Assembly: GCA_963971535.1 (NCBI GenBank)
Contig: OZ020585.1
Location: 21,999,958 to 22,063,957 of the forward strand
Origin: Notolepis coatsorum
Taxonomy: Eukaryota; Chordata; Actinopteri; Aulopiformes; Paralepididae
DNA length: 64,000 nt
Direction: 5' to 3'
Positions within the stretch are counted from its first letter, which is position 1. Every line of letters begins with the position of its first letter. Under the pieces are notes generated by a model. The model had not been told where the DNA came from. It did no database searches and saw nothing but the letters and a program-made list of their open reading frames with translations. The translations under genes were made by a program, and so were the position numbers. Of the stretch, positions 1 through 64,000 are shown in pieces.

Positions 1-125
1 ATAGGGAAAATAGAATAGGGCCAAGGATGGAGCCTTGTGGGACCCCGCAGGAGAGAGAGGCAGAGGGGGAGGAGCAATTTCCGATGTTAACGGAGAAGCT
101 TCTATCACTGAGGTAGAAAATGATG
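1..125 (-). mobile_element. LINE reverse-transcriptase fragment (L2-like)
   Basis: On the minus strand bases 1-125 read as an open reverse-transcriptase segment containing [16 protein letters not shown] and then [16 protein letters not shown]. This is the conserved block just before the catalytic YADD box in LINE-2/CR1-type non-LTR retrotransposons. The frame is uninterrupted to the window edge, so the element probably continues to the left. Upstream of the block, at 125-180, the reading degrades and then meets a poly-C tract, so the insertion looks 5'-truncated. It is a dead retrotransposon copy, probably inside an rbks intron. Confidence 0.75.
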
Positions 126-186
126 GGTTTGAAGATGGGTTTAGAAATGTAATTGTTGATGCCAATACCAGTACCAAAACGCTACT

Positions 187-208
187 CCCCCCCCCCCCCC
201 CCCCCCCC
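187..208. repeat. poly-C tract (22 C)
   Basis: This is an uninterrupted homopolymer of C. It is followed by AT-rich sequence ending in an AATTGAATTGAATTG-like tail at 382-405, which resembles the 3' end of a retroelement that I cannot name. Confidence 0.8.
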
Positions 209-454
209 AATACCGTACTTTGAGTTATGTGTGTTGCGTGTGCTGTGTGAGCCAATTGGGGGCGTTGTTACATTTTGGATGATTCTGGATTGTGGTTGAA
301 CAGAAGAAATGTTATATCTTGGAACGAGCTTCTTGCTTATTTCATTTTCATATGTGCCAGCACATTGTGTTAATGACAAATACAATTGAATTGAATTGTA
401 TTGTATTGGCTCACTGACACCGATCAGATTAACTACTTAGGTATCATTGTTTGA

Positions 455-662
455 TACCACAGCATTCCCGCTTCTCCCTGGTGTGTCGAAGTGTCCTTGA
501 GCAAGACACTTAACCCCTAATTGCTCCCGATGAGCAGGTTGGCACCTTGCATGGTTGCCTCCGCCATCGGTGTGTGAATGTGTGAGTGAATGGGTGAATG
601 TGAGGAACAAATTGTAAAGCGCTTTGGATAAAAGCACTATATAAATGCACCATTTACCATGT
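455..662 (+). mobile_element. tRNA-derived SINE family 1, head-truncated copy
   Basis: The stretch carries GTGTCCTTGAGCAAGACACT, GCTCCCGATGAGCAGG and a tail with GCGCTTTGGATAAAAGC and ATATAAATGC. The same sequence occurs inverted at 10066-10316, where a tRNA-like head with A and B boxes is also preserved. Here the head is missing or too diverged to see. Repeats of this kind are very common in teleosts. Confidence 0.75.
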
Positions 663-1114
663 ATACAAATGAATGCCACAACTTAACATTCAAAACATAC
701 TTTCTTTACATTTTTTACAACACAAGATCATAAGTGTAAGTCATAAACTCCGGGTTAGGGCCTTTGTTCAAAGCAACACAACTCTTCACGTTTTCATCTT
801 TCTCTCCTGCGCTGACTCTTTCATCATCAGCCCTCCGCTCCCCCTGCTCCCACAGCCTGAATAACACATTTTACACGGCAGGAACTAGTATGGGCTGAGT
901 CAGGGTCGGCTGCGGAGCTGGACGAACAACAAAGCGAATCCACACTCGTCTACTGTGGGTCTACCCCTTCCCCCCCCCGCCCCCTCCGATCCCTCTACCC
1001 TGACGATTGTTTGCCTTCTGTCTTCAATTGACTACAAGCTTTCCTCGTTCACATCAGAGGCTTGGCTTGTTTATGCGTGGACAGTTGGATGAGGCTATGG
1101 CACACATGCAGGCT
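663..1114. other. no gene recognised
   Basis: The stretch has short open frames only and no conserved motif that I can name. By inference it is rbks intron. Confidence 0.5.
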
Positions 1115-1131
1115 CACACACACACACATAA

Positions 1132-1209
<78 letters not shown>

Positions 1210-1313
1210 CATGCATACACACACACACACATACATACACACAAACATGCACATATACACACACATAAATACACACAAACATGCATACACACACACACAT
1301 ATACACACACACA
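1115..1313. repeat. (CA)n microsatellite, interrupted
   Basis: A pure CA run at about 1134-1208 is followed by CA-rich sequence with CATACA and ATGCA interruptions up to 1313. The open frames across it, poly-His/Thr on plus and poly-Cys/Val on minus, are artefacts of the repeat. Confidence 0.95.
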
Positions 1314-4300
1314 ATGTCCACAGCCGGGACTTGGGTGGCCCAGGTTTCCACTGCCCCGGGAGGTCCACTGAGTAGGGGGTAGGTACTGTAGACACCACGG
1401 TCTGAACCAGACATTACAACTCTACGGCGGGTCTCTGCCTGGACAGTGAAATCACTCCCAGCCTCCCGGCCGTGTGAGTGGAGACGGATAAAAGGGCCCC
1501 ACTTGAACGCTGCCTTCCTGGAAAACGTGAAGGTAGGGGAATACCCCTGAAGAGCATTCCTCACCTCTGCAAAAACCCTGGGTCAACAGGACCACGTCAC
1601 TGCTAGACACACTCACTTAAGACCTAGCGGTTTCCAGCATCCCCTGGAGCACACGGGTCAGCACCTTTACGCTAACAAGGCCGGAGGAGATAGAGAGCAA
1701 GACGAACCAAAAAAAATACGACGGATGGATTGAAAGACGCGTTCGCTTGGAGACTCCCGACCGGGTTCAATTAGAAGCGGTTTTGATCTCTGTGTCATCG
1801 TCGTCCTCCCCTGTTACTTCAGAGGACCCCCCCTCCAGTTTTGCAGCCTCACTGGACGCTTCTGGATGTGTAAGAGCCGCGTGAGTCATCATCACTGCCC
1901 CCCCCACTCCCGGTGGTCTGTGTTCTTCCCGGGGGGTCTTTCATTGACAGAGGCCCTCGTTATCGGGGGGTTAATCGTGTCTCCGTCCTTCATAGCGGGG
2001 CGGGGCTACTCAAGATCACACGGGGCCCCTGGATGGAAAGCGTTGCCAGGAGCCTCTGAAAACCGACGCACGGTTGAATGGGCACAGTGTTTGGTCCAGA
2101 TGACGGTTGTGTGCCGGACAGTCAAATGACATGCCGCGGCACCGCGATTGGAAATTATGTCAGGATCAATTTGGTTGTGACACTGGTCACTATTCACTAA
2201 GTATACTTTCCCATGGTTGCATACAACCATATGCAAATTATTTGCTGTGCTGACTGAATTCTCAGGCATGAAGGATTTGGAATCCAGCTAAATCCTTCAA
2301 GACCAATATCTTTTATGAAAGTTAACATCTAGTAGGTACAGCGTATGTCAAACACGTTAACTCCCGTTAAATCCCATGCCTTGTTTCCACTAGGCAGGGC
2401 TGTGGCCTCTGTCTGGCACACAGTAAGCGTATCCATTGTCTTTAGAACCCGGCCAAACCTGGCTGGCCCCCGGCTGAGACGGCCACCTTTCACTACCCTG
2501 CCAGACCTGGCCAAAGCCGGCTGTTTTATCATCATGGTTTAGGTTTGTGTACCACAGTTGAATTTTGAATTCCGGTCAGTTAACCGGAGAGTTTACAAGA
2601 AACGCAACTGAGACACAAACACAACCAAACCATACCATGCTAGACCATGCCTAGCCCCGGCCAGGCTGAACATAGCTAATGGAGACGAGGCGTGCATTTT
2701 TGCTAAGCATCTCGCGGAAGCATCAAAGAATGCCAGCTTAATTTCAAACTTCAGTCTGAAGCACAAGCGGAGAGCGGCGCAGAAGAGCGGCGCAGAGGGC
2801 AAGATGCGGCGGACGGAGCTGACCAGGCGAGGGCATCACCGCTCGTCCACGGCAAGCGCTTCTGTCGTTTGACTGACAGGCCTCCAGATCTAACCTTCGC
2901 CAAAGTGTGTCGAGGGCAGCGGTAGCGGGGGCTGAGGGGCATAGCGCTTGTCAGCTCCGTTGAGCCTCACTCGGTAGATCCCATAACCATCACATGCCAG
3001 TCTAAGGCAACGAGGCATTGTTTTCAGCACAGGGGTCGGGACGCCGACTCGCACGGCACCAGAGCTCAGAAAGAGAGAGATCGGAAGTTGTTAGTTGTGT
3101 TGTTAGTTCTAAAGCGTGGGGGACATCTTTAGCAGGGGAAGCCATGGGAGGTGGTTTAAGAATTTGATGAGGTTTTGTTCATGATCATTTTGGTTATGTT
3201 GCTTTGAACAAAGCCATGACTGGAAAGCATAATAGGGACACTTATGTTTTGCAGGCAGAGTAGATTGTCGACTGGGCTTGCGGGGTACATGCCCCAGGCC
3301 CGGGACCACCAAGGGGCCCCAACAGATTGGTCGTAGCCTCGTTCACTTGTAGATCAATTTGCGATCTCACAACCCGGCTAATACTGTATGGAATAATAGA
3401 AAATTAAATGTTGGCGTCCTTGTCACTCTCATACTGTACTGTACATTTGCATACCACTTTCACAATCTTCAGTGGTTGTAATATCATTTAGGATCATTTT
3501 CATAATCTGGGGGGGGGGGGGGGGGTGGGGGCACTTGTAAAATGGTGATTACTGGAAGGGGGAGAGGGTGCCCCAGGGTGCCTAGGAAGGTTAATCCATC
3601 CATCTTCATAAGGAATTTGGTGGTAAATTGGTTGAGGGTCAACGTGATAATTATAACATGAAGAAAATGTAATAAAGTAGACAGTAGATAAAGATACAAT
3701 CCGAGACTCACTGGAACTGTGTGTGTGTGGGAGAAACGTTCCTTTCACTGTATACTGTGCTCCATCATCAGTCTAGCGTCAAACCTCCTCCACCCAAGGG
3801 TAGTGTCATTGTTTCAACCAGGACTTGTGAACCGGGAAACGGGCCAAAGCCAAACCAGAATGGGACTGCACCACCAGGCAGTATTTCCAAAACGCTCGCT
3901 TTGTATTATAGCCCAGCCCCGACGACCAGACAGAAGACATAAACATGGAAACCAAGCAGGCTTGTGAGATTTTTCAGCTCTGATCTCACTTTTTCCTACC
4001 TCCCTACCAACATCCCAGAGTCAAACCATTGTGCGACCTATGACCCCCCCCATGCCAAGTCTCCTAGTCGCTACAGTAACGGGCATATGATGAAGGGTAG
4101 CTTTTAGCTCAGGGGTTGTTGGAGGGGAGGTGGGTGGGGGGGCATCTGAGGTGTTCAGAGGAGAGTGTAGTGAGCTCTTCTTGAAAGCCGATGTGGTGAC
4201 TAATGGAACGGGCTTGTGAGAACCAGCGGCAGGGGCCATTTGTGGTTAAATCTGAGCGTAACGCCACATTCCTCCATGCCATTTCCCATCAGCGATGCTC

Positions 4301-4736
4301 TCCGTGATCCCCCCCGCCCCCTGCCCTCTTCTCTCCCCATCCCAGCCTACCCCCCAGGGCCCGGAGGGTACATTCCATTGCTCTTATCAATAGATGAGGT
4401 GGGGGGATTGGGGCTTCGTGGGGGGGGGGGGGAGCATATGCCGGAAGATATGATTTATCTCTTGGTACAGCTAGGCAAAACATAAGAGATATTGGAAGTT
4501 ATGGTTGGGAGTTGCGGAGGGGGTGATTCACAAAGTCAGCTGACTTCCAAGAGGGATCAAGACATGGCCTGTATCAATTTGTGTGGTTCGGATGGTTAAA
4601 AAGTGATTTCCGAAAAGATGAAATGGTGACTTTCAAGTTTGTTTAACCATAATTCATATTTTGAATCATCCACAACAATGTCAGCAGAGGGAATGCCTAG
4701 AGCTCTTTTTAAACTTTGCCAAATCAACAGATCAGA
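1314..4736. other. unassigned non-coding region (probable rbks intron)
   Basis: I found no exon or recognisable element here. G or C homopolymers lie at 3509-3525 and near 4421-4432. A GC-rich stretch at 2380-2960 contains TTTCCACTAGGCAGGGC, loosely like the terminal sequence of some teleost hAT-type repeats, but I could not find matching inverted ends. Open frames of 60-90 codons occur on both strands without conserved content. Confidence 0.45.
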
Positions 4737-4754
4737 TGATTCTTTTAACAAAAC

Positions 4755-5335
4755 TCTATTCCTCAGTGCATTATAAATATTTTCCTCAGTGCATTTTAAA
4801 CATGTTCCTCGGTGCATTATAACGTTTTTCCTCAGTGCATTATAACTTTTTTCCTCTGTGCATTATGAAATATTTTCCTCAGTGCATTATAACCTCAGTT
4901 CATATTTGAAATGTTCCTCAGTGCATTATAACTATTTTCCTCCGTGCATTTGAAATGTTCCTCAGTGCATTATAGATCTTTTCCTCAGTGCATTTGAAAT
5001 ATGTTCCTCAGTGCATTTTAAATATGTTCCTAGGTGCATTATAACAATTTTTCTCAGTGCATTTCAAATATGTTTCTCTGTGCATTATAGATATTTTCCT
5101 CTGTGCATTATAGATATTTCCCTCAGTGCATTATAATCTTTCCCTCAGTGCATTATGAAATATGTTCCTCCTCCTCCTCCTCAGTGCATTATAAATATTT
5201 TCCTCAGTGCATTTTAAATATGTTCCTCATGCATTATGACATATTTTCCTCAGTGCATTATAACTCTTTTCCTCACTGCAATTTAAATCTGTTCCCCAGT
5301 GCATTATGAAATATTTTTCTCAGTGCATCATAAAT
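4755..5335. repeat. minisatellite, ~25 units of ~23-24 bp
   Basis: The unit reads approximately TTCCTCAGTGCATTATAAAT and is repeated head to tail about 25 times. There is substantial divergence between units: CTCTGTG and CTCGGTG variants, and TTTGAAA or TTTTAAA in place of TTATAAA. One unit near 5166-5180 carries an extra CTC run. The array ends in CATAAATCGG at 5330-5339. There is no coding potential. Confidence 0.9.
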
Positions 5336-7330
5336 CGGAAATGCCATCGAGTCCCATCCCCCTCAACTCTTTAGACAGACTTGTCTCCAAAAGCTGAATT
5401 CCTCTCACACAGTACCCCCCATTTAACATGTACTGAGCTGATGACCACTAATGTGTGATGCAACCGTCTAATTATGTCATTATGTCATGTAGCGCTAGTC
5501 ATTCTGTCTTCACCGGCTAGCTCTCCCGGTGTTATCCTTCAGTGGCTGAGTTACACTTGCAATACTGGGAAAGAATGGACTTATCTCAAACCCTGCCCTC
5601 TCTTCTTTATCCTCCAATCCCAACTGTTGCTTCCCAGACAGGGTTTGCGATAGGTCAATTCACTGGGTCATTTCAGATGAATAGCTTGGACTTCTAGGGG
5701 GCTGCTGCTGGGAGCTGTACAAAGGCCATGAATAACAGCTCCACACACGCTATTTGACAAATGTCATAGCACCCCCTACTGTTGCATTGGATTTGAATGC
5801 AGCCTTTTCCATTCCTCCTATAACCTGACATGTGACATACTGTATATTATTCTAATTCTAATTTAAAGCTGCACTGTGTTTATTTGGGAAGGAAGAATGA
5901 CTCATAGAACAATATTTTTAGAATGACATGAGCATTGTGTGTAGATGTACCTCCTATCCCCATAGGATTTTATTCTGAGCAGTGCCACAGTTACCTTTTC
6001 CATCTCATGTAATTCATTCTCTATCATGGGTTTCTTGTTCACCAACATTTATAGTCGCACACTTAGCCAGGGGGGCAATGAACACCACTGCAAGTCACAG
6101 CTAGTGCACAATTCTGCATTGTGGCAGATGTATATTTCTACTGGTATCTTGATTTGGCTCAGACTGAGCTGCTTGCCATAATAATTAGTATGCAGCAATG
6201 ATGAGCAATTACCGAACACCTCTTTTGTTCCAGATCATGAACGGATACATACAATTTACTGCACAACAAACCTTTTTTACTTGTTTATCTTATGTCGACC
6301 ATAGCTTTCTAGGATTTCTATTTCTATTCTATTCTATTTCTGCCCCCTGGTTGCGTGCAGAGGAAAGAGGGAAACTAATCTGGAGCTGTATTGGAATGAC
6401 ATCACAGATTATGGGGTGGTGCAGACTTTTCCCCTATCATTTCTGCCTACAGGAAACCATAGTGTATGTTCACAAATGCAGATCGGGCCTTCCTAGGACA
6501 ACAAGAATAACATCTTTAAATGTCAACATTCAGTGGCATTCCCCATTATAGCAAACTCTTGTTTGATATCCAGTTGCTTGGTGGATAGAATGTCACACAA
6601 ACATTAGCCAATGTGGCCCATATGGTTGCTGACGCTTTTATCCAAAGTTCTGTACGACAAGTCATCAGGAAGGGCACAACTCGTATCAGCTGAGTAACAA
6701 TGTTCATCAAAGTGTTGAGTGCTACAGTGTAGGTTAGTATATTAGGACAACTTACAAGTGCATGACAGTAAGGTTAGTTAGGGTTAGATTATTATTATAA
6801 TTATTTTCAGATAATGGTTGAAGAAGTGCGTCTTTAGTCGACGGCAAAATATTGGATGGGTTTCGGCTGTCCTAATGGTGGGCAGTTCGTTCCACTATTG
6901 CCCTTCATACACTTTCCATCATAGCCCACTCCTGTATTCTACACCCAGCCTCTCTTAAGAGCAGGGGACCATTACCCACACTGGAATCGTGTACACCATA
7001 TAGGTTGTGAGACGTATCATAGCACTGTTGTAATGGTACTGGTGTTAATGTGCACTGCATTATTCCGATTAGTGACCTTATTCCAAATAAGACCATATCC
7101 TGAACTATTCCATTCCCTTTTTACATGCAATGGCGTGACCGTCCGATAAATGGCTTTAAATGCTGCGACAACTCCGATTGAGTTATAGTCTGATTAAGGT
7201 GTGTACATATATAAAATACCTTTACTAATCAAGACTCTACAACTCTTAAGACCTCATTCAGGATAAGGTCATCAGAGAATGCAGTTTACGTGACCATTTC
7301 TTATGGTCTTATAGTATTTTCTTAATCTGG
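5336..7330. other. unassigned non-coding region (probable rbks intron)
   Basis: This is AT-rich sequence with no recognised exon. The stretch at about 6630-6700 (CTTTTATCCAAAG) resembles the tail of teleost SINE/LINE repeats but is too short to classify. Confidence 0.45.
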
Positions 7331-7598
7331 TTAAAGGTGCTATAGATAACATTTGTATGTAATCATTAAAAAAATACATCCAGAGCTTTTAGAGAGGTGC
7401 GGAATAAAAGTATTGCCCCCCCCATACATCCAGAGCTTTTAGAGAGGTGCGGAATAAAAGTATTGCCCCCCCCCCCCCCCCCCCAAAGTATTGCATGTAT
7501 CCCTATTTCCCCACGTGGAATGCACCTGATTTGATACATGACATGCTGGTGCTCTAGTGTGACATCTAGCGGCTGAATGTCATCTATAGCACCTTTAA
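7331..7598. mobile_element. MITE with TTAA ends in the last rbks intron
   Basis: The left end TTAAAGGTGCTATAGATAAC (7331-7350) is the inverted match of the right end, which finishes TCTATAGCACCTTTAA at 7598, with one or two differences over 22 bp. The TTAA at both extremities suggests TTAA target duplications, as in piggyBac or Kolobok-type elements. There is no coding capacity. The internal part contains a 50-bp tandem duplication and a poly-C tract. The element stops 40 bp before the rbks exon, close to the polypyrimidine tract. Confidence 0.7.
7374..7473. repeat. 50-bp tandem duplication ending in poly-C
   Basis: Two copies of a unit beginning ATACATCCAGAGCTTTTAGA lie 50 bp apart (starts 7374 and 7424). 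Each ends in a C tract; the second tract is expanded to about 20 C. The duplication lies inside the TTAA-ended MITE. Confidence 0.9.
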
Positions 7599-7638
7599 TA
7601 TTGCAATGCATATAAACATAATCACTGTCTCTTCCCAG

Positions 7639-7812
7639 GGTGCCGGGGACAGCTTTATTGGAGCATTGGTGTTCTACATGTCTCATTATCCCACAATGAC
7701 TCTGGAAGAGATGGCCAGGAGAGCCAATCAGGTGGCAGCAGTGAGTGTACAGAGCATCGGCACACAGGCGTCTTATCCTCGTAAGGACGGCCTTCCGGCT
7801 GAACTGTTCTAA
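7639..7812 (+). CDS. rbks: ribokinase, terminal coding exon
   Basis: Ribokinase is the cytosolic PfkB-family sugar kinase that phosphorylates D-ribose at O5 with ATP, feeding ribose into the pentose phosphate and nucleotide pathways. The exon opens after a splice acceptor (cttcccAG at 7631-7638) in phase 0. It begins GAGDSFIGAL, the second half of the PfkB signature DTxGAGDxF, whose aspartate is the catalytic base. It ends with QSIGTQASYPRKDGLPAELF and a TAA at 7810-7812. The human protein, from memory, has a nearly superimposable C terminus (SVQAAGTQSSYPYKKDLP). The exon encodes 57 residues of a protein usually about 320 long. The preceding exon, which should end in VDTT, was not found in the window, so the other exons presumably lie to the left. 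mrpl33 faces this gene on the opposite strand. Confidence 0.93.
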   Translation, partial: GAGDSFIGALVFYMSHYPTMTLEEMARRANQVAAVSVQSIGTQASYPRKDGLPAELF

Positions 7813-7936
7813 AGGCCAGAGGTCGACTTCCAGAGGTCATAATGCTCAATGGACCAAGTTTGGACTCGGGAGTGGAAGGTCTTGACCTCTTTAAAACTCT
7901 ACGGTCTACTGAGAATTCTACTGATCTGTGCAGTAC

Positions 7937-7942
7937 AATAAA
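7937..7942 (+). promoter_or_regulatory. rbks: polyadenylation signal AATAAA of rbks
   Basis: A canonical AATAAA lies 125 bp after the rbks stop codon, which suggests a short 3' UTR. Confidence 0.65.
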
Positions 7943-8310
7943 ATATAATGCAATTGTTCTCCTTTGAGATCAGTAAAGTACAGTGTTGTATGAAGGGAAC
8001 GAAGCCATCTTAGGCCTAATTTATGTCATGAGAAAATGTCAGTGGTTCTATGCTAATTAAATAATGACTGGTGTTTCAATAATCTGCTGAACCCAATTTA
8101 AATGTAATGCTTAATCTATCATTTATGAGAAGTAGCACTATTAAATTAAAATTAAAAAGATATATTTCATCTACAAACCACATTATGCGTGTTCATTTTC
8201 CCACCAAGTACTGCATCTTAAAAGCATGAAGTAATCATTTTATTGTTAAACAGTTACACCATCACCTAGGCAAAAACAAACAGTCATTTCTTCAACAAAA
8301 GAAAAGTTGC

Positions 8311-8321
8311 TTTATTTTATT
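8311..8321 (-). promoter_or_regulatory. mrpl33: two overlapping AATAAA signals, probable mrpl33 poly(A) site
   Basis: On the minus strand two AATAAA hexamers overlap (complements of TTTATT at 8311-8316 and 8316-8321). They lie about 510 bp downstream of the mrpl33 stop codon. If used, the convergent rbks and mrpl33 transcripts end about 350 bp apart. Confidence 0.45.
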
Positions 8322-8829
8322 ACATAAGTCAAGATAAATAAAATTACTTGAGAAAACAAGTGAAACACTACTCTTTACAACTATGTTCACCTTATTCATA
8401 TTCCATTGCTGAAATCTTGGTTGGCAAAAAAAACAGGCGGTACTGGCAGGTGATTGCAATCATTAAATGACCAATATAACTATAATTATTAACTCAAATA
8501 TTATAATTACAGTATTTCATGACTGACAATATAGAATTTAGTTATTATGGAACAAACATGACAAAGCTTTACACATGGAGTAATAGTGTGTCCCGTCTAT
8601 GGCTGCGTCAATGGAGATTTGCTTGAAGATCTGCTGTTTGGGTCATCCTGGATTTTTGCAGCAAGGCGTCTTAAAGCCTGATACAGGAAGTAATCCTCTG
8701 CGGATGTGTCAGCCAATCAGGACTTCAGGTAGACTACACACTATATTTAAAGTCCATGGTGATTACGTCATCCGTTTAAATGTAAAATGTACTGTATATA
8801 GTCTTTTAGTTGTCCGATCTGATGCGTCG

Positions 8830-8879
8830 CTATATCGATCTGATCTTCCTCTTCTCATAGAATAGTACGTGCTGGTTCA
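8830..8879 (-). CDS. mrpl33: mrpl33 coding exon 4
   Basis: After the acceptor ctgttgcAG the exon opens TG, completing a valine codon with the G of exon 3. It then encodes NQHVLFYEKRKIRSI and a TAG at 8830-8832. Confidence 0.92.
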
Positions 8880-11800
8880 CTGCAACAGACAGAGAGAAGA
8901 TTCCAAATGTAGATGGAGGCTCAATACAGATGATAGAGGCTTTGTTAATATATTATAGACCCATATTTAAGATGATTCACTACCCAAGTCACATGACCAT
9001 ATAACCCCCAATATAACTGAACTGAAATTTGAAGAACACACATGGACTGCAATTTATCCAATGACCCAGATCAAATGTGACTGAATAGATGACCCCAACG
9101 TGATTGTCAAGTTCATGATCAGGTCATCTGCTGGCCTTTTTAGTGTGTCTGTGATGAGCTGGATGTCCAAAGACATGAGCCAAATTAACCGTTCTGGCCA
9201 TGCATTTACTGTACTGTATATAGTTTACCAACATTATTTTTATCCAAAGTGCTTTACAACTTATGCCTCACGTTCACCCATTCACACACACACAACAGCA
9301 AGAGGCGACCGTGCAGGGTGCCAACCAGCTCAGGGGGAGGCACATATAGAAACTGTTGTAATTCATACACCGTTGACCTGATTTGGATGTAAATACCCTC
9401 GACTTAAAGCTGAAAGTCTGCAATTAAAGAACATATTGATAGTTTAATTTAAAACCCATTGTGGTGGTGTACAGAGACATGGTGGTGGTGTACAGAGACA
9501 AAATTATGAGGAGTGTGTTGATGAATGAATATGTATGAACCTGACTGTATGTTGCATTACCCCTGGCCATTTCTCCTGAGCATCACTTGATCATAAATCA
9601 CTTGATTTATAAGTGTTTTCTTTGGTTACCCTTTTCAGAAAATGTGAACGTTATGATGATGAACTCGTAATTATAGCAAAAAAACCTACCCAGAAATTAT
9701 CTCCTGGCCATGCTTATAAAGACAGTCATTTAGAAAATATGTTCATCTCTCTCTCTCTCGCTGTGCACTTCCTTGATTACATTCAGAAGTTGTTGTTGGC
9801 GTGACCAAGAGATAGATTTAAGGGGCACTTCACCAAAAAAAAAACAATGCTGATTTATTTTGCAGATAATATTAAACGCATCCAAAAACTCCTAAACGTT
9901 TTGCACACATTAATTTAGTGTGACAGTTATTGAGAGTAAATTATTTTGATTATAGCCACCAGTGATGTCATTGGGCGGGATTGTCACCAGTGCTATCCCG
10001 CCCAGTGGATGTGGGGATATGTTGCCAAGGGTTTTACTTGTGGCACTAGCACCACCATGATGGTCGAAAATAAATGGTGCATTTATATAGCAGCTTTTAT
10101 CCAAAGCGCTTTACAATTTGTTCCTCACCCATTCACTCACACACTGACAGCGGAGGCAACCATGCAAGTTGCCAACCTACTCATCGGGAACAATTAGGAG
10201 TCGAGTGTCTTGCTCAAGGACACTTCGACACGCTGCCCGGGAGGAGCGGGAATCGAACCGGGAACCTTCCGATAACCAGACAACCACTCTACCTCCTGAG
10301 CCACTGTCACCCATAGGAGAGACGACCTCTCCACAAAGCTTTCTGAAAAGTATCTATATTTTATTTATTTTTTTATCCACTTTTTCTCCCATTTTCTATA
10401 TTTTCTCCCATCCCAATTTCGTATCATCCAATTCAACCCTCCCCTGTCACGAACGCTGTTTCTTGCCTCCCACAAGCCGGCTGCAATGTGGACTAAGTCA
10501 TACATAGCACAAGTCCCCTCCGGTACTATGAGGTAACAGCAGTCGCATCTTTTCACCTGCGCAGCTCCATCTCTCAGTGGCGAGGAGTAACGCGTGGGAG
10601 GCTCACGCTGCCCCCAACACTTCCTGATTCTACTGCGCAGGCGCACCAACCGACCTGTAGGAGTCGCTGTCCACAACGCCCGATCCCCACCCATCAGTTT
10701 CCCACCCCCTAATACGGCCAATGTGTATTAGTACGAACGACCAGCTAAACTGAAAGCAATGTGGAGCACTGGGCTCGAACAGGCGAGCCCAGCGTCTCCG
10801 CATTCGTGGCGAGCGCCTTGCCCACTACGCCCAAAAAGTATCTATATTTGTATGAAAGATTACATGTATCTAAAAAAAATTCTGGGGTGTCAATTTGCAG
10901 TTATAGCTGGACTGTAATTATGACATAGTTATAACTGACATAAATGTATCATTTAGATGTCTAGGATTACTAAAGAATTAAGAAACTGTAGTCTGCACCA
11001 CTGTTCCTATCCGGCTACGTCAGCTACACGTTCCTTGCATTGAGGGAACTCAACTGGAGTTTAGTAGTCTGAATACTTTAGATACGTTCCAGACTTTAGT
11101 CTTTGTTTATTGTTATTCGCACTTACAAACATACATTCTGGGATCAAATAAGTAAAAAGAAGAACAGTTAAAATGTGCAGGAAAGGTCAAAAAACCCAAG
11201 GGTTTATAAGCTACCTCCCCTCTTAAACCTATATAGGATAACTACACGCACAAAAAAATCCCCCCCCCCCCCCCCCCACCCCCCCACATTATGCACAAAC
11301 ACATGCACATATCCCTCTCTCATACACACAGATACATACAATACAGCATTATACAACTATTATAATGTTGGGAATTTTTTTTTTTTTAAAGACTTTACAC
11401 AAATACACATGGATACTATAGACTACAGGGTCTGTAGTTCTTTTTTAAGCTTACTTTTAAATATATTTAAAGTGGAACATGTTTCTATTAGATTTTGTAT
11501 ATCATTCCACATCACTGCACCTTGATAAACAAATGACTTTAGTCTGTGCAGTTTTGCTAACTAGTCCAACAGGTCTTACCAATGGGATCGTGTCTGCGAA
11601 GCACCAGCTTCTCCCTCAGTCTGTTCCTCTTGGTGTTGAAGGAGTAGCCCGTCCCTGCAGCAGACAACATCTGCACCAGGAGGCTCCTGCATGTTTCAGG
11701 AGCATGAATTTAAAGGCAAACCAGTCAAACAAATACAATGGGGTCAAGAAAGTAGGACCAATCCTAAATATCTTTTTAAACAGTTTACACAGATGCAATG

Positions 11801-13133
11801 CTTCGGCTAGTCTCCTATGTCTTACTATATTGTCGGCTGTATAATCTTTGTGTCATAACATTGTCTACTGTCCTATGTCATACTGTATCGTCTGTTGTAT
11901 ACTCCTAGTGTCTATACGTCCATCCTGTCTTTTGTCATGTTGTATTGTCCTGTTACACTGTACATTTTGTAGTTACTGTACAGTACTTTGGTCGGCTCTT
12001 TGAGCTTTTAAATGCGCTATATAAATAAATGACTTTACTTGCTTACATTGACATTTAAAACATGTCCGACATTAGATTAGATTAAAATGTATTGTCATTA
12101 TACAGCACAAGTACAGTACAACGGAAATAAGCATCCAACCAGAGTGCAAATGTAGCAGTAAAGTGCAATAGTAATATACAATGTAGATCTGATTAAACTG
12201 GATATAAAATATATAAATTAGTATGACATGGTCATGGTGTAGTGCTAATGAGATGTACAGATTTGTAATATTAATATGTACAGTGATACAAGTATAAAGG
12301 CAGTGTGGTAGTAGTCATACTGGCCAGCAGCATAACTAGTAAGAGTAGGTAAGGGATATGTACAGTACATATATATATATATAGAATCTACAGATATGTA
12401 AAAGGAGTATGTGCAGGTATGTACAGACAGGTGGGTATATATACAGCATTATTGTACATGCTGTCATACAGAGACAAAGGAATCTCACTTACTTTGACTT
12501 GGCCTTAGCCACTGATGCATGAAAAAGAGCAGAAAAGATTATCAATACTAGGGAGACAATCTTGTGATGTTACAACATGAACTTGTAACTAACGTGTAGT
12601 TAGCTAACGTTAGTAGTAGAATCAGTAGTAGTGGGCCATAATAAACTAAGGTGATTGATTGATTGATTGAAAATTGTATTAACAGATTGCAGAATGGGTC
12701 AAATACAGTACAGCTCAATACACACAATTGTTAAAGGGCTGCAGATCAGAGAAAGACTTTCGTCTTGTTTACATCAGGGTCCCCCATTTTCAATTCATCA
12801 TAATATATGATAGCATAGCTAAACATGGCTAACGTTAGCAGACAATAGCTAACCAACCTGTAAACACAGCTTGTGGTAACCACAATCAAATGTAAACGGT
12901 AGATAAGCACGACTCGAAGCCTCAACAATAATGCAAGAAAGATAATCATTGTGAGATACCAATATTGCTTATTGCATTATTGCTAGATGACGTTAGCGTG
13001 TCTCAGTGTCTGTTAGCGTGATATGAGACGTGGAGCAAAAACAGCCGACTATCCCCCCGCTCAGTTTGTTTACAAACCTGTATAGTTGAGCTTACTAAAG
13101 GTAATACTCACAATTTACAGTTGTGAGAAACAT
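8830..13133 (-). CDS. mrpl33: mitochondrial ribosomal protein L33, complete four-exon gene
   Basis: bL33m is a small protein of the large subunit of the mitochondrial ribosome. Four minus-strand exons (13112-13133, 12493-12511, 11580-11686, 8830-8879) join in consistent phase. Together they give 198 nt, that is 65 codons plus TAG, the same length as the human protein as I remember it. The product starts MFLTTVNLAKAKS and has the core SAAGTGYSFNTKRNRLREK. It ends NQHVLFYEKRKIRSI, against human KQRVLFVEKKKIRSL. All donors are GT and all acceptors AG. No frame defects are seen, so it is probably functional. Introns carry SINE and LINE debris (two SINEs and a MITE in the last intron). A MULE-like MITE lies just upstream of the start. 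The neighbour rbks is convergent, as in human. Confidence 0.93.
9190..9370 (-). mobile_element. SINE/LINE tail fragment related to SINE family 1
   Basis: TTTATCCAAAGTGCTTTACA, TTCACCCATTCACACACA and AGGGTGCCAACCAGCTC match the inverted tail of SINE family 1 with divergence. The head is absent. It lies in the last mrpl33 intron. Confidence 0.55.
9819..10065. mobile_element. MITE M1 copy (partial)
   Basis: It starts TAAGGGGCACTTCACC and contains GCTGATTTATTTTGCA and CATCCAAAAACTC. It shares these with the copy at 19804-20139 (TAAAGGGGCACTTCGTC, CATCCAAAAACTCTAAG). Its right end is overrun by the neighbouring SINE. Confidence 0.6.
10066..10316 (-). mobile_element. tRNA-derived SINE family 1, copy with tRNA-like head
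   Basis: Read on the minus strand it begins GGTGACAGTGGCTCAGGAGG and continues GTAGAGTGG (pol III A-box-like). It then has GGTTCGATTCCC (B-box), followed by GTGTCCTTGAGCAAGACACT and a tail ending in AAATGCACCATTTA. This is a better preserved relative of the copy at 455-662, in the opposite orientation. Confidence 0.8.
10362..10833 (-). mobile_element. tRNA-derived SINE family 2, full copy with 16-bp target duplication
   Basis: The copy is flanked by the direct repeat AAAAGTATCTATATTT at 10346-10361 and 10834-10849. On the minus strand its head has GTGGGCAAGGCGCTCG (A-box region) and a B-box-like TTCGAGCCC. The body shares CTGCGCAGNNGAATCAGGAAG, GCAGCCGGCTTGTGGGAGGC and a TTGGGATGGGAGAAAA tail with the copy at 56859-57322. 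It is about 472 bp long and lies in the last mrpl33 intron. Confidence 0.85.
11580..11686 (-). CDS. mrpl33: mrpl33 coding exon 3
   Basis: This main exon encodes SLLVQMLSAAGTGYSF, then NTKRNRLREKLVLRRHDPI, plus a single G before the donor GTAAGA. The acceptor (catgcAG) has a weak pyrimidine tract, so the exact 5' edge is the least certain of the four exons. It is fixed by phase with the microexon. Confidence 0.9.
11819..12046 (+). mobile_element. L2-like LINE 3' end
   Basis: Thymine-rich sequence with repeated TGTCATACTGTA-like words ends in TTTTAAATGCGCTATATAAATAAATGACTTTA, here cited in parts: GCGCTATATAAATAAATGA at about 12015. This ending is the usual 3' end of teleost L2/CR1 elements. 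It lies in mrpl33 intron 2. Confidence 0.55.
12056..12480 (-). mobile_element. Rex1-like LINE 3' end (inverted)
   Basis: It begins with ATTAGATTAGATT, which is the tail when read on minus. It continues TGTATTGTCATTATACAGC and AGTACAACGGAAAT, the pattern of reversed Rex1/CR1-type 3' UTRs. Related reversed tails occur at 22690-23030 and 57575-57985. Confidence 0.45.
12493..12511 (-). CDS. mrpl33: mrpl33 coding exon 2 (19-nt microexon)
   Basis: The exon follows the acceptor gcatcAG and is followed by the donor GTAAGT. It reads (T)TG then AKAKS and ends AA, which completes a lysine codon with the G that opens exon 3. It supplies the basic N-terminal stretch equivalent to human AKSKSK. At 19 nt it is a microexon that most gene finders would miss. 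Confidence 0.85.
12655..12815 (-). mobile_element. (GATT)n-tailed LINE 3' end
   Basis: GATTGATTGATTGATTG is followed by TATTAACAGATTGCAGAATG, CAATTGTTAA and ACTTTCGTCTTGTTTACATC. The same words occur at 43264-43947, where the C-terminal codons of the LINE are attached, and in plus orientation at 22322-22410. Confidence 0.65.
13112..13133 (-). CDS. mrpl33: mrpl33 coding exon 1
   Basis: The exon encodes MFLTTVN plus the first base (T) of the next codon and is followed by a strong donor, GTGAGT. The ATG is at 13131-13133. Human starts MFLSAVFF, so this start agrees with the family. Confidence 0.88.
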
Positions 13134-13195
13134 TCTGTTTGTGTTTAATCGGTTCAAGATACTGTCAAGCTAGGTGTTGGATAAGTCACATTGAC

Positions 13196-13557
13196 GCGTG
13201 CTTACGACACCAAGCCGCATTTCTCGGAGACGCTCTCTGATTGGCACTGACTGACGCTCTCTGATTGGCCACTGACGCGTTTGCCCAATCCGTGACGAGC
13301 TGTGTCTTTGCCCATTTCCACGCCAAACAGCCTGCAAACTACCTGGCGTTCTATCGCCATGCTCTAAGACAAACTCTAACCTTAACCAACTTCGAAAGAG
13401 TGCCTAAGCTTAACCGTCGAAAGAACTTGCCGTCACGCTCTAAGACAAACTCTAACCTTAACCAACTTCGAAGAGTGCCTAAGCTTAACCAGTGTTACCA
13501 GGCGTCGGCCAATCAGAGAGCGTCTCCGAGAAATGCGGCTTGGTTTCGTAATCACGC
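13196..13557. mobile_element. Mutator-like MITE upstream of mrpl33
   Basis: Long terminal inverted repeats include AAGCCGCATTTCTCGGAGAC and GCTCTCTGATTGGC, with GCGTG(C/A)TTACG at the very ends. They are flanked by the 9-bp direct repeat CACATTGAC (13187-13195 and 13558-13566). A 9-bp duplication plus long inverted ends is typical of Mutator-like elements. The inside has a 76-bp tandem duplication (GCTCTAAGAC starts at 13361 and 13437). The inverted repeats contain CCAAT boxes (GATTGGC/GCCAATC). The left end lies about 63 bp from the mrpl33 ATG. Confidence 0.8.
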
Positions 13558-13567
13558 CACATTGACG

Positions 13568-14640
13568 ATATATACTTCCGGTTAATAACCACACTGGGTC
13601 ACCTTAAAGTGATAGTCCACCGATTTTAGGAGCCAGTCTTATTTCTGTATTTGTTTCTGTCCATCCTGACAGCATTATTGGAAGTAAATCAGATATAGGC
13701 ATCTTAAAATGTGGACACTCCCTTTAGTAGTGTAGGCAGATAATCCGAGAATTATACATTTGTAACTAAATGCTCTGGCTGTTGAATGTACAGTATTTAT
13801 TTATTTATTGTTAATTTTTCTTCCACAGAAAGAGTATTCTGCACAGTAAATCTCGATAAAACATGTGTTATCATAAACCAAATTGGTTGAATTGTAATAT
13901 TGATATTTTCTTTGACCTGGTTTCCCTTTACATTCGGACTAAATCTCCAAGCAAGCCTGCTGACTGAGCTCTCTCCACGGCACACCGCTGTAGGCAGCCA
14001 CTGGCCTATGATAGCATATCATTACCTAGTGTTCCCTACTAATTTGAGAGTAACATATTTTCATGAAAATGGAATCGGCTAAAAAGCAGAAAATAGGAGT
14101 TAGTATTTAGTGGTAAACATTAGGGGGAGGGGGCGGGCTCAGCTCCCTCTAGGTTAGGCTATTCTTTTTTATTAATGATTAATTTTGAGTTATTTGTGAA
14201 CATGAACAAATATCTTCAACTATACATTTTTGCTAAAATGATTAAAAACAAAAGCTCATAAGGGGTCATTAACCACTTAAACCCGAGTACTGTTTCAAGG
14301 TGGTTCCAAGGTCAAGGTCAAAGTCAGCAGTAGGTACCACATGCAAATGCTATACACCATTGGAGATGCAACTCTATGTGTAATTAATGATAGCCATTGC
14401 CATGCTTCATTATGTCTCATACGTTGTTGTAACAATTTTGGGGTTGATACCATGTTACACAGATTTTTCTTAGAGAGTGAGCACTTTTGTTGAGAATGGA
14501 TCAGAACCCCCCCCCCCCCCTCCCTATTTTCAATATACCTAGGTATGCCATATATTTGGCCCAAGTGTCTAGTTTGTGGTTGTAAACTGTCATGAGGCTG
14601 TAATTATCCTAGAGTTCATAATAGGTCATGTCATTTTATA
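13568..14640. other. no gene recognised
   Basis: This is AT-rich sequence with a poly-C tract at 14507-14520. AAAGTGATAGTCCACC near 13604 resembles the end of a teleost MITE, but no partner end was found. Confidence 0.45.
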
Positions 14641-14644
14641 CATC

Positions 14645-14777
14645 AATGTCAAGTTTAATAAATGGTCTCACTACATTGAAATGGCTACTATGGGGGACTA
14701 ACATCATTGGATCCATAAGAGTCCCCGCTTTCCAGTCATAACCAATTCATGCAATTTCACTGTTTAGGGACCACGGT

Positions 14778-14841
<64 letters not shown>

Positions 14842-15004
14842 AGTGTTTAACTCTTCTTCTTCTTCTTCTTCTTCTTCTTCTTCTTCTTCTTCTTCTTCTT
14901 CTTCTTCTTCTTCTTCTTCTTCTTCTTCTTCTTCTTCTTCTTCTTCTTCTTCTTCTTCTTCTTCTTCTTCTTCTTCTTCTCCTTCTTCACATTTGTACTA
15001 CATG
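14645..15004. repeat. repeat E, copy 1, with (CA)n and (CTT)n
   Basis: It shares CAATGTCAAGTTTA, CTTTCCAGTCATAAC, GACCACGGTATAACACAC, a CA run (14781-14839), TTAACTCTTCTTC, a CTT run (14853-14988) and CACATTTGTAC with 16606-16905. The two copies have the same order of unique words and both microsatellites. Confidence 0.8.
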
Positions 15005-15055
15005 CTTGGTTTTGCCCAGCATTGCATGGGATTATCTTAAACTGGGCATGTCTGT

Positions 15056-15350
15056 AATTTAGTTTAGTTTAGTTTACTCAGTTTATTTGATCAGGGACAG
15101 TGCATATCAATCAACAGTTATAAATGAATACAAATTTAAAACTGTAAATATGCCAACATTAGCAGGGTTGCTAGTTTTCAGTTGTAGTCCCTGGGCTAGA
15201 TGTTTAAGCCAGAAAAGAAACAGAAAAATATTAAAGCTAATATAAAAACAGTTTAAAACATATTCTGTACATTCACTCTGTAGGCATTCGTGCATACAAA
15301 AAAATGTGTTACATTCCATTCGTTGAGGCAATTAGGCACTGTCTTTAGTC
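15056..15350 (-). mobile_element. retroelement 3' end with (TTTAG)n tail (inverted)
   Basis: Four TTTAG units at 15056-15078 precede TTTATTTGATCAGGGACAGTG, here cited in part. The arrangement is that of an inverted LINE 3' end with a simple-repeat tail. Similarity fades after about 15350. Confidence 0.4.
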
Positions 15351-15359
15351 TGTGCTTAT

Positions 15360-15961
<602 letters not shown>

Positions 15962-16257
15962 CCCCACCCCACCCACTCACCACTCTCAACCAGCCTGCCG
16001 GTGAGGAGGGTTAGGTAAACTATCTCTTTCTCCCTCTCCCTCTCTTCCTCTTCCCGCCCCCTCTCTCTCCATCTCCCTCTCTCTCCCCTATCCCCCTGCT
16101 CCCCCCTCTCTCTCCAGTCCCTCTCTCTCCCAGTCCCTCTCTCTCAATCCAGTTAAATCCAGTAAGCTTTATTGGCACAAAGTGCAGTTGAGTGTTTATA
16201 TTCCCACGATTTCTGATGATTTGTGATACTACAAGTTATAAGTTATAAGATATATAG

Positions 16258-16586
<329 letters not shown>

Positions 16587-16605
16587 CCCATTCATCCTTC
16601 CATAT

Positions 16606-16684
16606 AGCAATGTCAAGTTTAAGAGTCTCAGCTTTCCAGTCATAACTAATTCATGCAATTTTAAGACTGTTTAGGGACCACGGT

Positions 16685-16766
<82 letters not shown>

Positions 16767-16905
16767 AGTGGTTAACTCTTCTTCTTCTTCTTCTTCTTCT
16801 TCTTCTTCTTCTTCTTCTTCTTCTTCTTCTTCTTCTTCTTCTTCTTCTTCTTCTTCTTCTTCTTCTTCTTCTTCTTCTTCTTCACATTTGTACGACATGT
16901 ACTAC
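16606..16905. repeat. repeat E, copy 2, flanked by 24-bp direct repeats
   Basis: It has the same word order as copy 1 at 14645-15004, with a CA run at 16688-16764 and a CTT run at 16776-16883. It is flanked by ATCTACCCATTCATCCTTCC plus ATAT at 16582-16605 and again at 16906-16929. The left flank sits at the end of the TGTC array. Confidence 0.8.
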
Positions 16906-16929
16906 ATCTACCCATTCATCCTTCCATAT

Positions 16930-17480
16930 CTCTGTCTATTCTTTCATCCATCCATATACATTTGTGAGTTGAAATTTACATTGTGTAGGTCTGACATGTG
17001 CATACAGAGACAATGCAGACAATACAAGAATGTTCAGACACTGCTAGAAATAATAGTAATAACACCTATACAACAACAGCATACTTCAACAGTGCAGAAT
17101 GTAAAATACAGTAACAGTGTGAGCAGCACAATGATGTTTTTAGCAACTCTTCCAACAATAGTGAGAGGCCAAAAGCAGGCATAGTTGACAGAAGTTGCCT
17201 TGTGCACTAATTTCAAAGTCTATAGTGATAGACTACAGACTGATACTGCTGATAAGTCTAAACCTAACAAAAGTTCTGTTAGGTTTAGTTTTGTCCAGTT
17301 AAATAAGTATTACTCAACCTCAAGGGTTATCTGACTATAAGGCAAGTCACATATCTGAATAGATGGAAAGTGTAAATCTGACCTCACTAATTTAATTAAC
17401 AAGCAACACAGTGTTAATTACTTCCATTGCTTGGTTATACAATTAAATGTCTCTACACAGAGGCCAAGTATACAGTGTAC
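16930..17480. other. no gene recognised
   Basis: This is AT-rich sequence with no exon or identifiable element. Confidence 0.45.
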
Positions 17481-17481
<1 letters not shown>

Positions 17482-17575
<94 letters not shown>

Positions 17576-17622
17576 CTCTCACACACACACACACACACGC
17601 ACACACACACACACACACACAC
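17482..17622. repeat. (CA)n microsatellite, interrupted
   Basis: CA runs are broken by ACC, CTCTCTCTC and GCA. A weaker CA/TA-rich stretch continues at 17715-17785. Confidence 0.95.
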
Positions 17623-17789
17623 AGGCCCCAAACTATCATTACTGGCTGTCACACAACAACTTGCTGTTCTTGTAACTGAACAACCCTATCGCAGGAGGTG
17701 ACATGATGACTCACTCACACATGCAGAGAGTCACAGATACACACAAACAGTCACACATATATATATATATACACACACACCACATGCTG

Positions 17790-18539
17790 ATTCACAAGTC
17801 CCTGACCTGCGTCACCGCATCTCCCTATTATCTGTTACATAAAGGGAGGTTAGCGGCAACAAAAGGTGAACCCCCCCCCCGGAGTGCGTTTTTCCACAGC
17901 TTCACTTCACCGCATTTCACCAAGTCCTTGCGCTGCTCTCTCTCTCTGTGCCAAGCAAGCTGTTGTTTGTTCCTTTTGAAGAGCATCTACTCTTGACAGG
18001 GCTGAGGGGGTGGGGTTATGGAGCGTATAGGCACCAGGCACCAGCTCTGGGGTAATGTTCAACTTAAATAAAGATTTATCTCTAGGACGGCGAATTATAC
18101 TTCATACTTATTCATGAAATGGTTTAACATTTTTGCTCTGACATTTGTTTACATTTCTGAGATGCTGTTGTCCCGAGCGACTTCAGACAAGTGCAAAAGA
18201 GTAGAGTGAGCTTGTATTGACGCATCACGAGACAACCGTATAACAATTATTGAACCATTTGTTGGAGTTAAACAGGGGCAAAATATATGTTTGTTTGTTT
18301 TGTTTATATAAAAAAAAGGGGAAGGTCCAGTGTAAAACAGAAATCTAATATTTTATGACTCCAACTTATGATGTCATCAAGTGAAACCACCTGGGGCTGC
18401 TCCATTGCTTCATTGATAAAGTATGGGTGATGGGGGGTGTTGAGTTTGTGGATTCCTGGAATGTCTATCCCTTATCTATCAAGTGAGATTTCTTTCTGTG
18501 TAGTGCTAATAATTAGTAGTGGTAGGAAATACAGAATTG
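17790..18539. other. no gene recognised
   Basis: The stretch contains a short poly-C (17871-17880) and a (TTTG)n-like run near 18288. No exon is seen. Confidence 0.4.
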
Positions 18540-18765
18540 TTACCGTCAGTGAAGTGAAATGTCAAAATGTTTGACATTGAGCAAGGCACTTAACCCCCAA
18601 CTGCTCCAGTGGAGTTGCTCAGTGGCCAATGGTGTCAGACTGTGGTTGTACTGGGCAGCTCCCAGGTATGAATGGAACTGTGTGAATGTGAAGCAGGGCG
18701 TAGCTGAAAAAGAGCATCTGTGCTCAGCGAACCTACCCTGGGTAAATAAAGGTTAAACAAACTTG
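18540..18765 (+). mobile_element. SINE-like repeat family 3
   Basis: It contains TTGAGCAAGGCACTTAACCC, CCAACTGCTCCAGTGGAG, TTGTACTGGGCAGCTCCCAG, GGGCGTAGCTGAAAAAGAGC and the 3' end CCTGGGTAAATAAAGGTTAA. This is a very common teleost repeat. A tRNA-like head is not evident here. Confidence 0.7.
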
Positions 18766-19803
18766 TACAATCTTAATGGAACCGTAGATCATGGGAATTA
18801 GGCCAAATTTATCTCGACCAAAACAAAAGATGAAATAAAAGAGTCTGTTATCTTTCTTTGATATAAGCCCAGTGGTTCTCAATAGGGAGGCCGAGGTAGT
18901 GTACTTTGATATTATATTATTATGGGGGGGTGTACTTTCATAGGAAATAGTTCCCAAATGAAACTGTTCACAAGTTCTGTTCTTGAGTAACCGGGTCACA
19001 ACTTCTGGAAAGTGCCATTCAGCTCCATCGAGTGAAGTGTCTGCAAACCAATCAGTTACTATATTCTGGGTTTAGAGTGCATACCCCATTGGGTCAAATG
19101 GTAGCTAAAATTCCAGCTTTGCTAGACTGATGGGAGGATGGGAGGGTTTTTGCATGACCCAGATTCAAGGGTTTTCCCAATGTTTACCCTGCAATGAACA
19201 GACCATTTCTTCTTTACACACAGTTAAACAGATAATGTTCCCTCTGTATATCCAACCAATTGCGTTCACAAGTATTATGGACCTATTTTTATCTCCCATT
19301 CAAAGAACATAATGTAGCAAGGGTCTTATGCAATACTCACGTGACTCATGATTGAGGTACTGGTGGTGCTCGCATCAACAGTGAGACCAAAAAGGTCTGA
19401 ATTATCTCCCCACTTGCGTAAGTAATGAGCGGATTGTGCCGGCTATGATGTCACACGCTGATATGCATCAGGTCACTATGGTTACAGCAATCAGAGATAG
19501 TGAGCCAGCTCCACAGGTCTGTGGAGTTGGTTTTGATTCAAGAGCTGCCCCTCCCCCTAATGCTCTTTGGAAACACAGAGGAACCAACATCCATCAGTTG
19601 TAGGGGAGCTCTGTGGGTCCATTACCTTGATTATTCAGCTCTATATCCAGCGGCACGGCAGTTATGAGTACTAAACATTGGTTACAAGAGTCTCGATACT
19701 GCCTGGTTCAAGAATTCACGGTGAACAGGGAATTTGCACATCCTTCTAGGATCCCCAAATCAATACAAACCTAATAAAATACTGTATGTTAAATCAAAAG
19801 TCT
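18766..19803. other. no gene recognised
   Basis: Short open frames only. No conserved motif is identified on either strand. Confidence 0.45.
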
Positions 19804-20139
19804 TAAAGGGGCACTTCGTCAAAAAAACAACGCTGATTTATTTTAGCACATAATCTGACACACATCCAAAAACTCTAAGCAGTTTGGCAAACATTCATTG
19901 AATCCTTGTGTTGTGTGTTAATTACAGCTCAACGAAATGATAAGGTAGCAGTCCCTATAAGACAAGGTATTGCTATTTCTTCATCTATCTATCTATGAAA
20001 GAAATAAATAGTAATCCCTTGTCTTATAGGGACTGCTGCCTTGTCATATCATTGAGCTGTAATTAACACAACACAAGGATCCAGTGTCCCCGATGACATC
20101 ACTGGTGGCCATTATAGGGGTGAAGTCGTGCCCCTATAA
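19804..20139. mobile_element. MITE M1 copy with internal hairpin
   Basis: The ends TAAAGGGGCAC and GTGCCCCTATA are inverted. Within it, arms at about 19902-19985 and 19997-20080 fold back on each other. The left arm has CCTTGTGTTGTG and AGTCCCTATAAGACAAGG; the right arm has their complement with a few changes. A shorter relative lies at 9819-10065. Confidence 0.7.
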
Positions 20140-20726
20140 CTTTCTGGATAAATATACCATAATATCCTATTTCTTTTAAATGCTTTTTATTGTCATCTTT
20201 ATACATCACCAATCATGACTCATAATAATACGAACATATTTGTTAACAGAATTCGGCTATAGGGCGACAATAATGTGGTCAAGAGGCATGGTTTCTATCT
20301 TGAGCCTTAACTGGCGTGGTTTATTTATTCACATGAAGAGCAGCAGTTCTACAGGTCTTCTCTCACTGAGAGACATGGGGGGAGAGAAAGAAGTGGGAGG
20401 AGACATAGCTACTTATACTCGCCACCTGGTAGTACTCCTGAGTGTCTCCGCCTAGGGCGCCCTCTAGTGGACACAGTTATATATGCAGGTAGACAGTTAA
20501 TAGTGTGAACAGTTATATATGCAGTTAGACAGTTACTAACAATCCTACACAGAACCTCTGCCTTCAACAGTATTTGATGACGACAACAGGTTATTTTAAA
20601 AGATCAGCCTATTTCTACATCACTCCTTCATATAGACTACATAAGTGGCTGGAACAGTGAGCACAGTGGTGTAAGAGTGCTGTTATAAAACGGAGAGACA
20701 CGCGTTCTCCCCTCCATCTGTTCCTC
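20140..20726. other. no gene recognised
   Basis: The stretch has a 20-bp-scale tandem echo (CAGTTATATATGCAGNTAGAC) at 20474-20534. No exon is seen. Confidence 0.4.
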
Positions 20727-20729
20727 CTC

Positions 20730-20805
<76 letters not shown>

Positions 20806-20812
20806 CTCTCTC
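20727..20812. repeat. (CT)n microsatellite
   Basis: This is a CT run with a single CGC interruption near 20741. Confidence 0.95.
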
Positions 20813-20985
20813 TCGCCCAGGTCTCTGTGTTCCATGACGCAGAGCTGAGTGGGAGTGGACGAGCCTTCTGCTCCCTGAGAGAGCTGAGTGGGCCGCCGCC
20901 AGCCGCTGTGTGCGTACCAGCTGAGATGGAGATATATACGTAGATGGTAGGTTGATGTAGGTATGAAGGTGCACTGGGGAGGGCG

Positions 20986-20988
<3 letters not shown>

Positions 20989-21019
<31 letters not shown>
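20989..21019. repeat. poly-G tract (31 G)
   Basis: This is an uninterrupted G homopolymer. Length errors are likely at such a site. Confidence 0.9.
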
Positions 21020-21020
<1 letters not shown>

Positions 21021-21654
21021 GGCAGAGCAATGTCCACTGGAACAGTAGTCAACATACTACGGGGGAATTATACGTAAAAAATTTGTCCAGCTATCATTAA
21101 GTATAATTTAGGCTGTGATATTAACATCATTCTCTCTATGATGTAATTACAGTGGAATAGCCTGCTTTGCTCACATCTACAGCACACGCTATTTGAAATG
21201 AGAGGAGAGGTTGCCATTGTCTGTGATTATGATACTGAATGTGCCATGTGAGCTAATGTGGATAATAAGGGAACTTTAAATATGACATCCAGATTTTCAA
21301 TGTAATGGCCTCCTGGGTATTAATATATATTAATAGATTGCTCACGACAGACATGCTACAGCTTATTATAATCAGCAGATAAAGAATAATGTGTGCGGTA
21401 GTGACCTCAGATACAGATCACTAACTTTAAACCTGCGTATTAAGGGGGACATTTAAGGGGGAAGTTAAGTTATGTGGGAGTTTAAGTGATTCAAAGGTGC
21501 GAAAACCAACACATTTAACCTTTAATCCATGCGCACATGTCAGTCTCATTTTGAAGATATCAGTATAAATGTCATAGATTACTGAGGAATTGCATAGTTT
21601 TAGGTGTGGAAATCAAGGGATTCTATTTCGTAGAGAGAGAGAGAGAGAGGGGGG

Positions 21655-21695
<41 letters not shown>

Positions 21696-21985
21696 TAAGA
21701 GAGGGGAGTAGGGTGGATTGGTTTATTAGAGGGAGAGAAGCAGACGATCAATGGGGGGGATGTGGAGAGAGGGAGTGTACGCGGTGGGGTGAAGGAGAGG
21801 GGAACAAGAGGCTAATAACAGGGGCTATAAATAGGGGTAGTGGGAGGAAGCTGGTGAAAGACAGAGCGACAAGAAAAGGAAAAGGATGATGGGGTAAAAG
21901 TATCAGGAGTTGTGAATATGAATTGAAGTGGTCATTCTGGTTCTAGTTCTGATTTGTCACCTTTTTTAGTTAATCCAAAAAGTAT
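21020..21985. other. no gene recognised; (GA)n run inside
   Basis: A GA run lies at 21632-21692 and is interrupted by a poly-G. The rest is AT-rich with no exon or element identified. Confidence 0.45.
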
Positions 21986-21989
21986 GTCT

Positions 21990-22410
21990 ACCACCACCCA
22001 CCCTACCCACAGCCGTAAAAGAAGGTGAATCCCTACCCACCTTCAAAACCGCCCTCAAAGAGCACCTACGGGAGGCTGCCATTCGAAACTGGCCCCTGTA
22101 AATGTCCAACCCCCCCCCCCCCCCCCCACCCAACCCCCTCCTATTGTACAGTTTCCTCCCCCTCGAATGTATTTATTTTATTTATTTTGATTTAAGTACT
22201 GGACTGTCATTATTGTTATTATTGTGTCAATCATAGTCCTGTGATTTATTGTGGATTTCCATTGTTTATGTATTGTGTGTCTGGTTTTATGTAAAAAAAA
22301 GGGGAAAATAAAAAACATTTGTTAAAAAAAAAAAAAAATTGTGTGTATTGAGCCGTACTGTATTGTACCCATTCTGCAATCTGTTAATACAATTTTCAAT
22401 CAATCAATCA
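21990..22410 (+). mobile_element. LINE ORF2 C terminus and 3' UTR with (CAAT)n tail
   Basis: Bases 22005-22102 encode TAVKEGESLPTFKTALKEH then LREAAIRNWPL and a stop. This is the C-terminal end of a CR1/L2-like LINE. A C-rich 3' UTR (poly-C at about 22110-22127), an internal A-rich stretch and GATTGAAAATTG-type words follow, ending in CAATCAATCAATCAA. Inverted relatives are at 12655-12815, 42395-42470 and 43264-43947. It is 5'-truncated and not autonomous. Confidence 0.75.
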
Positions 22411-22411
22411 A

Positions 22412-22665
22412 ACTTCCTACTGGTCGGTCGGGGCGCCTGTTCAGCAGGGAGGGGATCTGGGAGAGATGGTGTGAACCTCCGTGCGCATTACGTTCTCCCA
22501 GTGAAACTCCTAGCTGTCAGGTGAAAAGAAGCAGCTGGCGACTCCACCTATATCAGAGGAGGCATGCGGTTGTCTACACCACCCAGACCTACAGTAGGGC
22601 AGCAGAACGACCAGGAAGGGAATTGACGTAGCGACTAAATTGGGAGATGGGGAAAAATGGTAGAA
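22412..22665 (+). mobile_element. SINE family 2-related partial copy
   Basis: CTGGTCGGTCGGGGCGCCTG, GGGAGGGGATCTGGGAG, CAGGTGAAAAGAAGC and the tail GACTAAATTGGGAGATGGGG match 53310-53640 and, more loosely, 10362-10833 and 56859-57322. The tRNA-like head is absent. Confidence 0.65.
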
Positions 22666-22689
22666 AGGCAGTGGTTTTGTTTTTGGAAG

Positions 22690-23030
22690 CAGAAGTTCAA
22701 GTTCAAGTTCAAGTTTCTTTATTAGTTGTCATACAAAAATACAGAGTACTTTTATATAAAATGCTTCTTTCTGTTTTGCTCCAGAGATTGTGCTAGATAA
22801 AAATAGATATAAAAAGTATAAAATAAGTATAATAAGTATAAAATATAAGTCAAGTACGTAGACAAAAGTGTTCAATGTACATATATACAATATACAATGC
22901 AGAGTAGAAAAGTTACTGAGTTACAATACAATATACAGTACAATGCAGAAATGGGATGAGGTACAATTTAGGTACAATTTACAGTAGGTGTGATGAGGTA
23001 TGAGTTGTAGTGCAAATTCTTTACCAATAA
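22690..23030 (-). mobile_element. Rex1-like LINE 3' end (inverted)
   Basis: GTTCAAGTTCAAGTTCAAG, the tail read on minus, is followed by TTTCTTTATTAGTTGTCAT and CTCCAGAGATTGTGC. The arrangement is typical of the reversed 3' UTR of this LINE type. Confidence 0.5.
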
Positions 23031-23270
23031 GATGTTGGCTTTCTTAACAATGGCAGTGGACGTCGACAGGAGGCATGAAGTACGTCTCAACTTCCAAAAT
23101 GTTTCATCACACAAATGTATAGAAGAACGTCAATGGGATTGGAGCATGTTCAGAGGGAAGCTTCATGTCCCCATTGACTTAAGTAGTGCCAATAAATGGC
23201 AACAATTTCAGGTGGACTGAAATTACTTTCAGTTCACGACAAATAAGAGAGGACTTTTAAAAAGCTGACA

Positions 23271-23271
<1 letters not shown>

Positions 23272-23309
<38 letters not shown>
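23272..23309. repeat. (AT)n microsatellite
   Basis: This is a pure AT dinucleotide run. Confidence 0.9.
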
Positions 23310-23933
<624 letters not shown>

Positions 23934-23975
<42 letters not shown>

Positions 23976-23990
23976 TGTATATATATATAC
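23934..23990. repeat. (TA)n microsatellite
   Basis: This is a TA run with one CTG interruption near 23975. Confidence 0.9.
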
Positions 23991-24127
23991 CCTAGAAAAT
24001 GGTATGCAAAGTATGTGTATATGTGGCTTTGTTGCTCCGGTTTGCCTTCACAGGATGGAGTTCCCTCTACATACAGTATACAGTATGTGTGGTAGTGTGT
24101 CTGTTGCACTTCTACATCCTATGTAGG

Positions 24128-24345
24128 TATGTATGTATGTATAGCCTATGTATGTATGTATGTATGTATGTATGTATGTATGTATGTATGTATGTATGTA
24201 TGTATGTATGTATGTACTATGTGTATGTATGTATGTATGTATGTATGTATGTATGTATGTATGTATGTATGTATGTATGTATGTATGTATGTATGTATGT
24301 ATGTATGTATGTATGTATGTATGTATGTATGTATGTACTATGTGT
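24128..24345. repeat. (ATGT)n tetranucleotide array
   Basis: About 50 ATGT units with three interruptions (TAGCC, ACTATG twice). The apparent MYVC-repeat frames on plus are artefacts. Confidence 0.95.
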
Positions 24346-25266
24346 ATGTACTGTGTGTGTGTACATATGTTATGTATATATGCCGCTGAGTCAGTCCTGT
24401 CCTGTCCTGCAGAGGCAAGCTGTGGTGGCTGATGACGCTGCCTTTTTTATTTTGTATTTATTTAATTAATTATTTTCCCTTTGTATGGCAATATGTATGT
24501 ATGTATGAACTGGATAACGTATACGCAAGCATGTTATGGACCTTATGGAAAAGGAAAGAAGAGAAAATAAAAATAAAAAACGAATAATAAATGTATAATA
24601 ATAAAAAAAAAAGCTGAACTATCCATTTAGGCTAATAATACAAATTATTTTGGCCATGGTACGCAGCCAGCCAGTGACTTACATAAAACTAAATTATAAT
24701 ATTATTATGCATCCACCGCCCCGCCCCCGTCTCTCTCCCTCTCTCTCTTTCTCTCCATCTCTCTCCCTCTCTCCCTGTCTCCCTCTCTCTCCCTCCTCTC
24801 CTCTTCCGTTCTGCTGTTATCTTTAGTAATTCAAGCCCTCTGCTGACCCACCGGTGGCTATTTTACTATTTTGGCTAAATCCAGCTCTGAGGTAACGACT
24901 CGAGTGACACCTTCTGTTTCCATGCTTCCCGTCGCTAGGCAACCTCAGCAATTATGCTACTGCCAAGGGTAGGCAGGAAGTAGCGCCATGCAGGCCCCCT
25001 GCCTCCGCTCGTCTTGGCTGTGATTAGTCAGCTGCTGGGGTTCGTCTGGGCCGACCAACCAATGACGAGGGCCGTTTGTACCATGCTGTGCATTCCACTC
25101 TACTCCACTCATTAAGTGGCCTCTATTCGCCGATGATGCTGGCAGGTTGGCTGTATGTCCATAATAGGCCTGTAACTCAGAATATAGTGAAAGACTCTGC
25201 TGCCCTCTATCGTTCCCTGATGGTCATTAATGAGAGATTGTTAGCTTCACTTCTCCACCTACCGGA

Positions 25267-25267
<1 letters not shown>
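24346..25267. other. no gene recognised
   Basis: CT-rich low-complexity sequence lies at 24728-24812. The GC-richer stretch 24880-25265 has one 91-codon frame without conserved content. I looked for splice-bounded conserved exons and found none. Confidence 0.4.
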
Positions 25268-25901
<634 letters not shown>

Positions 25902-25920
25902 GCATGCATCCACCTGCATC

Positions 25921-26046
25921 CACTGTTGTTATTGCAGACAGAGATGGGAACACAGCATATATTTATTCATGTTTTGAACTTTTGAAACCAAACCAGTTCC
26001 CGGACACAGCTCAAGGTTCACTTCCCAGAATGCACTTCATGTCCAC
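25921..26046 (+). repeat. dispersed repeat F, copy 1
   Basis: CCACTGTTGTTATTGCAGAC, GGGAACACAGCAT, TTCATGTTTTGAA and CTTCCCAGAATGCACTT recur in the same order at 51455-51555. Both copies follow a CA-rich stretch. The family is not recognised. Confidence 0.75.
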
Positions 26047-26740
26047 AGTAGCCTATGTTTTTTCCAGTCCGATTTCATAAACATGAATAAACATGAATGG
26101 AATTATACTCAAAAACAACAACATCCATACAGAGGAACATGTCATTGCAGCAGCATCTATATGGAAAAGGTTGTTCATGTGTGTTAAGGCTCTCTCACAT
26201 GAGGCCCTTTTGTATTGGAGGTAGATATACTATACACAGGTTTATTGGTCCTTTGGTTCCAGAATGAGCGGATCATTATTTATTATTCATCACACATCCA
26301 GATCATTACTCATGACATAAATGCCGGGTCACATAAGGCAAATCTTTTTTCTTTTCCTCTCTCGTTCGCCATCATTTAAAACCACGCAAAACTGTGACAT
26401 CACCATTCGCCCTCGGGGCTGCGAGGAGATGTCGCCTCACTCGCCTGGTGAAAGTTCAAATCTGTTCACCTTGGACCTGCACACTAACGTGACTCACCAA
26501 TGCTCAACCATATGCGAGCACGGCTGTGAAAAGATTTCGGGTGACGAGCGTTGCATGATATTGACTCATATCCAATACAGCCCATTTGCTCATGCGAGGA
26601 AACTTGGCAAAAGCGTTAATGTAACCTTGCCATGACTCAGTACTCATGATATACTCATGATGGCTGACATGGAACATCACCTCATTATGGAGCATCATCA
26701 ACATCACTGGGTCTCTTACAGAACTGTGATATATTTGATG
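26047..26740. other. no gene recognised
   Basis: A 104-codon plus frame at 26321-26635 (CDITIRPRGCEEMSPHSP, HTNVTHQC) overlaps an 80-codon minus frame. I recognise neither. The TTCGCCCTCGGGGCTGCG stretch resembles a MITE interior. Confidence 0.35.
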
Positions 26741-26805
26741 ATGCATTCATCTGAAATGTATCTTTCCCTAGTGATTTTAAGTCTTTGTTAAAGACTCAAC
26801 TCACC
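26741..26805 (+). mobile_element. L2-like LINE, part left of the L1 insertion
   Basis: DFKSLLKT encoded near 26773-26795 matches the start of the LINE C-terminal helix. It continues after the L1 insertion at 28367 with THLFSLAFH-like codons. The host element is old and decayed. Confidence 0.5.
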
Positions 26806-28366
26806 AGCCGGAATCCATGGGAGGTCTCGGTCTCCCCAATCTCCAATATTATTTTTGGTCAGCCCAATTAAGAAATGTACTGTCATGGACGTTGGGAAGA
26901 CGGGACTCACAGTGGTTTCAGCTAGAAGCGAAATTTGTAGATCCGTTACCATTGGACTCTCTCATATTTATAAAACAATTTAAAAAGATAAGAAACATAG
27001 GTAATTGTTTCACTGATTTTAACACACTATGTGCTTGGAAGGACTGCTAAAAAAAACTTGGTACTGTATCACCAATTGTACCTCCATATACTCTCCTATC
27101 TATCACAATCCTGATCTAGATAAACATCAATTAATATACTCAAATGGGCTCAGTTGGGGATAAGTCAATTCAAAGACCTGTTTCACACAAATATGCAGTT
27201 AAAATCATTTATGGATTTAAGAACAGAATATGCCATCCCAAATACTGATTTCTTTAAATATTTACAAATGGGAAACATTATACATACACTTAGAAGAGAA
27301 AATAAACTAAGACTAGAATTACATGAAATAGAAGAAATACTAATGTCATCGACCACAATTAAAGGTAAAATTAGTGAATTGTTCTTTTTTGCCTTTGTTG
27401 AGGATTTGGGAGACAGACCTAACCATGAAATTTGATGAAAATACCTGGCTAAATATTTGTGATAGAATACACTTTCCATTTACAAGTAACAAAATCAAAG
27501 AAGCTAATTTTAAATGTATCCATAAATTGTATCTAACTCCAATAAAAATGCATAACATTTCTAGAGATAACTCATTAAACTGTAGATGTAAAACTAACGA
27601 AGGAACATTTCTACACATGTTTTGGCACTGTGAAAAATTAAAACGATTCTGGAATTGTATTAATTCATTTACAAAATCTGTATTGGAAACGGAATTTGAC
27701 TTGTCTCCATGTGCCTACTTACTAAATGAATTACCTGAGATCCAGATGGATCCAAAAATATATAGATTGCTGATTATTATAGCATACTTTGCCAAGAAAT
27801 GTATTCTCCTGTTTTGGAAAAATGACTCTTCGCCCCCACTTTTGAGATGTTTCAAGATCAGATATCCCAGCTTCTTCCACTGGAGAGATTGACCTTGGAG
27901 GAACATGGCCGGGGGCGGATGTTCCGGGACCTTTGGTCTCCGCTGTTTTCTCGATTGAGCAGGGGGGCTGTTGATTGATATGGCTAGTGACGGTATGTGA
28001 ATATGTCCGCATACTGTCGCTGGCCGTGTCGATTGGTGGTTTTGCGGTTTGGTTTGGTTGGGGAGGGGTGGGGGCCGGGGGTCTTGGGGTGTCTGTCCAC
28101 GGTTGTGTTTTTTGGAGGTGGGTTTCCCTAGTGGAAGAAGTTGTACAACAGACATATAAGAGGCCCGTCTGTTGTACAACAATGATGTTGTTGTTGTCAT
28201 TGTTGTTATTATTTATTATTGTTTATTTAAATTGTATTATTGTCCTGTCTTTATTTAGTTTTGTGGGGGAAGGGACCAGAGGGTGAGATAATTGCCGTGT
28301 GCTGTGGGGCATGTATCTGCTGTACACCTGCTATTCAAATAAAAATAAGTTCAAATAAAAAATTAA
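26806..28366 (+). mobile_element. 5'-truncated L1-clade LINE (ORF2 C-terminal part)
   Basis: Three pieces of frame (about 26817-27050, 27154-27435 and 27374-27892) carry GGLGLPNLQYYFWSAQLRNV and ENTWLNICDRIHFPF. They end with the L1 C-terminal cysteine motif CRCKTNEGTFLHMFWHCEKL. At least one stop near 27048 and one frame change separate them, so the copy is inactive. A 3' UTR with G-rich sequence (28030-28090) ends in AATAAAAATAAG and an A-rich tail at 28340-28366. AAAGACTCA-type sequence flanks both ends, consistent with a target duplication inside an L2 element. Confidence 0.8.
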
Positions 28367-28650
28367 AAAAAGACTCACCTCTTCTCACTGGCTTTTCATT
28401 CATAGTTGAGCCGTACATCCGTGCTTCTATTTAGACTGTATTCTATATTGTATTTTTCTGTTGTATTTGTATTGTTATACGTGTATTACTGTTTGCAGTA
28501 CTATTTCTGTTTGTGTAAATTGTGCACCTTGTATTTTTATTACCATTGTATTTACATGACTTTTGTACTTTGTATTGTGCAGCACTTCGGCTGTCAACCT
28601 TGTTTGTTTTAAAATGTGCTATATAACCTTGACCTTGACCTTTCCATTGA
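28367..28650 (+). mobile_element. L2-like LINE 3' end, part right of the L1 insertion
   Basis: AAAGACTCACCTCTTCTCAC resumes the interrupted LINE C terminus. T-rich 3' UTR and the typical ending TTTTAAAATGTGCTATATAA plus CCTTGACCTTGACC follow. Confidence 0.6.
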
Positions 28651-28815
28651 GTTCCTCCTGTGTACACAGCAGACTATAGCTACATCTTTCCAATTCATGT
28701 AGATTATTGATAGATTCAGTGTTGGTTTTTGAACTGTCCATGTGAATATTTAAACTGTATAATCAAAACCCATCTCCCCTATTTTAGACGCAAAGCACCT
28801 GTATGACCAGCAATG

Positions 28816-28866
28816 TCACTCACTCACTCACTCACTCACTCACTCACTCACTCACTCACTCACTCA
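28816..28866. repeat. (CTCA)n tetranucleotide array
   Basis: About 12 CTCA units, nearly perfect. Confidence 0.9.
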
Positions 28867-29369
28867 CGCACGTTCACTCACGGTTAGCTGCTCTGCCCCT
28901 AGTGGGGGCTCACAGGCACTGCACTGTGTATGAGGCGGGTTTGCTGTGTCCATGTTCTAACGTGGGGGGAGGGGGGGGGTCTCTTTTTAGACTTGATTTG
29001 GTTATTCGGTGATGTCATCGGGTGTGGTTTGTCATGATGTAAGGTCAACTGTCTGACTTATGGCCCACACAGTGTGGCCTTGAGTAACATGGGCTCGATC
29101 AGCTGTTTTGACATGCAGCTTCTAATGACATCACTTCTCCTTTTGTCTCGCTTCCATCATCACAATTCTCAAGTCTGTTAACATATAAAGACGTTAATGT
29201 CCACACTGTCTCATTTCACACAGTTTCACACGTTTCTCATTCCTGCCTGTGGTGGTGTCGAAGGATACTTCAAGTCATGGAAACAAATACAGTAACCCTT
29301 TGGAGTGGACTCTTGAGTGCCAGCAGGGGGCGCACGATTTATCGCTTGAATGCCAGCCATTTGAGACTG
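28867..29369. other. no gene recognised
   Basis: There is a G run at 28963-28978. Otherwise this is unique-looking sequence with no exon identified. Confidence 0.4.
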
Positions 29370-29490
29370 AGGCTGCGGTTACACTAGGGCCAGTTTCGTT
29401 TTCAGTTTTCAGTTTCAGTTTCATTTTTCAGAACGCTACGTAATGGCAGGCAAGTTAGACGTTTTGTCTCCTGACCACCGAGTGATGTAT
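29370..29490. mobile_element. probable non-autonomous hAT-like repeat, left part
   Basis: GGCTGCGGTTACACTAGGGC and the following GTTTTCAGTTTTCAG-type sequence resemble the start of teleost hAT-like repeats. After the BEL insertion, 34649-34930 contains AATGCCAAAGCAGTAGGTGG, known to me from the same repeat class. A related piece lies at 42480-42790. This is recalled similarity, not alignment. Confidence 0.35.
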
Positions 29491-29495
29491 ATACA

Positions 29496-29853
29496 TGTTG
29501 GTGACAGGTATAGACAAGACGGTTTGTTATGGTCACGTCATTCACAAATGGGTCACGTGGTGTAGTAGTATGAGTAAAAGTCAGCTGTTCACCGGCGGGT
29601 TTCAGGTATTGAAATGATGAGGGAGTGAACGGGGAAGTCATACTTTGCTAACCGCACGTTACACAATATCCAATCAAGCTGTGATTTGCTTTTAATGACG
29701 TTACTATATCAACTGCTTTTAATCGCAATAAAGTAACCAAACGCAGTATCCTGGAGCAGTGATTTCATGACAATCGGCGCGTCTGGCAGGTAGAATTGTT
29801 TCCCCGGTTTAGTCTCTCGGTGACTCCATAAATGTTTGGATAGTCGCCATACA
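29496..29853 (+). repeat. 5' LTR of BEL element
   Basis: It starts TGTTGGTGACAGG and ends AGTCGCCATACA, 358 bp. It contains AATAAAG near 29729, a possible polyadenylation signal. Confidence 0.9.
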
Positions 29854-30314
29854 TTTGTTAGCAAAAGCGACACTGAACGAAGGATTGGATCCACGAAAGG
29901 TCCCGATAAGTCAGACATTATTGGACGGAGCAAAGGAGCAACGCGCGCATGTAAACAATGGGATGATCGCACGCACGCACAAAGGACCGGACCGATCCAG
30001 ACCAGCATACGTCAACGGATTTGCGGTAATGTAACCCGACCCGTTGCGCAGTGTGGACCCATGTTGGTTCGTTTGGAACAATTTTGAGCTGGTTCTACCT
30101 AACTAACTGTTATTATTATTATGCTGAAACACGCTGTGGATGTGTGTGCGCAGCCCGCCGGGCAAAACTTCTATCATGTGTGTGTGACAACAAACAATTG
30201 ACGTGCGCTGCACTGCTCTCTTGCCGTGGCTGACATATGTGGCGGGTTTTGCAAATGCGTTGAACGTTGGAATTGGATTCTCATGGCTTGTGATAACTTT
30301 CTTGTGCTTTCAAA

Positions 30315-33300
30315 ATGAGTGATTCAAATGTTGGGAAACAGGACAAAGAAAAGAGAAAAATAACTCTCACTGCAAAAGCTCTTGCAAACAAAGTCGAATC
30401 ACTCAAAAAGAAATGCAAAGGGAAAGTGGAGGAAATAAAACGTCTGATAACCTCTGTCAGAGAGCTCATGGAAAATGAGCAAAATGTTGCACTGGTTGAA
30501 GCACAACTTGACGTTTTGATGCAGGTGTCTGACAGTGCTGATGAACTTCATGGCTGTTTGGTGCCTCTTATTCCACTCGATGAACAGGAACGGCAAAATG
30601 ACTGGTTCTCAAAGGTCAATAAACATAAAGATGGGTTCATTAGCGATGTTAATGCCTGGTTTTCAGTAACCAAAGGAAACACACCTCAGTTAGAGGCTCA
30701 TAACAGGCCTACTGAAATACAGCAGCATGAGGTTGCAGAGGAGGAAAATGGAGAGCATGGGGGTGTGGGAAATGTGGAAGTGACGGGGCCTCAGTTGCAC
30801 AGTACTCGTTATGCTCAAGAGGATGTTCAACCAGGGGACAGCATATCCAACCATAGTAGCAAGAATTATGGTTCAAGATCTTCTAGATCAAAGGTTTCCT
30901 CTAATGCATCCACACGCCTCAGAGCCGAGGCCGACATGGCCGCCTTAATGGCTCGGCAAGAGTTGCTTGAACAAAAGCATGCTCTTGAGGACCAGGAAGC
31001 TCAAATAAAGAAACAAGCAGACATAGCAAGGCATGCTCTACAGGACCAGGAAGCTCACATAAAGAAACAAAAGGAACAACTTCAGTTGAAAGTGGACATA
31101 GCTGCATCGGCAGCAAGGCTAAATATTCTGAGAACCTCTGGGTCAGGGGTGTGGAGTGCTGCTTCTCGTAAATCGGATGGAATGGAATCCTACTTTGAAA
31201 AGGGCCTCAACATTAATGCAGAGACATTTGTATCACACAAGGATGGAAGAGGACAACCTGCATATGTTGGAGGCACACGACCAAAGCAAAGGCAATCTGA
31301 CGGAGCCAAATACCTCCAGAAGCCCTCAGCACTCACACAGACCCAGACTGTGATCTCAAACGCTACAGAGTACCCAGCGCTCACACCGAGACAGAGCACG
31401 GTCCCAAAGACTACATGGCCTCCATTGTCTGTGCATAGAGACATACAACCTGTTTCCAGGAACAACAGCAGTGAGCAGAACAACATAATGTCTATTATGC
31501 AAAAACAAAACGACCTCACTTCCATGTTGGTGCATCAGCAATGCATTGCTTCACTGCCTAAAAGAGACATCCAACCATTTGAAGGTGACCCTCTGCAGTA
31601 CCATGGCTTTATACAGTCCTTTGAACAGACTATAGAAAGGAGGACTGACAATGCTGTTGATTGCCTGCACTATTTGGATCAATACACCAGGGGGCAGCCT
31701 AAACAACTAGTCAAAAGTTGTCAACATATGACTGATGGCACTGGATATGCTACGGCGAAGGCTTTACTCCAGGAACACTTTGGGAACGAGCATGTCATAG
31801 CATCCGCTTACATGGACAAAATCTTTGCATGGCCAGCTATTAAGTCGGAGGATGGGAAAGCCTTACAAACATACAGCCTATTCTTGCGCGGATGCTGCAA
31901 TGCCATGAAAGACGTACATAATCTATGTGACCTAAACACATCTGCAAACATGCTTGCTGTCATCAAGAAGTTGCCCTACAAGCTGAGGGACAAATGGCGA
32001 ACAGAGGCATGTAACATCCAGGAAGGACATCGCAAACGTGCTACGTTCACAGATATTGTGATTTTTATTGAGCGGGAAGCGAGAATCGCTACAGACCCTG
32101 TATTTGGAGACATACAAGACGCTCCAATGACGGGGGCTTTCAAGGAAAGTGGCAGAGCTAGACCTGTGCCTCGTCTTCAGGCTAGAGCGAGTAGTTTTGC
32201 CACAACGTTCTCCACAATTGAAAGGGATGCTCATTGGGAAAACAGAGAGGATGGATATGAGGAAACTTGCCTTTTCTGCAAAGAGGGTGGACACACACTG
32301 GAGTCATGTACTCTATTGGAGAGGAGAGCTCACAGTGAGAAGATGGAGTTCCTGAAGGAGAATGGAGTTTGCTTTGGATGCTTGTGCACTGGGCACATTA
32401 GCAGAGAGTGCAGGGAACGTCTGTTTTGCAGGACATGTGGCTCACGACACCCCAGCTTGCTTCACATCCACTCTAAGGAGAATGGAGATGCAGAGAAAGG
32501 CAGGAGCAACTCAGACAGAGCAGTGGACAGAACTCTAGTCGAGATCCATACCGGTGGCCTTACTGGGGCCGGTGATCAATATTGCAAGCTTGCCATCGTA
32601 CCAGTTAAGGTTAAATCAAGCACAGGTCAAAGGTCAGTGGAAACCTATGCCTTTCTAGACCCAGGGAGCTCAGCGTCCTTCTGCACAATGGGTCTGATGG
32701 ATAAACTGGGACTATCTGGGAGTAAAACAAGGATCCTTCTACATACCATGGGCCAAGAAAAGGTGGTTGACAGTTGCACTACATCTGACTTGGAAGTCGC
32801 TGGATTGGACAGTGACCGATACTGTAAAATACCAAAAATCTTTGCACAACATCAAATGCCTGTCAATCGAAGTAACATCCCACAACAGCAAGATCTGGAA
32901 AAATGGCCTCATCTGAAGCATGTTTATCTGCCACAGATAGATGCAGACGTGGAAATGTTGATTGGTCTGAACGTTCCCAGAGCTTTAGAACCACTGGAAG
33001 TCATCCGAAGTGTGAATGGAGGGCCATATGCAGTCAATACGATGCTTGGATGGACTGTAAATGGACCAGTTGGAGGAGACGACAGTGTCATGGCAGCGTT
33101 CGGAGCTAGTTCTGAAAGCTCCAGCAGCACCAATAAGATGGAGTATAAACGTAAAGCTCATCAGAAGGTGATCGACGAGGCCAAGCAGGAGTTGAAGACA
33201 CAGAGAGGAGAGAACACATGGCGTCTCCCAGAGCTCGACCAACGTCTTCATCAGATACAGCAGGAGACCATCTTCAAGACCAAGAAGAAGAAAAGGTCAA

Positions 33301-33959
33301 AAAAGATCAAAAAGGAGAAGAAGAGACAAGAGGAGGAGAAAGCCAAAGCAGAGGCCATCCAACAGGCTGGTCTGCATAAGCTGGAGTTGAACCCATACTG
33401 GAAAGATGGAGGGAGTGGTCTTCCCCCAGTGCATAAGACTGGTACTGCAGCACATAAAGCCTCAGTAGAGAATATTGGAGGTGTTGGTTGGTTGAGGAAG
33501 AGTTTGAAGAGGATGAAGGAGCAGGCGGAGAGAGAACAACGCAGCCTCAGTGACGTGGTGTCTCAGATATATGGATCCATGGAGAAGTTTCAGAATCAAC
33601 TTGCAGAAGCTGAGAGAGCAGCACATGGAGAAAGAGAGGAGAGGATGGCAAGAGGAGGAGGAAGAGAGGACAGAGAGAAGAGAATGGAGGAGGAGAGGAG
33701 AGGAGGATGGGATGGAGAGAAGAGGATGAGGAGGGACTCCATACAGTACTCGACGAAGTGGAATCAATTCTCAACAGTAGACATCTCACATACCTGCCAC
33801 AATTACAGGAACGACAGAACAAAGATCAAGCAGAACTTCATCCCCGGTGACATAGTGCTCAATAATGGACGATTCCGTACCACGGAATTCGTGGATCATT
33901 GGGAGGATTACAGAGACGATGCCAGACGAGATCGGACTTGTGCGACAGGTCTGGATTAA
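30315..33959 (+). CDS. BEL gag-protease ORF fused to a CWF19L2-like segment (1214 codons)
   Basis: Domains in order (residues approximate): a lysine-rich coiled-coil N terminus (1-120) and a helical, glutamine-rich region (200-270). Next comes a DUF1759-type gag core (about 410-600; FEGDPLQYHGFIQSFEQ, LLQEHFGN), then two zinc knuckles (CLFCKEGGHTLESC and CFGCLCTGHISREC, about 650-705). A retropepsin-like domain follows (AFLDPGSSASFC, about 780; LIGLNVPRALEP, about 880). Residues about 943-1115 do not belong to BEL. GENTWRLPELDQRL, a KTKKKKRSKK basic run, ELNPYWKDGGSGLPP and WLRKSLKRMKEQAEREQR match the host splicing factor CWF19L2 as I remember it (GEDTWMLPDVNERI, ELNPYWKDGGTGLPP, SWLRKSYQRMKEQAEKQ). 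The joined segment has no introns, which points to capture through RNA. Confidence 0.85.
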   Translation: MSDSNVGKQDKEKRKITLTAKALANKVESLKKKCKGKVEEIKRLITSVRELMENEQNVALVEAQLDVLMQVSDSADELHGCLVPLIPLDEQERQNDWFSKVNKHKDGFISDVNAWFSVTKGNTPQLEAHNRPTEIQQHEVAEEENGEHGGVGNVEVTGPQLHSTRYAQEDVQPGDSISNHSSKNYGSRSSRSKVSSNASTRLRAEADMAALMARQELLEQKHALEDQEAQIKKQADIARHALQDQEAHIKKQKEQLQLKVDIAASAARLNILRTSGSGVWSAASRKSDGMESYFEKGLNINAETFVSHKDGRGQPAYVGGTRPKQRQSDGAKYLQKPSALTQTQTVISNATEYPALTPRQSTVPKTTWPPLSVHRDIQPVSRNNSSEQNNIMSIMQKQNDLTSMLVHQQCIASLPKRDIQPFEGDPLQYHGFIQSFEQTIERRTDNAVDCLHYLDQYTRGQPKQLVKSCQHMTDGTGYATAKALLQEHFGNEHVIASAYMDKIFAWPAIKSEDGKALQTYSLFLRGCCNAMKDVHNLCDLNTSANMLAVIKKLPYKLRDKWRTEACNIQEGHRKRATFTDIVIFIEREARIATDPVFGDIQDAPMTGAFKESGRARPVPRLQARASSFATTFSTIERDAHWENREDGYEETCLFCKEGGHTLESCTLLERRAHSEKMEFLKENGVCFGCLCTGHISRECRERLFCRTCGSRHPSLLHIHSKENGDAEKGRSNSDRAVDRTLVEIHTGGLTGAGDQYCKLAIVPVKVKSSTGQRSVETYAFLDPGSSASFCTMGLMDKLGLSGSKTRILLHTMGQEKVVDSCTTSDLEVAGLDSDRYCKIPKIFAQHQMPVNRSNIPQQQDLEKWPHLKHVYLPQIDADVEMLIGLNVPRALEPLEVIRSVNGGPYAVNTMLGWTVNGPVGGDDSVMAAFGASSESSSSTNKMEYKRKAHQKVIDEAKQELKTQRGENTWRLPELDQRLHQIQQETIFKTKKKKRSKKIKKEKKRQEEEKAKAEAIQQAGLHKLELNPYWKDGGSGLPPVHKTGTAAHKASVENIGGVGWLRKSLKRMKEQAEREQRSLSDVVSQIYGSMEKFQNQLAEAERAAHGEREERMARGGGREDREKRMEEERRGGWDGEKRMRRDSIQYSTKWNQFSTVDISHTCHNYRNDRTKIKQNFIPGDIVLNNGRFRTTEFVDHWEDYRDDARRDRTCATGLD

Positions 33960-34285
33960 GACGCGGACCTGCAGTTTTCTCTATAGACCTGTGACAAAGA
34001 TTTGCCTTATTCAGGAGTCAACAGTCATGAAGGCTTTGTTTCTTTTCATGATTTTGGATTATTTTGACTTTTTTGTGACTTTGACGTTTGAATTGACTTG
34101 ACTTTGGGGGGGGGGGGTTCGATTTAAGAAGAGTATCAAGACCTTATGAACTATGAACTCCTTGCGCACAAAAAATCGAAAGACAAAAAAAATTTAACGA
34201 AATTTGTATTGTGGTGTTTTATATTAATTGAAGTGTTAGTAATTATTACTGTGAAATGAGATTATGTAATAATTAGGGGCCGGGT

Positions 34286-34643
34286 TGTTGGTGACAGGTA
34301 TAGACAAGACGGGTTGTTATGGTCACGTCATTCACAAATGGGTCACGTGGTGTAGTAGTATGAGTAAAAGTCAGCTGTTCACCGGCGGGTTTCAGGTATT
34401 GAAATGATGAGGGAGTGAACGGGGAAGTCATACTTTGCTAACCGCACGTTACACAATATCCAATCAAGCTGTGATTTGCTTTTAATGACGTTACTATATC
34501 AACTGCTTTTAATCGCAATAAAGTAACCAAACGCAGTATCCTGGAGCAGTGATTTCATGACAATCGGCGCGTCTGGCAGGTAGAATTGTTTCCCCGGTTT
34601 AGTCTCTCGGTGACTCCATAAATGTTTGGATAGTCGCCATACA
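34286..34643 (+). repeat. 3' LTR of BEL element
   Basis: It has the same length and the same ends as the 5' LTR, with one difference noted by eye near position 34311. It is followed directly by the target duplicate ATACA. Confidence 0.9.
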
Positions 34644-34648
34644 ATACA

Positions 34649-35032
34649 TGTAGTACAATGCCAAAGCAGTAGGTGGCGATGTAGTTCAAACATGAAGGCC
34701 ATTTTCAACCAATCAGAAAGGTTGAACGAGTCACTCCACATCCTGCTCAAAATCTCAGAGAGCCACCATCTTTATACCTCGCTTGAGCCATTTAGCTACA
34801 TAGCATTTATTTTTCAGCAAGAAATAAAGTGCAATAAACAAAAACGGATACATTCACTGTGTGTTCTGCCTCATTTGTTGATGATTTGTTGATGAAACAA
34901 AACTAACATCAACACAATTGACCACAATTGAGTTTAGTCTCACAAAAATATCACTTTTGTTAGCTTACATGCTAACGTGATTGGGATATGCCATTATAAC
35001 AGTATAGCATTGTGGCTAGCAGCATAGTAACG
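34649..35032. mobile_element. probable hAT-like repeat, right part
   Basis: GCCAAAGCAGTAGGTGGCGA, ATAAACAAAAACGGATACAT and TTCACTGTGTGTTCTGCC are words I associate with a teleost non-autonomous hAT repeat. Its left part would be at 29370-29490, interrupted by the BEL insertion. Confidence 0.35.
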
Positions 35033-35133
35033 TTAACACATTGACGGCCACGGGTAATAGACGGACCCACTGTACACGGCCACCTTATCATAACACGTAT
35101 TCATTGTGCGTGGGGCTGTTTGTAGAGCTAAAT

Positions 35134-35425
35134 CGCTAGGTTATGACTATAACCAAGTTCTGTTAGTTAGAGGTGACGCTTGGCATCACACTGCACTATC
35201 TCGCGTACGTGCACGCGTACTGAATAAATTCCACAAATGTACCTCTAATACCAGTATTAGTCTGACCACACCCCTCATCAGCTTACCTTCATAAGCAGGT
35301 GTGTGGTCACCTGCTCTCCTCCTTCCCAAGCTTTCACCACAAGGTGAGGTCAAGGGCTGCAGCGGCCGTCTGATGCCAAGCGTCACCTCTAACTAACAGA
35401 ACTTGGTTATAGTCATAACCTAGCG
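35134..35425. mobile_element. element A: short fold-back relative of element B
   Basis: A 292-bp unit has perfect 55-bp inverted ends (CGCTAGGTTATGACTATAAC, then CAAGTTCTGTTAGTTAGAGG, then TGACGCTTGGCATCA). Its interior (CGCGTACGTGCACGCGTAC, CAGCTTACCTTCATAAGCAG, TTTCACCACAAGG) matches about 190 bp of the right end of element B in inverted orientation. It looks like an internally deleted derivative of the B family. Confidence 0.75.
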
Positions 35426-35956
35426 TTCTGTGCCGTTAGAGGCTCTGCTTGGCATCACACTGCACAATGGGAGGCCAAGCGGAGCCGCTGGCTGACAAAT
35501 ACACCCCGCTGACAGCCCCCCAAAACCATCAGAACAGGGAGGGCCGAGCCCCCCCGACCCCCCCTAATGGAGGGTATCCCCCCTATTAGGGGCTTCACGG
35601 GAAGGCGACGGACCCGACCGTGCGAAGAGGCACTCAAGCAACTCAACGCACAGGGTGAGCAGACCGTGGCTTGACCCCACGACTACACACACGCACAACC
35701 CGCATGCCACCCGGGAACGAACGGAGGAACAACCTCGTTACCGCCCCCAGAATCACGGGGTCAAGGGCAAACCCAACCCCGTGGCAAGGCCGTAGCAGCG
35801 GAGCGCGAAGGAAGACCCAGACCCACCAAAAGGACTGGACTCCCTGGAATGGGGGCCCGGAGAAGTCCATGATGCCAGCATCAAGACCCCACCAGGTGGG
35901 CACGTAGTGCCCCGCCCCCCACATCGCCAGCGTATTCGGACAAAGGCCCCCCAGTT

Positions 35957-36070
35957 ACTGCACCTGGTAATCCCAGGCGGTATCCCAACCAAGTACTAAC
36001 CAGGCCAGAACCTGCTTAGCTACCGAGATCGGACGAGATCGGGCGTGTTCAGGTCGGTATGGCCGTAAGC
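35957..36070 (-). rRNA. 5S rRNA-like sequence, copy 1 (probable pseudogene)
   Basis: Read on minus it follows vertebrate 5S rRNA nearly end to end: GAACACGCCCGATCTCGTCC, GATCTCGGTAGCTAAGCAGG, TTAGTACTTGG, then a C-box with two changes (GGATACCGCCTGGGATTACC). The box A region AGCTAAGCAGG is intact. A small number of substitutions against the canonical sequence and its place inside a transposon-like unit suggest a pseudogene, but pol III activity cannot be excluded. Confidence 0.7.
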
Positions 36071-36736
36071 CGAGCGGGCCCCGTCCCCCCAATAGTACAC
36101 CGCCTGGCACACTGACCCTGCAGAACAGGCAGTCAGCATGGCCGTAAGCACACAAAAAAGGTTAACCAACGGAAGCAGGCAGCGCACCGGGGAAAAACCA
36201 GGCAACAGGCTGTTAACCCTAGCCTGGAGACTGCGGACGAGACAGGCGCCAGAGGGGACAGCTGAACACAGCTGCCCCGGCGGAAGGGGCGTATGCTGGC
36301 GTTGTTGCATGACCAAGCCTCCATTTAAAAACCCCCACCCAGAGGGGTCGAGGCAGAGAAGGCTGACACGATTGGCAGACGTCATGAACGTGCAGGGGCA
36401 CCCTCAACCGGTGAACCCGGGAGTTGACACTGCTCCAACACACCAGGGAATCAACCACCTCGGTGTTACCCAATGCGGTGGTTGTTCCTATAACCCCTCA
36501 AGAAAAAACTCCAAAACACACCTGCGGGTATACACCGGCTATACCGCAGTACAAGTGTTTCAGTTTTCAAAAAAGGGTTAACCCAGGCCTACGGGTCGCA
36601 AACATCACTTCGGACCGGGCCTGGCGGTACGGGAAGCACAGGGTCACCAGAGGAGGTCAAAAAACCACCCCCACAGGCCCCTCTTCGCCATGCGTGAGAG
36701 AGGAGCGAAAAATAATAGAGAACCAGCCCCTAAGCA

Positions 36737-36850
36737 CACCGTACTTGGTATTCCCAGGCGGTCTCCCAACCAAGTACTAACCAGGACCAACCTGTGTAGC
36801 GGCCGAGATCCGACGAGATCGAGCGTGTACAGAATGGCATGGCTGTAAGC
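36737..36850 (-). rRNA. 5S rRNA-like sequence, copy 2 (probable pseudogene)
   Basis: On minus it keeps GGGAGACCGCCTGGGAATAC (C-box exact), TGGTTAGTACTTGG and CTCGATCTCGTCGGATCTCG. The A-box region is changed (GGCCGCTACACAGG). It starts 780 bp from copy 1. Flanking sequence of the two copies is not obviously repeated. Confidence 0.7.
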
Positions 36851-39800
36851 CATTACGACAGTGCTGAGTAAAAACATACCCAACCAGGGTCTCCATAGCG
36901 CTTAACCCTGTGACACCCAGACCGACCTGGCATTTTTCCCCCTGAAAAAAGCCCAAGTCCCTCAGGGTACCAGAACAGCAGATCTGCATCCCCGGCGGAC
37001 AACGGGTTCAACTGATCTGGACCAGCGTGACCAGAACCAGTCCCGTGCCCTAACCACGCCGACATGCCTACTCCAGGAGAAGGGCAGATATGCGTGTCGA
37101 TCTTAACATGAAAAGAAGGCGCCACCCAGACGTTCGGGCGAACCGCGCCTGGTGGCCCACCCCAAGGGCGTGAGACCCCTCCACATATGTTCAGATCCAT
37201 TCCGTCATCATCCCCCAGACATGAACGAGAATCCGTCGACAACCCACCCAGGTCATGGGATGTGGTCGTCGGAAGAGGAAAAACCCCCATCTCAGTTGCT
37301 TTATAAAAACGCTGTTTCAACCACAAGCAACCAAGGCGTGCCAGTCAATCGCCTGTTTACAGCGAGCTAGCACTATACGTGCGTCGGGACACACCCCCAT
37401 CAATGAACAGGCTATTTAGACCTGTCATTGAATCCCCAAGGCGCCCAGGGGAACGACAAGAGGGGTGTGACACTCCCTAACTCCAACACTTCTGGAATAG
37501 AAAAGAAGGAAGCATCAACAGTATGTATCCCAGTCTACACAGCCGGGGTAAAAAATGTTCACATTTTTACATCCCACCACCCTCCCATAGGAAGGAGACG
37601 GGGATCCCCAGAGAGACTTCCCACGCGAGCTGTACAGATTGAAAAGAATATATTGCACCTTGAGCCATGTAAAAAACTGGTTTTAGGGCTCTCCGGGGAA
37701 GAGGCACTGAACCCATACACACTCAATAAACGAATTGAATCGAATACACACACAATAGAAAAGGACCCTTCTAGAGGGTCCACTCACTTTGACAATCTGA
37801 GGAGGAAGGCTCTGTACTCTGATGGAGGCTTCCTCACATGGAAGAAGGAGTCCGAACTCACAGAAGGCCTGAATAGGCGCTTGGTGAGGAGGAGCCCTGA
37901 CCACCCCCCCTGAAAACAGATCCATCACATGGACCTGAACAGCACACGGAAGTCCTACCAACAGAGACGCGCACGGTGACGTACTCTATGGCGGGGGAAT
38001 TCCTGCGGTGCACACGCCCAATATACCAGGCCGTGGGACCAGGAACTCCCTCCCCCCCCCCCGTAACGTGCCGAACCGCCACGTGACGGGAACCTTGAAG
38101 GACAGGGGGTGTACCCCTGACCGACAGAAACAATGGGGAGAGGAAAGGTTACCAGTTCACCCCTTTACGACCCCACACCCATGATACGATGTAATGACAA
38201 AAAGAGAATATGACACAGTCATAGTCAACTCTATGAAGCGTTTTACAGCTCCACACAGCGCATGAGCTAACCTGCTATCTGATTTTTACTAAGGAAAAAC
38301 ACAGAATAGAGAGGGCTCTAAGAGCCCCGGTCCAACATACACATGTGCTTCTGTGGCCAGTCCAACCCAGTTGTAGGTCACATGACACACACAACCCATC
38401 ATCACCTACAAAAAAATGGCAAAAACACTCAACAGAGGAACGCCGTTTTTTTCACAATGAGAGAATACATCATTCTCGATTAGTATCGGCCACAGGCCTT
38501 GCTAAGCACACATGACAGCAACCAAACCATTTTCTTTTTTTAGGAAAATAAGTCTCTCCAGCAGATTTAGCACAACCTCAGCAATCAAGCTAAGAGTTAC
38601 ATCGCATCCCTACCACACAAAAGACACAAATAGTGCACAAACATGTCTGATAGGAGGATGAAAAAGTCCCCAGGGAACCGGGGGGGAAAACACAATCCTC
38701 CTATTTTACCCTCAATACGGCCAGTTAAAACAGGAAAACCTGTTAATATGTGAACACACTGTTCATTGTCATCACAGTCTGAGAAAGAACATTCTTTTAC
38801 TCACTTGTCACCAAGCATAGCTTCATAGGTTAGTTACCTTAGTTGTGAGTACACGGTACATATAAACACCATGATGTTTCTCACACAACAACCAGATCAT
38901 TACATCCCGATTTGCACGGAGAAGCTAACTGCCAGTGACAAAAACAGCTCACACATAACCCGCAACGTATCCTAAATGCATTGTAGCAACACACGTTTTG
39001 GGAAAAACACCGTTATTCACAATACATTTAGCAAAGTAAAACCAGAAGACGTGTTATGAGGTCTGGTCAACCCCGTTCCTACCCGGAACGCAGATCAGCG
39101 AAGTGCAGTCACAGACACCGTAGGAACACAGCCGCTCCTGTGTTGTCCGAACTGGGCAGCGTCACCGCCCCAACCCGCACTACAGTCCCCTGTTGATGCA
39201 ACCTTGCCGTCCTGGCTCAGGGCAGGGTCGACGAAACATCCCCTGTCAAGGATGACGTCGTGGTCAAGAGTGTAAAACATGTTAAAATCAAAGCACGTTC
39301 AACAGAATAGCATCAAGCTAACGGCCGCTCCAACCGTTCGGGTGCTACTGCTTCTGCTCGCGAGACGCCGAGCTAACGACGCACGCGATCAGAAGCGAGC
39401 TCACGGTGGCGCGCGAGAAGCTAAGCTACCCCGCGCCAGGCCATGGCCTATAGCAGCAAGCTAACGTTACCTAACGACCACGACATGCTAGCCCCGCAGC
39501 TAACAGCTGACTGGCTAATAGTAGGCCCAACCTAAGCAGGCCATGCAGCGATCCAGCAGGCTAACGCAGCAGTTAACAGCTGACTGGCTAACCGCAAGCT
39601 ATGAACATGTAAACAATGACATAACACTCACCCAGACAGGCCGCCGTTCTGAACCTCTCCTCACTTTTTAAGAGAAAAGAGAAAACAAGATGTCAACACC
39701 GCTTCACAGCGGTGATTTTACCACACCCGACGGAATCAGCACAATACCAACTGGCCTGTGTAGCTGACTTTGAACATGAATCTGCCGCTACCGCACATTC

Positions 39801-40081
39801 ATGCACATATCCCCTCGTGAAGGAATACTCTCATTTGGATATGAAAGATGGGGCCTTAACACGGTGACAGAGAGAATCCACTCGTCCAAAACACACAGGG
39901 ATCACCAGTGTCAATGGTCGCGGCCCACTAGTTAAAACTATAATGGTCTTCAGACCAAGGTCTCCTGTCGCCTAGGTGGCTGAACAAAGGACCCTAGCCT
40001 GGGGCCGGTTTCCATAAACATTGTCAAGTAGCCCCCATAGCACTAACAGACAAGTGGAGCCTGCCAGCAAACACTACTCAC

Positions 40082-40378
40082 CCAACCTGGAACGCACCGC
40101 TTCTCACAACAGCGGCATGTCCGACAGTTCAGCTGTGGCCTGACAGGTTTCACCCCAACAAACACAGCAAGGAACTGCAGTTGAGAAGCATGCAGCGGCG
40201 TGCTCCCAATACGAAAAACCGGTGGAGGGTTTTTAGAATGATCATCATCTTCTAGACACTCCAGTACGAAGACAATATCGCCGTATTTTCTCGAAAAATA
40301 GTGAGAGAGAAAATAAAGATATGATGTCAACGTATCCTTGTTTCCCAAAGCTGTTCCTAATCCAATTTCTTCCATCAT
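40082..40378 (-). CDS. unrecognised protein-coding exon in element B
   Basis: On minus an ATG in a good context (acaccATGATGG) opens at 40378 just inside the inverted end. It stays open for 99 codons to a strong donor (TTGG followed by GTGAGT, splice after 40082). The product has HYFSRKYGDIVFVLECLEDD, GSTPLHASQLQFLAVFVGVK and a cysteine cluster CRTCRCCEKRC. I do not recognise the family. Around 39640-39670 a pyrimidine-rich tract (TTTTCTCTTTTCTCTT) with AG, then GAGAGGTTCAGAACGG and a second GTGAGT donor, could be a following short exon in compatible phase. It could be the start of a spliced transposon protein. Confidence 0.45.
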
Positions 40379-41391
40379 GGTGTCAAGTGTGGGGATCTAC
40401 CGAGGCACTTATTCCTTGTGGTGAAAGCGAGAAGGAGGAGAGCAGGTGACCACACACCTGCTTATGAAGGTAAGCTGATGAGGGGTGTGGTCAGACTAAT
40501 ACTGGTATTAGAGGTACATTTGTGGAATTTATTCAGTACGCGTGCACGTACGCGAGATAGTGCAGTGTGATGCCAAGCAGAGCCTCTAACGGCACAGAAC
40601 TATACTTTATATTATTGCTATCTGTCCATTCTCATTGTCAATTGAGACCATAAACCGTCCCTTCAAAATGGCTTAAAGAAATAATTTTTTCATCAATACG
40701 TTCTCATTTTATAGCGTCGTGAATATAAGCGTTATATGGGGTTTGGTCTAGTATATTTCCTGGAAGGCGAGATACAGGGCGCTAAGCTAATAACATTAAA
40801 TCGAACAGTGTTTCGGCCCTACAGAAGCTAGAGATAAAAAGCTAAATGCATATTGTCGGTATTCATGGTCCACCATGAATGCATGAAAGGGGGGGGCGGG
40901 GACGTCGTTTCTGATGATTGATTACCAATAAAGGCATTAGCCTCATTAGCCACATTCGCTGATCGGCTGGTTGGCTATCAAAGCAAGGCCCGATCAGCGT
41001 GTCATTTACGTGAAAAAGATCTTACCGTGGGCCGGTTGGATCCCCAAAATGATTTCCCAGTTATCGATCGCCATCTGGTAGATCGATATGTCCATTGGCT
41101 GATGATATATTCCTTTACTGCATAGTGAATTTGGCGTCGCAAAAGGTATTCCAAGCTACAGGCTACACATATAGAATCCAGCTAACTGGAAACTCCATTG
41201 AAAGTAAAAAAAAAAACAAGGCACCGTTCTGCCACAGGGAACACTGCATTATCGAGACAGCGCCCCTACGAGGATCTGGCCGGTAATGCACTTTTCAGAA
41301 TTCCAAGAGTGGGGTAAATCTGCAGTGCCGCTCGGTGACATTGAGTAGGATATTAAAATGGAATAAAAGCCAAAACAACCTTGCCGGCCCT

Positions 41392-42313
41392 TTAACACTT
41401 TGAGCGCCACGCCGTGTTTTCCTTTTTACCCCCTTGAATGCCACGGTCCACTCCCAATGTTAACGTTAATAGCGCCTAATCTATGTTTTAAATGTGTCTA
41501 ATCTGCCCGTCGCTTATCAAAGAATCATTTTCCAGTCAGTGTTGTCAAGGCAGATTGGTTTTTTATCGCTTCATTTCCGTTTGAGAGCATTTTGAAAAGC
41601 ACCCGTGTTCAGGTGAAAAACAACCTATTCTATGATAATCGCCTTTTACTGGAATATTCCAGAACGTTGATATTTGTCTGCCTATTTATGAATCGTTTTC
41701 AAATAAACGCTAGATGATCAATAGTATACGTGCACGCACGCACGTTCGAGCCGCGTGCTGATAATAGCTGCTTTCATTTCCTCATGGATTTTACAGTGAA
41801 ACAGCTAGAGCACATATCACAAAAAAGCTTATATCTCCTCGAAAACGAGTCTGATTATCCTAACACTGATAACATAGATTCCTTACCTGACATCAGATGG
41901 TATCCAAATGGTATATTTCAATTCCTGATCACCATTCGAAAAAATCGATAAGTATATTGATCCAACGTGTGTACAGTATAACCCATGCTCGCCGCGGCTC
42001 AGAGGATCCAGAATGAACTCTGGTAACTCCGGCTGCATCAGTGGACTGGAAAATGTGGACTGGAATATTTTTTTTTTCCCATCCATTTTCATTGAGTCCA
42101 TTCCAAAAGGGTGATTTACCATCTGGGAGACGATATGGGGCGCTTTTTTCACATCTGATCGCCGGCGGCCCCTGGATTTCCAACGGTAATGCAATATGAT
42201 TTCAGATCGCTAAAAAAAAAAAAAAAAAAAAATCAGAGAAAAGCCGTGACGTGGCTTTCAACGTAACTATCGTAAACACGAGATTAGCCGTGAGTGGCGC
42301 TCAAAGTGTTAAG
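41392..42313. mobile_element. TTAA-ended element D, copy 1
   Basis: TTAACACTTTGAGCGCCAC at the left and its complement (GTGGCGCTCAAAGTGTTAA) at the right form 19-bp ends including the TTAA. The interior shares CCTATTTATGAATCGTTTTC, AAATAAACGCTAGAT, CATAGATTCCTTACCT and TATTGATCCAACGT with D copy 2. It has no coding capacity. Poly-A (42212-42230) lies near the right end. Confidence 0.65.
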
Positions 42314-42394
42314 CATGGCGCCGAAACACGGACATGTCCGTGGTCGGGCGGGAATGTGTTAATGCTAGCAGAATAAATGGATGTAAACGTTATT

Positions 42395-42470
42395 TAATAG
42401 ATTGCAGAATGGGTACAATACAATACGGCTCAATACAAACAATTGTTAAGGGAATGCAGACTGTTGTAGT
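42395..42470 (-). mobile_element. (GATT)n-tailed LINE 3' end, short piece
   Basis: AGATTGCAGAATGGGTACAA and CAATACAAACAATTGTTAAG match the LINE 3' UTR seen at 43264-43947. Confidence 0.6.
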
Positions 42471-42479
42471 TTGGAGTAC

Positions 42480-42790
42480 TGGGTTCCTTATAACAATAAC
42501 TTGACAACACGTTGGTAGCCGCAGCTACTTGGGACAGCTCTGCTGTAAACACAGGAAATAACCGTGCAGGTCTCTACTGCGCATGGGCATTGGGCAGAAC
42601 GGCTCCGTATCCGGCTCGCGCAAATTACATGGCACCATTGTCGGCGAGTTTCGGCGAGTTTCCAAAACGAAAACACCCTTTCAGCGTTGCCGCTAGAAAA
42701 ACGCGTTCTCCTTCCAAAACTGCGTTTCTTTTTAACTTGGACTTGCAAACGTAATCATTCGAAAATAGAACGTTGCTGTTTTACACCAGT
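42480..42790. mobile_element. hAT-like repeat fragment
   Basis: CGAGTTTCCAAAACGAAAAC, GCGTTGCCGCTAGAAAAACG and ACACCAGTGTAACCATGGCC resemble the right end of the repeat whose left end is at 29370 (GGTTACACTAGGGCC). The classification is tentative. Confidence 0.35.
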
Positions 42791-42829
42791 GTAACCATGG
42801 CCTGATTTTCCGATATTTCATGATTTTCG

Positions 42830-43173
42830 CAGAGCTATTTCTATATTCTATATTATGGCTATGTGTCTAATACGTCCGTCGCTTATCAATGACTTACTTG
42901 AAGTCAACATGTACGAAACGGATAGTTTTTTCATCGGTACATTTCCGTTTTATACCGTTTCTGAAAAACGGAAGTTTTTGGAAATGTCTAGGGGAAAAAA
43001 AGATTCCGTGATAATAGCTCTTTACTGGAATACACAAAACATGTTGTAATTTTTCGGCCTATTTATGAATCGTTTTCAAATAAACGCTAGATTATCGATA
43101 GTATATGTGTACTTATGCACGCTAGAGAAGCGGGCTGAAAATCGATTATCTATTTCCTGGTCAGCGCTAACAT

Positions 43174-43229
<56 letters not shown>

Positions 43230-44165
43230 TTGAGATATATGTGAAAAATACATCTGATTACCCCAAGACTGGTAACATAGATTGATTGATTGATTGATTG
43301 AAAACTTTATTAACAGATTGCAGAATGGGTACAGTACAGTACAGCTCAATACATACAATTGTTAAGGGGATGCAGACCAGAGAAAAACTTTCGTCTTGTT
43401 TACATCAGGGTCCCCCATTTTCAATTAATCATAACATATATGACATACACGACATACAGATAGACAGTACTGCTACATCTATACATTTATGACATACCAG
43501 ATTTGCAAATACAGTACTGTTTGTGATACAAAAAGAGTCCAGAAAAGAGAGTATATACATTTGACGTAGAAACTGTACATTGGAGGAGGTTGGGTAGGTG
43601 GGGTGGGGTTGGGTGGGTGGGGGGGGGACTGTACATTGGAGGTGGTTGGGTGGGTTGGGTAGGAGGGGTGGGTGGGGGACACTGTACAACTGTACAAGAA
43701 AAACTGTACATTGGAATATTGACAAAACCATACTTCGTAATTTGCTGTACATTGGAGGGGGTTGGGTTGGGACATTTACAGGGGCCAGTTTTGAATTGCA
43801 GTCTCCCGTAGGTGTACTTTGAGAGTGGTTTTGAAAGTGGGTATCGTTTCACATTCCTTTACAGCTTTGGGTAGGGCGTTCCACATTGATGTGGCATAAT
43901 TGCGAAACGTGTTTAGTCCCTTGTTTGAGCCGAATCTGGGTTTAAGATTCCTTACCTCACATCAGATGTTCTGCAAAAAGATTATTCCAATTCCTGATCG
44001 CCATTCCAAATATCGATCGCGTTTATTGATCCAACGTTAGGTACTCGAAAAATGAATGGATATCGCTAATAAAAGCAATAACGATTAAATAACGAGATTT
44101 CTCGTCCCTGGCACTCAACGCATGGCTTGAAATAACGAGATTTCTCGTGGCTGGCACTCAATGTG
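42830..44165. mobile_element. TTAA-ended element D family, copy 2 (interrupted)
   Basis: It shares words in the same order with D copy 1: CGTCGCTTATCAA, CCTATTTATGAATCGTTTTC, AACATAGATT, GATTCCTTACCT, TATTGATCCAACG. It is interrupted by a CA array (43177-43222) and an inverted LINE 3' end (43264-43947). Its right end has two tandem pieces with AACGAGATTTCTCGT and CTGGCACTCAA, a diverged form of the D terminus. Confidence 0.55.
43264..43947 (-). mobile_element. LINE ORF2 C terminus and 3' UTR, inverted, inserted in D copy 2
   Basis: On minus it reads NLKPRFGSNKGLNTFRNYAT, SMWNALPKAVKECETIPTFK and TTLKVHLRETAIQNWPL, then a stop. The 3' UTR contains four ACTGTACATTGGAGG-like G-rich units and ends in a (GATT)n tail at 43264-43281. 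It interrupts GGTAACATAGATT/GATTCCTTACC of element D. It is the same family as 21990-22410. Confidence 0.75.
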
Positions 44166-44519
44166 AAATAAATGCCAAAAAATTCTAAATGTGAATATTA
44201 TCTTAAAGGTGCTCTATGCAGTTTCGGGGGAAGGGGATCTGCAGAACCATGTGACACTGGCACAATTGTGCAATATGCTGCACTGGTCTAACTGGAACTC
44301 TGCACTTTACACTTCATATATATATCACTGCAGTGTTTTGAGTAAGCACAATCTTGTCACGTTTGACAATTTTGTGATTTTCTGTAATATTAGACTTGTT
44401 TTTAAATGTTTGCACAATCGTGTATCATCATTATTTTCTGGACTGGTGGTTAGACGTTGGAGCTCTAGCAGAGCAAACACACAAGCTTCCAATAATGGTG
44501 ACTGTACTGTTCCCATGTG
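44166..44519. other. no gene recognised
   Basis: It starts with a MITE-like CTTAAAGGTGCTCTATGCAG at 44203. No partner end or exon is identified. Confidence 0.4.
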
Positions 44520-44675
44520 CGGTCTGTGCTGTTGCCCGTGGCGTGGGAGATCCGGGTCACGGTACCAATGTAACAGTTGTGACATTGTCACCTTAAACTT
44601 CGATGCCCCAAGGGAGCTTCGAACCCGGGTCTCCCACGCCGCGGGCAACAGCACAGACCGCTATACCAAGAAGTG
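44520..44675 (-). repeat. tRNA-like head in a long hairpin
   Basis: On minus, CTTGGTATAGCGGTCTGTGC (A-box-like) and CCCGGGTTCGAAGC (B-box-like) resemble a tRNA or SINE head near 44625-44672. About 38 bp of it (CGGTCTGTGCTGTTGCCCG onward) is repeated in opposite orientation at 44520-44558, giving a strong hairpin. A functional tRNA cloverleaf was not demonstrated. Confidence 0.5.
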
Positions 44676-46266
44676 AACTCACTGCTTTGTAACGTGTCTA
44701 TGTGTCTTTTGAGGGTGAGAGTGAGTTTAACCCATAGCACCGCTACTCGCCCCAGTCACTTCACAACATCGGAAGTCCATCATGACTGCGCTTCGTGGTA
44801 CCATCCGTTACATATGTACAGTACACCATAAAAACATTAATCTAAGGTTGTCTCTATACTTTCTTTTAAATATGCGTTTTCATGCGCAAGAGGGTGGGGC
44901 TGCATATCCTGCGTTACTTTGGAGTGTACATTGTGCACGTCCTCAGAAATTAATGCTACGCGTCCGCAAGATGCAATGAAGCGCGTCCACAAGATCCAAT
45001 GAAATGCGTCAACAGTGGGATGTGACAGGCTAAGCGCTAAAACTTGCAAACTCAACATAACCTCCTCGAGTGTCGCCACATGTTTTTACGTTGCAAATCC
45101 ACATTGTGGATAGTTCACAAGGAAGATATTGAGCAGACTAGTGAATTCACTTTTGAATCCTCCAGGTAAAATATGTATGTGAACAATGTCATTCACGACG
45201 CGGACGCGGCCGCTTGTCTACTCGTACACATGGTTAAAAGCAAGTATACCAAGACCCTAAGATGGAAAACACCTAAATCAGCCCATGTCTATATTTGACT
45301 CTGGATAAGCTTCCTGTGAAGTCTAAATTGCCACAGGCCAAGTACACTATTGTGTAAACAAGACAAGACTCCGTTGTGAAGCAACAGAGACAGAGACAGC
45401 GATAGAGGGCGAGAGAGAGATAGAGGGAGAGAGAGAGAGAGGGAGGGAGAGAAAGAGAGAGAGGGAGAGAAAGAAGAATTGCGTAAGTCCGCCTGCTTTG
45501 CTGAAAGCGGTGAACAGAAAATAGCAGCCCCAGTGTTTCTAAAAGCGGCCTCTCCGCCACAGATGGCCCCCACGCTTTCCGCCAGTGGGTCAGTGGGTAA
45601 GGGAGGAGAGCAGTAGGCCTGGAGGAGAGGACAGGACAGAGGCTGTAGCCAATTCCATACGCCGCTAGCGAGGGGGGGAGGGGGGGGGGGGGGGGGGGGG
45701 GGGGGGCCGGGAAGGGTGGGCGTCGTGGGCAACGGGGCACCGGGAAAAAAACACAGGGATTTCCAAGGCCAAGTGGGCCGAGGTTTACAGCACGTGGCTA
45801 AAAACAGCAGCGATGACGGCAGAAAAGGTTGGCAGTTTGTCACCAGCTATTTCGGTAATGTTCAACAAGAGAGAGAGATGAGGCAAAGGGAAAAATGTTG
45901 ACGTCATCGGTGTACCGTATGTCCCCCCTAACCCCTCCATCCTTCACGCCCGCCTACATCCTCTTCTCACAGCCGGCAGCACCACCGGCCTGGCCTGCCA
46001 GTGCCCATGCCCAAGAAAATAAAATACCTCGCTCCTGAATTCAGTTTCGGGGGCCATATTTGGTCAAGTCGAGGCTAATGCTGAGCGCTCGTTGCCCTTT
46101 ACGGAAAAGCCACATGAATTTGAATGAAGTTCTTTTGTACGGTATCACATAACATGCGTTTTCCAGAGTGTTTTAGAACATGTGCGACTGACATAATCCC
46201 ATGTACTGTACGCTTACGTGATTTCACATGTGTTATTCAGTAGCGAGTCCCAGCATTTTCGGCACT

Positions 46267-46269
<3 letters not shown>
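44676..46269. other. no gene recognised; G- and GA-rich tracts
   Basis: A GA-rich run lies at 45410-45475 and a poly-G at 45672-45706. Overlapping frames of 155-184 codons on minus (45273-45843) are proline-rich or serine-rich translations of these tracts and are not convincing genes. Confidence 0.45.
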
Positions 46270-46625
<356 letters not shown>

Positions 46626-46689
46626 CAAATGATTGATGTACCAACAAGAATGAATAATCGTGCAGGATCAGTCTCATCGACCTGTATAG

Positions 46690-48960
46690 ACCATTGTTTT
46701 ACGAACGCCCCGAAAACGTTTCAAAAGTTGTATCTGTGCCTGTGGGCTTCAGTGACCACAACATTATTGTGTTAACCTTAAAGATGAAGGTTCCTAAGGT
46801 AGGACCCAAAATAATTTATAAAAGAATATATAAGAAATGTTCTGAGGATGAGTTTATTAATGGTGTAAAAAATTTACTCTGGAATACTGTGCTAGAGACA
46901 AGGCATACAGAGGCTGCATTAGAGAAGTTTATGGAATTATTTACAGATGTCTGTGACAAACACGCTCCTGTAAAGAAGCTCTCCGTCAGAGCAATCAAAA
47001 CACATGGCTGGATCCTGAATTGAAAAACTGCATGAAAGAAAGAGACCGACTGAAAACAGTAGCTATTGCATTAGATAATCCAGAAGATTGGAAAATTTAC
47101 CGCTCATTGAGAAACAAAATAACCAAAATGAATAGGCAGAAGAAAAAACATTATTATCAAACCAGATTGGAGGAGTGTAAAGGGGACAGTAAGAGATTAT
47201 GGAAAACATTGAATGAAGCTATGGGTAGAAATAAAATGGGCAAAACGCCATCATTTATTGAGTCAGATCATGGTATATTCATCACTAAACCATTTGACAT
47301 TGCAACCCATTTCAACAACTACTTTGTTTCCAAGGTAAACACAATTAGAAATCAAATGTTGCCAATGACTGGTAAGCTGTCAGACTCTGTAATTAAAAAA
47401 CATATTATGTATGACAAGAAATGCCGATTTAAATTCAGGAGCACAAGTCCAAATTATATTGAAAAGCTCCTCCTAGCACTTAAACCAGATAAACCTTGCA
47501 GTGTTGATAATCTGAATGGAAAACTGCTACAAATGTCTGCTAAATGTGTGGCTAAGCCACTATCCCATATATTTAATTTATGTTTTGAAGAGAGGGTCTT
47601 TCCTCAGCCTTGGAAAATAGCTAAAGTAACTCCACTACCAAATAACTGTAAAGAGCCATTTACAGGTTCAAACAGTAGGCCCATTAGTATTTGACCAGTA
47701 ATAGGTAAGTTATTGGAAGGAATTGTTTTAAAGCAGATTCAAAAGTATTTCAACGAAAACAACATTAATTCTGATTTCCAGCATGCATATAGAATACAGG
47801 AACTGCTTTAACATCTCTTACAGATAGCTGGCTACAACTGATTGATAGGAAGTTAGTTGTGGGTACAGTGCTCTTGGATTTCAGTGCAGCTTTCGACATC
47901 ATAGATCATGACCTATTATTATTGAAATGATACACATATCGGTTTGAAGACACTCACTGCCATGGACTGGATGAGAAGCTACTTGTCTAATAGACAACAA
48001 TGTGTTATATTTAATGGTTCCATGTCAAATATGGTAACACTCCAGTGTGGTATTCCCCAAGGAAGTTGTCTTGGACCCCTCCTTTACTCTATATTTGTAA
48101 ATGATATTCCTTATGTATTGAAAAGTGCATAGGTATGGCGATTTATGCTGATGATACAACTATATATGCATCCGGTGAGAGCACAGAACAAGTGAATAAG
48201 ATACTTCAGTGAATTATTTATGATTTCGAATTGGATAACTGAAAACAGACTAAAATTAAATGTAGCAAAAACAACATTTCTTATACTCTGCTCTAAATAT
48301 GCCTTAAGGTCGGAGCATAGACTGAGTCTCTCATTACAAGACACTGGTATTGAACAAGTGAAGGAGGCCAAATTGTTGGGTGTAACTATTGACGAGACAT
48401 TACTATGGTCTATACATAACATGGTTACCAGGATGAGTAGAAACATCTCCATAATAAGAATAAATGCTTGCCTCCTAATGAATACAACAATTAAAATGAT
48501 AGTACAATCTTTAGTCTTGTCCCATCTTGACTACTGCCCAGCAATTTGGTCTAGCGCGTCAAAGCAAGAGCTTAGTAAACTCCAGCTCACTCAAAATAGA
48601 GCTGCCCGACCCGCTCTTCACTGCTCTATAAGGAACAGTGTGGAGGGAATGCATGCTAGACTGTCGTGGATGAGGGTGGACGAGAGACTAGCATGCAGTT
48701 TGATTCGGTTTTTAAAGAACATTTGTACCTTAGGTAAACCCACTCAATTGTATTCTATGCTTTTATCCACCAATGATAGTCATGACCATAATACCAGACA
48801 TGCTTCAAGTAGTCGCTTTACCCTACCTCTGCCTAGAACCAACGCTCTAAAGAAAACTGCAATGTATAGAGCCATAACATATTGGAATAGGATCCCATTA
48901 CATATTATACGGACGGAAAACAAGGACAGTTTCAAAAAGAAACTTAACACAATGGGGACG
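46690..48960 (+). mobile_element. decayed LINE with endonuclease end and reverse transcriptase
   Basis: The plus-strand coding potential starts with the end of an endonuclease domain (GFSDHNIIVLTLKMK, 46740-46785). It continues through the linker (KTPSFIESDHGIFITKPFD, SVDNLNGKLLQMSAKC) into the reverse transcriptase: PLPNNCKEPFTGSNSRPISI, CGIPQGSCLGPLLYSIFVND, and a catalytic YADD at 48144-48155 in a neighbouring frame. The C-terminal part has LLGVTIDETLLWSIHNMVTR and ends near FKKKLNTM. Stops near 47021 and 47692 and frame changes near 47800, 48130 and 48215 make it inactive. It is 5'-truncated and lies between the arms of element C. It belongs to the jockey/CR1/L2-type non-LTR group. Confidence 0.85.
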
Positions 48961-48989
48961 AACAACGTATTTATCCGTGTTTCGATTCC

Positions 48990-49892
48990 ACCCGTTGTGG
49001 ACAGAAGCACGGATAAATCCGTGGCAAGTTGTTATTGCTTTTATTCCATTTTAATATTCAAGGTCGCTGAGCGGCACTGCAGATATACCCTATTCTTTGA
49101 ATTTGACAAAGTGCAATACCGGCCAGATCCTCTTAGGGGCGCTATCGCGATAATGCAGTGTTCCCTGTGGCCGAACGGTGGACTATTTTTCTTTTTACTT
49201 TCAATGGAGATTTCAGTTAGCAGGATTCTGGATCTGCAGCCTGTAGCTTGGATTACGTTTTGCATCGCAGATTTCACCATGCAATAAGGGGATTTATCAT
49301 CAGCCAATGGACATATCGATCTACCAGATGGCGATCGATAACGGGAAAATGCTCGGGGGGATCCCACCGGACCACGGTAAGATCTTTTTCACGTAAAGTA
49401 CATCCCGATCGGGCCTTGTTTTGATAGCCATCCAGGCGTTTGGCCTATGAGGCTAATGAGGCTAACGCGGTTATTGCTAATCAATAATCAGAAACGACGC
49501 CCCCCCCCCCCCCTTTCATGCATACATGCGTGAGGATCGTGCCGATCATATGCAGTTTGAGTTTTAACTGGAGCGTATCTATAACCGAAATGCCATTGGA
49601 TTTAACGTTATTAGCTATTAGCCCATTATCTCGGCTTCCAGGAAATATACTAGACCAAATCCGGTATAAAGCTTATATTCACGGCGCTATAAACATTTTG
49701 AGAACGTATTGATGAAAAAAAAATTCTTTAAGCCATTTTGAAGGGACGGTTTATGGTCTCAATTCACAATGAGAATGTACAGATAGCAATACTATAAAGT
49801 ATCTATGCTCTACAAACAGCCCCACGTCTGTTTACATTCCCCGGTCCTCTTGAGATTAATTAGACTCATCCCAGTGGCCGCGAAAGTGTTAA
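48990..49892. repeat. right inverted arm of element C
   Basis: It is the inverted counterpart of 40600-41392 and 35033-35133. A poly-C tract (49500-49513) replaces the poly-G of the left arm near 40889-40896. The long plus frame that runs into it from the LINE is not a gene. Confidence 0.7.
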
Positions 49893-51454
49893 AGGAGCCA
49901 TAATCCGGAAGGAAATCAATATATGTCATGCATGAGTGTAGCTACAGCCATGTTATCCAAACTTCTTCTGTTTACTTTGCGTTTTTTTTTTAAAGGTATG
50001 GTGAAATGGATTCACCTATGACCTATAGTTTTACTCTCTATTGATTATGTATGTATGACTGATTTACACTGAATGTTTTATATTTGTATGTGTATATCTG
50101 TGAGGACCCCAGGAAGAATAGTCAACACGTTGATGATGACTGATGGGGATCCTAAACATAACATAAACATAAACACACACACACTTCACAAAAGAGCCAA
50201 CAGAATAACAACTAAGATATCATCGGCTCATTATATTTTCTGAGCTGCCAGAATGCCTGATAATGCAACAGGTTCAAATTTTTACGTCACAAGGGTCGTC
50301 TCAGTTATGGTGTTACGTGTGGGGTGTGTCTGTACCCTGATCAGGTGTTCCCAGTGTGTGATGTGTTATGTCTAGTTGTAGTTCCCTGTTCTGGTCTTGT
50401 AGTCCTTATCGTTTTCCCTCCCAGGTGTATCCATTTGCAATCAACCCAGGTGTGTCTTGTCTCGTCATCCCCTCCTGTAACTGTTCTGTTCTTCCCTGTG
50501 TGAGATGCTGATCCCGTTTGTACAGTTCTGTGTTTTGTTTGTCATTATTTTATGTTACTCCTCGATTACAAAACCATGGTAATTATAATTAAATATCTTT
50601 TGTTGGTTACTTTGGCTACCATCTCCTCATTATGTTACCGTAAGGGTCCACCTGTTCTAGGACCCTCCCCTCCTGTCTGTACTCCTCAACAACCCCCACC
50701 TTTGCACATACTCTTCCATGGACTTCCTCCACCTGCTGGACAATTCTCAACAGTTCACCTTGTTCATTTATATCTGCTCAATATCTTTACCACCTTGTTT
50801 GCCTTGTTTACCTCCTTAGTGTTCTTGCCTGTAATTCTGTTGTCTCCATTGTTTCCCCTGCCTTAGTCTAGTGTTGTTGTGGGTATTTGTATTTCAGCCC
50901 AGTGTTGTATTGTGTTCTAGCCTAGTTTATTCCCCAGTGTGTTTTAACCTTGTGTTAGTTCTGTTTTGCTCCCAGATGTGTCTTGTTCCAAATTACCATC
51001 TTGTGTCAATCAGTGTGTGTATATCTGCCTCGTTTGCCAGTCTCTCTTTGTGGGTTCATTGTTTCGGTCCCTGCTTGTGTTTGGTGTTCATGTTTCGGTT
51101 CCATGTTTGATGTCCACGTCCTTGTTCATGTGCTGTTCTCCTGTGTTCTAGTAAGTTTCTGTTTATGCCTCAGTAGTACTATAAGTAATGCCAGGGAACC
51201 GCCAGCAGAGGGCATACCAGGACTTTGACCATACGTTCAGTTTGATATGCACTATCGTCGTCATCCTTACTGAGTGATGTCAACTATAGCCCCCCCCCCC
51301 CCCCCCCCCCCCCCCGCCCCCCAAAAAAAGAAAAAAAACATAAATCTGAGGGCCCTTCCTGCTAGACTATGAAGGCCGCTCACAACTAGCCTGTGTGCAT
51401 GACACACAAACACATACTGTGCACTTGCACGTGCAAACACACAGACACAGCCAC
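49893..51454. other. unassigned, T-rich sequence
   Basis: Bases 50300-51240 are rich in TGTGTCT, GTTCTGTT and CCTAGT words like degenerate LTR or 3' UTR sequence, but I could not define ends. Frames of 80-104 codons lack conserved content. A poly-C tract lies at 51291-51315. Confidence 0.4.
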
Positions 51455-51555
51455 TGTTGTTATTGCAGACAAAGACGGGAACACAGCATTATTCATGTTT
51501 TGAAACCAATTCCTGGACGCAACTCAAGGTTTGCTTCCCAGAATGCACTTTGTAT
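51455..51555 (+). repeat. dispersed repeat F, copy 2
   Basis: CACTGTTGTTATTGCAGACA, GGGAACACAGCATTATTCAT and GCTTCCCAGAATGCACTTTG repeat 25921-26046 in the same orientation. Confidence 0.75.
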
Positions 51556-51853
51556 GTCTCTTATTATGCGTCACCATAGCAGTGCTCAAAAAGGTTTTAT
51601 GACCATGTTTCTCTATGTGCCCTGCATGTGCCCTGCATGATGCATCCAAGACAAGGCTGATACTGCCCCCCTGTGGAACAAAATGGAAAATCAGGAACTC
51701 AAACAGCACTGCAAACCTTTCAGAGAGATCCATTACAACAAGTCTCTTCGAAAGCCACACACCATGAATCATACATATATATTTTTACCTGAATCCTATC
51801 GTTGAGGAGGGCAGGTGTTAATCTGACATACGGTCGGCCACATTGACCCCCTG

Positions 51854-51935
51854 CCCCCCCAGATGAGGTCACCCAGAGGAGAGCAGACCTCTAGCCCCCC
51901 CAGATGACGTCACCCAGAGGAGAGCAGACCTCTAG
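51854..51935. repeat. 41-bp tandem duplication
   Basis: Two copies of CCCCCCAGATGA(G/C)GTCACC followed by CAGAGGAGAGCAGACCTCTAG lie head to tail and differ by one base. Confidence 0.9.
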
Positions 51936-51956
51936 TGAACTGCAGACGTTATCTCT

Positions 51957-52317
51957 TTAAAGGAACCGGCCAACATTTTGGGAAATTAGCTTATCGCCTT
52001 CTCCAGAGAGAGACAATCAGATAGATACGAGTTTCCTCTCTGTGCGTTCAGTAGAAAGCTATCTGGCTGCATGTTAGCCTAGCTTAGCACAATGAATGGA
52101 AGTGGACATGACCAGTTAGCCTTCAGGAGAGGTGCTAGTTGGACAATGTCTAGGCTAACCGGTCATGTCCGCTTCCATTCATTGTGCTAAGCTAGGCTAA
52201 CGTGCAGCCAGATAGCTTTCTACTGAACGCACAGAGAGGAAACTGGTATCTATCTTCTTGTCTTTCTCTGGAGAAGACGGTAAGCCAATTTCCCAAAATG
52301 TTGGCGTGTTCCTTTAA
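51957..52317. mobile_element. fold-back MITE with TTAA ends
   Basis: TTAAAGGAAC at the left and GTTCCTTTAA at the right are the tips of arms about 165 bp long. The arms match over almost all positions (CCAACATTTTGGGAAATT, TTTCCTCTCTGTGCGTTCAG, AGCACAATGAATGGAAG). The central loop is only about 25 bp. It has no coding capacity. Confidence 0.85.
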
Positions 52318-53309
<992 letters not shown>

Positions 53310-53640
53310 GCCTGGGGAGGGTGTAGACTACTACATGCCTCCTCTGATACATGTGGAGTCGCCAGTCGCTTCTTTTCACCTGACAGCTAGGTGTTTCACT
53401 GGAAGAATGTATAGTAACACGTGTGTGGAGGTTCACACCAGATCCCCTCCCTGCTGAACAGGCGCCCCAACCGACCAGTAGGAGTCGCTGTTGTTGCAAC
53501 GACCAGGATTCATATCCCACCATGGCTTCCCACACACGAACACTGCGAGTACAGCTGTCGGGAATTGAAGTTGAACCTGGGTCTCTGTGGTGGTAGGCGA
53601 GTACTTACACCTCTACACTACTCAGACACCCCTCATATTC
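53310..53640 (-). mobile_element. SINE family 2-related copy with tRNA-like head
   Basis: On minus it starts GGGGTGTCTGAGTAGTGTAG and AGGTGTAAG (A-box-like), then CAGGTTCAACTTCAATTCCC. It has CGGTTGGGGCGCCTGTTCAG and CAGGTGAAAAGAAGCGACTG, as in 22412-22665. Confidence 0.6.
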
Positions 53641-53849
53641 TTATCTTAATGGGTGTATGATCTCAGATTCGAATTTTGAAAACTAAACAATGGCATGGTG
53701 TTCACAATCAAAAGCCAAGGAAACTACAGTATAATAGTTTATAGTTTCCTTATTGAAAGCAATAGACTGATATAATTGTATGGTGGAATTCTGAGAAAAA
53801 TCTATCTATCGACAGCAGCCACCTCCAACCAATATCAGTAAGACCAAGG

Positions 53850-54235
53850 AGCAAGAAGCAAGAAGAGGCCCCCTACTCCCATCACTATCCAAGAGGAGGA
53901 GGTGGAGATGGTGGAGAGACTTACCATCCTGGGAGTACACTTGAACAGAGAGTGTACTCCCAGAGATCAACTCAAGAGATGCTAACAAACTGAACAAGCT
54001 GGTGAGGAAGGCTAGCTCAGTAGTGGGAGTAAAATTGGTCAAACTAGAGTTGGTGGCAGAGAGGATGAGGAAAAAGCTGGACGCTATACTGGAAAATCCC
54101 TTCCACCCCATCTAAAAGGAGCTAGCCAAGATAAGGAGCATGTTCAGCCATAGACATACCCCCCGCAACACACCACAAATTGCCTCGGCCAGTCCTTTGT
54201 GCCAGTAGCCATCAGACTACACAACCATGGGCATG
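53850..54235 (+). mobile_element. LINE C-terminal fragment
   Basis: Broken frames encode LTILGVHLNRE, SSVVGVKLVKLELVAERMRK and KLDAILENPFHP. This is the C-terminal signature of a teleost jockey/Rex-type LINE in which the usual next words are a serine-rich stretch and AIRLYN. Stops lie between the segments (for example near 53983 and 54113), so the fragment is dead. Confidence 0.55.
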
Positions 54236-54715
54236 GACTGCTATCTATCTACAGTTGAGGCCAAAATTATTATCCCCCCAGGAATTATGGAAAATTTTCC
54301 TAAAATTCGTCCCAATGTTTGCAGCATTGATACAACTTGATATAATAAAACATTAACCAGTTATATTTAGTAGCTTTTGGTACATTTTGGGATATAAAAT
54401 AAGTGTTTAGGCTTGCTTTATATCAAATATATGTGTTGGTGAAAAATGTGTTGGTCAAAAATATTAGCCGCCATGTGAATTCTTGCTTTCAAAACACCTA
54501 CCATCAACCAATGAGCTTTCAAACCACACCTGTACAGTCAATTGGCTTCCTAATAATACTTGAACATTCAATCAGCATAAAAGGACTCCAAGAAACAGGC
54601 CACTTGAATACATTATTGAGAGAGACTATACCACTACTCTTACTCACCATGCCAAAGACAAAGGAAATCACTCTTGAGCTCAGAAAGAAGATAGTGGAGG
54701 CTCATGATAAGGGGG

Positions 54716-54810
54716 AATAGAATAGAATAGAATAGAATAGAATAGAATAGAATAGAATAGAATAGAATAGAATAGAATAGAATAGAATAGAATAGAATAG
54801 AATAGAATAA
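54716..54810. repeat. (AATAG)n pentanucleotide array
   Basis: About 19 AATAG units, perfect, grown inside the Tc1 transposase region. Confidence 0.95.
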
Positions 54811-54836
54811 ATTGGAATAGTTTGGAAGGCTATACT

Positions 54837-55371
54837 TGTTACAGCCACAGCCAGGGCTTTTCTCTCCCCTGTGTGTGTCAGCAGGTTCCCAAGTCCATAC
54901 ATGGTCCTTCCTGTCCCCACCTCACAACCACTGTCTACCTACACACCTGAGAACCCTACACGCCTGATGGCCTACACACCTGAGAACCCTCACATCATCA
55001 AGGAGCCAGGATAAAGAGGCCTGCACTCCTGTCACTCCTTGTCCGAGTGTTGTTTTCACCTCCTGTGGTATAGGACTCTATTCAGACCTCAGCGCTCCAT
55101 ACTAACTCTTGTTCTCTGATGTCCAGGATCTCACCTCTCCGGACTACACCTCAACCACGGACCCTCACCAGCGTGAACCATCATGGACCTCACAGCTCAC
55201 ACACACACACCCACCCAGTCTGTCGCTCCTCCACTCCTTGACCCTTGTCTCTGAGCTCCTCTCACCACCTTGGACCTTGCTTCCCATACTCATTAAATAT
55301 TCTAAACCGCTCTATTCTCCTGTGCCTGTGGCCTGCTCCTGGGGTTCTACAAAAGACACCTAATCATAACA
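54837..55371 (+). mobile_element. LTR-like fossil 1 (solo) in Tc1
   Basis: A 535-bp unit runs from TGTTACAGCCACAGCC to CTAATCATAACA, flanked by the 5-bp duplicate ATACT (54832-54836 and 55372-55376). The TG...CA ends and 5-bp duplication fit a solo LTR. No internal part is present. Related copies are at 57986-58525 and 59493-60142. Confidence 0.6.
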
Positions 55372-56245
55372 ATACTGCCATTTTCAAGCATTTCACAGTG
55401 TCTAGAACTGCTGTACATTGCATCATTGCTAAGTACAAGGAGACAAATTCTGTAAGAAACAAACCTGGGTGTGGTCGAAAGCGCATGTTTTCAAGAATTC
55501 TGGAGAAGAAATTAGTCAGAGATGTCAGCAAGAAGCCCCAGACATCTGCCAAGATGATTGTTGCTGACCTGGTCCCCGTTCCCTGTACGTGGCTAACAGA
55601 GTTAGCCGGATAATCTTCAGGATAACTTGACATACAGTAAGTCAGGCTTTTCGGTTCCACGAAGCAGGTTTGTCTAAATCACTATGGCAACAGATCGAAC
55701 ATAGTTATGTTAGCTGGATAAACTGGCCACTCCCTTGCAAAAAAATGCCAACTCCCTTCCTCAGAGATCCCATTATACCATTCTGAATTATGTTTTTGTG
55801 CTTAGTTTTTCTAGAGGGGGCATTTGAAATGTAAAATAAATTAATAGACCTAAAATGCTGATAATAAATCATATTCAGCCTATGGATTTACTTTGTCCTA
55901 AATAATGCACGTCATAGCTATACGGCGCACGCGACACACACTATGTGGTTATTTTAATGACGGAGCATTGCAAATGTGAATCCCGCAGGGATATTTTTAA
56001 TGAATGAAACTTGGATCCTATCGGGCGTTTGGCTCTGATTCGTTTCATATTCTCATGTATTTGCTGAACTGGAGCGCCAGGATTGTGTTTCATTCAAGCA
56101 TAAATTGAAGCGTCTTTACGCGTGGATTGTGGATGTGAATTACGAGGAATCTGAATCTGTGGATTGTTGAATTGTATCACTGTAACTGGGATTAAAATGT
56201 CTGAGGAGATGCGCTGTTTGATGGACTTGATGACGTGGACGTGAC

Positions 56246-56431
56246 TTGAGAAAAGTGAATGAGCAATTGCAAGCCTTTGACGTTTTGATGAATGAATTTG
56301 AGAAAATGCATTTATCTGTTCAAGCACTGTTATCTGATGATGAAAAAGAGGGTGATGACTGGTATAAACCAAAGGTTAATCAATTCAATGCATGTATGGA
56401 TGATGTCCGAAACAGATTAAAACCTGATTAA
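56246..56431 (+). mobile_element. BEL-like gag N-terminal remnant (fossil)
   Basis: The short frame VNEQLQAFDVLMNEFEKMHL, DDEKEGDDWYKPKVNQF resembles the helical N-terminal region of gag in teleost BEL elements, as in the ORF at 30315. No other parts are recognised here. It is a broken, old fragment. Confidence 0.4.
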
Positions 56432-56619
56432 TAGTGAAACTGTTAATAGCCTCCAAGTCTCTCTGACACCGTTATTTCGGGGGTCGCGCCTTGAAAACTT
56501 TGGGAACCATGTATTTATATAGTACATGATACCTGAGTGCATACAGTACAGATATCCTCATACGTATCTTTTAATTTGTATCAATTAGATTTGGGCTTGT
56601 TTTTATCTACTTATTCTGA

Positions 56620-56834
56620 AAGAGTTGAAATAATAAATAATATACATTTGCCCAACACTTGCCCGCATTTAACTTGTCTGCGATATTTTGCCATGCTTCT
56701 TGTCTTGCTCTCGCAGCGGTGGCAGTGTTTGATTTTGCCATGATTATGGTCTTATATTCCTCATAAGCGTTCATTATCATCTCCCGCTCGTCAGCGTTGA
56801 AAAAAGACGCTCTTGCTTTGACTGGAGTTGCCAT
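56620..56834 (-). pseudogene. Myb/SANT-like (NAIF1-type) Harbinger protein, N-terminal exon
   Basis: On minus, MATPVKARASFFNADEREMI then EEYKTIIMAKSNTATAARAR and QEAWQNIADKLNA form the first helices of the Myb-like DNA-binding domain. This domain accompanies Harbinger transposases (NAIF1/MSANTD family). After KLNA the frame continues into unrelated residues. A possible GC-type donor (GCAAGTG) lies at that point, so an intron or decay could explain the break. The rest of the protein was not found. Confidence 0.6.
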
Positions 56835-56858
56835 TATGCCGTTAGAAAATCAGGATTT

Positions 56859-57322
56859 CGGGCGGCTAGGTGGTGTAGTGGGCAAGGCGCTCGCCACCAA
56901 TGCTGGAGACGCTGGGTTCGAGCCCAGCTCTCCGCATTGCTATCAGCTTGGCTGGTCGTTCATACTAATACAATTGGCAGTATTAGGGGGTGGGAAGCTG
57001 ATGGGTGGGAATCGGACGTTGTGGACAGCGACTCCTACAGGTCGGTTGGTGCGCCTGCGCAGCAGAATCAGGAAGCGACGGGGGCGGCGTGTCCCTCCCA
57101 CGCAGACCCTCGACGCTGAGAGATCGCGCTGTGCAGGTGAAAAGATGCGACGGCTGCTTCCTCGAGTACCGGAGGGGACACGTGATGTAAGGCTTCGTCC
57201 ACATTGCAGCCGGCTTGTGGGAGGCATGGCCTAACAGCGTTCGAGACAGGGGAGGGTAGAATTGGACGATACGAAATTGGGATGGGAGAAAAATAGAAAA
57301 TGGGAGAAAAAGTAGACCAAAA
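56859..57322 (+). mobile_element. tRNA-derived SINE family 2, full copy with 13-bp target duplication
   Basis: It is flanked by AAAATCAGGATTT at 56846-56858 and 57323-57335. The head GGTGGTGTAGTGGGCAAGGC (A-box region) and GGGTTCGAGCCC (B-box) are intact. The body has CTGATGGGTGGGAATCGG, GGTCGGTTGGTGCGCCTGCG and TTGTGGGAGGCATGG, and the tail TTGGGATGGGAGAAAAATAG. It is 464 bp long and sits in the Harbinger-type element. Confidence 0.9.
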
Positions 57323-57985
57323 AAAATCAGGATTTTGGCGATCGACACCTCCCCCTTTTCTGGTAAAACGGCCACACGCAATTGCTGAAGTCTGGTTCGA
57401 ATTAATGAGACCGAATCAGCCTTCGAGAAACCGAGAGCCTGACTTCAATCATCGGGTTCATTTAATTAAGCTGGGACTTTTGATCGATTTAGTTGAACCA
57501 GGTACAGGGAATGGGGCCCTGGCCTCTTCTGAAGTTGATGTTTCAAGGAACACAGTTGTGAGGGTTCTTCATTCAAGATTTCAAGATTCAAGAGTTTTAT
57601 TCATCACATACATACCAGGGCATACAGTGAAATGCGGTTGGCCATGCCCGCTTCGATTGTGCAATAAAACAATAGTAATAGTAATAATAATAAAAAGATA
57701 ACTAGAATAGACATGCTAAAATAGACATGTTAATAAATCGCTTAAAGGCACTGGATCCTATGTACATTCCTATACAATGTGCAGTTTTTCTTCTATGTCT
57801 ATATGCTATACTTGCTGTTACTAACTATACTATACAACAATCACAACAAGTTATTTTCTTAAAGTGTCCTTTTCCTTCCTTTGAAGTGTCCTTTTCTTGT
57901 GTGTTTAAAGTGACCTGTGGTGCGTTTGTGTGTGTGCGAGTGCAGAATGTTGTGTTGTGTGTGTGTATGTGTGTGTTCATGTGTG

Positions 57986-58525
57986 TGTGAGGAGGGGGTT
58001 TTGCGGAGCCCAATAGCAAACACAGGAGGAGAGAGAATGGAGCGGTTTAGGGTGTTTAATAGTATTTCCCCAAGCAGACAGTTTACAGGCAAATACAGGA
58101 ATGTACAGGTACGTGTTGTAATAGGCGAGAGCAGGAGCACCCCTTGTGCAGCACGGGACAACAGGTACAGGGATGTACGATAGACGAGAGCTGGTGCACT
58201 CCTAGTGCAGCACGGGACATCCAGGTTGGAGGTGTACTGGAGCGGTGATCCTGGGCACAGAGAGAAACAGATTAGGACAAGGTATATCAACGAGGACAGG
58301 GTTGCAAGGCTTTAGGTTCGTCATCGTACCTAGGTAGCTAGTTTAACACTGCGACGAGGGACGACAGGATCCGTCAGGTGATATAGGGGCTGCTGATGAG
58401 GGAATCCCTCACAGCCGCGGTGATTGATGCTCGTCTGGCAGCGTGGGAATGCTGCAGCAGGAAGCTGCCCATATATGGGCACGGCAGGATGGGGGCAGAG
58501 GAAGGCCCGAGCCCTGACCATGACA
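57986..58525 (-). mobile_element. LTR-like fossil 2 (solo)
   Basis: On minus it runs from TGTCATGGTCAGGGCTCG to CCCCCTCCTCACA. It is flanked by the 5-bp duplicate GTGTG (57981-57985 and 58526-58530). It shares GCTCCATTCTCTC and CTCCTGTGT with the copy at 59493-60142. No internal part is seen. Confidence 0.55.
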
Positions 58526-59039
58526 GTGTGCTTAAAGCATAAAGGCAGAGTGTCTACAACACCGTTGCTTTGTCGATGTTGTGTTGCAGTTGCTTTGAAG
58601 TTTCTGTAGCATGCAGAGGCCTTTAGTCTCTCTGTTCTTGTTGCATGTATACGGAGGCGCTTACCTGAAGCTGTTATTGGGGTGGTGAGGGTCCTTCATT
58701 ATTCTACAGGCTCTGGATTTGCACCTCCTATTGTATAAGTCCTGCAGGGGTGGTAGTGCAATACCCCCGTAGTCCATTCTGCTTAGCGCACCACTCTCTG
58801 TAGGGCCTTCCTATCCTGGGCCGTGTTGTTTCCAAACCAGGCAGTGATGTTCCCAGTCAGAATGCTCTCTACAGCCCTGGAATAGAAGGAGTGGTGTATC
58901 TTCCCTGATACTCTGAACTTCCTTAATTGTCTCAGGTGGTAGAGGCGCTGTTTCGCCTTTTTTATCACAGTGGCTATGTGAGTTGACCATGTCAGGTCCT
59001 CTGTGATGTGGACTCCCAGGTACTTAAAACTGCTCACCC

Positions 59040-59041
<2 letters not shown>

Positions 59042-59106
<65 letters not shown>

Positions 59107-59416
59107 CAATCAATCAATCAATCAATCAATCAGATTTATTTATATAGCACATTTAACATGACACATGGGGCGCCCTCGTGGCGCATACCATAGTGCCTCA
59201 CGCACCTACGCGGCCGACCCGGGTTCGATCCCAGCTCCCGTCATTATTTGTCGCATGTCCTCCCCACCTCTCCTCCCGTTCGCCCTCTCCTCTGTCGGTC
59301 CTGCGTGGCCAATAAAGCTGTAAAAATGCAAAAAAAAAAATATTAAAAACATGACACATGTCAACCAAAGTGCTGTACAGAGGGTAGATACATAGATACA
59401 TATAGACAACAATCAC
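59042..59416 (-). mobile_element. (CAAT)n-tailed retroelement 3' end with SINE inside
   Basis: An (AATC)n run (59042-59131) is followed by ATTTATTTATATAGCACATT and, after a SINE, AACCAAAGTGCTGTACAGAG. The CACCCT/AACCCT sequence of the host LINE lies on both sides, suggesting a short target duplication. Confidence 0.55.
59168..59347 (+). mobile_element. short tRNA-derived SINE family 4 with 13-bp target duplication
   Basis: It is flanked by AACATGACACATG at 59155-59167 and 59348-59360. It starts GGGCGCCCTCGTGGCGCA and has a B-box, CCGGGTTCGATCCC, at about 59219-59232. It ends AATAAAGCTGTAAAAATGC and poly-A. About 180 bp, apparently complete. Confidence 0.85.
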
Positions 59417-59492
59417 AACCCTGTCTAGGATAGCCCCATTTATCCACAGTGACTTGTGTGTCCCCTGCTGTATTCTCCTAAAATCCACAACC

Positions 59493-60142
59493 TGTCATAA
59501 TCACGGCAAGAGCCTTCTTCACTCCTCCTCATCCTCCCTCCACATTCACCACACACCTTCTTCACTCCTCCTCATCCTCTCCCACATTCACAACGGAAGC
59601 CTCACATCCTTATATGGGCAGCACCCCTTCACCCCCTGTCAAGCTCCTCACTCAACACGGCTGCACATCATCTCCTGATTCACACGCTGCCAGGCACCTC
59701 ACTCCACACAGCTGTATCTCATCCCCTGATCAGCAAGGCACTACATCTACCAGCAGATTCTGACCAGACCTCGTCGTGGTGTTATTCTAGTTACCTAGGT
59801 ACAACGACTCAGCCTGAAGACCTGCTAGACCTTCTCTTGTGATTATTCCCTGCTCTAATTTTGTCTCTCTTGTGCCCAGGACCCCAGCTCCAGTGAACCT
59901 TCCAGCCTTGACACCTCCTGCTGCACAAAGAGTGCCCCTGCTCTCTCACGACACAGACCTGTGTCTTCTGCCCACAGCTGCACTGGAGTGCACCTGTCCT
60001 CATTTCCCCCAAGAACATTCTAACCCTGTCTGTTGCACATTCCTGATGTCAAACTTGTCTGCTTGGGGAACAATATTAAAATACCCTAAAACGCTCCATT
60101 CTCTCTTCTCCTGTGTTCAGCGATTGGGCTCCACCTAAAACC
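59493..60142 (+). mobile_element. LTR-like fossil 3 (solo)
   Basis: It runs from TGTCATAATCACGGCAAGAG to CCCATTCTCACA, flanked by CAACC (59488-59492) and CAATC (60143-60147), a near-identical 5-bp duplicate. It interrupts the LINE codons for KTKELVVDF. It is thymine/cytosine-rich and has no open frame. Confidence 0.55.
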
Positions 60143-60820
60143 CATTCTCACACAATCAGCTCCTTGGTTTTACCAATGTTAAGGAGTAGGCTGTTATCCC
60201 GGCACCAACGTGCCAGTACATCAACCTCCTCCCGGTAGGCCTTCTCATCATTGTTAGAGATCAGCCCCACCACCACTGTGTGATCCGCAAACTTCACTAT
60301 GGAGTTGGAGCTGAACCTGGCCACACAGTCATGTGTGTACAGTGAGTACAGCAGAGGACTGAGAACACAGCCCTGGGGGGACCCGATGCTCAGGGAAATT
60401 TAGTTGGAGGTGTGTCCACCCACCCTGACCGCCTGGGGCCTGTCGGTCAGAAAGTCCAGGATCCAGGCGCTCAGGGCGGTGTTCAGACCCACATCAATCA
60501 GCTTGTCAACCAGTTGGTGGGGACTATGGTGTTGAAAGCTGAACTATAGTCAATCAACAGCAATCTCACATAGCCGTCCCCTTCTGACTGTCAAGGTGAG
60601 AAAGGGTGTTGTGCAGTACCTGGGAGACCGCGTCGTCAGTGGACCTGTTTGTCCTATGCAAACTGCAATGGGTCCATGTTACTGGGGAGGGAGGCACAGA
60701 TGTGATCCTTGACCAGCCTCTCAAAGCATTTCATGACCACAGAGGTGAGTGCCACTGGTCTGTAGTCATTTAGGCCTGTGTGGTGGGCTTCAGGGCAATT
60801 GTCCCATAATAACCCTTTTA

Positions 60821-61170
60821 CTTAAAGAACATTTGAAAGGTAAAGATTAGTTTTGGAAGTCTGTGCTTTGGTCTGATGAGACTAAACTGGAACTGTTTGG
60901 GCACATGGATGTTGCTTATGTTTGATGAAGAAAAGGAGAGGCCTTCAACCCTAAGAACACAGTTCCCACAGTAAAACATGGTTGTGGAGCATCATGCTGT
61001 GGAGCTGTTTTGCAGCCTCAGGCACAGGGAGCCTTGTTCGGGTGCATGGCATCATGAAAAAACAAAATTATGTTGACATTTTGAGGGATAATATGAAGAA
61101 GTCTAGGCTTAGATCATCACTGGGTCTTCCAACAAGACAATGACCCTGCATGCAACCCTAACCCAACCAC
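60821..61170 (+). pseudogene. Tc1-type transposase, C-terminal part
   Basis: FWKSVLWSDETKLELFG (catalytic DE region), NTVPTVKHGCGASCCGAV and WVFQQDNDPACNP (third catalytic region, QDNDP) are readable with a stop near 60863 and frame changes. The orientation matches the left Tc1 part at 54253-55600, about 5 kb away. The middle of the transposase and the right terminal repeat are absent, so it may or may not be the same insertion. Confidence 0.75.
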
Positions 61171-61297
61171 ATTTTTGACGTTTCTTGTTTTAACTCAGTG
61201 CATCGATACAATATCCTCATCAAACTTAGTGGACATTTTGTCTTTATTATTTTGGAAACAAATACACTTTAAACACTTGTTGTTAATGGTAATTTCC

Positions 61298-61300
<3 letters not shown>

Positions 61301-61353
<53 letters not shown>
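61301..61353. repeat. (TATC)n microsatellite
   Basis: About 13 TATC units ending in TATTTATC. Confidence 0.95.
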
Positions 61354-61354
<1 letters not shown>

Positions 61355-63682
61355 TTATCTCCAATAAAGGGGTTATAGCATGTGGGTTACTAAGTGATCA
61401 TTATATGATATTCTGTACCCACAAAAAGCTAAAACAAAAGGCTGGCTGTCACAAAACAGTCACATCTAGAGACCTCAAAACCTACTCTAGCGAGGCCTTT
61501 AACCTTGAACTGGAGAGCCTGGACTGGTCAGATGAGCTCAATGGTACACTGGTTGAAGAAACATGGCTTGGTTTCAAAACCAAATTTTCAACAATACTAA
61601 ACAACATGGCCCCCCTAAGAACCACCAGGGTAAAGAATCGCGCTGAGCCGTGGATGCACACTGAAATACTGACCGCTATGAAAACCAGAGACAAAAAATG
61701 CTCAGAGTTTCGTAAAAGTCAGTCAAAGCTGTGACCTCCCACGCGTTACACTTCACCAATGAGAGTCCTCGCTGCCAGGTGAAAAAATAGTCACTGGCTG
61801 TCGCCGCGCGTGTCGGAGGAAGCGTGCGGATGACTTCAGGGTTCCCTTGTACCGACCAGTGGGAGAACATGCGCACAACAACCAGGTAGGGGAGGGGGGG
61901 AATTGGCACAATGACTAAATTGGGACGGGGAGAAAAACAGAGAAAAAATCGGAGAAAGAGAGGATTAAAAAAAGAAAGAAAAAAAAGTCAGTCAAAGCTT
62001 ACCAAAAGCACGAGCAGTGAACTCCAAGCCCACGTGACTGAACTCAAACTGGAAAGAAACAGACTAAGAAATGACGTAAACTCCATGATCAAAACTGCAA
62101 AAAAAATTTCATCAATGACAAAACTGAGGAAAACAAAAATAAACCACGTGAACTTTGGAAATTACTCAATAATCAACTAGGCTGCAGTAAAAAACTTAAA
62201 ACCAGATTCTCAAACAACGGACAACACGCTCATCACAGACAAGCTAGATGTAGCCAATTACTTAAACATTTTCTTCACAAACATAGCCACAACACTGGTA
62301 AACAAACTACCCTCCCACTCAGGGCATTATGGGGTAGAACACATAGTAGCATACTACAAGAACCTAGGGGTCCACAAAGATGACTTCAAACTGGAAATGG
62401 TAACAACAGATGAGTTACTCAAAAAACTGAGCGCCCTCCAACCGAACAAGGCCACTGGCCATGACAACATCCCCTCCAAATTCCTCAAAGACTCAGCAGC
62501 CGCCATCACCCCAGTCATCACACACATAATAAACCTCTCCATAAAACAGGGACACGTCCCCAAGGACTTCAAAATTGCGAGAGTAACACCCCTGCACAAA
62601 AAGGGCAGAGAATTAGACCCAGGCAACTGTCTACCGCCCTGTTTCTATCCTTACCTCCATCTTGAAAGTCATGGAAAAAATTGTCGAAAAGTACCTGGCG
62701 GAAAAAAAATCGAATCTACGAATTCCAATCTGGCTTCAGAACATCCCACTCCACTGACACATGCCTTCTCTATTTAAACGACCACATCAAACAAGAGGTG
62801 GACGCGGGCAAATACTGCGGCATGGTCATGCTGGACCTACAAAAGGCCTTCGACACTGTCAATCACACCATTCTGATTGACAAGCTAAAAGCAATTGGTT
62901 TTGATAGTCTATCAGTGAGCTGGATGCAATACTACCTGGAGGGGAGAGAACAGATGGTGGAGGTAAACGGTACCCTATCCTATCCCCCCCCCCCCCTCAC
63001 AGTGAGCTGTGGTGTTCCACAAGGAAGCATACTAGGACCGCTACTGTTCCTAATTTATGCAAATGACATGTCGTCAGCTTGTGACTGCAACTTGTTCCTG
63101 TTTGTGGACGACTCAGCCCTGCTGGTCTCTGACAGGAACAAGTTACAGGTTGAAAAAACCCTCAGCTCGGAACTAGGCAAAATCTGCATATGGCTCGCTG
63201 ATAACAAACTATCATTACACATGGGCAAAACAGAGTCCATTCTCTTCGGTTCAAATAACAAACTCAGCAAGACCGACGGCTTCTCAGTTACAGTGGGTGA
63301 CAATATTGTCACAAGGAAAGATGAAATTACCTACCTGGGTTCCATCCTAGAGGCAAATCTTTCCTGTGACAAAATGGCATCCAATGTAATAAAAAAAATC
63401 AATCAACGAACTCGATTCTTGTACCGGATCTCCTCTCTGGTAAACAAGAATACCCTGAAGACTCTGGCAGGAGCACTCATTCAAGGGTACTACGACTATG
63501 CTTGCACCTCATGGTACCAAAGCACCTCAAAGGCGCTAAAAACAAAATTACAAACATCTCAAAACAAACTGGTCAGACTACTCTGCCCTGTCAAGGCAGA
63601 CCGCAGTAACTTCAAAAAAGTGAAACTGAGAAAAATGGCTTTAAAGTTTTTTGACTTGCCATCCAAAATGTGTTATAGGTAG
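61355..63682 (+). mobile_element. LINE with endonuclease end and reverse transcriptase
   Basis: It starts inside the endonuclease domain (GLLSDHYMIFCTHKKLK, about 61383-61440). It continues KNRAEPWMHTEILTAMKTRD, is split by a SINE (61731-61982), resumes KSTSSELQAHVTELKLERN, then LSALQPNKATGHDNIPSKFL and VPKDFKIARVTPLHKKG. The reverse transcriptase core is in one frame from 62681 to 63682: [40 protein letters not shown], catalytic FVDD at 63101-63112, then ITYLGSILEANLSCDKMASN. Frame changes near 62165 and 62650 and the SINE make it inactive. It belongs to the CR1/L2/jockey-type group and is 5'-truncated. Confidence 0.88.
61731..61982 (+). mobile_element. SINE family 2, 5'-truncated copy with 17-bp target duplication
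   Basis: It is flanked by AAAAGTCAGTCAAAGCT at 61714-61730 and 61983-61999, both in the LINE coding sequence. The body has GCTGCCAGGTGAAAAAATAG and GTCGGAGGAAGCGTGCGG. The tail ATGACTAAATTGGGACGGGG and the A-rich end match other family 2 copies. Confidence 0.88.
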
Positions 63683-63851
63683 ATAGATGATAGTACCCAG
63701 ATTTAACATGTATTAATGAAGTAATCTTTAGGCATACAAAAATATGACATAATTATTTTAATTAACCCCCAAAAAGCAGATACTGCACTCTGCTGCACAG
63801 TTCCCTTAAATAATTATACAGGTAATGTACAGGCAAAGTGCAGTAACTTCA
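63683..63851. other. no gene recognised
   Basis: This is LINE 3' flank and AT-rich sequence leading into the inverted repeat at the window edge. Confidence 0.4.
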
Positions 63852-64000
63852 AATACAATGTTGTTTTCCCTCCAGCTTTCATAACTTAACCTAGCCATTT
63901 TATTTGGATCATCATCATTCCAATATATTCAGGTGTTAAATTTCATTTTCAAAATGGCTAGGTTAAGTTATGAAAGCTGGAGGGAAAACAACATTGTATT
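63852..64000. repeat. perfect 50-bp inverted repeat (MITE-like)
   Basis: The arm 63852-63901 (AATACAATGTTGTTTTCCCT and CCAGCTTTCATAACTTAACC) is the exact complement of 63951-64000, with a 49-bp spacer. The right arm runs to the window edge, so the repeat probably extends further. Confidence 0.85.

What the first reader, a model, noticed from the sequence alone, without database searches (positions are those of the whole stretch)
33141..33660. Host splicing-factor (CWF19L2-like) cDNA captured inside a BEL/Pao retrotransposon ORF
Residues about 943-1115 of the 1214-codon ORF are unlike any BEL protein but match CWF19L2, the lariat-debranching-associated spliceosome factor. The shared words are GENTWRLPELDQRL, a lysine run, ELNPYWKDGGSGLPP, WLRKSLKRMKEQAEREQR and YGSMEKFQNQLAEAE. 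Against the human protein (from memory) the segment skips a stretch between the lysine run and ELNPYW. It is intronless and in frame with gag-protease. Transduction of host exons by an LTR element is well known for retroviruses but rarely described for BEL/Pao. A splicing-factor passenger is, to my knowledge, undescribed.
Basis: partly seen in the sequence, partly recalled or inferred. Interest (0 to 1): 0.92.

Follow-up and report, generated by a model that had tools for sequence, protein, structure and literature searches.

The report
Retrotransposon carrying a captured splicing gene
A fish jumping gene of the BEL/Pao type swallowed part of the messenger RNA of the host's splicing-factor gene cwf19l2 in place of its own copying enzymes, and has since spread with it to more than a hundred places in the genome.

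Summary
Window 29496-34643 is an LTR element (358-bp LTRs, 1 difference, 5-bp target duplication). Its 1214-codon ORF is BEL/Pao gag-protease fused in frame to host cwf19l2, from about 10 nt before the host start codon (33079-33087) into exon 8 (33724-33731). The host gene lies on another contig; its exons, spread over about 79 kb, are joined without introns, so a spliced mRNA was captured. It replaces reverse transcriptase, RNase H and most of integrase. The junction occurs at 123 places in this genome, control 0: no assembly artefact. Of 15 copies with complete ends, 14 have matching 5-bp duplications, all different, so the fusion itself transposed, presumably with enzymes of autonomous relatives still present. 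On internal branches of the copy tree the captured piece shows excess synonymous change and no stops, unlike internal branches for the non-coding leader; a cruder comparison was not significant. The lariat-binding half is absent. Host-mRNA capture by LTR elements is known; for BEL/Pao my searches found no report. What the domain does for the element is inference.

The parts
29491..29495 (.). target-site duplication, left copy (ATACA)
29496..29853 (+). 5' LTR, 358 bp, TG...CA
   Evidence: 1 mismatch to the 3' LTR
29854..30314 (+). leader between 5' LTR and gag
   Evidence: non-coding control
30315..33087 (+). BEL/Pao gag and protease part of the fusion ORF; CCHC knuckles at residues 652-665 and 686-699
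   Evidence: PF03564; 86% identical to P0121, a full gag-pol, over residues 400-925
33079..33087 (+). 5' junction gag-protease | cwf19l2 5'UTR; CAGTG shared by the sister element and host exon 1
   Evidence: 123 genomic places
33079..33731 (+). captured host cwf19l2 cDNA: end of 5'UTR, ATG at 33090, exons 1, 2, part of 3, end of 5, 6, 7 and part of 8
33186..33187 (+). place of a 27-nt gap in host exon 2, between AGGAGT repeats
   Evidence: shared by the 12 copies shown
33324..33325 (+). place of the gap from inside host exon 3 to inside exon 5 (exon 4 absent); exact point ambiguous in repeats
   Evidence: shared by the 12 copies shown
33724..33731 (+). 3' junction cwf19l2 exon 8 | integrase; GGA to GGATGAGG shared
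33732..33959 (+). integrase remnant, read out of frame by the fusion ORF to its stop; about 178 nt deleted inside it relative to the sister element
34275..34285 (+). polypurine-tract-like stretch before the 3' LTR, same core as in the sister element
34286..34643 (+). 3' LTR, 358 bp
34644..34648 (.). target-site duplication, right copy (ATACA)

Best explanation
A BEL/Pao retrotransposon captured a spliced host cwf19l2 mRNA during reverse transcription. Template switching joined integrase RNA to cwf19l2 exon 8 and, at the other end, cwf19l2 5'UTR to protease, replacing the rest of pol. The result encodes a Gag-protease-CWF19L2(N-terminal) fusion and keeps LTRs, leader and a polypurine tract. Being without polymerase and a whole integrase, it spreads with enzymes supplied by autonomous relatives, as defective transducing retroviruses do. 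Shown: capture of spliced mRNA, shared junctions and gaps in the copies examined, many transposed copies, loss of pol, presence of a close autonomous family. Inferred: template switching as the mechanism, which family supplies the enzymes, and that the fused basic N-terminal domain is kept because it serves the element (for example by taking Gag to the nucleus or to spliceosomal sites). The confidence given is for capture and spread; for the kept-for-its-protein part I would say 0.5.
For: Introns absent at five host exon borders, exons spread over about 79 kb of C1, while the window lies on C6. Host gene single and separate: all 9 matches of the C-terminal query lie in one locus. Short shared words at both junctions. 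Junction at 123 places, control 0. The 12 copies displayed share both junctions and both gaps. 14 of 15 copies with complete LTR ends have matching 5-bp duplications, all 14 different; LTR pairs differ at 15 of 6413 positions over 18 of 21 copies. Sister family: protease 93%, LTR 82%, the same first 17 LTR bases and polypurine core, 43 junction-equivalent places, open frames up to 2102 aa. Captured piece on internal branches: 23 nonsynonymous, 17 synonymous, 0 stop; expected 8.6-9.4 synonymous; P 0.002-0.009 over variants of the test. The two wrong frames, and the leader on internal branches, show no such excess.
Against: The 5' microhomology is only 5 nt plus partial matches, and exon 8 is repetitive, so switch points are ambiguous. 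The sister's LTR is only 82% identical; no autonomous element with this LTR was proved. Copies analysed are 29 of 40 scored, out of 620 first-look candidates. Nine of 29 have a stop in the captured frame and 4 more shift frame before the 3' junction. A cruder shared-versus-single comparison was not significant (Fisher P 0.06-0.12) and one stop was shared by two or more copies there. Controls with few changes scatter: leader terminal ratios 0.46-3.46, tail internal 0.59-6.45. Tests are not corrected for number.
Confidence: 0.85

Rival explanations
1. The captured piece is a pure passenger: the element spreads because it keeps gag and the cis signals, and cwf19l2 sequence only fills the place of pol. 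(This rivals only the last, inferred part of the best explanation.)
For: Nine of 29 copies have a stop in the captured frame; terminal branches do not depart from neutral; of 30 amino-acid differences between the window copy and the host gene, the host residue is the commoner one in 60 teleost proteins in 18, the captured one in 10, ties 2; the shared-versus-single comparison was not significant.
Against: Internal branches: 17 synonymous against about 9 expected, no stops; the non-coding leader gives internal ratios near 1 in its three frames.
Confidence: 0.4
2. The captured stretch is kept for its nucleotide sequence: near-identity to an essential germline gene makes small-RNA silencing of the element costly to the host.
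For: Longest exact run with the host cDNA is 56-125 nt in each of 29 copies, 92 nt in the window copy; CWF19L2 is highly expressed in mouse germ cells and essential for male fertility (PMC11336944: title and start of abstract in a listing, passages).
Against: No small-RNA data; the selection seen is of the synonymous-excess kind, which points to protein; recent copies would share runs with the host anyway.
Confidence: 0.08
3. The junction is an assembly artefact.
For: None found.
Against: 123 places with the junction, distinct target duplications, several lineages of copies.
Confidence: 0.01
4. The cwf19l2 retrocopy was made by a LINE and the BEL element was later joined to it at DNA level.
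For: LINE-made retrocopies are common in vertebrates (recalled).
Against: No poly(A) stretch at the 3' junction, the piece ends in the middle of the mRNA, junctions inside protease and integrase share short words with the host, and pol is missing exactly between them. A search for other cwf19l2 retrocopies with exon 5 did not complete by the server, so an independent retrocopy is not excluded.
Confidence: 0.04

Closest known systems
Crocodilian ERVs with captured KIT-ligand and nectin3 mRNA (PMC4299795, passages read)
   Same: Host mRNA inside an LTR element, amplified in the germline, captured ORFs reported under purifying selection; nectin3 replaced the element's env.
   Different: Retroviruses, not BEL/Pao; separate ORF rather than a C-terminal extension of gag-protease; cell-surface or signalling proteins, not a splicing factor.
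Acute transforming retroviruses with gag-onc fusions (recalled)
   Same: Gag-host fusion, pol lost, helper-dependent, template switching to a host mRNA.
   Different: Infectious exogenous viruses; host gene is a growth regulator; here a genomic retrotransposon family.
Maize Bs1 and other plant LTR elements with captured genes (PMC3726574, passages; the Bs1 paper is not held, so its details are recalled)
   Same: LTR retrotransposon carrying host gene sequence, in Bs1 as a chimeric gene.
   Different: Plant elements of other superfamilies.
Anakin BEL-Pao elements with chuvirus glycoprotein (PMC7642597, passages read)
   Same: BEL/Pao element that acquired a foreign gene and amplified.
   Different: Viral envelope-like gene, 13 of them in elements with all domains; not host mRNA replacing pol.
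CWF19L2
   Same: Captured piece is its N-terminal part; 472 matches, human chain E=1.6e-32.
   Different: CwfJ domains and lariat clamp absent.

Membership tests
BEL/Pao LTR retrotransposon | gag-protease related to BEL/Pao polyproteins | tested here: met
   86% identical over residues 400-925 to P0121, which carries PF05380, PF00078, PF03564, PF17921, PF18701; PF03564 in the ORF
BEL/Pao LTR retrotransposon | LTRs with TG..CA ends and short target duplication | tested here: met
BEL/Pao LTR retrotransposon | own reverse transcriptase, RNase H and integrase | tested here: not met
   absent between protease and the integrase remnant, where cwf19l2 stands. So: a defective derivative, not an autonomous member
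BEL/Pao LTR retrotransposon | tRNA primer binding site after the 5' LTR | not tested
   no TGG directly after the LTR in the sequence; no tRNA comparison was made
Host-gene-transducing LTR element (works like a defective transducing retrovirus) | spliced host exons inside the element | tested here: met
Host-gene-transducing LTR element (works like a defective transducing retrovirus) | fusion transposed as a unit | tested here: met
Host-gene-transducing LTR element (works like a defective transducing retrovirus) | mobilised by a helper in trans | not testable with these tools
   inferred from lack of pol and presence of a sister family with open frames
CWF19L2 (functional protein) | CwfJ C-terminal domains binding the lariat junction | tested here: not met
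   no Pfam match in the captured piece; human structure model covers residues 536-894 (PMC6461851 passage), captured piece aligns to human 43-103 and 161-284

The most novel reading that the evidence does not exclude
A BEL/Pao element has turned the N-terminal half of a spliceosome-disassembly factor into a working part of its Gag: the fused basic domain is under protein-level selection and directs Gag-protease particles or their RNA to the nucleus or to spliceosomal sites, while a related autonomous family supplies the enzymes. It would be a natural helper-dependent system in which the defective, host-gene-carrying partner (123 junction places) outnumbers its closest autonomous relative found here (43 places; the two patterns differ in length, so the ratio is rough).
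Probability: 0.4. Interest if true: 0.85.

Novelty: new variant of a known kind. Interest (0 to 1): 0.74.

Why it matters
Host-mRNA capture is documented for retroviruses and host-gene capture for plant LTR elements. Here donor gene, captured product, a close autonomous relative and many copies of different age sit in one assembled genome, so the steps (template switching, loss of pol, spread, selection on the captured domain) can be followed base by base. If the selection signal holds in the full set of copies, it shows that BEL/Pao elements too can recruit host protein domains, and raises the testable question of a conflict with a splicing gene that is essential in the mouse germline.

Tried and rejected
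Rejected: assembly artefact; unprocessed genomic duplicate of cwf19l2 (introns absent); exon skipping as the cause of the internal gap (breakpoints lie inside exons 3 and 5); recent re-copying of exons 6-8 from the host, suggested by low dS there (0.066 against 0.277), because change on the stem did not differ significantly between the two halves (19 of 276 against 8 of 255 nt, P=0.07).

Weak or unresolved: shared-versus-single N/S in the first 24 copies (shared 10 N, 8 S, 1 stop; single 39 N, 11 S, 5 stops; Fisher P 0.06 with single stops counted as N, 0.12 without stops). An autonomous copy with the junction variant of our family: none among 43 sister places. A third, more distant autonomous copy (L049, L050) is only 66% alike in protease and integrase tail. 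An LTR pair 7.75 kb apart at C32:75507105-75514894 without a listed captured junction (the list is cut) could be an autonomous relative, but its sequence could not be fetched. The species was not identified; the best protein matches point to no close relative. A Pfam match to GCIP_C is below its cut-off and was ignored. A primer binding site was not evident by eye.
Full report
WHAT IS THERE. The window holds a complete LTR element at 29496-34643. The two LTRs are 358 bp, begin TG and end CA, and differ at one position; ATACA flanks both sides. One ORF of 1214 codons (30315-33959) fills most of it. Residues 400-925 are 86% identical to P0121, a 2056-aa BEL/Pao polyprotein from an unnamed public contig with reverse transcriptase and integrase domains; the ORF itself shows PF03564 and two CCHC knuckles. 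From 33079-33087 on the ORF leaves the BEL pattern and becomes cwf19l2.

THE CAPTURED PIECE. Alignment with 18 of those proteins shows that the likeness begins at the host start codon, MAAFGAS at 33090. The host gene was found in the same genome (G000, 3.42 Gb; the window is on C6): all 9 matches of a C-terminal query lie at C1:193.446-193.500 Mb, and exons 1-8 lie between C1:193.5158 and 193.5952 Mb, minus strand (I set the exon borders from the alignment and GT..AG signals, and the outer ends of exons 1 and 8 are cut arbitrarily). Captured sequence joins exons 1|2, 2|3, 5|6, 6|7 and 7|8 exactly where the introns are removed. Two stretches are missing: 27 nt in exon 2 between short repeats, and one stretch from inside exon 3 to inside exon 5, so exon 4 is lost and this is not exon skipping. 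Through LAEAERA the window copy differs from the host at dN 0.061 and dS 0.159 over 177 codons; protease differs from the sister element at dN 0.042 and dS 0.148 over 160 codons. Capture and the split from the sister family are therefore of similar age, if rates were alike (inference).

JUNCTIONS. The sister element reads GGAGGAGATGGCAGTGACAATTCTGAG where ours reads GGAGGAGACGACAGTGTCATGG, and host exon 1 reads ACATTTACGACAGTGTCATGG: CAGTG is common to all. At the other end the sister reads AGTCTGGATGAGGAAGGACTCC, ours AAGAGGATGAGGAGGGACTCC, host exon 8 GAAGAGGAGAGG or, in another repeat, GAGAGGATGAGGGG: GGA to GGATGAGG is shared. Such short shared words are what template switching during reverse transcription leaves; the mechanism is inferred. 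After the 3' junction the ORF runs out of frame through an integrase remnant to a stop at 33957-33959; about 178 nt are missing inside that remnant relative to the sister.

A FAMILY, NOT ONE COPY. A DNA search with 33141-33740 gave 620 first-look candidates; the 40 scored are all full length or within a base or so of it, 93-100% identical. A 42-letter pattern over the 5' junction, up to 3 mismatches, occurs 123 times (53 forward, 70 reverse), its backward control 0 times. A 38-letter LTR pattern occurs 146 times, control 0. I fetched the 20 next most similar copies with flanks and the captured piece of 8 of the more divergent ones; 11 of the 40 scored were not looked at beyond the search rows. 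Of 21 copies including the window, 18 had two measurable LTRs: 15 differences in 6413 positions, 10 pairs without a difference. Fifteen had complete outer ends, and 14 of these have identical 5-bp flanks, all 14 different from one another; in the fifteenth (L028) the flanks differ by one base. The fusion was thus inserted many times, recently; this sample of 21 leans to the young because it was taken by likeness. The 12 copies displayed, the 8 divergent ones among them, share both junctions and both gaps, so I infer one capture. An uninterrupted frame from gag start through the captured piece is present in 9 of 21 copies, and 6 of these end at the same stop. In 20 of 29 copies there is no stop in the captured host frame, though 4 of these 20 shift frame before the 3' junction.

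WHO SUPPLIES THE ENZYMES. A reverse-transcriptase query found 23,264 first-look candidates, of which 121 were scored; 37 are 86-91% identical to P0121, some in open frames of 2084-2102 aa. Pieces of two of them show protease 93%, LTR 82%, integrase tail 79-92% identical to ours; a third, from a more distant group, is 66% alike. In the sister the first 17 bases of the LTR and the core of the polypurine tract are the same as ours and the last LTR bases nearly so. Its junction-equivalent sequence occurs 43 times and none carries our variant. These elements could supply reverse transcriptase and integrase in trans; no direct proof was possible.

IS IT KEPT AS PROTEIN? On a tree of 29 copies plus host, over 531 nt, internal branches carry 23 nonsynonymous, 17 synonymous and 0 nonsense changes; terminal branches 28, 13 and 7; the stem to the host 17, 10 and 0. 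Neutral simulation with the spectrum of single changes expects 8.6 synonymous on internal branches (P=0.0018); with a simpler spectrum 9.4 (P=0.0065; 0.0059 without the host; 0.0044 on repetition); with another tree 16 synonymous are counted, P=0.0094. Terminal branches do not depart (P=0.22 and 0.34). Read in the two wrong frames, the internal changes show no synonymous excess (P=0.996 and 0.50). The non-coding leader, on a tree of 20 copies, gives internal N:S ratios of 1.09, 1.22 and 0.95 of expectation in its three frames, but its terminal ratios scatter (3.46, 0.57, 0.46 on about 20 changes each); the tail after the stop has only 8-9 internal changes per frame and scatters too (0.59-6.45). 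Gag, known to be coding, gives 0.57 on internal and 0.60 on terminal branches (P=0.004 and 0.003); protease has too few changes (internal 3 N, 4 S; terminal 12 N, 3 S). Against this, the cruder shared-versus-single comparison was not significant, with one shared stop, P values are not corrected for several tests, and parsimony on a shallow tree is rough. I take it as fair, not strong, evidence that the captured domain was translated and kept while copies were being made.

WHAT IT MIGHT DO. The piece (216 residues when counted to 33737, the last few of which may be integrase-derived; net charge +15, run KKKKR) is the N-terminal part of CWF19L2. The human structure models residues 536-894, which clamp the lariat (PMC6461851, passages); the captured part aligns to human 43-103 and 161-284, so the lariat-binding half is absent. 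A basic nuclear-targeting or RNA-binding tail on Gag-protease is the likeliest use (inference). CWF19L2 is highly expressed in mouse male germ cells, nuclear and probably in nuclear speckles (PMC11336944, passages), which fits an mRNA available in the germline. Each of 29 copies has an exact run of 56-125 nt in common with host cwf19l2 cDNA, so small RNAs against the element might also hit that gene; untested.

KNOWN OR NEW. Crocodilian endogenous retroviruses captured KIT-ligand and nectin3 mRNAs, with purifying selection reported (PMC4299795, passages). LTR elements of rice, sorghum and maize carry hundreds of captured genes (PMC3726574, passages). BEL/Pao elements of mosquitoes took up a chuvirus glycoprotein (PMC7642597, passages); a survey of BEL/Pao elements mentions only env capture in the passages I saw (PMC3118150). 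Searches for BEL/Pao with captured host genes and for CWF19L2 with retrotransposon listed no report of this (open-licence papers only, capped listings). I file it as a new variant of a known kind: host-mRNA transduction with a gag fusion, presumably helper-dependent, in BEL/Pao.

Noticed in passing
window 35952-36070 and 36733-36850, minus strand: Two 5S rRNA matches (88.8 and 63 bits, gathering 38) about 780 bp apart, 1.3 kb downstream of the element; possibly a piece of a 5S array or 5S-derived repeats.
   Followed up: no
window 24131-25911: Long microsatellites (TATG)n, (GT)n and (AC)n, the last two forming a large inverted repeat with arms of about 200 nt.
   Followed up: no
window 41666-41765 and 43043-43142: Two diverged copies (83%) of a 100-nt repeat that is not a simple repeat.
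   Followed up: no
window 29854-30314 compared with L025-L041, L043, L044: Leader subfamilies: some copies keep the window's leader at 99-100%, others 94-95%, others 81-82%, while captured piece and protease stay 98-100%; suggests recombination between subfamilies.
   Followed up: partly
   Followed up: partly
G000:C21:22414352-22424287: Two LTR pattern matches of our family lie within 10 kb of a sister-type junction and a broken reverse transcriptase of the sister family: perhaps a nested or mixed element.
   Followed up: no
G000, whole genome: 23,264 first-look candidates for a BEL/Pao reverse transcriptase query (121 scored), with several groups of near-identical scores and open frames of about 2100 aa: suggests recent BEL/Pao expansion in this 3.4-Gb genome.
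   Followed up: no
window 29854-29900: No TGG directly after the 5' LTR, so the usual tRNA primer binding site is not evident.
   Followed up: no
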